From Cercospora beticola (lineage: Eukaryota; Ascomycota; Dothideomycetes; Mycosphaerellales; Mycosphaerellaceae), in the NCBI RefSeq assembly GCF_033473495.1, contig NC_088943.1, forward strand, positions 600,001 to 664,000: 64,000 bases of DNA. The letters run 5' to 3'. Position 1 is the stretch's first letter. Each line of letters starts with the position of its first letter. The translations under genes and the position numbers were made by a program. A model generated the notes under the pieces. The model saw only the letters and a program-made list of their open reading frames with translations, had not been told where the DNA came from and made no database searches. Shown one piece after another: positions 1 through 64,000 of the stretch.

Positions 1-2350
1 TTAGAGATGTCTTTGACTTCTTCCTTCTTATATATCCTCCGAACATGCCAGGCTACGAATTCTGCGTACGGCGGGTAGTGGCCCAAAGTAGGGTCCGCAG
101 CCGGCCACTTTTGTATGGGAAACGCTGAAAAGTGGCGAGGTTGCACCTCGCGAGAGGTGCCAAAAAGCGCGCGATCGAGGGACTTAGCGAAAATCACCTC
201 GCCGCCCACCTAAAAGCCCGCCGGACACCTTCTGACCTCGCTGTCGCCACCCTACCTCGCCGCCGCCCCCCCCCAAACTCCTCCAATCGGCCCCAAACTC
301 GGTAGGCGGCCTCTCCGGACTCGAAAACTAATGTTCCCGACCTCGCCGTCGCCGGCGGACCCCCACCTCGTCGTCGCCGACCCCATATGTGTTTTTCGGT
401 GCACGGAATAATAAAGTGACCTCACCTCTGATGCACGACCTACCCTCCTTCCTGGCTCAAAGTGACTCCGCGGTCCCCAATCGCCCCGATGACGCGTGAG
501 ACGCCGGCTTCCACGCCTCCCGACTAAAAGAGTCCTGGGACCCTCTGGAACGGGGAGAGGGAGCTCGGTTTGGGGCCGTACCGTCGCCGGAGCGGCACTC
601 GGAGGCCATCTCGCCCTCCACCGACCTCGCCTGCCCGGATACGACCTCGATAGGGCTCGTGGCAACCCTCCAGGCCCGTGGAGGAACCCTAAGAACCCGT
701 GCGAGGTCGAAGGAGGCCGGTCCGGAGCGTATAGGCACCCAACGGGGTGTTGGGTGACCCAACACCCGGGGGCGACCCTACCGTTTTCTGACCCAACGGC
801 CTTGGAACTCGGCCAAGTCCAGCTCCCGGGGGGGACCCTACCGTTTCCCGACCCAACACCCCACCCACCCAACAGCCGACCCAACAGCCGACCCAACACC
901 CTGACCCAACAGCTGACTAAGCCGTTGGGTGACCCAACACCCGGGGGCGACCCTACCGTTTCCTGACCCAACACCCCACCCAACACCCCATTTTGATGAC
1001 CCAACGGCAAATCTGCCCACCCAACACCCCAAAAATTTTTTTCGGCCGCGAAGCGGCCGCCGCGCGCGCGAGAGAGGGGGGGAGGGGGGAGGGGAGGGGA
1101 AGGGAAGAAGGAGGGAGGGAGAGAGAGAGGGGAGGGGGGAGGGGGAGGTGGTTTCCCGCCCACCCAACAGCTGACCCAACAGCTGACTAAGCGACCCAAC
1201 ACCCCGTTGGGTGACCCAACACCCGGGGGGGACCCTACCGTTTCCTGACCCAACACCCCACCCAACACCCCGTTGGGTGACCCAACGCCCACCCAACACC
1301 CCCTCCGATTGACGCCAAACTTGGGGGCCGGACAGCACGCGTGCCCTCGAGTGCCGCCTACAAGTTTCGCGGCGATCGGGCTCGAATTGAGCCCGGGAGA
1401 GCACCCAACACCCTGACCCAACAGTTTTCAGCCGTTGGGTCACTGCGGGCCGCCGTCACCCAACACCCCTGAGATGACCTCCGATCGACGTCAAACTTGG
1501 AGGTCCGACAGAACGCGTGCCGTTCAGTGCAGCCTGTGAGTTTCGTGTCGATCGGGCTCGAATAGGGCCCGGGAGAGCACCCAACACCCTGACCCAACAC
1601 CCCCGGGGCGACCCTGCCGTTTTTCGCTCTTTCGCGTGTAGCTCGGCGACGGCGAGGTCGATTTCCACCATTTCGACGTTGCTGGAGCCGCCTGGTCGCG
1701 TTCTATCAGACGCCCAAGTTTGGGGTCGATCGGACCCCTTTCCACGCCCGGCTCCATACTGGATTCCGGGACCCAACAGCTGACCCAACACTCCCGGGGG
1801 CGACCCTGCCGTTTTTCGGAAAATCGAGCATCTCTCGCTCATCCGTCGACGGATTTTCGTAGTTTCGACAGCGTTGGAACCGCCTCGCCGCGCTCTATCA
1901 GACGTCCAACTTCGGTGTCGATCGGACCCCGCCCCACCCCGCTGTCGCCACTCCACGGGCTGTTGGGTCAGGACCCAACACTGGACCCAACACTCCCGGG
2001 GGCGACCCTACCGTTTTCTGATCCCACGGCCGTGGAACGCGCGCTGGTACATAAAAATGGCCGGAGGACGTCTCCCGGCGTGCAAAAAGGAGGGATTCCG
2101 CCGCGTACGAGGGGACTCCGCCGTCCAGCGCCCCTCCCGGGCAAAAAGCAAAACGAACAACACTGGGGATTCCCACGTGGTCACCCACCGTAGTACTAAT
2201 CCAGCGATTACGTGCTTATATATGGCAGAGCGGACGGGATGCCTAGCTTTCACGTATCTGTGGTCGTTCGTGCTAGATCTCCATGTTTCCCAACTCATAT
2301 ACCTCCACCCCCCACCGCACACGGCCGCCTCAAGCCGAGTTACATGTTCG
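1..2350. repeat. Complex CCCAAC-rich satellite region
   Basis: This stretch is dominated by short motifs of the type CCCAACACCC and its complement GTTGGGT. A longer core (CCCAACACCCGGGGGCGACC, then CTACCGTTTTC) recurs at about 765, 935, 1210, 1590, 1790 and 1990, with a shortened version near 825. A second unit beginning CAAACTTGG and ending CGATCGGGCTCGAA...GGGAGAGCACCCAACACC occurs at about 1315-1415 and 1493-1590. A third (GGAGCCGCC...CTATCAGACG...GGTCGATCGGACCCC) occurs at about 1690-1740 and 1873-1930. The pattern suggests a higher-order unit of roughly 180-200 bp with small palindromes such as GTTGGGTGACCCAAC inside it. Open frames of up to about 390 codons cross it but read low-complexity Pro/Gly/Trp text and are artefacts. 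No telomere repeat or transposase is visible. Confidence 0.85.
1064..1152 (+). repeat. Polypurine (G/A) tract
   Basis: About 90 bases are almost purely G and A, with runs of four to seven G separated by A. The tract follows a short CGCG-rich stretch and sits in the middle of the satellite. Sequence of this kind can form G-quadruplex or triplex structure; that is inference from composition only. Confidence 0.7.
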
Positions 2351-2363
2351 TCGTAGCTGTTGC

Positions 2364-4993
2364 TTAGTTGCTAATATGTTGTCGGGACATCAAGTTCTGT
2401 ACGTAAGCAAGATTCGATAAAACTAGGACAGTGTCGGGATGCTGCAGGCCGTACTTAGTCTTATAGCCTTCTGCTGCTAGACTTTGGAGGGCCTCGGCCT
2501 CCGTCCATCGTCCTTGCTTGCAATATGTCGCTGCGAGGCCCGCCATGCTCGTAAGTGTAACGGGATGATCCGCCCCGAACGTCGTCTTCCTCGACTCCAG
2601 CACATGCACCTCAAGCTCCTCCGCCTCCGCCCATCGACCTTGATTGCAGTACGTCGAGGCGAGATTCCCCATGCTCGTGAGAGTATCGGGATGAACCGCT
2701 CCGAGCATCGTCTTGCTCGTCTCCATTACCTCTACCTCAAGCTCCTCCGCCTCCGTCCACCGTCCTTGATTTCGATACGTGTTTGCGACCATCACCTTGC
2801 TCCGTAGAGTCCCTCTGTGTTTGTCGCCAAGCTGCTCGGATCTAGTTGCCATAGATTGAGTCGCCATGCTAAGTGCCCCAGCAAAATCTCCCTGCTCACT
2901 AGCATACGAGCTACTCCTGTATAGTAGGGTCGACCACTGTAGCTGCGCATCTCTGCCCACTGGTTTACGCTCTGCCGCGCGTGTTGCATGTGGGAACAGC
3001 GTACGACATAGAGCCCAGTTCTCAAAATCGCCGTCTGGGAACACCTCGCACAGACGATCAATGAAACGACCAAAGGCTTCTTCGCATCGTCCGAGCTCTT
3101 CTAACCAGACTTGTGTCGCGTCCTGGACGAGCCGATGCATTTCCCATTCCCGGGGGTCCGGAGTTTCAGACACTAGTGAGAAGTTTCGGAGTGTAACAAT
3201 GTCGTCCTCGAAAGTGGAAGAATGACCTGGAGGATCCGTGTCCCCGCCATCTGCACGAATCAGGTTCTCTTGGATGGCAAGTCGGTCGCAGAAACTCATG
3301 ATCGACAACAACTCTGCAGCAGACTCCTGCGTCTTGTGGATGTGCTCAAACGAGATCTGCCATGTGAGCATAACCGCATTGCTCGCCTCTGTATCTCGGC
3401 TAGGAAGCGGGACGTGTCGCCGTAAGAGGCTCGTTCTCGATGTGCGGTTCTGCTCCAGCTCCTTGAGATACTGCTGCACGGAGCAGCGCGGGCCTCGCTC
3501 TCGTATATATGCCGCCGCTTGGGCGATGGCGAGCGGCATATAGTCAAGTGCTCGAACAAGTATCCCGTCGTCCGCGCTCTCTCCTTTGACTTTGCTTACG
3601 AGCAAGGATCGTGCTTCCTCCTCGTTCATTGGCATAACATGAACTACATCATCTTCGTACACCAACTTCAGCGCCTCGCTCTTGCTTCTAGATGTGATGA
3701 GCACGGAGCCGTGCTCGCAAGAAGGGACGAAGTCGATGCGTTGTTGCGTACGCCGTGTCTCAGCGACGGCCGTGGGCGGCTCGAGGAGAAAAGAGGCATC
3801 GTCGGCATTGTCGAGTACCATAAGCCAGCTTCCTTTGCTCGCATCGCGAAGCCAGTTCCGAAGTAGTTGGAGAACGTCAGCATTGGGATCTTCGCGCCCG
3901 AATAGCTGAAGTAAATCGGCCGTGTCGCGCGCGCTCTGCTCGAAGCGCACTGCGTTGCTCGCATGCAACCAGAACACCCAGGTGTCCGGGCGCAGCGTGT
4001 GCACGCGGTAACAGTGCTCGATCGCGAGCTGTGATTTCCTGCCACAACATCAGCACACTGGGAACGCTTGGCGCAGCGACCATGTCCTGGACGTCTCTCA
4101 TACCCAACTCCACCCAGGCCCACTAATGCAACTCGGGCTGCTGGCGCCAGCCTTGCCTCCACCTGAGCGGCCAACGTTGGGCGGGGGATGAATCCAGGCT
4201 CACGACGGAAGGGCACGTTCATGGACGGCTTTGGTCGCGCCGCATCTGCGTCCATAAGTCCGATCTCTTTCAACAGACGCCGTCGTGCTCGCTCTGCTCC
4301 CTCACCATAGTTCGCGCCAATGGGAGCATCCAGGATACCGAACAGGCAATATGCCATGTCCTCTTCGCGAGTCGTGTTTCGGCCCTGTACCCATCGGAGC
4401 TTTTCTTCTTTGCTGAACGCCTCCAGTCGGCGAGAGTCGTCCAGCACGCCGTCCGGAACACCTGTGATTTGTGACACGCTCTGAGTCAGACAGCGGCCCA
4501 TAGGTCGTGATGATTTTGCATCACCCATGTCCCACCCCTTATGCCCAATGACTTGCCAATCCGACGTCAAGAAAATGACAGTCCGCGACGCGATCAGCTC
4601 TTGCAAGGTCCAGCCGCGTCTGAACCACTCGCTGCGCCGGAACTCTTCCTCATCCTCGCTATCGCTCACGTCGACAAGGTATGCAAGGCAGACCACGGCC
4701 TTCTGATACCACTTGAACATGGAATTCACTGCTTCCGATAGCTCGGCGCTGTACTTCTGGTCGATGCAGCATGTGTCGATCCACAGCCACTCCACGTCTG
4801 GGACATGTTTCTTCACATACTGCACGAACCCTTCCACCTTCTTGTAGCCTGCCTTCTCTGTGTTCCGGTGCTTCTGCACATCTTGATAGGACGTCTCGGC
4901 TGCTGCTGCCCATCTGTGCGACGCGATCGCGTATGCTGGAGCATCGGCGTAGAACTGCTCGAAACCGCGTGTCCGGACGTTCAAGAGTCGCAT
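2364..4993 (-). CDS. HET-NB-ARC-TPR receptor (fungal NLR-like protein)
   Basis: Two exons (4993-4104 and 4038-2364) encode 854 residues. The N-terminus starts MRLLNVRT and carries a HET domain (AYAIASHRW, LWIDTCCIDQ, EWFRRGWTLQELIAS) followed by the usual HET-extension region ending in AYCLFGILD. The NB-ARC begins near residue 290 with P-loop GLGGVGKS and has a Walker B-like LMVLDNADD near 370 and GSVLITSRS. The C-terminus has three full 42-residue kinesin-light-chain-type TPRs plus a partial one (HPDTL.S...LA.TYC.QGRW.EAEEL). The family acts in heterokaryon incompatibility and fungal innate immunity as an NTP-driven oligomerising receptor. The 65-nt intron 4103-4039 (GTATGAG...CTGATG...CAG) interrupts the P-loop codons; removing it restores GVGKSQLAIEHCYRV. 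The open frame continues upstream of 4993 without an ATG, so MRLL is the chosen start. It lies next to the satellite. Confidence 0.9.
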
Positions 4994-5275
4994 ACTTGAG
5001 ATTGATGAACCAGGGAGATCAGGTGCTCCTGTTGGACAGGCAGAAAATATATCAGGACATGCTTGTGACAGCGAGATGCGCAGACGCAGACGCTCCCGCG
5101 TCGCAAGGCTGAGCAGTGCTCTGCTGCGGGGAAGGCGCAGCTGTGGACCTGCAGATGGTGTGGTGAGTGCTTTCCGCAGCGAGGCGCGAAGGTACGTGAG
5201 CGACCGACATTGCTCTACTGTACTCTGTGCATGAATTGTCCTCAGGACTCTATTCGCCAATGCGTCGTCAAGATG

Positions 5276-6813
5276 TCATATCCTATTCACTCTCCTCCCT
5301 CGTCCAGGTCGTCGGCCTCTTTCCTCTTCCACATCTTCGACTTCATCCTTGCCCTTCTCCAGCTTCCCATCCTTCAACTCCCAAGACTGCAAACCCCAGT
5401 CTGTCACGTCATACCAATCCTCGCCATCACTCATCTCCGTCACTGCATTGCCCTTGCCGTCGTGGATCACATGGCCTTCGGCTTTGCAGCACCTGTACAC
5501 GTACGATCGCAGTCTGTCTGCCCTTTGCAATCCTGCATGCAAGGTATCCAGCGACCGCACCACCTGCTCTTGCTTCTGCACGTACAGCAACAACAATTTT
5601 CTAGTCTCTTCCGCTTCCTGCGCAGGAAGACCGAGATCACGATCAGGCAGCGATGATGCAGGCGCAACAAACCATGGGTGAATTGCAGGCACCGAGGCGG
5701 ATTCGCTGGGCGAGGGGGATGAAGTGCGGTCACTTCGGCCCGCAGGCGAGCGTGCTCGAGCACGGGTCGTCATGGCGTGCCGTTCGGTGCCGTTCGATTG
5801 TGAAGCTGTTTCGGACGCTGCCTCGCCATCGGCAATGTTGGCAATCGTGGGATTGGGTATGCTCTCCGCCTGATCGTGGATCTCTGCTGGCAGTACGTCC
5901 GAATTCATGGCGATGTCACCATTGGCGACCTGCGATGGTACTTGGTCGGAGACTTCGCGGTGCGCATCTGCGCTGGCGGCTTCGGTCGTGTCTGCCGCCA
6001 TATCATGCGTGACCACGCCCTCCATTGTCTCGCTCGCATTTTCAGTGTCGCCATTGGCACGAACAAAAGGCTTCACAGGATCCAGCTGGTCAACAGCTTG
6101 GGCTGCAGTCGCTGGCTCCAGTGTGAACATGTGATGGTCCGCCAGCATATCCGGCACCACCTCTTCTCCCGTGAGGAGCGCGTTGTCACTCTCGGCCTCA
6201 AATGTCTGCGAGGGAACCCAATCCGCATCGCCCCGGAAGCGCTGAAGCAGTCTTTTAGCTTTCCACAACCTCGCTCTTTCTCGCCTGAGCATCGCACACG
6301 CTTCTTCAGCCATATGCGTCAATCCCTTGCTCTTATATGGGATGCTCAGACTAGGATGGTCTGCCAGCTCGGCCGCAGACGTCAATGGACGCAGCAGCGA
6401 CTCCAGCTGCACTTCGCCAAATGGGTTGTCGTCAGCCAATTCCCCATAGCGCTCGTTTTCGTGATCCGACGATGTGGGGGAGTATGGGTCACCATCTTCG
6501 TCGAGGTAGGCAGGATTCGCAGCAATCGTGTGTCGCAAATAGCCAGCGTGGTTCACTTTCTACGTCGCAGTCAGGACAACGCATTGGGATCGTGCAACGT
6601 GGGTGCAGCACTGACCTTGCGATATGACAAGCCGCCGGTGTCATCGAGGCGGTCTTTCTGCACATTTTTCGCGCCTCGTCGCAGTTTGTTGCCCCGGTTC
6701 GTGTGCTGTCGAATGTCTCCGTCGCTTTCGCTGTCGCTGGCGCGTCGCTTCATGGCCAACTTCATGGCCCGAATGGTTTCGGCAACCATGATCTGCTGCT
6801 GCGAGGCGGCCAT
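5276..6813 (-). CDS. RXT2: RXT2, Rpd3L histone deacetylase complex subunit
   Basis: Two exons (6813-6616, 6559-5276) encode 493 residues. The N-terminal Rxt2_N hallmark is present: NRGNKLRRGAKNV...GLSYRKKVNHAGYLR, followed by AANPAYLDEDGD. The rest is acidic, low-complexity sequence with a conserved C-terminal helical stretch (ETRKLLLLYVQKQEQVVRSLD...ADRLRSYVYRCCKAEGHVIHDGKG). In yeast, Rxt2 is a subunit of the large Rpd3L deacetylase complex, a nuclear transcriptional repressor. The intron (6615-6560, GTCAGT...CTGACTG...TAG) falls inside the Rxt2_N domain, and the spliced junction reads YRKKVNHAGY. The start MAASQQQ was chosen because the Rxt2 domain follows closely; an in-frame upstream Met at 7029 would add a basic extension. 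It is divergent from SRP40 with about 270 bp between. Confidence 0.88.
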
Positions 6814-7080
6814 CGTGTCGCGAGCGCGCTGGTAGGCGTCGGCGAGGGGTGGCTGTGGGGACGAATGGTTGAGGAGAGCTCGTGCAGGAACAGCGTCTGT
6901 TTTCGAGACACGGCGGAGTGATGCAACAGCTCCGAAGCTGGGGAAGACCCTAGCCCGCCAGCCCGAGATGTTCCGCAGAGCCGCATCGATATTTTTTGGT
7001 CGGGAGCATCGTGGAGCAAAACTCGCCATTGTGAATCGTCTGCCCATTTTTACCACCACTGCACGCAGACCGCCTTCGAC

Positions 7081-8383
7081 ATGGCTATGGAAAGTGTGAT
7101 TCCGGCCGCCTTCTGGCCGCACGATAGCCCCGCGCCCCGTACGCACCAAGTGTTGAGCCAGATTGCCGGCCTGTTGCAAGATCTGGGATACACCAAGACC
7201 GTGGCTTCACTCGAGAAGGAAGCGGTCAAGAATGGTCTCGCCAAACCAAATGCCACCGAAGGCAGTTCACAACTCTTGGCATTGTACAGCCTAGATGCTT
7301 CTACTGTCACGAAGCTGCCGAGCTCGGACAGTGATAGCGACGCCGACAGCGAGAGCAGCGATAGTGAAGAAGACTCGGAACGAGACGAGGCTGAAGGCCA
7401 CTTGGTGGACGTGGAGGCAGAAGAGACATCAGACGACGAGTCAGACGAAGCAAGCGATTCGAGTAGCGACAGCTCATCGGGCAGCGCAGTGAAGACAACG
7501 GGCACGAAGCGCAAGCGAGCTGTGACGCCGCCTTCGTCGGTTGATTCGAGCTCCGATACCTCCATGAACAGTGATAGCGACAGCAGCAGCAGTAGCGATT
7601 CCGACAATGAAGCCTCACGACCATCGAAGAAAGCGAAGACGGAAGACGTGAAAGCCGGAGCCAGCGATTCGGATTCTTCAAGCTCCTCCAGCGGCGGCGA
7701 AAGCAGTGACTCTAGCTCCTCTTCCGACTCGGACTCTGACAGTGCTGCGAGTGACAGCAGTGACAGTGACTCCTCGAGCGACAGCAGCGACAGCGACTCC
7801 TCGAGCAGCAGCAGTAGTAGCAGCGACTCGAGCTCCTCCGACTCAGATTCCTCCGCGCCAGCTCCCAAACCCAAAACGAAGAAGGAAAAGAAGGCTAAAG
7901 CCTCCACCCTTGCCGTACCCAAACCAGAAATCAAGGACAACGGCTCCCAATCCTCTTCCACACTCCAAGGCGACTCCCCCGCCCCAAAGCCCGAACAAGA
8001 AGACGAGCCTGAAATGAGCGGAATGCACCCAGACCGCCTCAAGCAAAGCAACTTCGCCCCAGCCACACGAAGAGAATCCGCAGCCGCCTCCAAGAAATCT
8101 CAAATTCCCTTCTCCCGAATCCCAGCAGACCAAAAAGTCGACCCACGATTCAGCAATAAATACGTCTCGTACGACTACGCAGACAAGGCGTATCAAGATT
8201 TGGTGGTGACAAAAGGCAAAGGTTTTACGAAAGAGAAGAACAAGAAAAAGCGAGGTAAGCGCAGCGAGCAAAGCACACATCTCCCTCCCGTCATCCCACA
8301 AACACTAACCCATGACCAATACAGGTTCCTACCGAGGCGGCGCCATCGACCTGGCACCTAAGGGAATCAAGTTTGAAGACTGA
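7081..8383 (+). CDS. SRP40: SRP40/Nopp140-like nucleolar phosphoprotein
   Basis: Two exons (7081-8254, 8325-8383) encode 410 residues. A LisH-like N-terminus (about residues 17-48, HQVLSQIAGLLQDLGYTKTVASLEKEA) is followed by long Ser/Asp/Glu stretches alternating with Lys-rich patches, the architecture of Srp40 and Nopp140. The C-terminal SRP40_C domain is clear: PFSRIPADQKVDPRFSNKY...DYADKAYQDLVVTKGKGFTKEKNKKKRG, completed after splicing by SYRGGAIDLAPKGIKFED. These proteins act as nucleolar chaperones for snoRNPs; the serine tracts are casein kinase 2 targets in known members. The 70-nt intron (GTAAGC...CTAACC...ACAG) must be removed to give the conserved C-terminus; unspliced reading runs into unrelated sequence. 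Confidence 0.92.
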
Positions 8384-8965
8384 AGAGGGAGATCATCATG
8401 CTCGCAGAATTGTACTGTCTGCCACGGCGTTGCAACAGGTATATACCTAGGAACTGATTGTGGGACTGGAAGTTGTTTATCGAGTTGACTATGTAATCGA
8501 GGAAAACTGGTTCAATTCAACCTTTGCGTAGCACGGGCTGGCCACAGACTTGTTGGCTGAAATTGCTCATTTCTCAGACGTGTCTGGGAGGCGTGGTTGT
8601 GTTCCTTTAGAGCCTTGCGACGAAGTGCGAGTTGACTGTGAGGGGGAACAAGTAGATACAGGGTCAGGAGTCGCGAGTGCCTGGCCAAGCAGAACGGTCC
8701 TGGTCGGTCGTAGTGGAAGATGGAGCTGCAGTCCAGTTGTCATACTGCCACCATTCGTTCATGTCTTATACAATGAAGACTAGACCCATGCACGGGACGT
8801 CGATGGCGAGCACTAACACAACACAGTGAACGCATCCTGCAACGATCTGCGAACGGAATGAGGCGCTAATGCCACATCTTCGTACGTACGTGAGCTTATG
8901 AAGCTGTAGGCAGCTCCTTTCATTGTTGTACAAGAAAACTCGTGTGTTGACGTGAGCGAAAGTCC
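8384..8965. other. Convergent intergenic region SRP40/DAP3
   Basis: This is 3' flanking sequence of two convergent genes. No conserved coding stretch, RNA gene or long repeat is visible. Confidence 0.6.
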
Positions 8966-10378
8966 TCATATTCTCGCTCGTACACTCCCGTGCTCCAATT
9001 GTCCAATAATCCCACCTCCTGCCAACGTCCATGTTTCCGACACAAGGCTGTCAGTCACGTTGGCTCGCAACATCCCACTCCGAGCATAATACTCCATAAT
9101 CCCCCTCGCCTCAGCCTTTGTCAAGCCCTCAAGTTTCCTCACGCCCACTGTCTCCATCACCTCCTGCACCCATTGATCATGCGCAACATACGGATCCCAA
9201 TCCTTCACCTTTCGACCATCTTGAATCGCATCATTCCGCTCCAGACACTCGTCCAGAGTATGCGTGGCAGCTCGATTCGACTGAGAGACGGCGGCTAGCA
9301 CCATACCGCCATTCGGCAGCGGGGTTCGTCCGGACAGGGCATCAACGAAGTGCTTGACCAGAGTGAGTTCGTGGGCGTGAATCGGTCGTGTCTCGGCATC
9401 CAGGTATGCAGAATCGCGCATCACATGGTCAAAGGCGTCGAGGGAGTACATTATGCTTGGCCGACCAGCATCGCGGAGGGACAGTTCGGACCAAAGGGCT
9501 TTCCACACTGGCCAGGCAAGATCATGGTCTTGAACACCAATCGCAGCGAGGCGGTCGAGAGATGCATTAGGCGGTATGGGGACGCCAATATCGTGTTGTT
9601 GCTTCACCTGAAGCGTAGATAGCAGAGCGCCATTGGCCTTGATAACATTGTCCAGCAGCTTCGCGGTATATGTCGGCTGCATGTACATGGTGCCTTGTTC
9701 CGTCTCGATGGGCTCATATGCGGTGAAAGCATTGGTGAGATCTTTGGCGTCGGGTACGTGGATGACGATCCATTTGTGAAGGGAGGCCATAGCCATGGCC
9801 TGCAGCTGCAATACACTCTTCCCGCTCCCTCGCGCGCCGTAAAGGACCTTGCGTACCGTCCTTCCCTCTTGCGCTGCCTCCACAATCCATTCCAGATCGC
9901 CGGCAAGCTCTACCGTCTCCTTCCTGACGAGCGTTGCGGGTCGACGAAACAGGCTCCATCCTTGCGTGGTTTTGAAGGCCTCTAGAGCGCGGATCTTGTC
10001 CACAGTCTCGGTCTGCAGACCGACCACGCTGCCCCGAAGCTCTCGCAGCTGCGCGATCTTCGCAGTGCCTGGGCTCAAGTCGGGCAAGCCCGGCACTTCC
10101 AATGCGTTCGAATTGCTGAGGACGACTCGCTTCCGCAGTGCCTTCCTCTCACCGACCGCCGGAGGACGCGCCGTCGCCGCTCGCTTGTTCTTGTTCAGGC
10201 GCAATGTCTTGCCCGGTCGTGCTGTTGGCCTCGCGACGACAGCCTTCTTCTTCGGCGGGTTCGCGGCGAGGGAGGAAGAGGTCGAGAAGGCGGTGCGGCC
10301 GGGGGTTGGCGTCTCGACGGCGTGCAGAGAGCGCCGCAGGCAGCGGAGACACAGCGACGATGGCATGGAGGCGGGCAT
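8966..10378 (-). CDS. RSM23: Mitochondrial small-subunit ribosomal protein mS29 (DAP3/Rsm23)
   Basis: A single exon of 470 residues starts MPASMPSSLCLRCLRRSL. The first about 80 residues are basic and Ser/Ala-rich, as expected of a mitochondrial presequence (LRCLRRSLHAVETPTPGRTAFSTSS). The P-loop GARGSGKS lies near residue 186, in a context typical of DAP3 (VRKVLYGARGSGKSVLQLQAMAMA), followed by KWIVIHVPDAKDLTNAFTAYEP and the C-terminal EGLTKAEARGIMEYYARSGMLR. mS29 is the GTP-binding protein of the mitoribosomal small subunit. An in-frame upstream Met at 10486 would put a different basic extension in front; the internal Met was preferred because it gives the better presequence. The divergent neighbour is the Ulp1-like gene. 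Confidence 0.92.
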   Translation of the reverse strand: MPASMPSSLCLRCLRRSLHAVETPTPGRTAFSTSSSLAANPPKKKAVVARPTARPGKTLRLNKNKRAATARPPAVGERKALRKRVVLSNSNALEVPGLPDLSPGTAKIAQLRELRGSVVGLQTETVDKIRALEAFKTTQGWSLFRRPATLVRKETVELAGDLEWIVEAAQEGRTVRKVLYGARGSGKSVLQLQAMAMASLHKWIVIHVPDAKDLTNAFTAYEPIETEQGTMYMQPTYTAKLLDNVIKANGALLSTLQVKQQHDIGVPIPPNASLDRLAAIGVQDHDLAWPVWKALWSELSLRDAGRPSIMYSLDAFDHVMRDSAYLDAETRPIHAHELTLVKHFVDALSGRTPLPNGGMVLAAVSQSNRAATHTLDECLERNDAIQDGRKVKDWDPYVAHDQWVQEVMETVGVRKLEGLTKAEARGIMEYYARSGMLRANVTDSLVSETWTLAGGGIIGQLEHGSVRARI

Positions 10379-10987
10379 GCTGCTGCCGATTGCGATCTCG
10401 CGACGCGGACGTGGATGGGTGGAATGTGTGGCAGCAGCACGGAGTCGATGCGTGCGGCGACTCGGAGGTGCCGCAAACGGAAGCATTCCGCTGCTGCACT
10501 TTACACTTCACTTCGCCCGACCTTAGACAGAGACAACTCCACCTTGACCATGTTCGTCGACTTGGCGCAGTGCTCACCAAGAGACTCCCCATTCAATGAC
10601 CATGGTCATGGCGGTCCCGCGGTATGCTGGATGCGAACCTGCTCCAGAGCATTGACACCACAATTGACCAGACATGGCCGGTAAACGATATCCCTCCACA
10701 ATTACGGTAGGTCATTTCTGGACAACCCGTTTGCGTGACACGTCTGAAGACGGTAGCGTGGATGCACGCGGCGACTCGATGGTAGCATTGGCACGTGCAA
10801 GGCCCTGAATGGAGACTGCCGGATCTGTCTCCTCTGACAATCGTCCGCTTCCGGCAAACAATGCGAACAAAGACACAATGGAGACGGTATACTCCCTGAG
10901 ATGCCGCAACGATGCTCTCCGAAGCGTATCATCCCAAGTCACATCGCAATTTCAGGGCTGCACACCAGCCCAACTACACTATTTCCA
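10379..10987. promoter_or_regulatory. Divergent promoter region DAP3/Ulp1-like gene
   Basis: About 610 bp lies between two divergently transcribed starts. No TATA box or specific factor site could be assigned with confidence; short overlapping open frames look random. Confidence 0.5.
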
Positions 10988-13726
10988 ATGTCTGGAACCA
11001 GAAGAAGTGCTCGTCTGCAGAAAGCACCCCTCGAGTACACGACCAGCGTTGACCCGGTGGCCATCGAGAGAGCGGCCAGTGCTGCTCGTCGTAGAGCCCA
11101 AGCTGCGGCAGTCGGCAGCCCTCGGCCTCGGGCGACTACGCAGAATCGCGGTCGCGGAGCCCGAGGTAAGCGGAGGGGAACGGGAGGTCGTGCGGCAAGG
11201 GGAGGCCGTGGAGCACGAGCAGGTCGGGGAGCAAGAGGAGGTCGAGGCGGCAGAGGTGGCACCGCTGCACCAGGACCCTCCGTTCCGACTTCAACTCCCC
11301 TGCCCAGTTCACCGCCGCTGCCGAGTTCACCGCCACTGCCTACTGGATACGTGAACAACCCGGCCACGCCCGATGTCCCAACATCAACCACCGACCAAGT
11401 GACGACTCCCTCCGGTCCAAATGCCACTGCACCGTCAGCCTCGGTGGAACGGAATGGCACCTCACAACAACCTGATGAAGCAATCTCAAGAGCATCAGCA
11501 GAAGCTGGAAATGCTGCCCACAGCACTCCCACCCGCACATCCCCAGCGTCCAGGCCCGGTCCCAATACCTCCTCACCCACAGGAGCGAGAGGCCCTACAC
11601 CAGGCCCTTCTAGACAGCAAGCCGGACGAGCCAACCTTGCCGATTCGGAGGCCGCCCAGGACCTCACTGCCGAGAACTTTTGCTCCAAGCTTGCCACATT
11701 GTTGGAAAATTGGAGACAGCAAGCTGTGGAACACGCACCCAATCTTCTTGAGGACCCCGCAACGGCTGGTGAAGGCCTCTTGGGCACGACGATCTGGCGT
11801 GCCATTGCCGCGGTCACGGAGGCGATGCCTTTTCAATTTTCATTGTTCGACCCGATCGCAATCAGCGCAGGGCTGATGACCCCAGATCTGCAAGTCCAAA
11901 GGGCAACGAATCCAGGCAATGAGTGCTTTCTCGTTCGCACAGATGGCACAAACGGACTGATACATCACTCTTTGTACTTCTTGAAAAGGACCGGAGGTTC
12001 CTCCTTCGAAATTCGAAGCTACGATTCTGCCAGGGGTAGTTGGCATCGCAGGGACAGTACCACCAAGGCCGACCAATTTCGTCAAGCTCTCATTGCGCTT
12101 GGCTGGTATCGAAACGACCCAGCACTTGCTGTGGCGCCAGGGGCGACGCAGTCGGACCCGCCAGCTCGACAGGCAAATGGCCGGGAGTGTGGCCTATACG
12201 TGATCATATACGCGTGGGCTATTGCATTAGGCTTGGAAGACTCTCTTGCCACATTCACAGGCATTACGAGACAAGCCGATTTCAACGCACGTGCCGTGGA
12301 CCTGATCAACCTGGCGCTGCAGGGCTATTGCAGCAGCGAGACAATCGAAGCATTCCTGAAATGCTTTGGTATTGTGGAAGCGAACGCAACGATTCCTAGC
12401 GAGCGCCAATTTGACCGGACTGAGCCCTTCCTGACAGAAGACCATTTGCGGCACTACATTGCACGACGGAGAATCGAAGGCGATCTTTACAACATAAACG
12501 GGGACTTACCAAGCGTTGACGAAATGCTCGCAAAGATCGAGGACTCGAATCCGGGATTTCAATCTTCACTGGTCGAACGCACTGCCGAGGAGGTAATGGA
12601 AGAGTTTAGCATTGCCTTGTCTCTGCTAGAGACCAGCCCCGAACCGCGAGCATCTGTGGCCGAGGCTGGACCATCCACGCATCCGGGGTCATCGGGCAGT
12701 GGGCAAGAGCGTCAGTCGACTCCACGAAAGCGACACCACGAAGGCGGGATCGGATCAGAGAGTCCCAAACGGCGGAAGGAGGATGGTTCGGTACAGACCT
12801 CGGGCAATCCGAGCAGTTCGAGCCCTCAAGCTCGAACAGGGCAGGAAGTTGATCAGCCCGTGGAGGTTGATACCCGGACAACATCAGACCGCGACACAGC
12901 AGCAGCCACTGACACTAATGTTCGCTCACCGCATGTGGCTCCAGACGAAGTGCGTAGTGCAGCAGGTCACGGTAGGGACAGTTCCCGACTATCCTCGAAT
13001 ACTCCGGATAACAACAAACAGAGCTCTTCTTCCCGTGGCGACACACCCCGCAAGGATGGGCACGACAATGACACTGCTCCAAAACGCGAGCCAGTTTCCG
13101 GCGGTTCTGCCGCTGCCGTTGATACTGATGCATCCAACCGAACACCCTCAAACGGTAGTGGTGTAGCACATGATGGATCATCAACACATCACACTCCAGC
13201 ACAGCCAACAACAACGCCATCCGCTCAGCTATCCGATGTTCTCCTCTCAAACCTAGAAGCCACCCCGCACACACCATCGCCACGAAATGCAAGTCCTCCG
13301 CATGCAGGATCCGACTCCTGGGCCAACGACCTGCCCCTAGGCGCAGATGATGATCTCTTCGGCGATGACGAAGACTTATACACAAGCACTCCCCGTCCAC
13401 CCCGGTCCCTACAGCTAGATTCACAGCTCAGATCACCTACTCTCGCACTGCCACCCCCAACACCTCGCAACACCGCGCCTTCCCCACAGTTGAGCGAAGG
13501 CTTCGAGCCGACTAGGAATAGTGAAGATAGTTGGGATCAGGATTTCGCGGATTCAGACGACGGGCTCGGAGGACAGGCTTCGGACGGTGAAGAAGAAGAC
13601 GAGGGTGAAGGGGGTATCGCGGCGCTCCTGCAGAGTCACGGGGTTGATATTGAAGTAAACGGGGAAGCAAGGATTGCCGAGAACGACGATGAGGATGAGG
13701 AGGAGGAGGAGGACCAGCGAGAGTAA
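10988..13726 (+). CDS. Large disordered protein with a Ulp1/C48-type cysteine protease core
   Basis: A single exon of 912 residues. The N-terminus (MSGTRRSARLQKAPLEYTT) runs into an RGG-rich basic region (about residues 50-100), then Pro/Ser/Thr-rich disorder. Residues about 225-450 form a folded unit resembling the Ulp1 peptidase fold: GLIHHSLYFL (His326/His327), a following SYDSARG (Asp346) and NGRECGLYVIIYAWAIALGLE (Cys401). This matches the His-Asp-Cys order of C48 proteases with the N-x-x-CG signature. The last about 350 residues are acidic and disordered with Ser/Pro/Thr runs and a Glu/Asp tail. C48 enzymes remove SUMO or other ubiquitin-like proteins; whether this one is active is unknown, since the usual Trp after the catalytic His is Ser here. 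It is much longer than yeast Ulp1 (621 residues) with little else recognisable. An in-frame Met at 10901 is possible but the sequence before MSGTRR looks non-coding. Confidence 0.72.
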   Translation: MSGTRRSARLQKAPLEYTTSVDPVAIERAASAARRRAQAAAVGSPRPRATTQNRGRGARGKRRGTGGRAARGGRGARAGRGARGGRGGRGGTAAPGPSVPTSTPLPSSPPLPSSPPLPTGYVNNPATPDVPTSTTDQVTTPSGPNATAPSASVERNGTSQQPDEAISRASAEAGNAAHSTPTRTSPASRPGPNTSSPTGARGPTPGPSRQQAGRANLADSEAAQDLTAENFCSKLATLLENWRQQAVEHAPNLLEDPATAGEGLLGTTIWRAIAAVTEAMPFQFSLFDPIAISAGLMTPDLQVQRATNPGNECFLVRTDGTNGLIHHSLYFLKRTGGSSFEIRSYDSARGSWHRRDSTTKADQFRQALIALGWYRNDPALAVAPGATQSDPPARQANGRECGLYVIIYAWAIALGLEDSLATFTGITRQADFNARAVDLINLALQGYCSSETIEAFLKCFGIVEANATIPSERQFDRTEPFLTEDHLRHYIARRRIEGDLYNINGDLPSVDEMLAKIEDSNPGFQSSLVERTAEEVMEEFSIALSLLETSPEPRASVAEAGPSTHPGSSGSGQERQSTPRKRHHEGGIGSESPKRRKEDGSVQTSGNPSSSSPQARTGQEVDQPVEVDTRTTSDRDTAAATDTNVRSPHVAPDEVRSAAGHGRDSSRLSSNTPDNNKQSSSSRGDTPRKDGHDNDTAPKREPVSGGSAAAVDTDASNRTPSNGSGVAHDGSSTHHTPAQPTTTPSAQLSDVLLSNLEATPHTPSPRNASPPHAGSDSWANDLPLGADDDLFGDDEDLYTSTPRPPRSLQLDSQLRSPTLALPPPTPRNTAPSPQLSEGFEPTRNSEDSWDQDFADSDDGLGGQASDGEEEDEGEGGIAALLQSHGVDIEVNGEARIAENDDEDEEEEEDQRE

Positions 13727-15606
13727 TATTAGATGAGCAGTAATATCAAACAATTCTTGTCTTTTGATTCTGCGGCCCGTTCATCGTCATCCACGCAGCT
13801 CAAATCGAATTTAAAATTATGAGCCGGACGGAATATGGCTTGCAATACAAGCACATACCCTCACTTCCACAAAATTAAGCCTCGTAGACGCCCTCATCTC
13901 GCATCGTCGCCCTCCAAGTCCAGCTTCGTCCAGTCCTGCTTCAGAGACATTACCGAGCCCTCGCCCTTCTGGCATATAACCTGCTCTCGACATCGAAACG
14001 CCCTCCAATTTCCGACTTCCCTTTTCGCCTTCGGTGAACCTTCGTCCAGTCCTGCTAACGGGTCGTAACGAGACTCGGAAAGCGACCGGTCCACCGACGG
14101 CTGCATCTTTACTATAACGACTAATATAGTAGTAGACCTGAAGCCGATTTGGCTCGGAAACAAGTTTTTCGAGCAACACGACGCCCCAAACACCTTGAGA
14201 AAGTCTGAGAATTTGATGGTGTCGAAAGCTTTTGATATCGAGAAATTCAAGCTCCTGAGGCCTTTGGGCAGTTTGAGATCCTGAAGAATTGACACCTTCA
14301 GAGAGATTGAGGGGGGGTGAAGATGTAAACGGTCAAATGCTCTAAAACAGAAACACGTAGCTTGTTGATAATGGGCTTGATGCCGCGGAGCCCCTGTTAT
14401 GGTCAGCATTGTGTTCGAGAATATGAAATTATGAGGAGCGAGGACATGAAGCCTCAATATGTATTATGCCCTGCTCTAAGCTTATCTGCGCAATTGCCTT
14501 GATAGTCCGTGAGGATAGATGGCCGAAGGCCTTTAACAAGCGATTAACAGGAGATGACAGACTGCTCGGGTGTCTTCTGTTGTACTCCGACGACATGTGT
14601 CAATAGTCGTCGACTCCAGATGTTAGTGTCTTTGTTGGCAGGCGGCGGATTCGTAAGTGCCACTGCATGCCACGCCCACCAAAAGTCCACTGCCACGTCT
14701 TCCCAGTGAAATTCAAGTAGGGCTGTGATGCAGCCACGAGTGGTGAGCAGACGGCTGAGGAGGCGATGCGAGCTCTCAGCGATGGTGGAGAGCATCGGGA
14801 AATCGTCTCAGCCCATTATCCACAAGCTACGTAGTCGTTAAGTCCTCCTGCCGGGGCATGGTGACCCTCGGAAAGTCGCGTCGGATTGCCCTCGAATCTT
14901 CTGTTTGTCTCCGGCCAGATGATCGTCCTGTCCTTATACAAGGACACAACAGGCCTTGGAAAGGGTGTGAATGTACTGAGGCTGTACCGTTGCTATGATG
15001 ACTATTACGATGGTAGCCCTAAAGAAGGGCAATTCCTCGAGCAGCACGAGGTCTCAGTGTGTTTGACCGGTTTTGAGATTGAATGGTTTGCAGCGTTTCT
15101 TTCGTCTTTCCTTGTCAACTGGATTGGTTCCAGAAGGGGGTCGGAGTATGTTAGCTGGCCAACATAGGGCAGGCATAGGCATCTCGAGCAGCACCAGGCT
15201 GGGAGAATTTGAGGAGGTTGAGGTTTGACAGCTTGGGTAGCTTGTGATTTCGGGAAAGCTCAGGATCTTGCGAAGAGAGATTTGATATCAGAGGTGAGTG
15301 TTGTTCACATGGAAAGTGCCCATCAAGACAGTGTGCTCTTCTGCGGCGTGGAAGATAGTTGAGGGGCCAGAGGGACAGATGGTGAGACGACGGTGGATTT
15401 CTCGAAAATGGAGAACAGAATAATGTCTTCAGTTCCGTCTTCAGTTCATCCGTCGCTCCTGCCCTCACTTGCCCCCCAGAGAAAGCAATGACGCGCTAGT
15501 GATACCGTGCATGAACATTTCTTGGCGGGCAAGTACCGCCACAGCTTCACTTGCACATAAACAAAACTTCGCTGACCACCTCCCCCCACCACCCCAACAA
15601 GCCAAC
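13727..15606. other. Gene-poor interval with degenerate sequence
   Basis: About 1.9 kb has no convincing gene. TCGTCCAGTCCTGCT occurs twice (about 13928 and 14042). Stretches of the type GAGAATTTGA...GAGAAATTCAAGCTC (14200-14290) and GGTTTGACAGCTTGG...GATTTCGGGAAAGCTCAGG (15220-15275) resemble each other and a segment near 38440-38490, which suggests a decayed dispersed element. A short minus frame with ATG at 14795 (83 codons) reads somewhat protein-like but has no recognisable family. Confidence 0.5.
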
Positions 15607-16385
15607 ATGGAAGATGAGCCCGCGGATCTGAGCATGCGCGTCAATATCGCGTTTCCACTCACAGTACTGCGACCAATCCTGGCAGCGCGTTCGCCAGCCC
15701 AAGTCGACGAAGCGGCCTTCAACGACATCTTCTGGGCCATCAAGGCGGAAGCCTCGACTCGTGAGCAGCATGGCCGCCGCAGAACCGTTCAACTCGCACC
15801 GCCCGTGATCAACCTTGCAGCTGGCGCGAGCCGAGAGGACGCAATCCAGATCGATTCGGACGACGAGTCGGCTGTACCAGCACCGAAACGCCGCAAGAAG
15901 AATGGCCGAAAGGCCGCTGTCGCGAGTCGCGGTCGCTCTGAATTGAACGCAAGAGTCTCAGCCAACACAGCTCGCCCTCAGCAAAAATCGCGGCCACTCG
16001 GAATCACAGAGCGCGTGTTGGCAGCGCACCACAAAGCGATGGAGCTTCGCGCCAAAACAGAGAGGCTGGAGCACGCAAAGGCCAAGCTGATCGCACTTCG
16101 TGGCGTAAGTCATCTCTCTCCGCCACGAAAGCGTTTTCAATCCAACGGATCTGCTGACCCATTGGCTCAACTCAGGTCGCTTTCTCAGACAATGGCCAGT
16201 CCTCAGCCCTCATCTCCAGATTCGAGCCAGACGACCGCGCTCCGCTAGCTCCCCACGATGAAAATCCGCCATTCCACGACACGCAGAGAGCGCAGGCTGG
16301 CGAGGAGGAAGGCCAAAAATGTGAAATTCCGAGAGCACACAGCCATGTCACAGACGATCTTCTCGTGGCCTTGGGCACGGATTGA
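15607..16385 (+). CDS. Small nuclear-type hypothetical protein
   Basis: I do not recognise the family. The preferred model has two exons (15607-16104, 16176-16385), 235 residues, starting MEDEPADLSMRVNIAFPLTVLRPILAARSPAQVDEAAFNDIFWAIKAEA when read in two parts. That folded-looking N-terminal helix region is followed by IQIDSDDES, which resembles a SUMO-interacting motif, then a basic nuclear-localisation-like KRRKKNGRK, and a helical ERVLAAHHKAMELRAKTERLEHAKAKL. The 71-nt intron has a perfect GTAAGT donor, a CTGAC branch and a CTCAG acceptor. If it were retained, the protein would end 24 codons earlier, at 16248, with a different C-terminus (total 213 residues), so both isoforms are possible. 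An in-frame Met at 15469 would add 46 unconvincing residues. Confidence 0.65.
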
Positions 16386-16748
16386 GGGACAAGGAAACTT
16401 GCAGTGGCTCGGACTGTGCGCTCGTCAGCATGTCGAACAAATTGTCACAGGGTTTGTTAGAACGCGCAGCCACTTGTGTTCGCGGACGACTGGTACTGCA
16501 GCAAGCAATGGAAAATGGTATCATCAATTGATCGCACCATGTTCATTTCTCATCTACGTATGACTGTCCTCAATACGTAGGGTGCTCATAGCTTTTCTTT
16601 TGCACTGTCGTCTCTGTCGTGACATCCACTCTGCAGGGGCGAGCGGTCGTGTTTCGTAGAGGACTCTCTGCTGCACATTTATGCCCAACGGCAAGCCAGC
16701 CAGCCCAGAGGCTCTCATGCACTCAGAATGCCTGATGGTGACCCCCAT
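16386..16748. other. Convergent intergenic region
   Basis: These are 3' flanks of two convergent genes; nothing recognisable is present. Confidence 0.5.
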
Positions 16749-17153
16749 CTAATCGACATTCCTATCGAGAGCAGTAGGCTTATCCTTAATCGGCATATCC
16801 TTGCCCGTCGTACTCTTGTACTGGCCGCGAATGAAGTCGGAGATCTGCTCGTCCTTGGCCTGCTCGACGGCGCTCTCGTTGTTCTGCGCGCCTTGACCCA
16901 TGAACTTCTCTTGGACGTAGTCGATGCCCTTGTCCAGGTAGTCCTCGTTCTTCTCGCTCTCTGGACCTCCGCCAGCTGCGCCGTGGGCCTTGTTCATGAT
17001 GCCGTCGAGGAAGCCGCCGCCTCCGCTGCTGCTGCCTTGCTGCTGTTGCTCTGGGTTTCCACCTTGCTGACCCTGCTGACCCTGCTGCTGGTTGTTGTTG
17101 TTGTTGTTGTTTCCGCCGCCGAGGGAGCCTGCCGCGTTCTTGAGGAAGTCCAT
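16749..17153 (-). CDS. Small conserved fungal protein (N/Q-rich, hydrophilic)
   Basis: A single exon of 134 residues starts MDFLKNAAGSLGG. It has an Asn run and Gln-rich tract (about residues 15-45), a Gly/Ser stretch, then a conserved-looking module FLDGIMNKAHG...EKNEDYLDKGIDYVQEKFMGQGAQNNESAVEQAKDEQISDFIRGQYK read in parts, ending TGKDMPIKDKP. I recall similar short proteins, often labelled DNA-damage or stress responsive, across filamentous ascomycetes; the exact function is not established here. Extreme hydrophilicity and lack of Cys suggest an intrinsically disordered stress protein. The ATG is unambiguous because the frame before it has no better start. Confidence 0.78.
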   Translation of the reverse strand: MDFLKNAAGSLGGGNNNNNNNQQQGQQGQQGGNPEQQQQGSSSGGGGFLDGIMNKAHGAAGGGPESEKNEDYLDKGIDYVQEKFMGQGAQNNESAVEQAKDEQISDFIRGQYKSTTGKDMPIKDKPTALDRNVD

Positions 17154-17713
17154 GGTGGGTGGTTGATTGGAGTGAGCTGTCTGTCGTAGCTTGGTGATTC
17201 TTGGTGGTCGTGTTCAGAAGCTTGATTGCAAAGGTGTGGAGAGAGAGGGAACAGGTGAAGCTGCACGGCAGAAGTGGGATGTTATATCGCGGTGCCCAAT
17301 GCGCAAGCTCTATGGTACTGTGCACCTGCAGCAAACAGGCTGATCGTGTGGTCGCTTGCACAGCACAGCCCACCACTTGGCGCACATGACGTGGGCGCAC
17401 CTGGACCGATGAAACCCATCGTGAGACAGAATCGTCTATCGGCTGAGCGCCAGCACGTCGTAGGCGCTATCAGACCCAATGAATACACAACCCCAGAACA
17501 GCATGAACGGAAGTGGGATTGGATGGGCATAGGAGTGAGGTCATCCCAGCGCTGCAGCGCACGAGCCAAGCGGAACCGCCAAGCACATGGCCGATGACGG
17601 TGAGGTCAGGCTGGACCAGTATGCAATTTGTGTTCGCTGTGAATCCGATCGACCAGAAATAGAGCCAAGGCACAAGATCCTGTGAGATAGACCAACAAGC
17701 TGGAAACACCATA
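17154..17713. promoter_or_regulatory. Divergent promoter region
   Basis: About 560 bp lies between two divergent genes. No assignable operator-like motif was found. Confidence 0.4.
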
Positions 17714-18817
17714 ATGGTCAACCCTACAGAGGAGAAAGGCTCAAAAGCCCGCATCCCAATCACCATCTTGACAGGCTTCACGGGCTGCGGCAAAACAACT
17801 CTGATCCTCAACCTGATACCGCAACTACGAAAGCAGAACTCAGGCTACAAGCTCGCACTCATCAAGAACGAAATCGGAGATGTCGCAGTGGACTCTCAAC
17901 TCGCGCAATCGGCCGAAATGGCTGCAACGCAAGAACTCCTGGGCGAATGCATTTGCTGCGTAAATGTTGGCCAGATAGGGTCCGCACTGGAAGAACTGGA
18001 CTCCAAGAATAATCCCGATAGAATCATCATCGAAACTTCAGGATCTGCTGAGCCGCTGAAGCTGGTCTTGGAGATCAAACGCTTGTCCGATGTGACAGGC
18101 AGGTACGAACTTGATGGCATTATCTCTGTCATTGATGCCGAGAACTGGGGCGGGTACGCTTCGAAGTCATTCACTGCGAAGCTCCAGGCGAAACAGACTG
18201 ATCTCATCGTGATTAACAAATGGGAGGGCTTGTCAGAGCGAGATTACGACCTCTTCTTGGACAAGCTTGGTGATCTCGATGTTGATACGCCTCAAGTCAA
18301 GAGTGACAAAGGATGGGTGGAGAAGGATCTTCTATTTGGCTTTGACCAGAAGCTGGCTCGGAATTGGCTGGACGCAGGGGAGCATCATGACCACGACCAC
18401 GATCACGAGGACGGGGAAAAGCACACCAGTGAAGTCGAATGCCTGAGCGTCACCTTGAAATCACCCGCCGCTGATGCAGTAGTCGATCTGCAGAAGCTGG
18501 AGGCATTGCTCAAGGCGGCACCGAAAGACGAGGTTTATCGCATCAAAGGCGTGGTGTACAGCAGCTCATCACCCAAGAACGGAGATGGCAGAGAAATCAA
18601 CCCTGGAGCCAATGGCAGATCACGATACATCTTGAACTGGTCATTCGGACGCTGGACTTGGTATCACGTGGAAGATGACACATCTGAATCGCCAATCGCG
18701 CGCATCAGCATTTTCACAGCACCTTACGAGAGCACGAAGTGGAGCAAGAAAGCGCACGAGTTTGTGAAAGTCGCAGAAGGCGCTCAAGAAGAGCTCGAGG
18801 TGAAGAGAGTGCAATGA
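17714..18817 (+). CDS. COG0523 (CobW/Zng1-like) metallochaperone GTPase
   Basis: A single exon of 367 residues. Walker A is GFTGCGKTT (residues 21-29). The metal-binding CICC motif follows in GECICCVN (79-82). DRIIIETSGSAEP is the Walker B/ETSG region and LIVINKWE corresponds to the NKxD guanine-specificity motif. A His/Asp-rich segment (EHHDHDHDHEDGEKH, about 224-238) is typical of zinc-handling members, and a CobW_C domain follows (YRIKGVVY...RYILNWSFGRWTW). The family moves metal, zinc in Zng1, to client metalloenzymes using GTP. Its stop lies only 30 bp from the convergent UstYa-type gene, but nothing in the sequence ties it to that pathway. Confidence 0.9.
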   Translation: MVNPTEEKGSKARIPITILTGFTGCGKTTLILNLIPQLRKQNSGYKLALIKNEIGDVAVDSQLAQSAEMAATQELLGECICCVNVGQIGSALEELDSKNNPDRIIIETSGSAEPLKLVLEIKRLSDVTGRYELDGIISVIDAENWGGYASKSFTAKLQAKQTDLIVINKWEGLSERDYDLFLDKLGDLDVDTPQVKSDKGWVEKDLLFGFDQKLARNWLDAGEHHDHDHDHEDGEKHTSEVECLSVTLKSPAADAVVDLQKLEALLKAAPKDEVYRIKGVVYSSSSPKNGDGREINPGANGRSRYILNWSFGRWTWYHVEDDTSESPIARISIFTAPYESTKWSKKAHEFVKVAEGAQEELEVKRVQ

Positions 18818-18847
18818 AAGTCTTCTTCCGCTTTGGCGAACGCGAAA

Positions 18848-19954
18848 TCAGGCCAATCCATCGCCAGGCTTATGCTTATGCACCGTCTCTTCCCCTCCGA
18901 GCCGCACAACGCCCACTTGCGGACCTGTCTGCTGCCCATACGGCGTGCCGAACTCTGGATGTGTCAACAGTCCTTCCGCAAAAGGCTCGAACGATCGAGA
19001 TCGCCACCAGCTGTTCATCTTATCCCAATTCACACACTGATGCGGATAATCCAGTTGTGCGGTCGGCATCGAAGCTGTCTTCGGCCAATACATGATCATC
19101 GGCGTTAGGTCAGGCTGACACTCCATCGTCTGTTTGAGATAGGACAAGCAGTGCACTAAGTGGCGTTAGCACGAGCATTTCCAAGTCCAGGACACTCGAC
19201 CTACTGCTGTGCATTTGCAATCGATTTTCCTCGTCAGCTGTCAGCTCCGGAAAGTACCGGTCTTTCCACAAAGACTTGTAGATGTAATGCTGCGATTTCG
19301 ACAGTCAGCACTCACGGCCTTTGCAAACCGTCTTTTTGCCCGCTTACCAAGCAATGGAGGTTGTGGTATATGGTATTGGAGCCATAATAAGTGCCGTTGG
19401 GCAAAATTGTTGATCTCTCACTGGCTCCGCCGAATCTGTCGACCTCATTCTTGCTGTAGAGCACATTCATGGCTGCCGCAACAGTCAACACATTACTTGA
19501 GGTGCGAAAAGTAAGTTCTGCTTACGGATGAGTAGATCCTTCCATGCTGTTCGCAGGCCATCATAATGTTCCATCGGAAAATACTTCTTGTCCCAGCCAT
19601 CTTGGAGAACGAAGTACTTATCTTCGTACTCGATGGCTTCGCGAGCTGGAGCTGTAACGCAGAACACCATGATCAGCCTATGCTCCATCAAGCTCCCAAC
19701 GAAGGACTCTTACTGTATACAATGTTTGGCCCGTGAATGTAGCGCTGTTCCAGCAACTTCGATATGAGAAGCAAGAAGACAAGGTTCGCTGTTGCGAGTG
19801 CAAGATATGGTACTATTCTTCTGAGCAAACTCGGTCGTTCTCTGGAGGGCAATGCTGTCGGTCTCCATTCTTGGTCAATGAACGGCACCTTCTCTTCACT
19901 CTGCTGCCCTTGAAGTGTGCTCTCCGAAGCGTCGCTGGAAGTTCTTGTGCTCAT
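18848..19954 (-). CDS. UstYa-family (DUF3328) oxidase-like protein, copy 1
   Basis: Five exons (19954-19714, 19651-19526, 19472-19348, 19289-19205, 19155-18848) encode 294 residues; four 49-62 nt introns all have GT-AG ends. A short cytosolic N-terminus is followed by one membrane segment (IVPYLALATANLVFLLLISKL), typical of UstYa type II membrane proteins. The family landmarks follow: IVYTPAREAIEYEDKYF, AWKDLL, the first HxxHC motif as HNLHCL, a second as HSMHCLSYLKQ created by the last splice, then ECQPDLTP and HQCVNWDKMNSWW. Splicing is needed to make both HxxHC motifs. In ustiloxin, asperipin and cyclochlorotine pathways UstYa-type proteins catalyse oxidative crosslinking or other oxidation of peptides. 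It is transcribed away from the repeat precursor, with 776 bp between starts. Confidence 0.9.
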
Positions 19955-20730
19955 AGTGGACGATAGTGCCTTTCGGAAGCTCTGCTGCGTAGGAGCGTGT
20001 CTTTCGCAGATGGACAGAAAAATTTGAACGCTGGAGATCAGGACCACAGAAGGCATACTGCGGAACAGTTGCACAGCTCCAAAAGATCGTCCAACTCGAG
20101 ATCTGCAGTTCTAGCGAGCTCATGCAGGGTCGCAAGAAGCACACATCGCTCTAGTATAGACCCACAGCTGCGTGAGTTCAAGCTATGCTAGGCTCTGCAT
20201 AAGGCTCGCTAACTTCGCGCTAGCTTCATTTTCGCACATGCTCAAGGATCGCCCTTTTGATTGGCTACGTTCCCATACGTCTATGCTACATATCAAATGG
20301 TTGCTGGACTTCCTTCGAGCACGCCAACAGCTTCATGACAAGATCTGCGACTTGCATTCGCACCAGTTTGCTCCAAGCGATACCCGACGACTTCGGAACT
20401 CCGAGGATGCTCGCTGGACAGGTAGATCAGCACAGAATGAAGAAGGAGCCAAGCCAACATCGACAACGTAGCATCACATCAATTGCTGAGAACAATCAAT
20501 TCCAAGACCTGACGTTACAACGATCGACCATCGCTGCTCGCCTCTTCTCGCTCAGTGCTGCCCGAAGAGGATTGGAGCGATGAGGCTCGCTTCGACTCAT
20601 GCAGCAGCAAGTAGCAGACTCTCCATGAGTCTGAAGAACCGCCGTTGGTGACGATATATGAAGCCCTTGCTCCCATGTGGTAGAGCTCAAAATCTGCCAA
20701 ACTCCAAAACAATTGTCCAAGCAAGCAACC
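19955..20730. promoter_or_regulatory. Divergent promoter region of UstYa-1 and the repeat precursor
   Basis: This 776-bp region separates the starts of the oxidase-like gene and the precursor and could co-regulate them. I could not identify a specific transcription-factor site. Frames crossing it are short and lack coding character. Confidence 0.55.
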
Positions 20731-21484
20731 ATGCAGCTCGTTACATCCGCTCTCGTCGCCGCCCTTGTGGCTGGCAATGCATTTGCTGCCCCCATCAATG
20801 GTATGTCACGCTGAGCTCCAAGACATAGCTTCAAGACTGACAGCGCAATCAGAGAAGCGTCAGGTTGCGCCAGAGGTGCCGTACGAGGTCGGCTTGACAT
20901 ACGGCGATGTAATCTCCCTCCCCGAAAGACATCTTCGCGCCTCCAACTGACCGGGTCTAGTACGGACGAGAGAGTGCTGCGAAGGCTGAGAAGCGCCAGT
21001 TCCAGGACGAGGTCCCATATGAAGTCGGCTTGACCTACGCAGACTACGGCCGCGAAGGCGCTGCAAAGGCTGATAAGCGTCAGGTAAACTTCATCAATTG
21101 CAATCCACCCACTTATATCCTACTAACAATCATCTCCAGCTCTCCCCAGAAGTCCCATACGAAGTCGGCCTCACATACGGAGATTATGGTCGCGAGAGCG
21201 CTGCCAAGGCCGAGAAGCGCCAGTTCCAGGAAGAGGTCCCATATGAAGTCGGCCTCACATACGCTGACTACGGAAGAGAGGGTGCCGCAAAGGCCGAAAA
21301 GCGCCAATTCCAAGACGAAGTCCCCTACGAAGTCGGCTTGACCTATGCTGACTACGGTCGCGAGGGTGCTACCAAGGTCGAGAAGCGCCAGCACGCCCCA
21401 GAAGTTCCCTACGAAGTCGGCCTCACATATGCTGACTACGGTCGTGAAGGCCGCGAGAGCGGCGTGACGACTCTCAACAACTAG
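20731..21484 (+). CDS. Secreted multi-repeat RiPP precursor with Kex2 sites
   Basis: Four exons (20731-20800, 20853-20908, 20961-21083, 21140-21484) encode 197 residues. The first about 20 residues (MQLVTSALVAALVAGNAFA) are a signal peptide, followed by APINEKR. Six tandem repeats follow, five of exactly 28 residues ending in Lys-Arg and a final one ending GVTTLNN. Every repeat holds EVPYEVGLTY(A/G)DYGRE, with three invariant Tyr and no Cys or Trp. Kex2 cleavage after each KR would release about 26-28-residue peptides. This is the layout of dikaritin precursors (UstA type), and DUF3328 genes flank it on both sides. The product structure cannot be read from sequence; the invariant block is the likely core. 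The introns are 52, 52 and 56 nt; intron 2 splits repeat 1 and intron 3 falls right after KRQ of repeat 2. Without splicing only fragments of the repeat frame remain open. Confidence 0.88.
20861..21481 (+). repeat. Six tandem precursor repeats (84-bp coding unit)
   Basis: The coding unit is 84 nt once introns are removed. Repeats 1 and 3 share P before the core and GDYGRES; repeats 2 and 4 share FQ(D/E)E and ADYGREG. The array therefore looks as though a two-repeat block was duplicated (1-2 to 3-4), with repeat 5 resembling 2 and 4. Repeat 6 keeps the core but loses the KR end. Confidence 0.9.
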
Positions 21485-21928
21485 ACGACGTTCGATGATT
21501 CGGTGGAAAAGCATGTTTGGTGAAACTTGGGGGCGACGAGACATCATAGTGCAAACAAGAATGTACATACCATTGATGAACACGACTTTACGACAGTGTC
21601 TTTGATACACTGCACTGCACTGCACTCACAAAACGTGAAGAAGCTCCAATCACCTGAAAGCGGTCCGTGCCTTAGCCACATGCTGCGCATGCAATGCAGC
21701 TTCGCTTGAAGCTTGCGGATCGTCGTGTAGATCACATTGCGAGCTTTACGAAGCTCTGTCGTCGGGGGATTTTGATTTGAAACGACCCGAATTGCAGAAT
21801 GTTGCAATTCGAGCACAAGTGGAATTTGTGAACGCTCTCAATGCCGTTTGAGATCGTGACAACTTTGGGGGCTGTGAAATTAGAGACTCAAAGTATGCAT
21901 TCCAATCAACTTCATCAAAAGTAATAAC
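21485..21928. other. Convergent intergenic region precursor/UstYa-2
   Basis: This is 3' flank of the precursor and of the second oxidase-like gene. CACTGCACTGCACTGCACT at about 21609 is a short direct repeat. No gene is evident. Confidence 0.5.
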
Positions 21929-22916
21929 CTAAGGCGGCACACTCCACACCTTCTCATCCTCTTGTCTATGCAGATAGTTTCGATCCCAGTCTTTTCCGAC
22001 TCTCCTACTATCCGCGAATTCCATGATGCTATCCCAATTCCGACACGAGTGCCAATTGTTGAAATTGGGATAAGGTCGTGGGTTATCTTCCACATATCTG
22101 AATGTCACAATGCCGACATCTGCGTTGCACATGAGGACTTGTCGTAGCATGTCGATGCAGTGCCCAAAGTGTTCTTTTTGTAGGTCGAGAGGATCGGAGA
22201 AGTGTCCGGTGGAATTGTAGTAGTCGTAGTTCCAGATGTTGGTTTTACGGAGCATGTTCTGCGATTTGAGGTGTTAGGGAATGGGTAGTTGGGGGCAGGT
22301 AGAGATGGAGAAGGGGCTTACCACGCAATGTAGCTGGTGGAAGACTTCTAGAGAGCCGACGTATGAGTCTGGGATGCCGGCTTCTGGTGGCATGCGGATC
22401 GAGTCGAGATGGCCGGGTATTTGCGCGAGCTCGTCGCCGGTGATGTATGTTAGGTTGACTGTCCAGAAGTGTTAGCATGTGCCTTTGCAAGCTACAAGTA
22501 TCCGTTCTTACAATTCATCAAATCATGCCACGCTGCGTCGATGGAAGGATGTGGTTCTCCTCTGTAAGGCGAGTCCTCCGAGATCGTGCCATTGAAGAGG
22601 ACGTTGTGGTATGAGGTATCGATCGAGGAGATCGCGGGAGCTGTGACATGTCAGGACTTGTTGAACGATATTGGTGGACGCGCAACATACAGTATACGCT
22701 ATGTCTTCGAAAGCATTCTGAGTCCTGTATCCGCGAGGCGAGGAAGTAGCCAGCCACCATTGACACAGCTGAGGAGAGCAGACATAGTATCAGGCATGTC
22801 GTAGCGGAAATTGTATTTGAGGCCGTGACCCGTGAAGGCCAGTGTTGGGAATCTGAGACTTCCCAAGATCCCTTCTCTTCGACGATAGGTAGTTGTTGAT
22901 ATGCTTGAGAAGACAT
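21929..22916 (-). CDS. UstYa-family (DUF3328) oxidase-like protein, copy 2
   Basis: Four exons (22916-22691, 22640-22512, 22458-22322, 22258-21929) encode 273 residues, with GT-AG introns of 50, 53 and 63 nt. The start MSSQAYQQLPIVEEKG leads into one membrane segment (TCLILCLLSSAVSMVAGYFLA). Family landmarks: VYSPAISSIDTSYHNVLFNG, SPYRGEPHPSIDAAWHDLM, first motif FHQLHCVNMLRK, second motif EHFGHCIDMLRQVLMCNADVG, then NFNNWHSCRNWDSIMEFA. Both HxxHC motifs are intact. It is clearly a different paralogue from copy 1: beyond the shared landmark motifs little sequence is in common, so the two may catalyse different steps. Ustiloxin-type pathways often have two UstY proteins acting together. It is convergent with the precursor gene. 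Confidence 0.9.
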
Positions 22917-24159
22917 CGCTCTGGCGTGCCTGTGGTGCAGTGCGTTTGCTGACCAGAAAATTGCTCGCGGCAGGCAAGAGAAAGGAGCAAGAGCAACCCT
23001 CGCCGACCTCACTGAGGGAGGCTTAACAGAGGCTGATCGTCCCAGGGCATTGAGAGATCCCTGCTCAGGCTGGCAACTGCTTCTCTCGCCCGCAGGTCAT
23101 CGCCCTGATCAGCGCAGCGTGCTACTCAAGCGAGGCACAAGTCTTGCAGCTGTTGCAAGTGCGCGAATTTCTGCAGATGCTCGTGAAGGAGCGCAGATCT
23201 CACGGACAGTAATATGCAATGAAGTGCACTAGTTGAAGGTCAGAGAGCTCTTCATGTTGGCCTATGGCGAGGCGCAATAAGCGAAGGCTAGAGATGTGCC
23301 AAGATCACTTGTGCATAGCGCCATGTAGCTTGAAACCTAGCTGATGCGCACATGGCCTTCTCACAGCACTACAATGTTTCTTGGACTTTAATGACGGAAC
23401 CTCACATGCAATGAACACGGGCCCTAGCTTGAAAGACTGAGCTATCGCTGCGTTGACGATCTGCAACTTTGACAGATCTGCTACTTTCGCGAGCTCACGA
23501 AGCGGCCAAGAGAGCAGATGAGGAAGGTAGCATTTGGTTGAAATGGCCATGACGATCCATTTCATGCACACAACGACGGCCTTGAAGATTCGTGCACAAG
23601 GCCACGCTGCGGATCCCATTATCGAAAGAGGGAAGCAAGATGGCGGACGTTTTTGAGACGCGGCGAGGATTCGCTGGAGGAGGGAGGGCTGACCGTCCTT
23701 GTACGTGTGACGCCTCAGAGGACGCGCATCCGCGTTTCACCATACCTCTCACGATCGGGAGGGTTTGGTAGCATTGATCGGGTATCAGAGTGTGCTGTAC
23801 AGTGGCACGTCTCTCGGCAGGTCCATGGTATACTTGTTGAGGCAGTGGGATTTCTGAGCGCTACACGATCGGGGATTGCTGGGAGATGAATCCAGGCGTC
23901 CGCAAGCCCATTCTAAATCGGGAGAGAAATTGATGTGGGTGATGTGTGGTGATATGTGTGTGTTTAGAGGGAGGAAGTGCTGACGTCGGGACGAAGTGGC
24001 GTTCATGTGAAGAAGGCGCAAATATAAACTGCTGGGACGAAGTCTTGGCTGAAATTCGCGTGAGCCCCACCAGCGAGACACGACAGCGACGGTCCAGGCG
24101 ACAAACGTACGACGACACCCAATCCGCACATCCTCCTCATCGCGAGACAGATAGACACG
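22917..24159. other. Intergenic region with no recognised gene
   Basis: About 1.2 kb separates the RiPP locus from eIF3m. Frames here are short and overlap on both strands without family motifs. It includes the eIF3m promoter and 5' leader. Confidence 0.5.
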
Positions 24160-25476
24160 ATGCCGGGCTTCCCCAAGCTCAGCCTCGTCGAGGGCGCATT
24201 CGAGGAGCTCGCGCTCGAGCTCGCGACATACCTGGACAACGCAAAGGGCGACGACGGCACCACAGTCACAGAAATCACTCCTCTCCTCGCCAACCCGGAA
24301 AAGCCAGAGAGCAAGACGGATCGCGATGCCGTGCTCAAGAAGATCGTGACGGCCTCCTCGATTCTCAACGGCGCACCTGAGAGAGAACTGCAGGCGGCAT
24401 ACAATCTGCTCATCCACCTCGTGTCGCACGCCGAAGACCCAGATCCATACCTCAACCGCATCTGCCAGTATCTGTCACAGCCGTTGACTTCATCACCTCA
24501 AAACGGCGGCGGTATTGCCCTCGGGATATTGAGCACACTCTTCAACCAAGTCCAGCCGGATGACGAGACGAGGTTCCACGTTCTCTTGGCCATCATCAGC
24601 GTGATCAAGAACACGGGCAACTTCGACACTCTCGCACCGCAGTTGAAGAATGTGGACAGCTGGGTGGAGGAATGGGAATTGGAGGCGCCTGAGGCGCGGA
24701 AATTGTACTTGGCCATCGCAGACGCTGCGACGACCGCAAAAGAGACCGAGGAGGCATACCACTACCTGCTGAAGGGCCTGAACACAATCCAGACAGATGC
24801 CGCGACGCCAGAGGCTCGGGAGCTGTCAGTACGCGCGCTTAAGCTTGCGCTGCAGAAGGAGAAGCACTTCGACTTCCAGGACCTGACCGCACTGGACAGT
24901 ATCCAGGCGCTCCGAAAGTCCGACGAGACACTTTTCGAGCTGCTCGAACTGTTCAGCACCGAGAACTTCGACGACCTCCAAGACTTCAAGGAGGGCAACG
25001 GTTCTTTCCTCCAAGAGCAGAACATAAACGAGGACATTCTCGACAAGAAAATGCGCCTCCTCACACTCGCCTCCCTCTCCGCAGCAGCCCACCAATCCCG
25101 CACCCTTCCCTACGCACAAATCGCCAAAGCCCTTCAAATCCCCTCAGAAGACGTCGAATCCTGGGTAATCGACAGCATCCGCTCAGGGCTCGTTGAGGGC
25201 AAACTCTCCCAGCAAAAGCAAGAATTCCTCATCCACCGCAGCACATACCGCGTCTTTGGCGACAGCCAATGGAGAGAAGTCGCAGCCCGACTAGACGTCT
25301 GGCGAAACAGCCTGCAGAACGTCCTGGCTGTCATCCGGCAACAAAAGGAAGAGTTCGTCAAGGAGAAGGAAGCGGAGTTGCAGAATACAAACAACAACGG
25401 CGAGAGGAGAGGATACAGACCCAACAGGGGCGAGCGTAATGAACGCCGAGAGCCGCAAGCCATCGAGGTCGAGTAG
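24160..25476 (+). CDS. Eukaryotic translation initiation factor 3 subunit M
   Basis: A single exon of 438 residues starts MPGFPKLSLVEGAFEELALEL. Helical repeats run through the N-terminal half (AAYNLLIHLV, RFHVLLAIISVIKNTGNFDTL). The C-terminal PCI domain has LDKKMRLLTLASLSAAAHQSR, LPYAQIAKALQI, VESWVIDSIRSGLVEGKLSQ and the RVFGDSQWREVAARLDVWRNSL segment typical of eIF3m. The tail is Arg/Asn-rich. eIF3m is part of the octameric PCI/MPN core of eIF3 that binds the 40S subunit. The length fits fungal eIF3m. The gene ends immediately before a 1.9-kb gene-free stretch. Confidence 0.93.
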   Translation: MPGFPKLSLVEGAFEELALELATYLDNAKGDDGTTVTEITPLLANPEKPESKTDRDAVLKKIVTASSILNGAPERELQAAYNLLIHLVSHAEDPDPYLNRICQYLSQPLTSSPQNGGGIALGILSTLFNQVQPDDETRFHVLLAIISVIKNTGNFDTLAPQLKNVDSWVEEWELEAPEARKLYLAIADAATTAKETEEAYHYLLKGLNTIQTDAATPEARELSVRALKLALQKEKHFDFQDLTALDSIQALRKSDETLFELLELFSTENFDDLQDFKEGNGSFLQEQNINEDILDKKMRLLTLASLSAAAHQSRTLPYAQIAKALQIPSEDVESWVIDSIRSGLVEGKLSQQKQEFLIHRSTYRVFGDSQWREVAARLDVWRNSLQNVLAVIRQQKEEFVKEKEAELQNTNNNGERRGYRPNRGERNERREPQAIEVE

Positions 25477-27344
25477 CGCTCGTTTCTCCATCGAGTTTGA
25501 GGTTTTCTTGAAGCATGGCGTCGGTACTGGGGTTCTGGCAGTAGGAAGGAAGTACTTCGACAGCGCTGCTGCTACTGTCCCTTTTTTTGGTTGCACATCG
25601 ATGTATGTGTCTACACAAGATGTGGCCGAAAGATGCTAGATATGGCCGAGTTCAGATCGAGCAAGGCATAGACACTACGATGAAGTCAATGAAAGCAAAT
25701 GTTCTAGACAAACTTCTCTCTCTCTCCCTTCTTTGTACAGCCGCACTAATATGATCCCAAGAGAAAAGAGCAATGCACCTACTTACTCGCATCTCATTTC
25801 TCTCCCGCTTATCCAAAAACAAGCACGAAACAATTCTCACACCTTCCCCAAAACATTTACCGACGCACACACCTTAGCGCGCCTTCCCTACAATCAGTCA
25901 CCCCTCCCCTCTCCCCTCTCCCTTCATCCACCACATCACCGCCAACCACCAACAACCAATAAATCATTGGTGCCACCCCTCCTCTCTCCCAGAACATTCC
26001 CAGAACATTTGATAAGTCACACATACCTTAGCGCGGCCTCTCAACGATTCTTCAGTCGACTCCACAATATACATACCTTTCCATTCCTGCCTTACCACCA
26101 ACAAATTCCCATCTCCTCGTCCTCGTCCTTTGCCACAACATTCTGGGAATGTTTTGAGAACATTCACCAATTGTACATGCGTTAGCGCAGCTTGAGTGTG
26201 ATTGGACAGTCAAATCTCACTGCACCAATTCTCCCCAAAGTCAAAGCCCGCTGTGATTGCAACGACGTCTGGCAGAGGGCACGCAGCTGTCAATCACAGT
26301 GGCAGCCGGAGACTGATGTTATATTTCCATGATCGAAAGTTGTTGCCTCAAATTTGGATCCCGCTACCAATGAGTGACTTTGCTTGACGAAATTCCGCAA
26401 GGCCGTCAGCACCTACAAGGACAGAGACGAAGTAAAGAGAATGTATGTGGAAGACAAGTGTGTGCAAAGTACTGTGAAATTCATAGCACAATTCTTTTTT
26501 GGTTGGTATCTAACAGCGCAGCACGTGCACTTTTCCCATCCATCTGACGGCGCTGATATGCCAGTCGCCACTCCCAGATGCACCTTTTTCACACCTTTTG
26601 TGTGCTCTATCCTTGCCCAATTTCCTTTGAGCCATAGAGCTTCATGCCAGTTCTATCGAGGTATCATCTGAAAGCAGTAGTCGCACGAGCCGTTCAAGCA
26701 TTCGGAGGCTCTTTTTGCCACCCAAGACTCCCCCGTCCCTCTGTGGGAGGACGGGTCAGTCAAGCGGGTAGTATCAATCCCTCCTAGTCCATGCAAAGCC
26801 GCTCGTGAAGTTTTTGGAGAAAACGCCGAATGTCGTGAAAAAGTCACATGCCATGCCGCTTTAGTGGTGTCGTTGTAATGCCCGGAAGTCGTAGAAAACT
26901 CCGCCCATTCCCAGAGACCAACGCCAAAGCGCAAGAGCACCATCTAAGTATTAACGCCGTCGCAAGCCGATCTATCAGGTGTCACAGCCCATGAGAGGCC
27001 GTGGCAAAGTCGTGTGATGATGTCGTAAATGTACCGTGGCCCGTTGTGACACGATGGATCCTCGTCGCTCAAAGCCTGAGAGCGAGGAAGACCGGGTATA
27101 TGTCTGGTGACAGGCCACGATACTGCAGAGCGCCGTCTCCCTGCGCCATTGCAATGCAAGCAACGCCCAGGAAGAAAACGCAGTCTATCATGCTGTGGTG
27201 GGTATCATGTCGGCACACTCGTGAAGATCCGCCCGTGACGTGGCGAAAAGCAGTCGGAACGCAGCAGAAAACGTAAGAAAGTCCAATCGGAAAATGGGGT
27301 CCAGTCGTGGGGTGTGGTGTTCCAACGTCGGAGGGTAGAAACGT
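25477..27344. other. Gene-free interval between eIF3m and DED1
   Basis: About 1.9 kb has no supported gene. The first part is pyrimidine-rich and carries a degenerate repeat (25840-26190, listed separately). Short frames between 26384 and 27276 have no recognisable motif. Confidence 0.5.
25840..26190. repeat. Degenerate ~155-bp repeat, three copies
   Basis: The phrase ACATT...CACACA(C/T)ACCTTAGCGCG recurs near 25849-25881 and 25997-26037, with a weaker copy at 26147-26190 (ACATTC...GTACATGCGTTAGCGCAG). The spacing is about 150-160 bp. Copies two and three are accompanied by inverted AACATTC/GAATGTT elements, and the sequence between copies is C/T-rich. No function is evident. Confidence 0.45.
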
Positions 27345-29486
<2,142 letters not shown>

Positions 29487-30814
29487 GCTGGGTGGTGTTG
29501 ATGATGATTTTCGCGCCGTTGGTTGCAGAGTGAGCGAATTCGGTCGGTGGAATCGCTCTCGTGGAGGTGCGTAGGGATATCTATGTGTCTCGCCCGCAGA
29601 AAACGACTGCAAGAAGAGAGCAAAAGAAAGAGGAGGTGTGGTATGGAAAAGCAGTCGTGGGTGATGGAGTGGGTGTTCACACAAGGTGAGAGATGAATTT
29701 GTGCGAAGACTGGAGAGAGCGAGGGAATCTTTTTGCTGAGCCAGTGCAACGCCGCTAGTGCCGTCCGCCAGCCAATGAGAGCTTTACCAGCCAGCCCGCG
29801 CCTTCCTCTTGACTTTTCGCGACACGTCGACTCCTTTCTCTGCACTTGCTGATATGAGCAGACACACAGACAGACGCACGACCATCCTGCCGTCCGCTGC
29901 TGACGCGACGGCGCTGCGGCGGCGACGAGTGCAAGAGGGGGGCCCGCGGTGCACAGAGGCGAGGATGACGTCCAGCGCAGCTCCGATGCAGCCTTCGTCA
30001 TGACCTCCACGGAGGATGCGCCTCTGCTCCGACATGTCCCTGCACACTGCACACCGACTGGCAAACGCCGTCACGTGCCCACCAGAAACGCTTCGAGTCA
30101 GTTCGTTTCGGGCTTGCAGAAGGCTGTACGCTCACTTTCTGCCAGAGGGCTCTGCTGAGGCGTTGACCACACAAAGCTGCCGGCCGGGTATCGTCTCTGA
30201 CTTCCCTTCTATTCAACTCGTCTCAGTCTGGCGAGCGGTGAGACGTGAGCTATTTCTCAAGGGAAAGGCCAACAAAATTGATGCATCCACTACGCCAAGC
30301 GCAAGAGTCACACTCGTACAGAGCAGAAATGCACCACTTTCCGCGGCGCCATCCGTGGATCTGCACGTCAGCCAACAACAGCGAGCCTCCTGTTCACGGC
30401 CTGGCCGGGTCGTCGAACGCAGCTCGAGCACAGTGGAAGCACCGTTTGGGAGAAGCCAACCCTCCCATGACTTTCCGCCCCTGTCAAACGCAAAGGCTAA
30501 GCTATAATTTGCCTTCGTTCCAGCCGCCATGCAATCAGTGCACGCCACGAGCGTTCATCTTCTTCAAGCACGACCGGAGACTTTCTGAGCTCTTGAAGAG
30601 GATGACCATGTAATAGACGCTCCTTCTAATCGTCTCTGTTCCCGTTGTGCACCGTGAAGACGGGGAAGAGCCAGTCTGCTCTCGCAGCGAAATGACGAGC
30701 ATTGGCAAGGTAGAAATACATACAAGAATGCTATAGTCCAGCTTCTTGCTCGATCAACGCTCTTGCCCTCCCGTCCGTTTGTGAAACCAAATATTTTTGA
30801 CGATAACAGGAAAG
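29487..30814. promoter_or_regulatory. Divergent upstream region DED1 / NTF2-like gene
   Basis: About 1.3 kb. The DED1-proximal 200 bp is C/T-rich on the coding strand, which fits a fungal promoter and leader. No other gene was supported; frames read on both strands without motifs. Confidence 0.5.
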
Positions 30815-31474
30815 ATGAAGACCTCAACATTCGCCGCAGCGTTCCTTTTCGGCTCCGTTCTCGCCTTACCAGCTCCCGTCCCAGACAACGAAGCCGACGA
30901 CAAGCCCAAATGCGTCAAGCCAAAAGAAGCAGAGAAATTCGTTGATCGCTACATTGGCTTCCTCAGTCGCGCCGGTTCCGACCTTGGTGATGCGCACGCA
31001 ACAGGCGAAGCTCTCGCCGGCGACGATATCGAGCTGCACTCATTTTCAATCAATTCGGCCAAAGGCACACCTGTCAATGGGAACGGAGATGGACTGATCT
31101 CCAAGGGCAAAGAAGACTACATCAATAATGTGTGGGGAACGCATGCACTGTAAGTCTATGAGAGGCACTTCTGAAGTTCAGAATTGACGTATGAAAGGCC
31201 GCCACAAGGCATCCATACCCTCTCAGCTCTCGCTGCTTGTGATGACGGCAATTCGAAAATCATCTGGCAATGGCAATTCGACAGCGTTGAAGGCAACACA
31301 GACAACCCAGCGCCCATCAGAGGTTTCACTTTATTCAGCGTGGTTCGAGACGACGGCCCAGCAGAATTCAAGATCGAGAAAGTCGATGTCGAATTCGATA
31401 GCATTGCTTGGGCTGCAGATTTGAAAGGAAGTTCTGGTCAGCAGCCCGCGCCCCAGCACGGGTATCAGTCATGA
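30815..31474 (+). CDS. Secreted NTF2-like domain protein
   Basis: Two exons (30815-31149, 31198-31474) encode 203 residues. The signal peptide is MKTSTFAAAFLFGSVLALPAP, with likely cleavage after ALA/LP. The mature part reads as an NTF2/SnoaL-like cone fold: KEAEKFVDRYIGFLSRAGSD, AHATGEALAGDDIELHSFSINSA, a SKGKEDYINNVWG stretch, then beta strands KIIWQWQFDSVEG and RGFTLFSVVRDDG ending KIEKVDVEFDSIAWAADL. Such secreted NTF2-like proteins are common in plant-associated fungi, but a ligand or role is not known. Only two Cys remain in the mature protein. The 48-nt intron (GTAAGT...TTGACG...AAAG) is needed for the second half. I infer an extracellular role from the signal peptide only. Confidence 0.8.
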
Positions 31475-31571
31475 CCTGTCCAACAGTCGTCATGCCAAAC
31501 AAGACATCATGACATCTCAGGCATTTTTCGATTCCTATCCTTCTAACGTAGCTATCTATCTACAAAAGTCT

Positions 31572-33053
31572 TCAAGTACCTCTCTCAAACCTCAACCCCC
31601 TCCTCAAATCCCCAAACATCATCACGAACCAATCCCTCATATAATTGTCCTTCACCGTCCACGGCGCTGTCGAGCTCGCTTTCGGATACGTCTTATTCTG
31701 TAAATACGTACTCGACATATTCCACAGCGGCTTCGTCTCCAATTTACTTTCTTCCTCTTTCGTCAACGTCGGAACGAATGAGGTCGCTCTCTGCCGTTCC
31801 ATCTCTTTTACATTTTTCAAGAAGATTCTCACAGCGAGATCGCTGCCTAATGTCCAGGAATTATTCCAGTAGCCGATTACGAGCATCAAATTGGGGACGG
31901 ACTGGAGCATTGTGCCGCGCCACATGTATTGTTCTCCAATCTCAATCTTGCGATCTTTATCAATCCTCACTTCTGCGCCTCCGAGCATTTGAAGTTTGAG
32001 GCCTGTAGCTGTGACAATGACGTCTGCTTGGAGTTTTTCTCCCGAGGTCAAAAGGATGCCATCTTCTTCCACAGCCTCAATTTTCCCAGTCACGACTCTC
32101 GCCTTCCCATCATCCATCGCTCGAAAAAAATCCCCATCGGGACAAACACAAAGTCTCTGATCCCAAACCTTATACTTCGGCTTAAAATCCGGATCATATT
32201 TCATTCCATCAGGTAACTCCTTCGTCGTAGCTTTCTCCAAAGCTTTCCTCGCTGCGTTGGGGAAGAATTGACTGAAATAGAAGAACAACCAGGCGAGGAT
32301 GGTGAAGCGCCAGGCGATGATTCTGTAGCCGAGATGGCCGGGGAAGAGGCGACGGATCCAGGTGTCCAAGGTGCTGTGCATGGACATGCTCATGATGTAG
32401 GTTGGGCTGCGTTGGAGCATGGTTGTGTGGGAGGCTTTTTTTGCGACGATGGGGAGGATTGTGATTGCGGTTGCACCGCTGCCAATGATGACGACTTTCT
32501 TGTTCGTGTAGTCTAGATCTTCGGGCCAGAATTGAGGGTGTGCGATGGCGCCTTTGAACTTCTCTAATCCAGGAATCGTCGTTGCTCGGGGATTGTTGTA
32601 GTCGAAGAAGCCTGTGCCGCCGATGATGAAGTGGGCTTGGAGGACTTTCTTCTCGCCATTGACGGTGACATCGAGACTCCAGAGCTGTCGTTTCGAACTC
32701 CAGTCCATGCTGAGAACATCGTGGTTATATCGTATGTGCTTGTCGATACCTCGCTCCTTTGCAGATTCATCGACATACTTGGCAATGCCGGGACCATCTG
32801 CAATCGGGCTGCTCTTGGACCACGGCCGCCAAGCAAAACCCATGGTGTAGAGATCCGAGTCTGATCGAATGCCCGGATACTTGAAGAAAGCCCATGTTCC
32901 ACCAATTTCTCCTCGACGGTCCAGAATGACATATGTTTCGTTTGGGAACTGCTGTTCTATTCTGTACGCTGCGTTGATTCCTGTGATGCCAGCACCGATG
33001 ATCACAAAGTCGAAGGATTCTGGGCTGGGCGCTGTCGATGTAAGTTTCTCCAT
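31572..33053 (-). CDS. FAD-dependent Baeyer-Villiger-type monooxygenase
   Basis: A single exon of 493 residues. An N-terminal FAD-binding Rossmann motif GAGITG (residues 20-25) is followed by GEIGGTWAFFKYPGIRSDSDL. The Baeyer-Villiger fingerprint FxGxxxHxxxW(P/D) is present as FKGAIAHPQFWPED, then a second NADPH-type Rossmann motif IIGSGATA. VIVTATG marks the third conserved block. The short membrane-like segment IIAWRFTILAWLFFYFSQFF is seen in EthA-like members. The enzyme would insert oxygen into ketones using NADPH and O2; the substrate is not predictable. It ends about 100 bp from the convergent NTF2-like gene and is divergent from nothing biosynthetic, so it is not obviously part of the RiPP locus about 9 kb away, though ustiloxin pathways do use flavin monooxygenases of another type. 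Confidence 0.9.
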   Translation of the reverse strand: MEKLTSTAPSPESFDFVIIGAGITGINAAYRIEQQFPNETYVILDRRGEIGGTWAFFKYPGIRSDSDLYTMGFAWRPWSKSSPIADGPGIAKYVDESAKERGIDKHIRYNHDVLSMDWSSKRQLWSLDVTVNGEKKVLQAHFIIGGTGFFDYNNPRATTIPGLEKFKGAIAHPQFWPEDLDYTNKKVVIIGSGATAITILPIVAKKASHTTMLQRSPTYIMSMSMHSTLDTWIRRLFPGHLGYRIIAWRFTILAWLFFYFSQFFPNAARKALEKATTKELPDGMKYDPDFKPKYKVWDQRLCVCPDGDFFRAMDDGKARVVTGKIEAVEEDGILLTSGEKLQADVIVTATGLKLQMLGGAEVRIDKDRKIEIGEQYMWRGTMLQSVPNLMLVIGYWNNSWTLGSDLAVRIFLKNVKEMERQRATSFVPTLTKEEESKLETKPLWNMSSTYLQNKTYPKASSTAPWTVKDNYMRDWFVMMFGDLRRGLRFERGT

Positions 33054-33254
33054 GGCTCCGATCGTTGCGACTTATGTGTACCACTGAAGCAAGCTGCACT
33101 GATAGAAAGAGGGAATGCGAGGACAACGAAGGTTTGAGGAGTAGAAAAATGGATGCTTTCGTACCTATACGAACGCCACGGCTGCGTGAAGCGGATCGGT
33201 CCCTTGCTGCATCCGCCGCCAAGATTGCGGGTGCAACTATTGACGGCCACCCGC

Positions 33255-35753
33255 TCACCTTCTGATATCCTGTATCGCCTGCCGACGATGTATGCTTTCG
33301 GCAAATAGTGCCTCGATGAGACCGACGACCTCCTCAGCAGTGTACTCCATGCTCAACTCGCTCTCCTTCCACATGTACTTGATGTCTGCAAGACTGCTTT
33401 CCATGATCTCAGCCATGTATTGGAACTTCAGCCAATTTGGACAATAGACGAAAGTCATGTCGCGGTCGTTCTGCACAAACAAGTCCTTGGCCGTCGAGGC
33501 CTGGTCGATCAAAATCTTGAGCTGTTTGGAGTCCGCCTCGCCAATGTCCGGCAGGTCTTCAATTTCACGAATCATCTTCTGCGCGATCGATGACAAGAGG
33601 CTGCCAACACTCTGCAACAGAGCAGAGGTAGACAGGATCGGTGACCACAATCGATGGACATCTCGTAAGCGGAGGACTGCCTGTTCGACAGCGTCTTCGC
33701 ACTCTTGTTTAGCAGGTTGCTCCGAGCAGGCACTGAAACCTTGTGCTCCGTCCAGCAGGTCTGACAGAATCGTGCGCTGCGACTCCATCTCGGAACTATA
33801 AGCTCTTTTCGCGAACTGCTCCAGAGACTTTACGTCGCCATCCACGCGAAGTCGTGACGCAGGTGGTTGATCAGCTTGCCAAGCCCGAAGCTGAGCCGCG
33901 AGGTGAAGGGCATCGTTGTAGATCAGCATGTTTCCCACGTCTATTTTGGCATATGCTGTAGGTGCCGTCGCACGGTATATCGCCAGCCCCAGAGTAGGCA
34001 GGCTGTAGAGTCCGGCAGCAGCAGCAGCGAAAGGCGATTCACTTCCTGCAAGGGATTGAGCATCGCTGATAATCTGCTTGAGCAACTCAAGAGTGCCGTC
34101 AGGTATGCCGGTGACTGTGAATGTTTCGCGCAGAGTCATCTCGCGATCCGCCACTTTTGAGGATGTGTTCACTCCGTTGGGCCCAGTCGATGCTTTTGCT
34201 TGAGGTGCGCCTGATGCAGGTTGCTCATCCTCACCATCCCAGCCCCAGGCTTCCCCTTCATCATCACCGGCTTCACCAGATGGTGGCTGAGCAGTAGTGT
34301 CGGGCTCGTCCCAAGCGCTCATATCTTCATCTTCTGGCTGCGAGGCTGACGCCCCCGCGTTCGAAGGCTGCGTGGGCACGTCGACATCTTCGTCCCAAGC
34401 ACTCATGTCCTCGTCATCAGCCTGCTTTGGCGGAGCTGCAGTCGTTGGCGAGCCGACGCTCCCTTCTTGCTCGCCCCACGCGTCCCATTCGTCGTCCGCA
34501 CCATCCGCGCCCCCCAGCGCCGCGTGATCCTCTTTGCTGATGGTTTGCGTCTCAACCCTTTCCACAGTCTTTCGTTCTCGAAGACCGGAAAACACCAGGT
34601 TGCGCACGTCACCAAGTATAGCTTCACGCCGTTTGGTCAGCCATGTCTTTGGCGCGGACTGGACCCATTCGCGCAAGGACTTGCTACCGTGCCAGCCTAA
34701 TTGGTCGATCTGATCTGCAAACCCTGATGTCCTCTCGAGAAGTGTCTCGAAGCCTGGTAGATCTTCAATGTCGACTGGTACGGCTGCTTCGAGCCAGTCC
34801 TCTTCCAAACGAACATTGATTCGAGGCACTATAATTTCTGCCAGCGGCGAAACGATGTCCTGCTCCAGATGTTGTGCAAGAAAGTTGAATGATGACTGCA
34901 GGTCTTCGAACAATGCTTCCACGCTCGTGTCATCACCTTTCCCGTTGCAAGTCAGCTGCGTGCCATCAATGGCAAAGATGAAGACCTGTCCATCTCTGGC
35001 AGGCGCGAGTCGTGGACGAAAGACCGCTTTTTCAACATCCTTCGCGAGTTTCCCAACGAGATCGTCAAATACGCCCAGTCCTCGAGCGGCGTTGATGACT
35101 GAGCCCAGGCCGTTGCTGATCACCACTCGTCGCTCTTCGATGCTGACTGACACACCATCGCTCCAGCGCTCGTGCACAGTTGTTCTCAGATTCTCGTTGA
35201 GTCTCTCGATCCTTCTCCTGAGCATATGTCCAACGCCAGATCGAGCTTCACCAAGATCATTGACGGAAACCTCTTCCTCCGCCTCTTGCAAACGAGCCAA
35301 GCCCGCATCGACTTCACCGCTTACCAGAGCATCTTGCACAGAGTCCAACAAGACTTTGACCCGCTTTATTGCTTGCAGTTTCGCAGCGATCGAGCTGTAG
35401 ACGTTCGTCTCATGTTGCAGTTCCGTGAAGTATTGGCCAGCTTCCTTGACCTTCGTCGCAAAACTCTTAGTCTGCTCGTGCTGCGCTACAATTTGTCGTG
35501 CAGTCTCGCGACTACGCAGAATATCCGCCTGAAGCTCTTTGGCTTTTGCTATCCAGGTATCGACGTCGCCAGCCGTAGATTGACTCAGGCCACGTATTTC
35601 ATTCTGAACTTCTTCCTGCTCTTTGCGCAGCGCTGCACCGATGTGTCCCAATTTGTCGGAGCTCAAGTCTGCCGAAGCTATGTCCTCGTCCTGCGGGAAA
35701 TTGCCATGTTCGATGTAGTCCAGTACGGCTGGCGTGAGAGCATCTACGGCCAT
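33255..35753 (-). CDS. ZW10/Dsl1-family tethering protein
   Basis: A single exon of 832 residues starts MAVDALTPAVLDYIEHGNFP. A long helical N-terminal half (DLSSDKLGHIGAALRKEQEEVQNEIRGL; ETNVYSSIAAKLQAIKRV) resembles ZW10. A central acidic disordered insert has three DEDMSAWDE-like or GEAWGWDGE motifs (about residues 420-520). The C-terminal half (LRETFTVTGIPDGTLELLKQI; LPTLGLAIYRATAPTAYAK; GNMLIYNDALHLAAQL; VYCPNWLKFQYMAEIMESSLADIKYMW) is diagnostic of ZW10/Dsl1. ZW10 is shared by the NRZ/Dsl1 tether for Golgi-to-ER vesicles and, in some lineages, the kinetochore RZZ complex. The tryptophan-containing acidic motifs recall the Dsl1 acidic loop that binds coatomer; this link is inference. Confidence 0.9.
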   Translation of the reverse strand: MAVDALTPAVLDYIEHGNFPQDEDIASADLSSDKLGHIGAALRKEQEEVQNEIRGLSQSTAGDVDTWIAKAKELQADILRSRETARQIVAQHEQTKSFATKVKEAGQYFTELQHETNVYSSIAAKLQAIKRVKVLLDSVQDALVSGEVDAGLARLQEAEEEVSVNDLGEARSGVGHMLRRRIERLNENLRTTVHERWSDGVSVSIEERRVVISNGLGSVINAARGLGVFDDLVGKLAKDVEKAVFRPRLAPARDGQVFIFAIDGTQLTCNGKGDDTSVEALFEDLQSSFNFLAQHLEQDIVSPLAEIIVPRINVRLEEDWLEAAVPVDIEDLPGFETLLERTSGFADQIDQLGWHGSKSLREWVQSAPKTWLTKRREAILGDVRNLVFSGLRERKTVERVETQTISKEDHAALGGADGADDEWDAWGEQEGSVGSPTTAAPPKQADDEDMSAWDEDVDVPTQPSNAGASASQPEDEDMSAWDEPDTTAQPPSGEAGDDEGEAWGWDGEDEQPASGAPQAKASTGPNGVNTSSKVADREMTLRETFTVTGIPDGTLELLKQIISDAQSLAGSESPFAAAAAGLYSLPTLGLAIYRATAPTAYAKIDVGNMLIYNDALHLAAQLRAWQADQPPASRLRVDGDVKSLEQFAKRAYSSEMESQRTILSDLLDGAQGFSACSEQPAKQECEDAVEQAVLRLRDVHRLWSPILSTSALLQSVGSLLSSIAQKMIREIEDLPDIGEADSKQLKILIDQASTAKDLFVQNDRDMTFVYCPNWLKFQYMAEIMESSLADIKYMWKESELSMEYTAEEVVGLIEALFAESIHRRQAIQDIRR

Positions 35754-38700
35754 CTTGGTAGATCAGAAGTTGGCATCCTCTGCACGTGAGCGTTTTCTGT
35801 ATCACGAAGAGCTCTGGATTGTCGTCCAGGTGAGCGGAATGCGCTGTATGTATAGCTGAGCCGTATGCGCGAGTTGGAGTTGAATTGGCAACCTCTCCAG
35901 AAACATGGCAGGTGGGGCCTGAGGCTTCGCGGATGGCGGACCGGACTCCGTTGGCGAACGACGAACGACACTGCACGATTGCGCATTGTCTAGAGGAACA
36001 TCGTCGTGTACTCTTGTCTTCCCTTGCCCAATCTGCGATCATTGGGGACGATTCGACGTCCATCAAAACACGGCCCGAGGAATGCCTGAACTGAGAAGTG
36101 GACACCCGCAATTCGCTCGCGTCGGATGCTATCTTTCACGACAGTCCAGCTTGACGCATTTCACTGGATCAAAATCCTTATGGCGAGCAGGTGTCAGCCG
36201 GACGATTGATCGAATAGTCTACGATCCATATACCCGCTGACCCTTCAAATTCTCCCTCCCACAAATCCTTATCCTACTACCCCACCTCAAGGAGTACAGC
36301 GGGCTCTGCGTCTCGGCCTACTTGAAAGCTTCATCGACAGCAAGCGTTCGGAGCATGTCTTCATTCATTAATCTGGCTACGGCCTCTGCTTCGCAGCAGA
36401 GAGGTTCTTAATACCTTTCCTCTTTCCCGCTCCCTTCCGACTCATCCAGATCATCTTTTAGCCAGCAGCATAATCTCGCTCGCAGCCCATTGCGTCGATC
36501 TATGCTAGAGCACGCTACAAGACTTTGTCTTCAGGCACAACACAACTCTAAGTGCTAGCATATCCGAGCATCTGCAGGCGTACTTGATAATTCCTGCAAC
36601 CGTAGTCCTTAGCTAATCCCAAGGCGAGGAAGTTACCGTATTTGGTATCGAATGAGGCGCAAGCTCGCGACTAAAGGCTCGGGTCAATTGACGTTGAAAC
36701 ATTTATGAAGGCCAAGGGGAGCGCTGGAAGGTCTTGCCTGATACACCAGACGTTGGGTACGGACGCGGTGAGATGGTCGATAAAGGGAAGACGCTGTTCG
36801 TCCGTTCCATGCACCTCTTCTTGAAGGCTACGCCGACACCAGCGGTCCAGACGTGCTTTGCCGCAATATACAGTGCTGCTTTCGCGGCGCAGCCACCCAG
36901 TAGAGCATACACGGACTGCATGAGCATAGTCCTCGAACGCGCACCACCAAGCACGGAATGTGACTCTGGTCGAAGGCTTTCCGTGATCGTTTCCAAGGGC
37001 CCGTGAACGAAGCTTGGTAGAGTCACATGGTGGAGTATTACGACTAGTCGGGCGAATCGACCCTGCAGGCCACGGGTAAGGTAAGGGTGATGATGGCTGC
37101 TGGAGGTTCCCGTTGAGGGAGCAAACGGACGGTAGTCGTCATCCAAGGGCAAAAGGCGCCTCGATTCCACACCTTTTGAAGGAGGTCTAATGAAGGCTGT
37201 TTCGTCTGCTAGAATGGGCGATGATTACGAATGCGAAGGGCAATTCGACGTCTAAGGCAATCCAACCTCCCAAGCTTATCAGAGCTACACAACATGAAGA
37301 CGATCCAAGCATTAGGCTGCTGCACTCACTAAGAGCGACTGTCTCTCAAGAAACGAAATCACGATGCAGAATGCAGCCTCCATAGAAATCCCTCGTCCCT
37401 GACAGATTTAAGAGCGACTGGAACTCCAGGTTGGTGGCATTGAAAGAAGTAATAAATTCGATGTAGCAATGGTGTATCAGTCATCGTGTTCTTTTATGAA
37501 ATTAAAAGATAAGTGAGATTTGAAGATCACAAGCTCCAAAGCCTTAAGTCACGGAGACAGATGATTGTATTAAGCAGCTCTTCAAGCTTCAGCATTTCAC
37601 CAAACATAACTGTGCATTTCGACATCATGTAACAGGCCCTGGCCAGGCGAGCGGAGACGATGATAAGCATAGCAGTATCCTCCTTGGGAAGCATTCTCGC
37701 TAAAGCAGAGTCGGAGAAGGAGTATGTGGCACACCTTGCCAATTCGGCGCCTAAATCGAGCAAGGTATCGTCTACAAACCGTCCAACCTCAACCATATTG
37801 AAGCCGCAATTCTTACCTTCGCGGGCCTCAAGGGTCTGGAATGCTCTCTACGGCTCCAAAGAATTCTTCTCCGGTGAACAGGTTCTCACCCAAGGAATAG
37901 GGCCGGTGACCGCATTTTCTATGCTAAATCGTGGGGCGTTTTGGGAGGTAATGAATGCGAGATTGTTGATTTGCAAGCGAAGCGGCAGGTAATGATACTT
38001 GGAGGATGATATAGTAACAATGTGTGTTGTCCTAGTGTTATCTGACTGTAGTCGGGAGGCAACGAACCCCTTGTAAGGAGCTGGGATTTCTTTCGCACGC
38101 CTAGATGTGAAAATATGGCAGCAATTGTACAGACCGGATAAATGTTCATGCATATTATCGCTAGCAGTGTACTGCTGTATCTGGAGTTTGGAGGACACAG
38201 TTGTGCAACTCTGCTTGTCTCTGATTATTGTGAGGACCTGCGCTTTTGAGGAGGTTGACCTTTGGCGGCCTTGCGGCCTTTGTGGTGGTAGAGAAACGCT
38301 CGCTCTCAGGGATGATCAGAGGTCGAGATATCAGTGCGTCTTGAGAGTCGTTGGCTTTGACGGGCTTCGGGGCTCGGAGAAAGCGTTCCTGCTGGAGGTT
38401 TCTCTAGCAGCACGAGGTTCAAAGGTCTGGAGGCTTTGTAAGATCCGATGGCTTGGAGAGCTTGAGATTTCGAGAAGCTCAAGGTTCAGCAGAGCAGCAG
38501 AACCTCTCCTTGAGGTCGCAACGCCTCACTCTTGATGCCTCTGGCGGCCCTTGAGGAGCAGCGTCTTGCCCCCTGGCGGCGGCGCTGGTTTGATCTCTGT
38601 AGAGTCACCGTGGGTTTTTTGGGTGACAATACATAACATAGGTCCATGTTGGTGACGCGGTGTGGTGACTCTCACGATCGAAAACGAGTCGATTTGGACA

Positions 38701-38985
38701 GAGAGCGTGTTGTGGCGGCGGCGCTGGTTTGATCTCTGTAGAGTCACCGTAGGTCATATGGGTGACAATATGTAACGTAGGTGCATGTTGCTGCCGCGGT
38801 GTGGTGACTCTCACGATCGAAAACGAGTCGATTCGGGCGGAAAGCGCGTTGTGATGGCTGAGACGCGTCGATGAGAACGGAGAATGGGCATCATATAATA
38901 CATTCGTATTCGTATCTAGCAGCTTCTGGCTGCGAGCTCCTCATCAGCGTTCTACCACCACAGATTCGCATCGGGAATCGTCTTT
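35754..38985. other. 3.2-kb gene-poor interval with relics
   Basis: No intact gene is supported. Near 37175-37280 the text reads in frame as GG..KAVSSARMGDDY and, just after, TSKAIQPPK, both resembling the coding relic at 43440-43696 with heavy substitution. A tandem repeat lies at 38575-38852. The stretch 38400-38500 (GCTTGAGATTTCGAGAAGCT) resembles sequence near 14250 and 15250. A minus frame at 36703-37170 lacks an ATG at its head and has no family match. Confidence 0.5.
38575..38852. repeat. Two-copy 139-bp tandem repeat
   Basis: Copy 1 (38575-38713) and copy 2 (38714-38852) both begin GGCGGCGGCGCTGGTTTGAT and share CTCTGTAGAGTCACCGT, GGGTGACAATA, GCGGTGTGGTGACTCTCACG and ATCGAAAACGAGTCGATT. 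They differ mainly at transitions in the middle (for example GGGTTTTTTG versus AGGTCATATG). CTCTGTAGAG and GGTGACTCTC-type elements are partly palindromic. Confidence 0.9.
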
Positions 38986-39700
38986 CTATGGTGCTAGCAC
39001 TTGCTGCGAATCGTCGTAATCTAGTTCCCGCACGCCATCCTTATCCACCACCTTCACGAGCACCCCCTTGAAGTCGATAGGCAGCCGCCGCTTCAGCTCA
39101 TCCGTGCACATTCTCAAGATCTTCATGCCCTGCTCGAAGCTGATGTCTGGGTGGTGATGCTTGTCTAATGTTGACAAGCAGTAGTACTGTGCGTAGCCAT
39201 GGGCGGCGTATGGGACAGGAGCGCACGACGCCAGGTAGTCGATCCAGTGCAGCGTGGGCTTATTGGTGTGATGGTCGAAGCCGCCGAGCAGCAGATTCAC
39301 GGTGTAGGGTGAGCGCGATCGCAGGGACTTTGCGAGCTCTGAGCGGACGAAGGAGGCGGTCTCGTTGGGGGTGAGGTCGGTGCCGTTGCGCATGCTGTAG
39401 AGGGCGACGTTGGCTTGGACGTATTCGGCGAACTGGACTGTTTGTTGTCAGTATGAGCGCGTGTGAGTGGCTGTTCGTGGACTTACTCGTGTCGCCGGCT
39501 TCTCCCACGAAGGCCATGAGTGTGTGCTTGTTCAGCGAGCGCGTCTTGTCATCGGATGCTTTGAGAATGGTTGCGCCTCGCATGGCCGCTTTCGAGGCGG
39601 CGATAATGGTGAAGTCCTTGCCGGTGATGCCGAGCAGAACCTCCCTGGATATACATTAGTACATGTAGGCGGCATATCGGAGGGCTGAAAGGTCATACAT
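38986..39700 (-). CDS. PRE1: 20S proteasome subunit beta-4 (PRE1/PSMB2)
   Basis: Three exons: a 2-nt coding start (39700-39699, bases AT), 39644-39487 and 39437-38986; 203 residues. The spliced start reads MEVLLGITGKDFTIIAASKAAMRGATILK in two parts, the classic beta-4 N-terminus, followed by [25 protein letters not shown] and VNLLLGGFD, YAAHGYAQYYCLSTLD and HPDISFEQGMKIL. This is a structural, non-catalytic beta subunit; no N-terminal catalytic Thr is expected. Intron 1 (39698-39645, GTATGA...TACTAATG...CCAG) separates A-T from G of the ATG. If it is not removed, translation from that ATG stops after 13 codons. Intron 2 (39486-39438) is ordinary. Length matches yeast Pre1 (198). It is divergent from UTP13. 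Confidence 0.92.
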
Positions 39701-40307
39701 GATTGCGGTGTTGTTGTGTGTGTTGTGGGAGGGAAACAGTTCAATGGAGTTTATGAAGTAGTTACTCCAGAGGCAGCTGCAGTTGACGCGGTTCGCTTAG
39801 CTCGGCGCCGGCTTCCGAGCCCTAACAACTTGACAAGCTTCCAGCCTACAGTGATCTCTCTCGCGGAATTGATCCACGATTACGTCGCTTGTCGAGACAG
39901 AGCGCCTCAGCTACGCTATACAAAGCAGAGATACGAGGGTCGGACGGGCACTCAAGTTTTCTGGGCGGAGGAGTACGCAATGTTCATTCCAGTTCCTGTT
40001 TTCCTTTCCGGTGGAAGCTAGTGACACTCTTCTTGTTCGCACAGGCTCGCGACCGCATCGATAGATTCCGACAAAACGAAACGAATCAGTGCATGTCTAA
40101 GCCGAGACCACGCGATTGTGTGAGCCGTCAACAATCGGAGAGCTGCCTCGACGCCGAAGACACAAGGCGAGTGTTGGCGTCTCTCTCGGTCCGGGCCTCC
40201 GCAGCCCTAAACGGAAGCTAGATGGACAGGGTTTAAAAAAGTACAGCTTCACATGAAACTTCGACAGCATCTGCGTTGTGGTGCACTCGATCCCGAAACC
40301 AGGCAAG
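39701..40307. promoter_or_regulatory. Divergent promoter region PRE1/UTP13
   Basis: About 600 bp lies between two divergent housekeeping genes. I looked for the proteasome element GGTGGCAAA and did not find a clear copy. Confidence 0.45.
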
Positions 40308-43239
40308 ATGGCCTACAAAGCAGAAGTGCGCACTACGTTCGAGCCGAGTCGTGTCATTCAGCCCATCTATACCGGCGGCGCGGTCTCGCTAAGTCAGAAT
40401 GGGCGCATTCTGGCCTCAACACTGGGCGAAGATGCTCTGCTCACGGATTTGAGTACTGGCACGCATTTGGCGCGCATAGAAGGCGTAAGCATATTCCATA
40501 GTACTCAGTGGCGCGGACTGACTGTTGACACAAAGTGACCAGGACGGCGAACCTCTGACCACCATCACACTCACTCCCGATGCCTCACACCTGATACTGT
40601 GCTCGCGATCGATTGCGATGCGCATATATTCCCTCCATGAATCACAGCTGGACGATACACTTGATGCGAAGCTCGTGCGAACACTCAAACCCCACAAGAC
40701 GCCCGTGGTAGTTGTGGCAACAGACAGTACGAGTTCCCTACTTGCTACGGGAGGCGCAGATGGCGAGATCAAAGTGTGGGACATTCGCGCAGGCTATACG
40801 ACACACACTTTCCACGGACACAGCGGAGTCATCTCGGCATTGCACTTCTTCCAAGTCGATCCGAACGAAGCAGGCGAGGCAACGACCAAGAGCAAGAAGA
40901 GAAAGAACAAGCAGAAGAATGATGTTGCGGAGGAAGTACGAGATGGCGCGACAGCAGGGTATAGGCTGGCTTCTGGAGGCGACGATGGGAACATCAGAGT
41001 GTGGGACCTCCACAAACGAAAAGCAGTCGCGACACTCGAGAGTCACGTCAGCGTCGTGAGGAGCCTGGATTACTCGCCCGAACAGAGATTGCTGCTCAGC
41101 GGAAGCAGAGACAAGACAGTCGTACTCTGGGACTCAAGGTCATGGCAACAAGCTAGCACGATTGCGGTCTTAGAGACCGTCGAGGCTGCTGGGTTTCTCG
41201 AGGCGGGTCTCCTCGTCTACACGGGAGGAGAGACCGCGAGGCTTCGAATATGGAACACTGACGATGGACGAGAGGTGACAGAAGAGCAGGAGGAAGGCGC
41301 GGAGATCGAAAGAATAGTCGATGTGCAGTGTTCGCCAGATCTGCCATTCCTACTCACGGTGCACGACGATCAGACCTTGATCTTGCGATCATTGGAAGGG
41401 CTCGCGAGTGCATCCAGCGCCAATCGTCATCCGCCATTGCCCATAATCCGACGGATCAGCGGGACTCACGACGAAGTCATCGACCTTGCATATGTTGGAC
41501 GGGATCGAAATCTTCTGGCTCTTGCGACAAATTTAGAAGACATCCGTATTGTCTCGCTGGACACAGACAAGTCAAGTGGTGGCTCACCTTACTTTGGCGC
41601 CGATGTTGCTCTTCTCCGTGGTCACTCTGAGATTATTATCACCATCGACACCGATTGGTCTGGCTGCTGGCTTGCCACGGGAGCGAAGGACAACACTGCA
41701 AAGCTGTGGCGGTTAGATCCCGAGAACAAATCTTATGAGTGCTATGCCACGTTCACCGGGCATGCTGAGAGCATAGGAGCTGTAGCGCTTCCCAATGGTA
41801 CACCAGCGCATGGATCGAAGGAGTACCAAAATCCGCTCGAGCACCCGCCGAAATTTCTCATCACTGGCAGTCAGGACAAGACGATAAAGCGCTGGGATAT
41901 CAGCACGCAACCCGGCAAAGGTCCCAGGGCAGCATACACGAGGAAAGCGCATGACAAAGACATCAATGCGATTGAGGCTTCATACTCCTACACCACTCCT
42001 CTGTTCGCATCCGCATCACAAGACAAGACTGTGAAGATATGGGATGTGCAGACCGGCGAGACTATCGGAGTGTTGCGAGGCCACAAGCGTGGTGTGTGGA
42101 CAGTTGCATTCTCCCCTCCCGATATGCCTCCTTTGACTACGAACGAAAGCGGGAGTGCGAGCACCTCCAAAGGTATGGTGGTCACTGGCAGCGGTGACAA
42201 AACCGTCCGGATCTGGAGCTTGACAGACTACAGCTGTCTGCGAACATTTGAAGGTCACTCGAACAGTGTGCTGAAAGTCGTCTGGCTTCCTCCGCCGAAC
42301 AAAAGTGGGAAGGACGTCAGAGGTGTGCAAGTGGCCAGCGCTGCTGGCGACGGCCTCGTCAAGGTCTGGGATGCACAAAGTAGCGAATGTGCTGCAACTC
42401 TCGACAATCATATCGATCGTGTTTGGGCGCTTGCAGTCCGACCGCAACCAGCACGCAGCGAGGCAGATGCGAAAGCCGAACTTCAAGAAGCTGATGAGGA
42501 GGCACGTGACAGCACATCACAGCTTGAGTTAGTCTCTGGCTCGGCGGACAGCACACTGACCTTCTGGGCCGATACCACAACGCAGACTGCCCTCGCGGCG
42601 ACGACGCAGGCCACGCAGCGGATCGAACAGGACCAGGAGCTACAGAACGCGATCCGAGCCAACAATTTTCGAGACGCAATTGTTCTTTCGTTGCAGCTCA
42701 ATCACCCAAAGAGACTCCTCGAGGTCTTCAGATCGGCCATCGACAATCCTTCCACAGAAGTTAAAAGCCTTACGGGGCGTGTCGAAGTGGATGGTGTCCT
42801 CGCATCGTTGTCTGAGAGTCAGCTCTGGAACCTCCTCCGCCGATTGCGAGATTGGAACGCAAATGGTCGAACACATCACGTCGCGCAACGTGTACTATAT
42901 GCGCTGTTCAGGATATATCCAAAGGAGAAAATCATTGGTCTGCAACGGCGACGCAAGCAAATTGCGGCTGCAGACGACGACGAGGCTCTTGCGGGAGCCA
43001 TGGCCGAGACGAATCTCCAGGACAAAGTGAAGAGTAAGGAAAGCGTCAAGGACGTGCTCGATGCTCTCAAGGCCTATTCAGATAGACACTACCAACGTCT
43101 GGACAAAACGAGTGAGGAGCGATACGTCTTGCTCTGGGCACTGGGACAGATGGATGATGTGAGCACGGCGAAGCTGCAGCTCACTAATGGTATGAAAGGC
43201 CCCAGAGATGAGAATGATGTAATGCTGAACGGGGCGTAA
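40308..43239 (+). CDS. UTP13: UTP13/TBL3, SSU processome WD40 protein
   Basis: Two exons (40308-40484, 40543-43239) encode 957 residues. The N-terminus MAYKAEVRTTFEPSRVIQPIYTGG is typical of Utp13. Multiple WD40 repeats follow in two propellers (LATGGADGEIKVWDI, LASGGDDGNIRVWDL, LLSGSRDKTVVLWDS, WLATGAKDNTAKLWRL, FASASQDKTVKIWDV, VVTGSGDKTVRIWSL, VASAAGDGLVKVWDA, LVSGSADSTLTFWAD). A C-terminal Utp13 helical domain (LQNAIRANNFRDAIVLSLQLNHPKRLLEVF) completes it. It is part of the UtpB complex that processes 18S pre-rRNA in the nucleolus. The 58-nt intron (GTAAGC...CTGACTG...CCAG) joins ARIEG to DGEPLTT. A Lys-rich insert (TKSKKRKNKQKND) sits between blades. Confidence 0.94.
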
Positions 43240-43351
43240 TACAATTCAAAAGGCACATAGTTGGCTGTGCGGTCGGAATGCGCGGATCCAACGTTCGGTT
43301 CGACCACCTGACCCCAATTGCTCTCACAATAGAAGCTAGACCTGGAGAACT

Positions 43352-44095
43352 GGGACGCATGAGTAATGATACCACTCGGAAAGCGTACTATTGGATTGTC
43401 GGCCATGTTGTATTGCCCAATCACCCTTTCCTCTAACGTAGACAGCGCTGGAGGGGCCTGCAAAGCCGCCCCCTGCCGGAAAGGCCAAAAATGCGCGAGC
43501 CCAGCATGCACCCGTATCAGGTTTAGAGGACTACTTCGCTGAAGGTAAACAGAACAGGAAGGAATTGGATGGCATTCCGACTTCCAAGGCGATCAATCTA
43601 CCGCCCCCACCTCCTAAGGCGGGAGGCCCACCGAAGGCTGCGTCGTCTGCTGCTACGGCCGATAATTCCGAAGCCAAAGATGAAGACGCGAGCTAGAGGT
43701 CGCCGGCACTTTGGATTCCTTCGACTTGGGCATCGGACGGACCCGCTTTAGAATACGATAGGACTTGGTCGAATTGTCGTGCAGGGACCGCAAAGCGAGA
43801 ACAGATACGTCAATTCGACTTCCAAGGCGAAGACTTCCTCGTTCCTGCGAATATAGGTCTGAAATCTGGATGTCTAGGTATAGACCTACGGGGTCGCCGC
43901 CCGCTGGCGAGAGAATCAAAGCAGGGGCTTAGCACGCGCCAATGGGTTCGAATCGACTATGATTCTCTGCTAGCAGTCACAGTCGCAACTATTGCTTAGT
44001 GATATAGACAGCTAGACGAAGATACATATAAGGAAGATTAAGAGGGCACGTTTTGGGACGCATGAGTAATGATACTACTCGAAAAGCGTACTATT
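43352..44095. repeat. 41-bp direct repeat pair 703 bp apart
   Basis: GGGACGCATGAGTAATGATA begins both 43352-43392 and 44055-44095, and both continue (C/T)ACTCG(G/A)AAAGCGTACTATT. Two C/T and G/A differences separate the copies. They bracket the coding relic and could be remnants of flanking repeats. Confidence 0.85.
43440..43696 (+). pseudogene. C-terminal coding relic, Pro/Ala/Lys-rich
   Basis: From just after a TAG at about 43437 an 85-codon open frame without ATG reads protein-like text: PPPAGKAKNARAQ, GLEDYFAEGKQNRKELDGIP, TSKAINLPPPPPKAGG and PPKAASSAATADN ending DEDAS-stop. I do not recognise the parent. TSKA appears again at about 43812 in the sequence after the stop, and both PKAASSA-like and TSKA-like text recur in mutated form near 37180-37270, so this is one member of a small dispersed family. 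It has no start, and the flanking direct repeats suggest it was carried or duplicated. It could instead be the last exon of an unrecognised gene. Confidence 0.45.
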
Positions 44096-44391
44096 GCCCG
44101 ATCAAGCTCTTTTGCAACGTAAAAGACCGCGAGGCCGTAAGGTGACAAAGACAAATCCGCGGTTAGCTGTCTACCTGTCTACCTGTCCTTATGCCCTTGG
44201 CGCTGCTGTATTTATTTTACCTGCCAACAGGTACTGCTACCTCTTTCTCCGCACAACCTCTAGCTTCAACAGCAATTCACGCAATTCGGATCACTTGAAG
44301 CCACGCGCTTAGCCTACGACCTCGATCTCGGCGGAGCCGACAACACGGCATTACCTCAGCCAAATTCGATATTGCTCAAGTCCAAGACATT

Positions 44392-44882
44392 ATGAAGTGG
44401 GCAAAACTCTTTGCTCTTGCTGCAGTAGCAAGGCAGACTTCGGCAACCTGGAAAAAGCACCACTGGAAGGCAGAGACTACTGGTGCCAACTCAACAGAAC
44501 TTATACAATGCATGGCCGAGATGAAGGCAATGCTAGAAGCGAATCCAAAAGGTAAGCTCTCGTAATATATTCTGAACTCGACTAACGTCAAGGCAAAGCA
44601 AATCCCATAGAAGGTTACCAATGTGCAAACTCTTGGTGGCAAGTTGGGAGTAATCATATGGGGATACCCTTCCACACGAACCTGAAGAGTTTCCGGCAGT
44701 GCGAAGACGATCTCGCAGAAGCAGTCTATGCTGCTAGGGACTGGTTCCAATGTCAAGCACGGGTCTATTGGGGTCGCAGCTTTGTAGCTTACTCGCCGCT
44801 AGGGCTCGAAGCATGCACAGCCAAGGGCCACGCACCGTGCGAGTATCATTGCTCATGGTTCTGGCCCTACCATTGTAAGTAG
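44392..44882 (+). CDS. Small secreted cysteine-rich protein
   Basis: Two exons (44392-44551, 44611-44882) encode 143 residues; I recognise no family. The N-terminus MKWAKLFALAAVARQTSA looks like a signal peptide. The mature part has eight Cys, in contexts ELIQC, GYQCANSWW, FRQCEDDL, WFQCQARVYW, LEACTAKG, APCEYHC and YHCK, many Trp and His, and no membrane segment. These features suggest a candidate effector or antimicrobial-type protein, stabilised by four disulfides. The 59-nt intron (GTAAGC...GACTAACG...CATAG) is well formed. The stop codon sits in CATTGTAAGTAG: a perfect GTAAGT donor there with an acceptor AAAG at 44916 would give an alternative end, HLWYCEARK, with its stop at 44942. Both forms keep eight Cys. 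It lies in a repeat-bearing accessory interval. Confidence 0.68.
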
Positions 44883-44942
44883 ACTGATCGTAACCTGTAT
44901 TTGGCTTTTGGTAAAGTGTGGTACTGCGAGGCGAGAAAATGA

Positions 44943-45330
44943 CCAACTGTTGGGACTGCACCATATATAAACAAAACCCAAAACTAAAACCCGCAGCTTT
45001 CCGCTTCCTCCCATCCCGTAGCTACCTAAGCTGCAACTCTGCAACTCGGACCACAACGACTCAACATCGATATCGCGCAGCAAAAGCTTCCATCATCGCC
45101 CGAGATCAAGTGAAGTGGGCAGAACCCATTCCTCTCGCTACAGTTGTGAACATTACGACGGCGGACTCTGCGGAGAGAATCTGCCTCCCGTTCACCAGAA
45201 GCGCTAAAATCAGAGAAGTCACAGAGTGTGTCACGGAGATTCGAATCATTGAAGACCAAGCCTCGGATTACTTCTGTCTACTTCATTCCGCTGCCAACGA
45301 ACTTCACCACGTCAGGTCGACTGCCCTACA
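44943..45330. other. Intergenic region before RING gene
   Basis: Upstream sequence of the first RING gene. Nothing else is recognised. Confidence 0.4.
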
Positions 45331-46056
45331 ATGTTCCGAACGGCCTCCCTGACAACCCCTCAGGCAGCCGCCGCCCGCGCCGCGAGCGTGCGGGAAGAAT
45401 GTCCAATCTGTTACGAGCCGATCGCGTTCCCCATCATGACCTTCTGCGGCCATTGCTTTTGCTACGACTGCGGGACTCGATGGTTCACCATGTCAGATCA
45501 ATGCCCCATCTGTCGCAACAAATTGTGTCAGGGACCGCCCGACCCGAAAGCAGAAATCAACGCGATCTTAAGCCAGTCTCGGGACGCTGCAAGGCAGGGC
45601 CGAGAGAATCAGAGAGAGGAGTTGAGGTTGCAGGAGCAGCGGAGAGATGCTTTCCGAGAGGCCGTACATCGCATTATGGATGCGGAGGCGCCTAATGGGG
45701 AGATGTGGCGGATTAGTGCACTTGTGAGGCGTTTGCGCGCTGATCGCTCTGCTGGCCGGTATGAGTTTGAGTATGATGAGGCGCTTGAGATGCTAGGTAC
45801 GATGCACGCTGAACGGACTGGAATTGTGGTTATCTCCGGCTTGGTGCTCAAAACCGATCTGGCTGAAGATGATGCGGAGGAGGCTGAGGTCGAAGACCTG
45901 GACGAAAGTGCAGAGGATATCAGTGAGGAAAGTAGCGACAAGGCAAGCGACAACAGCGATATGGACGCTGGAGAGGACATTGGAGAGGAGAGCGAGGCTG
46001 CTGGTGAGGCGATTCTACCTCATATGGAAAGGCAGACTGCCGAGATGAGCCAGTGA
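45331..46056 (+). CDS. RING-finger (C3HC4) protein, paralogue 1
   Basis: A single exon of 241 residues. A C3HC4 RING is formed by Cys24, Cys27, Cys39, His41, Cys44, Cys47, Cys58 and Cys61 (CPICYEP...FCGHCFCYDC...CPICRN), so it is probably a ubiquitin E3 ligase. A helical region follows (RENQREELRLQEQRRDAFREAVHRIMD) and an acidic C-terminal tail (EDDAEEAEVEDLDESAEDISEE). The RING has the ordered spacing for E2 binding; substrate unknown. A similar RING gene lies 900 bp downstream on the same strand with the same plan (N-terminal RING, helical middle, acidic tail), which suggests an old tandem duplication. No membrane segment. Confidence 0.82.
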   Translation: MFRTASLTTPQAAAARAASVREECPICYEPIAFPIMTFCGHCFCYDCGTRWFTMSDQCPICRNKLCQGPPDPKAEINAILSQSRDAARQGRENQREELRLQEQRRDAFREAVHRIMDAEAPNGEMWRISALVRRLRADRSAGRYEFEYDEALEMLGTMHAERTGIVVISGLVLKTDLAEDDAEEAEVEDLDESAEDISEESSDKASDNSDMDAGEDIGEESEAAGEAILPHMERQTAEMSQ

Positions 46057-46959
46057 TACATGAAGGTGATGGTCATACGGACAATCACTTCGCACCCGCA
46101 GAGCCCAGGAAAATTCCGTCAATGCGCTCATCAATACGGTCTGTCCAACGATTTCCAGCTTACGCTACCTGGGGATTCAAGGGACCTCGAAAGCGTTGAA
46201 GGTATTCCAGGCATCGACCTGCTACTCCTCTGGAAGAAAGACATCGCAAAGAAAAAGCACGTCCATGCTGTAGAGCTTCTTTCGAACGGGAGAGTGTCCG
46301 AAACTCGACAATGCAACTCCCTAAACGCACCTACGCCGCCGTTGGAAGCCCGCAAGCGCCTCTCTCCTCGTCGTGGGCCTTCCATCGGGGTAACGAGGCG
46401 ATTCGATGCGCGTCTGCAGTATCGAGCTTATTCATCCGACCAGCGTATCGGTCCACTGTCTGTACGCTGGAAGGTGCTCGAAGAAGCGTTGTAATTGTTC
46501 GAATCATCGAAGGCGCTCCTCGTCTGTCTCGCGTTCTGCCTGTGCTGTTCACTATCGAATCAGCAGCAACGCATTTGTACTGCAATCGACTTCAAAATGC
46601 TGCAAGAAACACTTTCTGATGTACAGGAGAAGAGTGGCGGTTTCGTCGCCCCAACTGAAGCCCCTCGCTGTCTCTGTCTGCCTCCTGCAGGCTTGACACT
46701 AGCGTGTTTCAACGGTGTCAAACAACGACAATTCACACGTGCAAGCTGGAACAAGAGACTCGGATTCAATCCACGGTCATTCCTCTTCGCACCTACATCA
46801 GCACAGCCCGACTGCCAATTGACGCTGTGCTAGATCAACCAGCACTTCGACGGACCTTTGCTTCGACCACATTCTCGCGCGCACTACTAACCATTTTAAC
46901 CACCACTCAGGACGCACCCAGTACTTATTCGCCAACACCTCTTCCAAAGAGCATCGAAT
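46057..46959. other. Interval between RING paralogues
   Basis: About 900 bp. Frames here reach 144 codons but overlap on both strands and show no motif. It presumably includes the promoter of the second RING gene. Confidence 0.4.
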
Positions 46960-47820
46960 ATGCCACTTCCAACATACATCGAGTTCACCAACCGCCACCT
47001 CTTCTCCGCAATGGAACAGGACCAAGACGACTACGCCGAACTATGCGCCATTTGCCAAGATCCCTTCTCCTCCCCCGTCGAAACAACCTGCGGCCATCTC
47101 TTCTGCTACCGCTGCGCCCACTCCTGGTTCTCCACCAAAGCTACTTGTCCCAACTGCCGTCAACTTCTCTACGACGAATCGACCAGACCTCGCTGGATCG
47201 CCACCGTGGAAATCTTCCCCTTCGACAGCCTAGATTTCGACATCGACCAAGATATCGTTCTGGAGAGATTAATCGAACTAACTCCCATCTTCGAAGAAGA
47301 CGAGATAGAATTCGACGATACCTCGATTCGAGTGGACTATGACAACCTGTTAGCAGTTGCCGTCGCAGCCACTGCTTGGGGATATGAGCAACTTGACGAA
47401 GACAATCAGCTGCGTGGAGAAGAGCTCCGTAAATTGCGGAAAGCATATTTTACAGCCGTGAGCAAAGTGCAAGGAGTCCTTTGGGAGCTTCGCGGTGAAG
47501 TCATCACGTCAATGAGATTGTGGCGTCTACTTCGTGACCCGTTCTTTGATGAGGACTCGGATTGCGAGGATAGTGGAGATGAAGCAGAGGACGAGGCAGA
47601 GGAAGAGGGTCATTTGGAATATAGAGATAACGAGTATGAGGATAATGATCCTTCTGAAGTTGAAGGCGAAGCCGACTTCGACGATGAGGGTTCCGACGAG
47701 GATTACGGTGGGCCGTCAGCAGCAGAAGCAGCTCAGGAGAAACTGGACACCGACCTTCAGAATATGCTGTCATACATCTGCCAGTACGCGACGGTCCACC
47801 ATCAAGCAATCCATTGGTAG
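46960..47820 (+). CDS. RING-finger (C3HC4) protein, paralogue 2
   Basis: A single exon of 286 residues. The C3HC4 RING uses Cys29, Cys32, Cys44, His46, Cys49, Cys52, Cys63 and Cys66 (CAICQDP...TCGHLFCYRC...CPNCRQ). The middle is helical (ELRKLRKAYFTAVSKVQGVLWELRGEVITSMRLWRLL) and the end is highly acidic (EDSGDEAEDEAEEEGHLEY), then a short helix ending HHQAIHW. It is most likely a ubiquitin E3 ligase. A second Met at residue 18 (MEQDQDDYAELC, position 47011) would also leave the RING intact and may be the true start. Plan and orientation match paralogue 1, but the sequences have diverged outside the RING. Confidence 0.83.
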   Translation: MPLPTYIEFTNRHLFSAMEQDQDDYAELCAICQDPFSSPVETTCGHLFCYRCAHSWFSTKATCPNCRQLLYDESTRPRWIATVEIFPFDSLDFDIDQDIVLERLIELTPIFEEDEIEFDDTSIRVDYDNLLAVAVAATAWGYEQLDEDNQLRGEELRKLRKAYFTAVSKVQGVLWELRGEVITSMRLWRLLRDPFFDEDSDCEDSGDEAEDEAEEEGHLEYRDNEYEDNDPSEVEGEADFDDEGSDEDYGGPSAAEAAQEKLDTDLQNMLSYICQYATVHHQAIHW

Positions 47821-48216
47821 TAGGTAGGTACAAGAGTGTAACGCTCCAGATCAAAGGCCTCATGACGTCCTGTTTCTCTGCACAATCGGAGGCTCCAAAG
47901 CTCGTGATATTGGTCGCAGCCAAAATCGTGCTGTGAGAAATTGTCTGAGATGAGGCCCGTGATCGTTGGAAAACAGCTCCAGCTCCGAGATAGGAAGGCA
48001 TTCTCTGCTATTTCGCTTTGCGAAGATGCACAGTAGCACAGCAGAGTGCTATTCGAGACACCAATGCTTGCGAATCTCCTCCAAGCGATATTGGGAACAC
48101 TCTATCTTCAGCCACACAGACTCATCCTGTCTTGGGGTCACTGGCTGTCTCTACACTCACACAAGTCGGCATCGCATCGGTTCCCATTCTCTCACATTCC
48201 ACAGGCCTCAACTTCG
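47821..48216. other. Convergent intergenic region
   Basis: 3' flanks of RING paralogue 2 and the phosphatase gene. Nothing recognised. Confidence 0.4.
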
Positions 48217-48976
48217 TCACCTCCCAGGAACCTCAACCGGAAAATCCCATTCCTGAATCTCAAAAACCCCTCTCTCACTCCTCCCCACCCCCCCACCACT
48301 CCTCTCCGTCTCCGCATCCTCAACAAGCCCCAATTTCCCATCCGCCCCTCTCGAAAACTCAAAACACCTAAAATCCGCATTCGCAAACCTCCTCTTACTG
48401 ATCCCAGTCCTCAAAAACCCCGCATGGCTCACAACCGCAATAACTTTCTCCTTCCGAGCATACAAATCCTCCAGACAATGATCTCCTCGTTCCCGATTTG
48501 CCTTCTTCGTATACGCATACGGTGTGTTGTCAGATTTATCAGGATATCTAGGATCGACATGAAACAAATCGAGTTCTGGGAAACGTTTAGAAATTTCTTG
48601 AAGAGAGCTGCCAGTGTCGCAGGGTTTGTTGGAGTTCTCTATCAATGCATCGACATCAGCTACAACTCTTCTTCCAAACAGAGACATGAAGGAGAAATAA
48701 TAGCTCACCTTGCCACATCGCATCCACCTCAACCGGCACTCCGCCCTTGATAAGCCAAGCCAGAGCATTCAAACTCGTCTGACAAGTCCGTTTCATAGGA
48801 CTGGTGATAATCCTCTCCACTCTTAACGCCAAAGGACATTCTTCTCTGAGATGCTTTTCGAGAGCTTTGCATTGCTCAAGACCTTTGGCCGTGAGTTCTG
48901 GATCGTGTAGATTCCAATTACTCGTGGCATTGTGTTCAGCTTCGGCATGGCGGATGAGGATCAGTGTAGGTGGCAT
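48217..48976 (-). CDS. Histidine-phosphatase (phosphoglycerate mutase-like) protein
   Basis: Two exons (48976-48709, 48638-48217) encode 229 residues. The phosphohistidine motif LIRHAEAEHN lies at about residues 7-16, followed by HDPELTAKGLEQCKALEKHL and ITSPMKRTCQTSLNA, and later VVSHAGFLRTG with the second catalytic His. The intron (GTGAGC...GCTGATG...GATAG, 70 nt) joins VDAMWQ to ENSNKPCDTGSSL; this junction resembles other fungal members. The family hydrolyses phosphate esters; small fungal members have no firm substrate. The C-terminus (TERSGGGVGRSERGVFEIQEWDFP) is typical. Cytosolic: no signal peptide. Confidence 0.87.
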
Positions 48977-50236
48977 ATTTTGGTAGATTTGCTTTCAAGC
49001 AATATCTTGAGGATTTAGGGATTGTTATGCATTGTGGACGATTTTGCGATGCGATGCTCGCGTGAAAGATGAGATGGTGTCGTGTCGAAACGGCATTACG
49101 TCATATGGGTTGTGCAGAAGGAGCAGGTGAAGTGAAAGTGTCTTAGGAGAAGAGTTCTTTCTCTAGTCATCACCGAGACAACACAAAGACAGATTGCTGC
49201 ACCGAATGCCGTAGTTGTCGCCATACGGAGCTGGGATTGATCCGTCGCTTTGATTGTATTCCCGTTCTTCTGAGCAAGCTGCCTCGTCACACAAACCCAA
49301 TTGTTCAGAGTCGTGAGGACGCGAATCCGGTGGACATGATCTCGGAAAATTTCGAGGTGTTGCGACCACTTCAACCTGGGGTGTAAGATACTTCTTGGAG
49401 ACTGTTTTACCGATTCGGCCGATCCTGCTGAGAGGCTGCATGGGAGTGCGATGGCTTGTCCAAATGCAGGAGACACTGCGAGAAGATTGCCATGCCGGAG
49501 ACTCTGATGGCTCAGAACGCTGCAAGATGAATACCTTCCGACAGCAGGTTCCGCTTCGACTCCATCGCCACTTCTTGTGGCAAACAGCGACACAGCCCTC
49601 GCACGACTGTGGCTGGTGATGAACCACAAGGCTGCATCGCCCAACAACAATGACAATGCCCCTCTGGAAGCCCTTCCGAAGCACCTCAGCCCAGCCGGAC
49701 TTCCACCATGAATAGATGAAAGACACGCAATGCACAAGCAGACATCAGTGTCATCGACGCAAGCGCGGAGCACAAACCGACGCCGGACGAAAACATCCCC
49801 GTCAAGCCTCTGCCAATCACCATCACAGATCTTCTATCTCTTGGCAAAAAACCGCTGAGCCTCACCCTTGACGTCCCTCTGTGCAACTCTCCGAAGGCAC
49901 ACAATCGCACGGCGAATTGTGGTCAACGTGCTCGAACGATGTCTTCTCCAGCACTGCCATGCCACGCTCTTCGGTTCTCCATATATCCGATTGACGAGCG
50001 ACGCGCGTTGCCGCAGAATCGTAGCAGTGCAAAGTAGCCGATGCTAATCATCATGCTGGTAAGACTGGACGAGGAGAAATCATATATATGGCTCCTAGAA
50101 AAGTCTACTCTCACGGTAAGCAAAGCAAGGCAGAACAGAACACAACGACAACGACAGCTGGTCTGCCGCTCTCTCTCCATTCTATCTACGATACCAAGCA
50201 AATCAAAAGAACCACCACCAAACAACAACAACAACC
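48977..50236. other. Gene-free interval
   Basis: About 1.26 kb. Two overlapping minus frames (to 225 codons) span much of it, but their text has no domain, and they open and close without a coding signature. The last 150 bp is the AAC-rich leader of the next gene. Confidence 0.45.
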
Positions 50237-50710
50237 ATGAAATTCTACGCCCTCGCCACCCTCCTAACTTTCTCTCTCACATCCGCCATCCCAACAAACA
50301 ACGAACCCAACAACAACAAGCCCCACATCCGCCGCTCCCTCACCGGCGTAGCCTTCAAACCTCTGAACCAAGAATTCTACCCCGTCCGCAACAACCCACC
50401 TTCCGCCAACCCACCTTACGCCGCCATCCCAACAGGCACCGCTCCCTCAATCCCCTACCCCACAGGAACATCCTCCCCGTTCCCAATCCCCACAGGCTCA
50501 CTTCCATGCACAACCTCCAACTCCATCGTCTGCGCAGGCCCCAAACTCTTCGGCCTCTGCTCCAACGGAGCCGTGAGTTTCCGCCCTGTGGCACCAGGAA
50601 CAGCATGTCTGAGTGGAAAAATCGTCTCAGAGAGGGAGATTTATGCGATTGTTGATGATGAGGATGATGAAGATCGGGAGGATGGCTGGTCATGGTGGAA
50701 GAGGATTTGA
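50237..50710 (+). CDS. Secreted protein with CBM19-like cysteine module
   Basis: A single exon of 157 residues. The signal peptide is MKFYALATLLTFSLTSA, followed by an Asn-rich segment and a dibasic IRRSL that could be a Kex2 site. A Pro/Thr-rich linker (about residues 50-90) leads to a four-Cys module CTTSNSIVCAGPKLFGLC plus SNGAVSFRPVAPGTACLSGK. The pattern C...C.....FG.C.NG...F...A.GT.C..G matches small fungal carbohydrate-binding modules of the CBM19 or chitin-binding type, but I cannot confirm the family. The tail is acidic (VDDEDDEDRED) and ends WSWWKRI. It could bind cell-wall chitin or act as an effector; the role is inferred. Confidence 0.7.
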   Translation: MKFYALATLLTFSLTSAIPTNNEPNNNKPHIRRSLTGVAFKPLNQEFYPVRNNPPSANPPYAAIPTGTAPSIPYPTGTSSPFPIPTGSLPCTTSNSIVCAGPKLFGLCSNGAVSFRPVAPGTACLSGKIVSEREIYAIVDDEDDEDREDGWSWWKRI

Positions 50711-50966
50711 GTTCCCCAGGAGATCGAAGAAAGATTCAGTCGAGGACATGATGTGGTATCACGATATTACGATGGAAAATGAAAGGAAGAGAATGGCGTT
50801 TCTGCTTCCCCGGAGAGGTTTCCTTTGGCATGAAATGATATAAAGTCATAGAAAGCTTTTCCGAAAGGCACCACCACGCTCAACAAGTTCAATGAGCAGT
50901 ATAGAAGAACAAGATAGAGCTTTGAAATTAAGTGTTCGGGTATCGCAAGAAATTTCATCACTACAA

Positions 50967-52430
50967 TCATCGCCTCGAACCTTTTCTCTTCCTCGCAGGA
51001 CTAGAGCCTTTCGCAGGAGAGCCAGTACCAGTCGCAGTAGCAGCAGACCCCCCATTCTCACGCTCGACCAAAGGACTCGTCTGACGTATTGAGTACCCAC
51101 CACCACGCGGATGATCCAAGACATCGATCTGCACGCCCTGCCCATCACTACTATCGCTACTGCTAGTCTCCACGCGACGAAGTCCACTTCCATATTGCTC
51201 TCTCGCACCTCGTTGAGGAGCCAAAGGCGATGAAGAAGCTGGAGCTCGTCGCAGGGAAGCATAGCGAACATCAGTAGGGTAAGGTGGGTTTGGCGGGTGT
51301 CCCGGTGCGGGCGGACCACTGACATTGCGTCGCCCCTGCGCTGCGGGCAGAGGCGGTGCCATGTCGTAGTCGTACGCGGCCCATTGTTGCGCAGTGCTCG
51401 CTGATCTGGTCCGTGATGGAGGGGCATACCAGTCCGCATCGTCGGGCGGCTGAGATCGAAGAGAGCCCGACGACTCTGGTCGAATATAGCGTGGTGGAAT
51501 AGGTGGCATTTCTGGCGGCGTCGACTCCCTCCGACTATGCTTTGAAGAGGATCGAGAAGAAGGGTGTGCGCGCGCAAGCTCTGGAGATGGAGGATTGAAG
51601 TATGTCACAGGTGCATACATGACTCCGTTCGGACCAGGAATCATGCTCTCTCGAGGAGGGTACCCAGAAAGAGCTTGTGGGTCGGAGTTCTTCCTGCTGG
51701 GTGGGTCCTTTTGTTTGGTCTTCGAATTCGACTTGGCTGGAGAACCAAAAAGCAAGGAGGACGTGCTGCCCTTGCGTCCCTTTTGATTTTTCAAGCTCGT
51801 GCTGCTGCTGGAACGACTGCTCGACTTTGCTTTTTCCTTTTCTTTCGCTGCCTTTGCCGGGGTGGCAGGAGGTGAGACCAGAGCTTGAGTTGGCGGATGC
51901 TCCAATCGCTGGCCATTCCTGCGCTCAAGAGCCGCCATCTCGTCCATGCTCAGACTCACGTTGCCCTTACCTTCCCTTCGTGCTCGCGAGATCCTGTCCA
52001 GAGCGGTGTGTAGTAGAGCTTCCTCACGATCCCTCGCAGCATACGACCTGCTCTGCTGGTACTGCTCGTCCTCTTCTTCCGAAATATCATCGTAATACGC
52101 TCGATCATCGTACAATGTGCCGCCTCTATTTTGCCGTCTATCCTGACCCAGGTCGTAGCCATCAAAATACAGTTTATCGCTTGTCCTGAGAGATCCAATG
52201 CGATCGCTTCCTTCGTTCAACACAACGCCGTGTCCATGTTCATCATACTCTCCCTCGCTGTCCAGCTCGTGAATGGAGCGTGGATCACGAAGCTCCCAAT
52301 CTTGCGGATATGTGTGCGTGGCTCTTCGCCTGGTCCCGCCGAGAGCTCCGGGTCGTCTTCCCGTTTCGTAGGGCGAAGAGTGCGCGGCAGACGACCTATA
52401 CCGCCTCCTCGGAGAAACTAGCGGCGACAT
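50967..52430 (-). CDS. Disordered Ser/Pro/Arg-rich fungal protein
   Basis: A single exon of 487 residues starts MSPLVSPRRRYRSSAAHSSP. Nearly all of it is low-complexity and charged. One conserved-looking stretch, REEALLHTALDRISRARREG followed by KGNVSLSMDEMAALERRNG (about residues 134-171), stands out as helical. A Ser/Lys-rich block (SSSRSSSSTSLKNQKGRKGSTSS) and Pro/Tyr-rich segments follow; the end is basic (SPARKRKGSRR). No known domain. The ATG at 52430 lies inside the last exon of PRA1 in another frame, giving a 35-bp same-strand overlap. The first following in-frame Met is far downstream, so either the overlap is real, or the true start is in an upstream exon shared with or nested in PRA1. 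Confidence 0.75.
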   Translation of the reverse strand: MSPLVSPRRRYRSSAAHSSPYETGRRPGALGGTRRRATHTYPQDWELRDPRSIHELDSEGEYDEHGHGVVLNEGSDRIGSLRTSDKLYFDGYDLGQDRRQNRGGTLYDDRAYYDDISEEEDEQYQQSRSYAARDREEALLHTALDRISRARREGKGNVSLSMDEMAALERRNGQRLEHPPTQALVSPPATPAKAAKEKEKAKSSSRSSSSTSLKNQKGRKGSTSSLLFGSPAKSNSKTKQKDPPSRKNSDPQALSGYPPRESMIPGPNGVMYAPVTYFNPPSPELARAHPSSRSSSKHSRRESTPPEMPPIPPRYIRPESSGSLRSQPPDDADWYAPPSRTRSASTAQQWAAYDYDMAPPLPAAQGRRNVSGPPAPGHPPNPPYPTDVRYASLRRAPASSSPLAPQRGAREQYGSGLRRVETSSSDSSDGQGVQIDVLDHPRGGGYSIRQTSPLVERENGGSAATATGTGSPAKGSSPARKRKGSRR

Positions 52431-53042
52431 CTTTTTCCATGAATGCTGCGTGACCCAGGATGGTCACGCCGGATGCGCCAATGAGCCACAGCACAGTGGT
52501 GAAGGGAGAAGCCCAGAAGAAGAGGGGCTAATCGATGTCAGCTGGAGCAGAGTAGGACTCGGCCTCGAAACTCACAATGGATACCACGAGCAGACCGGTG
52601 TAGAGCTGGCTCACGGTTGCCCGCGCAAAGCCCACGTCGAGGTCACGTCCCTCGAGCTTGCCAATCCCGTACATGCCACCTACGATCAGGACGATCACGA
52701 AGGACAGCAGCAAATTTGTGAGCAAGCTGTAGATGCTGAGCATGACGAAGACGGCGGCATAGTTGCTGCTGAAATAGGATAGGTTGTAGTTGACTCGGTT
52801 CTGGATCGTGCCAAAGTCTGCTGGCTTGCTGATGCGCTTGATATCGAGGAACTCGGAGATGGGACGCAGATTGGCGAAACGCGATCCGACGGACTGCGAC
52901 CTGAGGGAGTCGAAACGACCGCCCAAGCTGTACGCGCACATGTCAGCGGCCGACGCATTCCTGCAGCTGCTGCCTCCGCGCGGGTGGATGCTCACTTCAA
53001 TCGCGATGTCAAGGCATCGATGGGAATATTGATGCGGGCCAT
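52396..53042 (-). CDS. PRA1 (prenylated Rab acceptor, Yip3-like)
   Basis: Three exons (53042-52996, 52927-52576, 52527-52396) encode 176 residues. The first 16 codons (MARINIPIDALTSRL) are followed by GGRFDSLRSQSVGSRFANLRP, FLDIKRISKPADF, then NVNYNLSYFSSNY-type text (RVNYNLSYFSSNYAAVFVML) and four membrane-like segments in pairs, as in PRA1. Exon 3 adds PLFFWASPFTTVLWLIGASGV, TILGHAAFMEKDVAAS and FSEEAV, a classic PRA1 C-terminus. If intron 2 (52575-52528, GTGAGT...CTGACAT...TTAG) is retained, translation stops at once at a TAG formed by the acceptor. PRA1 acts in ER/Golgi membranes on prenylated Rab GTPases. The intron 1 acceptor is CAG and both splice phases fit. Confidence 0.9.
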
Positions 53043-53819
53043 GGTGTCTGGACGGCGCGTGCAAAGGTGCGACGAGGAGATCGGGGGGGCGGGTGGTCTT
53101 GTAGATTCTGCGAAACACGCGTGATATTAGCATCCGCGCCTCAACCGTGGTTGCAAGCCGCCTTCAGAGGGCCGCATCCGGACAGCTGCAGCGATCCGGC
53201 GACGGGTGAACCTACATTGCGTCGTGGGTGGTGACAGCGTCGGTGACAGCGAGCGGACGGTGGAGCGGAACGAGTCGGTGGTGGTGGAAGGCAGAAAGGA
53301 GCAGGCAGAAATGCGTTGACGGAAAGTCCCCAAGTATCGGTGGTGAGAAGCAGCGCTGAACTCTCCCGCTGCTCTCACACAAATCCGCACGGCATCCCTG
53401 CGCCGCTGCCGTGCCGAGAGGAAGGCCCAGGGTCTGGCTCCCCTGAATTCGCACGTGAAAGAGGACAGCTAGTGCCCATGCATGAGGAGGAGAAGATGGT
53501 GAATCTGATGAAGATGGGCAGGACAGGTGGGAAGGAGGAGATACGGTCCAGAAGAGCTCTTTTCACGCATTTCTTCCCCTCGCCCTCGATTCGCCGGGGA
53601 GTGTGCAGCAGCAGGGCAGGGAACGCGCTCTGTCAATAAGCTTCTGCCACGACACGAGCCCGCCAGAAATTCGCGCGCCCAACTCGTCGACTGCTGGCCT
53701 CTTTGTTGGCCGACGACAGCAGTACATCCACCACGCTCCCCACCGCCTGTCCATAGGCCACAGTCCGCATCGGCACCTCTGCGAAGGTGTGCGCCGAGTC
53801 GTCCAGCGCATCGCCCATC
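53043..53819. promoter_or_regulatory. Divergent promoter region PRA1/J-protein
   Basis: About 780 bp. It contains the promoters of two secretory-pathway genes. No unfolded-protein-response element could be assigned by eye. Confidence 0.45.
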
Positions 53820-55111
53820 ATGCCGCGTCTCCACCTATTGCTGCTGGCACTGCTCGTGGCTCTCGCCGCTGCATGGACCAAAGAGGACCACGAAATCTTC
53901 CGCCTGCACGATGAGGTCCAGAAGTCCGAGGGCACCAATGCCACCTTCTATTCCTTCCTCGGCATCAAGCCGAACGCTGGGCAGGAAGACATCAACAAGG
54001 CCTATCGCAAACTCTCCCGCACGCTGCATCCCGACAAGGCTCGGAGCAATTGGATAGCCAACTACAACAAGCCCACGCCCGTCAAGACAAAAGCTGGAGC
54101 CAAGCCGACTGTACATGTGCAGAAAGACAAAAAGCCCAGCCAAGGCGAGATCAAAAAGTTCAACAAGGAAGCCAGCGCGAGGTTCGAGAGATTGTCCTTG
54201 GTAACAGGTGTCCTGCGCGGACCAGAAAGAGATCGCTACGACCACTTCCTCAAGAACGGTTTCCCAACATGGAGAGGCACAGGATACTACTACGAACGCT
54301 TCCGCCCAGGTCTCGGCTCCGTTCTCTTCGGCCTCTTCGTCTTTGTTGGCGGAGGAGTCCACTACGCCGCTCTGTACCTCTCCCACAAACGCCAAAAAGA
54401 GTTCGTCGAGAAGTATATCAAACACGCCCGCCGCGTCGCCTGGGGTGACGAAGGCGGCATCGGAGCGATCCCAGGTCTCGGCGGAGCTATCTCACCACAG
54501 CAAAACGGAGGCAACACCCCCGACAACGAAGAAAGCATGCAATGGAACCGCAAGCAAAAGCGAGAGATGGAACGCCAAAAGAAGAAGGAAGGCAAGAACC
54601 CCTCCAAAGCCAACAAAGCTCGCCTCGCGCAAAAGGCCAAAGAAGACGGTATCAGCACTCCAGTAGAATCAGAAGTCATTTCTGGGCCCGTCGGAGCCAA
54701 AAAGCGGACCGTGGCCGAAAACGGCAAGATCCTCATCGTCGACAGCGTGGGAAACGTCTTTCTGGAAGAAGAAACCGAAGAGGGCGATACTCAGGAATTC
54801 CTCCTCGATGTAAGTTACCACATCCCCCAATTCTCCCCCAAAACCCCAACTAACCTATCTCTTTCTCCTCACAGCCCAACGAACTCCCCACCCCCTCAAT
54901 CAAAGACACTTTCCTCCTCCGCCTCCCTATCTTTCTCTATAACAAATCTCTCGGCCGCGTCTTCGGTAAAACACAAGATGCGGCATTGGCAGATCTCGTG
55001 GGCGAGGATGGAGAAGGAGAAGAGAGCGATGAGACGAATGCTTTGCAATCCGCTACCGCGCCGAATGCGAATGGGGAGACGAGGAAGCGGAGAACAAAGA
55101 ATAAGTCATGA
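53820..55111 (+). CDS. ER-membrane DnaJ-like protein (Erj5-type)
   Basis: Two exons (53820-54809, 54875-55111) encode 408 residues. The signal peptide is [19 protein letters not shown]. The J domain (about residues 40-135) starts [20 protein letters not shown] and has the HPD motif in TLHPDKA, a long insert typical of fungal Erj5, then [30 protein letters not shown] membrane segment [22 protein letters not shown] follows near residue 165, then Lys-rich cytosolic sequence. J-proteins stimulate Hsp70 (Kar2/BiP in the ER). The 65-nt intron (GTAAGT...CTAACC...ACAG) joins LLD to [18 protein letters not shown]; reading through it gives unrelated text. The C-terminus is basic (RKRRTKNKS). Confidence 0.9.
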
Positions 55112-55602
55112 CCTAGATCTTCTGGGTCGAAAAAGTTAAGCTAGGATTGTGTAAATCTAAGGATAGAAGAATATAAAAATGCTACAGTATGAACATGAAT
55201 GCAGTGGATGGTTGTACATTTTGTGAAGCGTGAAGATGTTGTAAATGATTTTCGTGGTATGAGCGAGCTGTTTGGTCTGTCGAAGCTTACCCATTCCCGC
55301 TAGAGATTCTGCTGACGCTCACTACTGAGATAGAATCGAAAGACAGATCAGCAAGTCCAGCTCCCCTGCGAGCATGAGAGATACAACGAGAATTTCAGGA
55401 ACGGCAGAGCTTGGGAGAAAGAACCGAGATCCTATACATGCCAATCGTCTCAAGTCATTTCTTCATCATACACCTCCAGATCTATCTTCAACCTGATCAT
55501 ACTCATACAACCTGCCACGCTATGCTGTCCGAATCGCACAAGGTCTCTAACCCATCAATGTCTCACTCACCCAGCCAAGTACAGGTCTGCTCTCAAGAGC
55601 GC
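55112..55602. other. Convergent intergenic region
   Basis: 3' flanks of the J-protein and the membrane-protein gene. Nothing recognised. Confidence 0.4.
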
Positions 55603-56481
55603 CTAGGCCGAAGACGAAAGCGTAGTAGGCCGAATAACAATCTCCTCCTGCGACGTCGTCGAACTCGCAGTACCCTTCGGCGCATCCACAAAAGTCGTCT
55701 GCGTGAGAGTCGGCCCCGGTGGAGTTTCCGTAATGACCGTCACACTCGTGACAGTGCTTTGCGTAGGCTTGACGGTGACGAACGCGATAGAGCTGGAAGT
55801 AGTCGAAGAGGCTCCTCCGAGTCCTAGACTTCCCAGTATACCAGCGATATCTGATGCCATGGCTGCTGCTTGCGAGGAAGCGTTGGTTGTGGAGGTGGAA
55901 GTCGTAGTGGGAGAGGTGGATGGTGTGGCGGTGATGGTGACGAGCTCGGTCGTGATATGCTGCTGCTCTGCGCCAGCTTGACCAGGGATAATGAAGTTGG
56001 GGGCGATGTTGATCGCGGGCTGCTGCTGACTGCTGTCACAAACTGCGGCGACAGCAGAGCCTTGGCCTGCCCATGGGAAGAGTCGAGCTGGGGCGTTGTT
56101 GTAGAGGCCGATGATGGTGTACGCGAAGATGATGGTGCTTTCGAAGAAGAGTGTGATCATAAGCACAACGAAGAGAGCAAGTGGCATATGAATGCCAGAT
56201 CTCTTCTTGGGCTCCGGGTAATGCTCTCGCACGTATTCGCGCGGCGTGTGAGGTGGCGGCGGAGGTGGTGCAGGAGGCGCGACACCAAACAAGGTGGAGA
56301 AGCGTGGTGGATAATCTTTCTTATCATGGCATTCGTGGTCGTTGAGTTGTGAGGAAGGATAGCCATTCTTCTTCAGCGCCATGTCTGCATCTTCCATCTC
56401 CGCAGGCGCTCGTCCGGGCTGGCTGTCCTCGTGCGTCATCTCCTCGTTGACTTTCTTCTCGAAATGGCTGGAGAAAGACAT
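55603..56481 (-). CDS. Single-pass membrane protein, Ser/Thr-rich outside
   Basis: A single exon of 292 residues starts MSFSSHFEKKVNEEMTHED. A charged, Pro-rich cytosolic part (about residues 1-105, with PPAPPPPPPHTP) precedes one strong membrane segment (MPLALFVVLMITLFFESTIIF). Beyond it are NNAPARLFPWAGQGSAVAAVCDS and a Ser/Thr-rich stretch (TPSTSPTTTSTSTTNASSQ) likely O-glycosylated. No known domain; similar type II or type III membrane proteins with Thr-rich ectodomains are common in fungi, some as wall sensors, but that role is not shown here. An in-frame upstream Met at 56583 would add 34 residues; MSFSSHF was chosen because the upstream part has no coding character. Confidence 0.75.
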   Translation of the reverse strand: MSFSSHFEKKVNEEMTHEDSQPGRAPAEMEDADMALKKNGYPSSQLNDHECHDKKDYPPRFSTLFGVAPPAPPPPPPHTPREYVREHYPEPKKRSGIHMPLALFVVLMITLFFESTIIFAYTIIGLYNNAPARLFPWAGQGSAVAAVCDSSQQQPAINIAPNFIIPGQAGAEQQHITTELVTITATPSTSPTTTSTSTTNASSQAAAMASDIAGILGSLGLGGASSTTSSSIAFVTVKPTQSTVTSVTVITETPPGPTLTQTTFVDAPKGTASSTTSQEEIVIRPTTLSSSA

Positions 56482-58332
56482 GTTTTGAAGTCGCTGGAGA
56501 TACGGATATTCGGAAATGCAGTTTGCTGTTCGTCGCTTTTTGTAATAGGAGTCGTAAGTGTCGTGAATGTCGTGAGTGAGCAATTGCCTGCAATTGTCTC
56601 GTTCAAAATGTATATGGTATCGTCAAAGGACCCTGGCAAACGACTCTTCAATGCTGCGAGAGCGCCCGGCGCCGTAAAGTCTATTGGCAGTACGCCGTAC
56701 AAGGTCGTTGTTCCAAGACAAAGAGCGTTCGACCAGCAAAGCAATATTAACAAAGGTCTCGCGCAGCGAAGTGAAAGAAACAGTAACGAAAGAGAAAAAC
56801 TCGACAAACACGTGAGGCCGTCAAACGCGTGAATGTCGAAAGAAGAGTTGGAAGAGGAGAGGCTTGTGAACGAGTATGCAGACACACTCCGAGACTGCCC
56901 TTCGGGGCCGCGTTGCAGACCTACACTTCACGTCTGTGTCGTTGAACAAACACTCGCCTCGGCTATAGTGTGGACTTCGTAGGGGCCAATGGTGCATGCC
57001 TACCAGATGTCGTCGGAACAGTTCTTCGTTACACACGGCGGCTTGCGTCGAGCCATCAGTGCCGTTGCTGTAAGCGCTTGGCTGTGGTTGTAGGATGGAA
57101 GAAAGCTGAAGCAGATGTCGCGGGTGGGGCTTGTGTCGAGTGACTGCCAAGAGCTTCCATGATTGGTTGAACGTCGCTTCTCTATTTTGGGCATCGAGAC
57201 CGCGCTTGCTTGCTTGACGCGACACCATGGTCCATAAACATGAACATGAACATGAACATCCTGCCGATATTAGTTGCATTCTGTGCAATTCCCACGTGCC
57301 TGAGCAGAGCGCGAAACTTAGCCTGCGAAAGCACATGACAGTATCGGGGTCACCGTCATCACAAGCGCAATAGAGCAGACTTCACCAGCCAACGACCGTG
57401 GCCTTTAAGAATAGCGCATTGGAAGAATGCCAGCGGTCCGCCACTGCTCGATGCTCACTTTTGCAAGTAAGATAGAGTCGAAAATCATGACAGCCTGAGG
57501 CTCGTGGGATTCGCGCCACAGCCTGTACACATTTCCATGCTCATGCAGTTTACCGGCTTTGAACACTTTCCTCCGCGCGGAGGTTATTGGTCATCTCAGC
57601 CTTGATTTTTCTGCGCGGAGGTCTGTGGTCATCTCAGTGACGGACACCGTCGCTATCGCCAAAAGCACGCCGCCGCGCTGCAAAAAGAAACCAAGCCGAA
57701 CCCCTGGCTCGAACCTTGAACCACCAGAACACTAACAAAACAGCAAAAAGATAGCCCGACGACTCTCCTGCGAGTCGGCAGACATCTTTTAAGGAACCAA
57801 GGATCACACTAGTACTCGGCATTTCGCAGTGTGCCTGCTGACCTACGACTGGGGCACCTTTCCTAAGCCATCCTGAAAGGTGGTACCGAATCGATTTCAT
57901 GAGTAAGCAGGATTGCAGCGGAGTTATATAGCTTGAAACTGAGGCGGCGGCGGTGCGGTGGCTGAGGGGTACGTGAATGGAATGGGTTGGAGTTGAAGGG
58001 GTTTCAATCAATGTTGGTGGCGGGGCAGGGAACAGGTAGCGGGCAGCAAGAAACAATGCTTTGACGGGACCGGGAGTCTCAGAATCATTCACATGCTGAG
58101 GGGCTCGACCGATCGATTGATAGTGTTCTGCGAAGTGAGCAATGGCTCCACTGAGGACTCTCACATGTAAGTAAGTCACCACGTAATTACATGGCTCACA
58201 TGCCATCTGCTTGCAGCCATGGACACTCACGCACATGGTGTTGAATTGAGCGCGAAGGATATCTTCCACCGTCTTCAGACATTCCTCTCCCACACCACAA
58301 CCAAGTTGCAGTTCCATAGCACTGGACTCCCG
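56482..58332. other. Gene-free interval
   Basis: About 1.85 kb without a supported gene. It has a CATGAA hexanucleotide run near 57238-57258 and a 25-bp direct repeat at 57575-57637. A 257-codon minus frame (57634-58407) overlaps the start of the RRM-like gene and carries no motif. Confidence 0.5.
57575..57637. repeat. 25-bp direct repeat, 38-bp period
   Basis: GCGCGGAGGT(T/C)...TGGTCATCTCAG occurs at 57575-57599 and 57613-57637. It lies about 700 bp upstream of the RRM-like gene and could be a repeated regulatory site. Confidence 0.7.
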
Positions 58333-60795
58333 ATGGACTTCAACGCTCTGGCTTCCCAGCTGGCCGGCCTGGGCCCACCGCCTCCGGGGATCAGTAACTC
58401 CATCCATATGCCGAACAACGGCATGTCAGAAAGCTTCATGAACCTACTCTACCGCAATGCGCAGCTGGAGACTGAGCTGCGCCTGGTCAAGGACCAGCTC
58501 GCACAAGCTCAGCAATCGACCCAATACCTCCTTCGTCTATTGAGTGGCTCGTCGAATCTGCAACCAGCACACAATATGAACAATGGTGCAGAACCGCCCT
58601 CCGACACCATTCTTCCCGTCATGCGCAAGGATTCGGTCACAGAGGTCTTGGAGAAGCCGAAGGAGTCAGTTCCTGCGGCTCCGTTAGTCAACTTCGAAGG
58701 AACAGATTCGCTTCTTGACCTCAACGCCGTTGAGGCTGCAGCAGGCAACACTGAGCCAGCGTTACAAGCTCACATCCACCCTCGAAAACTGAAACCAGAT
58801 TCCATCGGCCTCGGGATCTCCCAAACCAGCTCATCTCGAAGCAGCATCGCAATGACCACCACCGAAGAAGCAACCCCTTCGTCGAGCTTCGCCAATCCAA
58901 GCTTCAGGCAGCAGCAGCAGCAGCCTGGCTTCACCATCAGACAGAGCGACGGCACTTCGATGTTCGTTCCAACGCCATCAATGGACAACCCATTGGAGAC
59001 GCCCTTCCGCAGCATGACTTCTTCTGAATCACTACCGATTCTTGGGCACGAGCACCGCAGTCTGGCAGGCAAAGCATTTGTCTGGGTGGAGATGACATCA
59101 GAAGAGCTCACTGAAGTCATTGCACGATATGCCAAGGAGCATCCGAGACATACTGCGGAGGAGTATCGCAGCTATTTTGAGGATGTCATTCGGCCCGCGT
59201 ACCATCAGCAGGAGAGGGAAAGAGCGCAGGCCAGAGAGGCACGTGGAGAGAATGGGAGCGTTGCGAAGGATATCGGGGAGCCGAGCACGAACTCATCTCA
59301 ATTTGGTGGCGAGCAAGAAGGCGCCGCTGAAGCGTCCAGTCTAGAAGGCGAGTCGTCCGGTGAGCCAATCGAGACGCAGACGTTGGTGGATGAGATTCCG
59401 ACTGTTGTGGAGAAGGTACCGCCGGAAGTGAAGGACGATGTCTGCAACTCAGAGTTGGCAAACGTGGCTAGCAGCACGTCCGTCCGGTTTTTAGAAGAAA
59501 AGTCGTCAGAAGCTCTTCTCACGCGAGCCGGACCACGCTCTGATGAGCAAACGCCGCCAAACGGGCTTGGAGCCGAATTTGACGCGATCGGAGGGTCCTT
59601 GGTGGCAAAGGAGCTGGAGTTTGAGGCATCGGGCGACTTTGCTCCCGAACCTGAACTTGTGCTGGCAGCAGCCAACGTGACGCCCAGCACGACCGTCACC
59701 AGCACACCATCGACAGCCGACTACCAGCCTCCTCGCCTCTACAATCCCGCAGCTCTCGGCGACGCCAAAATCCTCCAAGCTGAGTTCCAAAACCGAGTGC
59801 CATCTCGTGGCCGTCGTCATATGGATCGAAGCTCTCGGCCAGAACGACACGACTCCAAAGTTTCAAACTACCCGGGAGGATGCGATCGCCAAGGCTTCAA
59901 CAACACATCATACATCACCTATCCCAATGAGATACAGGACCTCTTCGCCACTGCTGCCGAATGCGACGAGCACCCCCAGCGATCGGTTCTGGTGACCAAC
60001 ATCCCGCCCTCCACCACACTCCTCGACGTCCTCTCCACAATCCACTCAGGCCAGATCTTCTCCTCAATCTTCCTCGACACAAGCGGCATGCGCACCAATC
60101 CACCAATCTCAACCGCCACTGCCCTGTTAACCTTCGTCCACGGCCGAGACGCCCTCGACTTCACCAAGAACTCTATCCAACACCCTTTCAGCGTTCAACT
60201 CCTACCCACAGTATCCCGCCCCATCCACCCCTCAATTGGATCGTCCACCCGCATCCTCTCCATCTCCGACCCAAAGAACATCTGGACCCCCAACGAAGTC
60301 GTCCTCCGCCTAATCGCCAACGGAGTCCCTCACCCGCTCAAAGCCGAATCCTCCACAGAAACCCCAGGACTCCTTCTCTTCCACTTCGCCAGCATGCCCG
60401 AAGCACAAGTCGCCTACCACGCCATATCCCGCGACTACGCTTTCTTCGGCAACGTCGAAAAAGGCTACTTCAAGGATCCCTGCGACAACAACAAACCCCT
60501 TCCTACCCACAGAGACGAAGATCCAGTGCAAGTCCAAGACACTACCACTCCCCTCAACCCTTCTCAGCACCACTCCAAGCCTCAAAAGCAACAACAAAAT
60601 GTCGACGAGACAGATGGCTCGGAGGTCGAAACCTCCCATACTCTCCTCTCTGTGGACCCAGTCAATCAATCCTCCCTCCTCAAATCTCACTCCCAACTTC
60701 CACCACCACCACCGCCATGTCCAGCAAAAACAATCCCCTACTCCTCCGGAATCCACACCAAAATCCCCTACCAATCCATCATGTTCGAAGGATGA
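58333..60795 (+). CDS. Fungal RRM-like protein with long disordered regions
   Basis: A single exon of 820 residues starts MDFNALASQLAGLGPPPPG. A coiled-coil-like helix (MNLLYRNAQLETELRLVKDQLAQAQQ) is followed by long low-complexity sequence with a QQQQQ run. A small helical motif, SEELTEVIARYAKEHPRHTAEEYRSYFEDVIRPAY (read in two parts), lies near residues 255-290. The C-terminal RRM-like unit starts SVLVTNIPPSTTLLDVLSTI and continues GQIFSSIFLDTS, ATALLTFVHGRDALDF, then a second beta-alpha segment (RILSISDPKNIWTPNEVVLRLIANGV). The end is Pro/Ser-rich. Probably RNA-binding; the target is unknown. The RNP1 core is degenerate, so binding should not be assumed. An in-frame Met at 58219 adds 38 doubtful residues. 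Confidence 0.78.
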   Translation: MDFNALASQLAGLGPPPPGISNSIHMPNNGMSESFMNLLYRNAQLETELRLVKDQLAQAQQSTQYLLRLLSGSSNLQPAHNMNNGAEPPSDTILPVMRKDSVTEVLEKPKESVPAAPLVNFEGTDSLLDLNAVEAAAGNTEPALQAHIHPRKLKPDSIGLGISQTSSSRSSIAMTTTEEATPSSSFANPSFRQQQQQPGFTIRQSDGTSMFVPTPSMDNPLETPFRSMTSSESLPILGHEHRSLAGKAFVWVEMTSEELTEVIARYAKEHPRHTAEEYRSYFEDVIRPAYHQQERERAQAREARGENGSVAKDIGEPSTNSSQFGGEQEGAAEASSLEGESSGEPIETQTLVDEIPTVVEKVPPEVKDDVCNSELANVASSTSVRFLEEKSSEALLTRAGPRSDEQTPPNGLGAEFDAIGGSLVAKELEFEASGDFAPEPELVLAAANVTPSTTVTSTPSTADYQPPRLYNPAALGDAKILQAEFQNRVPSRGRRHMDRSSRPERHDSKVSNYPGGCDRQGFNNTSYITYPNEIQDLFATAAECDEHPQRSVLVTNIPPSTTLLDVLSTIHSGQIFSSIFLDTSGMRTNPPISTATALLTFVHGRDALDFTKNSIQHPFSVQLLPTVSRPIHPSIGSSTRILSISDPKNIWTPNEVVLRLIANGVPHPLKAESSTETPGLLLFHFASMPEAQVAYHAISRDYAFFGNVEKGYFKDPCDNNKPLPTHRDEDPVQVQDTTTPLNPSQHHSKPQKQQQNVDETDGSEVETSHTLLSVDPVNQSSLLKSHSQLPPPPPPCPAKTIPYSSGIHTKIPYQSIMFEG

Positions 60796-61520
60796 GCTGA
60801 GTTAAAACGCCCATCCACAATCAACCTCACTCTGTCCCCTCTTTCTACTCTCCTTCCTCCCTCTCCTCTCACTGGGAATTCGACGGATCATCTCTGCTCC
60901 ACACTGCAATCAGTCAGTCAATCAATCAGAAAGGAAGGAGAGAGGAGGGGGCCACGACGTGAAGAATGAAAGACTACGGATATGGACTGGACTGGACTGG
61001 ACATGGGCGGAAGGAAGGAAGAGAATAAATGAATGAATAATGAGCGATGTTACGATTGGCTTGAGTTTGATCTTGGTCTTGAGGAAGGAAGGGAGGAAGG
61101 GAGGAAGGAGGCGTGCGTGTAGTGGGACCACGATGCATTCTTGGACTTGGAGTCATGGTTCTTAGCGAATGAAATTCAATCTTTGCTCTCTCGGTTTGCG
61201 TGCAAGTGTGAGGATGCCTAGTGATGCTTGTTGATCCATCTGTCCTCTGTGGCTGTACTTCCAGCAAGCATGTCATTCAGAAATTGAGAAGACATTGGGG
61301 CATCGAACGTGAACGGTAAAAGACGCGGGTAGAAACTCAATGCATTCTTTTTTGGAATTACTACAATTAAACAAGTTGCCGTAACTCATGACCCGTTAAC
61401 ATCTTCATCTCGAATGCATCTTTTCCTGGATGGGTACTGCCGTGAAAAATTGCCGTACCGCTTCGCTCAATGACATTACCAAAATCCATTACGTGTGCCG
61501 CACTTTCCATCACAACCCTC
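60796..61520. other. Convergent intergenic region with simple repeats
   Basis: About 725 bp with short tandem repeats: TGGAC x4 near 60982, GGAAGGAAG-type near 61086, CAGT/CAAT near 60912. No gene was recognised. Confidence 0.5.
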
Positions 61521-62170
61521 TTACATGGCCAAGCCGAACACGGCGAGGAGTCCTGTGACAAGGATACCGGTGCCGTAGTTCTGAGCAAGGTGAATGGCAG
61601 CGCTGTCGGAGGCGGATGGAGTAGCCGAGGACTCGGTGCCAGTGGTCTCGCTGGCTCCGGTCTCTTCACTGCCGGTCGAGGAGGAGGTTGGGGTAGCGCT
61701 GGCAGAAGCAGAAGAGCTGTCGCCGCCCTCGGCCTCGGTGGCGTTCTGTGTGCCGCAAGTGACCGACTCGCAAGCAGCCTGTCCGTCGCGGTCGTCGGGG
61801 TGGCTCAGGACGCAGTTGGTCCTCCACTGCTCGCAGATGAAGAAGGGCAGGGTCTGGGTGTAGTCGGAGATGTTGCGGGCTTCGCCATCGGGGCAGGAGC
61901 AGTCGTATGTCAATTGTTCCTGGCACACAGTCAGCGTGTCGGTCTCGACCGGGCTCATTTTGATCGACTCACAGCATCGCAAGTGTTGGTCTCGGCGCGG
62001 CCGCCGCAGATCTGTGGGCAAGCAATGGTCTGTCCACGGCACCACGAAGCTCTGAGCGAGGAGGGGACCTCGCTGGCGGTGATGCTCAGGTTGCCCGATG
62101 TGGAGTAGTTCTGGGCGCTGGCGACAGCGGACAGGGCCGCGAAGGCGACGGCGAGGGTGGTGCGGAACAT
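61521..62170 (-). CDS. GPI-anchored cysteine-rich wall protein (DUF7707-like)
   Basis: Two exons (62170-61973, 61919-61521) encode 198 residues. The signal peptide MFRTTLAVAFAALSAVASA is followed by QNYSTSGNLSITASEVPSSL, SWCRGQTIACPQICGG and NTCDAEQLTYDCSCPDG, then PFFICEQWRTNCVLSHP and CESVTCGT. The Cys pattern and IPxxVPxxxRxxWCxxQxxxCPxxC-type motif match a fungal family of secreted, GPI-anchored proteins. A Ser/Thr/Ala-rich region follows and a hydrophobic tail GTGILVTGLLAVFGLAM fits GPI attachment. The 53-nt intron (GTGAGT...CTGACTG...CCAG) joins CDA to EQLTYDC. Location: cell wall or plasma membrane, outer face. No enzymatic motif. Confidence 0.86.
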
Positions 62171-63346
62171 GGTGACCGTGGGGACGAGGGTTGGATTGAT
62201 GGATGGGGGTGGATCTGCTAAACCACAGTGCGCGTCAGTGTCACGGTCAATTGACGCGGCCTCGTTGGCTGGTTGCCAGGCTGATGAGCGCGGCGCGCCG
62301 ATCGGGTGGTGGACCAACCTTTTTGGGTTTGCAGCTGCAGTGGTCAATGGATATCGATGGAGTTGTGTTGCAGAGGCTCGTCGATGGAGTGTCGAAGCGA
62401 GAGTTGGACGGAGCGAGTGCGCGACGAGGGAGTGCTGGAGCGAGGGCAGCAGTGGCAGGTGCGCGGCGGAAGCGACGACTTTATCATGGCAACGAGGAGT
62501 GCGAGCGGAGCGTCCGTGCAGCAATAGCTCTCCACACTAACTTAGGTTGCTGCCGCCTCCGAGGAGGAAAACTGCTCTCAGGAACGGGTCTCACTCGTCC
62601 AACGTCGGCAGGCGCGTGCGGAAACGACAGAACCATGTTCGAGGTGTCTGCGCTGTTCATCTCACCGTATCGCGCATCTCCAACACGTTCAATGGCTTTC
62701 TGCGGTGGCATCGCGCTGTCAAGAGCACGTTGTCGGGCTGCATGCCTTGCATGGCGCTAATCCCGATCAGGTAGGCGGCTCTTCGAAAGCCTGCCACAGC
62801 AGCGTTGTGCAAAGATTGCCTGCAGCAAACCATTGCCGCTTGTTTCACAGTAATCCCTCCGCACGTTTCCAGACCGGACACCTGCCAAACGCCTGCTGTG
62901 CTCACTGGAAATGCGAGACTGAGTATCACGGGCTGTGGCAACATTGCGAGCATGGGGACGGCGAAGAATCGTGCTCGTTTGCCTCCAAGCCCGCCCAGCC
63001 CACCCAGCCAGGTCGTTGCGCCAGTAGTTAGTGCCATATGCACAGGGCCGCTCATCCGGGAGCAGATACGGTCGGACTGGCACAGCACCGGGTGCGCCAA
63101 GTCGGAGATGACTGAGGGTCGAGCGGCGGAGCTATTGGAACTGCATCACCCACCATTCACTTGAGCAGTGTTTGGAGTGGTGCATGTGAAGTCGTCGGGA
63201 AGCTGCGTTGCTGCAGATCCTGACTCATTTGGGCCCTTCCATCATTGCCCGCCACAACCTGGCCCTCACGCGGGACGCTTTTTTGCCAACGACAAACACA
63301 GCAACCGCATCGACATCGAGTGTCAATTTCAGCGTGGAACCACAAA
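62171..63346. other. Divergent upstream region, possible small ORF
   Basis: About 1.18 kb between the GPI protein and QNS1. A minus frame from an ATG at about 63055 to 62657 (132 codons) reads partly membrane-like text (RARFFAVPMLAMLPQPVILSL...TAGVWQ) but has no family I know; I give it low weight. Confidence 0.35.
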
Positions 63347-64000
63347 ATGACGCGCAAATGCATCCTTGCCACCTCGCAGCTCAATCAGTGGGTGCTCGAC
63401 TACGACGGCAATCGGTGAGTGCTTGATCTGCCAAGCCCTATTCCCTTTCCCGTTGGAGACCGGCAGAACCACGTGCCATCAATCTCGCCAATGCCCTGCC
63501 TGATGCTGATGATGGACGATGCAATTACACTCTCAACCGGACGCTGATTCGCCCACAGGGACCGGATCATTGAAGCGATCAAAACGGCCAAAGCTGCAGG
63601 CGCAAGTTTGATTCTCACGCCCGAGCTATGCATTCCCGGATATGGCCTGCTGGACCACTTTCTCGAGAACGACGTCTATGCAAATTCATGGGACATCGCC
63701 GCTGAGATCATCGCCCATCCAGAATGTCAAGATATCATCATTGATCTGGGCCTACCAGTCCAGCACCGAGGTTGTAGTTACAATGCCCGACTCCTCGCTT
63801 TGAACGGAGAAGTTCTCGCAATTCGACCGAAACTCGACCTCTGCAACGATGGCAACTTCCGTGAGATGCGTTACTTCTCGCCCTGGCCAAGACAACGCGT
63901 AGAGGACTATCACTTGCCGAAGGTCATCTCTGCTCTTGCCAAGAACCAGCGCAAGACACGAATAGGTGAAGTTGCTTTCGAGACGAACGATGCCTCGTTC
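63347..64000 (+). CDS. QNS1: Glutamine-dependent NAD+ synthetase, 5' part
   Basis: Partial: runs off the window end. Exon 1 (63347-63414) encodes MTRKCILATSQLNQWVLDYDGN; exon 2 starts at 63559 with RDRIIEAIKTAKAAGASLIL. The N-terminal glutaminase (nitrilase-like) domain is clear: LTPELCIPGYGLLDHFLE with catalytic Glu, HRGCSYNARLLAL, and AIRPKLDLCNDGNFREMRYF with the catalytic Lys of the Glu-Lys-Cys triad. Typical Qns1 is about 700 residues, so roughly 175 residues are seen here. The enzyme makes NAD+ from deamido-NAD+ using glutamine ammonia. The 144-nt intron (GTGAGT...CTGATT...ACAG) is the longest in this window and splits an Arg codon. Confidence 0.92.

What the first reader, a model, noticed from the sequence alone, without database searches (positions are those of the whole stretch)
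18848..22916. Compact UstYa-type RiPP locus: repeat precursor between two DUF3328 genes
Seen: a secreted precursor with six Kex2-separated repeats lies between two distinct genes, each with a membrane segment and two HxxHC motifs once spliced (HNLHC/HSMHC; HQLHC/HFGHC). Known: this combination defines dikaritin pathways (ustiloxin, phomopsin, asperipin-2a, epichloecyclins). Inference: this locus makes a Tyr-containing modified peptide. The invariant block EVPYEVGLTY(A/G)DYGRE is not one I know from described compounds. No tyrosinase, methyltransferase, peptidase or transporter is adjacent, so the cluster is minimal or its other enzymes are elsewhere. Flanking genes are housekeeping.
Basis: partly seen in the sequence, partly recalled or inferred. 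Interest (0 to 1): 0.93.

Follow-up and report, generated by a model that had tools for sequence, protein, structure and literature searches.

The report
Fungal modified-peptide gene cluster, Cercospora
A leaf-spot fungus carries a three-gene cluster that most likely makes a secreted, chemically cross-linked peptide of a known class (dikaritin-type RiPPs) with an unfamiliar core; it is a good new example of a known kind rather than a new kind of system.

Summary
Between window 18848 and 22916 lie three spliced genes: a UstYa/DUF3328 gene (294 aa, minus strand), a secreted-looking 197-aa precursor with six units each starting KRQ (plus strand), and a second, distantly related UstYa gene (273 aa, minus strand). 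Both UstYa proteins score far over the Pfam cut-off and carry two HxxHC motifs. The repeats differ widely at synonymous sites (pS 0.73) but hardly in the 16-aa core EVPYEVGLTY(A/G)DYGRE (pN 0.04), so the core is under strong purifying selection. The organism is a Cercospora; C. kikuchii has both UstYa orthologs on one contig, two locus-tag steps apart. The core has no match elsewhere in this genome nor in the papers searched. Nearest neighbours are a CobW GTPase and eIF3m; no tyrosinase match is on this contig. Best reading: a minimal dikaritin-type RiPP cluster in which UstYa oxidases cross-link tyrosines of Kex2-released peptides. Such clusters are common (22% of 7878 fungal KEP genes), and this genome holds several more. 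Product, cross-link and function are unproven.

The parts
18848..19954 (-). UstYa-family gene A (294 aa; exons 19954-19714, 19651-19526, 19472-19348, 19289-19205, 19155-18848); HNLHC and HSMHC motifs
   Evidence: model; PF11807, E 1.7e-36; ortholog P0027 in C. kikuchii, 95% over 100%
20731..21484 (+). Precursor gene, 197 aa: signal-peptide-like N-terminus and six KRQ-headed units; introns 20801-20852, 20909-20960, 21084-21139
20855..20990 (+). Repeat unit 1: KRQVAPEVPYEVGLTYGDYGRESAAKAE (contains intron 20909-20960)
20991..21074 (+). Repeat unit 2: KRQFQDEVPYEVGLTYADYGREGAAKAD
21075..21214 (+). Repeat unit 3: KRQLSPEVPYEVGLTYGDYGRESAAKAE (contains intron 21084-21139)
21215..21298 (+). Repeat unit 4: KRQFQEEVPYEVGLTYADYGREGAAKAE
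21299..21382 (+). Repeat unit 5: KRQFQDEVPYEVGLTYADYGREGATKVE
21383..21481 (+). Repeat unit 6 (last, no KR after it): KRQHAPEVPYEVGLTYADYGREGRESGVTTLNN
21929..22916 (-). UstYa-family gene B (273 aa; exons 22916-22691, 22640-22512, 22458-22322, 22258-21929); HQLHC and HFGHC motifs
   Evidence: model; PF11807, E 3.2e-52; ortholog P0001 in C. kikuchii, 98% over 81%
19955..20730 (.). 776-bp divergent promoter region shared by gene A and the precursor
   Evidence: gene coordinates

Best explanation
A minimal dikaritin-type RiPP cluster. Shown here: a precursor with a hydrophobic signal-like N-terminus and six KR-headed units with a strongly constrained 16-residue core, flanked on both sides by two distinct UstYa-family genes, each with a hydrophobic N-terminal segment and two HxxHC motifs. 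Inferred from the family: the precursor enters the ER, a Kex2-type protease cuts after each KR in the Golgi, carboxypeptidase trimming removes the KR, the UstYa proteins oxidise the peptide (most likely an ether or C-C cross-link from one or more of the three invariant tyrosines), and the product is secreted. Because neither a peptidase nor a tyrosinase gene was found next to it, the product is probably either a long peptide (up to about 26 residues) or is trimmed by enzymes encoded elsewhere.
For: PF11807 hits of both proteins; in an alignment of 20 sequences (the two window proteins and 18 of the 27 found) nine columns are invariant, among them every H and C of both HxxHC motifs; in alignments of 26 of the 27 found proteins the second H of the first motif is nearly invariant, the others invariant; the predicted structure of the C. 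kikuchii gene-B ortholog (mean pLDDT 79.6) puts the motifs on two long helices, 104-121 and 136-156; repeat constraint pS 0.728 against pN 0.038; both UstYa orthologs on one C. kikuchii contig with tags 001282800 and 001283000, leaving one tag step between them; one Kex2-type P-domain match in the genome; published enrichment of DUF3328 genes near KEP genes, highest at the next position, and of Tyr in the repeats of DUF3328-linked KEPs (65.6% against 38.2%; PMC7329392, section 7).
Against: No expression or mass data. The precursor had no hit in the protein search (7995 candidates scored, none at E <= 0.01), so its conservation outside this genome is not shown, and the C. kikuchii gene between the two UstYa tags was not seen. 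No tyrosinase, which ustiloxin and phomopsin need, matches on contig C9 (25 exon-level matches in the genome, a lower bound, none on C9). UstYa-family proteins also do other chemistry (hydroxylation and chlorination in cyclochlorotine; PMC12048977, passage), and the UniRef name of the gene-A ortholog refers to cyclochlorotine biosynthesis.
Confidence: 0.8

Rival explanations
1. The precursor is an unmodified Kex2-processed peptide (hormone, pheromone or effector) and the UstYa genes act on something else.
For: 6120 of 7878 KEP genes have no DUF3328 gene among their 15 nearest genes (PMC7329392, section 7); a weak, below-cut-off MF_alpha_N match at the N-terminus (18.7 bits, cut-off 22); the units hold no YxI, the motif of the ustiloxin/phomopsin type (units; motif from PMC7329392, passages).
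Against: UstYa genes on both immediate sides, with only about one UstYa region per Mb of this genome (63 exon matches, which I grouped into 34 regions of 36 Mb); both kept close together in C. kikuchii; pheromone-type KEP genes, with three exceptions, lack DUF3328 neighbours (PMC7329392, abstract).
Confidence: 0.13
2. A structural or surface protein with repeats (repellent-like) in which KR sites are incidental.
For: Repeats of constant length are also found in surface proteins (general knowledge; not tested in any call).
Against: KR stands at the same place in 6 of 6 units and constraint is strongest on the core (pN 0.038 against 0.286 in KRQxxx and 0.132 in the tail of units 1-5); two UstYa neighbours.
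Confidence: 0.03
3. A decayed or silent cluster.
For: No expression data; this genome holds another repeat array with an in-frame stop in each unit (L030).
Against: No internal stop in any of the three spliced frames; silent changes dominate between repeats in the core; UstYa proteins 95-98% identical to C. kikuchii.
Confidence: 0.04

Closest known systems
Ustiloxin / phomopsin clusters (dikaritins)
   Same: Kex2 repeat precursor with Tyr in each unit; at least two UstYa-family proteins (2 for ustiloxin, 5 for phomopsin). YEVG in this core resembles the ustiloxin YAIG/YVIG and phomopsin YVIP cores (PMC7329392, passages) in Tyr first, a beta-branched residue third and, for ustiloxins, Gly fourth.
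   Different: No YxI in the six units; no tyrosinase match on this contig; no methyltransferase, peptidase or transporter among the 10 window ORFs scanned; a conserved block of 16 residues rather than a 4-residue core.
Asperipin-2a cluster
   Same: Small cluster, no tyrosinase needed (recalled); cross-links from internal tyrosines (PMC9233826, passages); four genes sufficed in A. oryzae (PMC10512285, passages).
   Different: One DUF3328 gene there (PMC7329392, section 7), two here; the core FYYTGY (recalled) is unrelated.
Epichloecyclin (gigA) and victorin
   Same: Multicore Kex2-type precursors of plant-associated fungi, counted among dikaritins with UstYa homologs (PMC9233826, PMC10512285 and PMC12048977, passages).
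   Different: Different cores and linkages (Tyr-Ile in epichloecyclins, which are nonapeptides; Phe-Leu in victorin, which is also chlorinated).
Other UstYa/repeat loci of the same genome
   Same: Of 25 of the 33 other UstYa regions, 6 carry KR-linked peptide repeats, for example five DVAKPDYQYLV units at L016 and three QYIG(V/T)PYAYYNNYKDA units at L018; L026 looks doubtful. The best paralog match of gene B, 41% identity over about 100 residues, lies in the L018 region.
   Different: Unrelated cores; units 2-5 of this precursor match nowhere else in the genome at E <= 1. Gene A has no close paralog (the other matches are 24-34% identical, apart from one stretch of about 60 residues at 42%).

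Membership tests
KEP (Kex2-processed repeat protein) | At least 3 tandem repeats of 8 aa or more between Kex2 sites (criterion of PMC7329392, section 13) | tested here: met
   Five units of 28 aa bounded by KR on both sides and a sixth, last unit
KEP (Kex2-processed repeat protein) | N-terminal signal peptide | tested here: inconclusive
   Hydrophobic N-terminus MQLVTSALVAALVAGNAFA, best mean hydropathy 2.41 over 10 residues; no signal-peptide predictor available
Dikaritin (broad definition) | DUF3328/UstYa protein(s) with two HxxHC motifs encoded beside the precursor | tested here: met
   PF11807 E 1.7e-36 and 3.2e-52; motifs in both models, conserved in homologs
Dikaritin (broad definition) | Product is an oxidatively cyclised core peptide | not testable with these tools
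   Needs mass spectrometry
Dikaritin (original five-gene definition, as told in PMC12048977, passage) | Tyrosinase in the cluster | tested here: not met
   25 exon-level PF00264 matches in the genome, none on contig C9 (only the best candidates are scored)
Dikaritin (original five-gene definition, as told in PMC12048977, passage) | Methyltransferase and transporter or peptidase in the cluster | tested here: inconclusive
   None among 10 window ORFs scanned with Pfam, 3 of which matched nothing; other ORFs were not scanned
Ustiloxin/phomopsin type (YxI core) | YxI in each repeat | tested here: not met
   Units hold YEVG and TY(A/G)DYG; no YxI in any of six units
Alpha-pheromone precursor | MF_alpha domain over the Pfam cut-off | tested here: not met
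   MF_alpha_N 18.7 bits, cut-off 22

The most novel reading that the evidence does not exclude
Two UstYa oxidases act without a tyrosinase on an unusually long core: all of EVPYEVGLTY(A/G)DYGRE, with three invariant tyrosines, is kept under strong selection, so the product could be a 16-26-residue multiply cross-linked peptide (for example Tyr to Val beta-carbon in YEVG, plus a second link at TY(A/G)DY), N-terminally pyroglutamylated and made in two isoforms (G...S and A...G units), larger than the 4-residue and 9-residue cores described in the passages seen.
Probability: 0.25. Interest if true: 0.6.

Novelty: new member of a known kind. Interest (0 to 1): 0.37.

Why it matters
By 2022 only five dikaritins had been reported although at least 838 KEP types are predicted (PMC10512285, passages). 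A three-gene locus with a sharply defined, invariant core in a crop-pathogen genus is a tractable place to learn what a UstYa pair does without a tyrosinase nearby, and gives exact masses to look for. It is a candidate secreted metabolite of Cercospora, but its role (toxin, signal, antimicrobial) is unknown.

Tried and rejected
A shared promoter element: AGATCTGC-N7-GCGAGCTCA stands at 20099 and 23474, upstream of the cluster genes, and nowhere else in the genome without mismatch (one further place with one mismatch). AGATCTGC itself is denser in the window (10 in 64 kb) than in 20 other loci (8 in 198 kb). But the local alignment of the two regions scores 39 against shuffles of mean 30.4, sd 3.4, maximum 47, and other stretches of the window also reach 39; shared 10-mers are no more than in random pairs (2 against a mean of 2.9). 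Not claimed.

Repeat scan: with a looser limit L025 and L031 gave two or three repeated 5-mers; under the limit of five used for the count they drop out. Five of the 25 regions were fetched only as stretches of about 4.9 kb, so a precursor further away would be missed there.

Literature: the core string and four shorter pieces gave 0 papers; the C. kikuchii tags gave 0. Supplementary tables were not opened, since the session allows no look-ups there, so the precursor may be listed in one. Searches were seen as listings and named nothing on this locus. Papers opened: PMC7329392 (abstract, sections 7 and 13, part 1 of section 6, passages), and passages only of PMC6339444, PMC9632046, PMC8496228, PMC9233826, PMC10512285, PMC12048977. 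None was read whole.
Full report
What is there. The window lies at C9:600001-664000 of a 36.07-Mb, 10-contig genome. The best protein relatives are from Cercospora kikuchii at 95-98%, and the genome size differs from the published C. kikuchii MAFF 305040 assembly (34.44 Mb, 9 contigs; PMC8496228, passages), so this is a Cercospora, probably another species or isolate (inference).

Three genes fill 18848-22916. Gene A (minus) and the precursor (plus) are divergent over a 776-bp region; gene B (minus) converges on the precursor. Models from splice junctions: gene A 294 aa in five exons; precursor 197 aa in four exons; gene B 273 aa in four exons. The gene-A model matches a C. kikuchii protein of the same length over its whole length, including HSMHC against HNMHC across the last intron. 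The C. kikuchii model of gene B starts inside the hydrophobic segment (P0001); the ATG at 22916 gives an N-terminal tail plus the whole segment.

The precursor. Units: KRQ-x-x-x-EVPYEVGLTY-(A/G)-DYGRE, then in units 1-5 (S/G)-A-(A/T)-K-(A/V)-(E/D). Units 1 and 3 are of one kind (P before the core, G in it, S after), units 2, 4 and 5 of another (FQD or FQE, A, G), unit 6 is mixed. Summed over all 15 pairs of units, the 16-aa core has pS 0.728 and pN 0.038; KRQxxx has pS 0.544 and pN 0.286; the 20 residues from Q to the end of the core have pS 0.712 and pN 0.119; the tails of units 1-5 have pS 0.614 and pN 0.132. So the units are old copies, and selection holds the core most. The pairs are not independent, so these are descriptive figures.

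The enzymes. Both are UstYa family (PF11807) and about 23% identical to each other over 229 residues. In alignments of 20 and 26 sequences the H and C of the HxxHC motifs, a Tyr, a later Cys and an Asp are invariant or nearly so. In the model of the gene-B ortholog the motifs sit on two long helices (104-121 and 136-156); a shared metal site is a reasonable inference, but the distance between the motifs was not measured.

Surroundings. Left: a CobW-type GTPase (17714-18817), 30 bp from gene A, tail to tail. Right: eIF3m (24160-25476), a DEAD-box helicase (ORF 27863-29281), a small protein with a signal-like N-terminus read by eye from two ORFs (about 30.8-31.5 kb, not scanned), an FMO-like monooxygenase (31572-33053) and ZW10 (33255-35753). 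Two housekeeping genes separate the FMO from the cluster. Tyrosinase matches number 25 in the genome at exon level, none on C9. One Kex2-type P-domain match is on C4.

How common. The KEP survey found a DUF3328 gene among the 15 nearest genes for 1758 of 7878 KEP genes, most often at the next position (PMC7329392, section 7). Venturia inaequalis has nine such clusters (PMC9632046, passage). In this genome PF11807 gave 63 exon matches, which I grouped by eye into 34 regions with this one; of the 33 others I could fetch 25, and 6 of 25 carry KR-linked peptide repeats by the scan, against 0 of 100 shuffles and 1 of the 6 other 9.9-kb pieces of the window. One of the six (L026) looks like a simple repeat, and one (L030) has a stop in each of four units. 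Published antiSMASH output for C. kikuchii lists one fungal-RiPP cluster (PMC8496228, passage); whether it is this one is not known.

Conservation. Units 2-5 match nowhere else in the genome at E <= 1. Both UstYa orthologs lie on a 2,357,730-bp contig of C. kikuchii with tags 001282800 and 001283000, the contig_00009 of the paper, so one tag step falls between them where the precursor would be. The protein search did not return it; it may be modelled differently or lacking. This is the main gap.

Verdict. The cluster is a minimal dikaritin-type locus with a core not found in the papers searched. That makes it a new member of a known kind. What could lift it is the long invariant core with three tyrosines and two UstYa enzymes but no tyrosinase found nearby; that needs mass spectrometry.

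Noticed in passing
window 20099-20122 and 23474-23497: AGATCTGC-N7-GCGAGCTCA in the upstream regions of the cluster; these are its only exact copies in the genome, but the similarity of the regions is within shuffles.
   Followed up: partly
L030 5600-6300 (C6, about 1286.1-1286.8 kb): Repeat array of a KEP-like peptide with an in-frame stop at the same place in each of four units, about 1 kb from a UstYa match; looks like a decayed precursor.
   Followed up: no
L016 2802-4001 (C9, about 89.8-91.0 kb): Another repeat precursor, five DVAKPDYQYLV units, near a UstYa match on the opposite strand.
   Followed up: partly
L018 8900-9901 (C8, about 1146.4-1147.4 kb): Three Tyr-rich units QYIG(V/T)PYAYYNNYKDA with KR between them, at a locus with several UstYa matches.
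   Followed up: partly
L020 1802-2901 (C3, about 400.3-401.4 kb): Six FLGRTW-containing units, four headed by KREAEP (Ste13-like EA after KR, as recalled for alpha-pheromone precursors), one with an in-frame stop; a UstYa match with stops begins about 1.4 kb further on.
   Followed up: no
window 17714-18817: CobW-family GTPase with a His/Asp-rich stretch ends 30 bp from gene A; a metal-handling protein next to a presumed metalloenzyme gene, perhaps by chance.
   Followed up: no
window, about 250-2010: Repeated peptide words on the minus strand (GVLGG, GCWVG and the like), probably a minisatellite.
   Followed up: no
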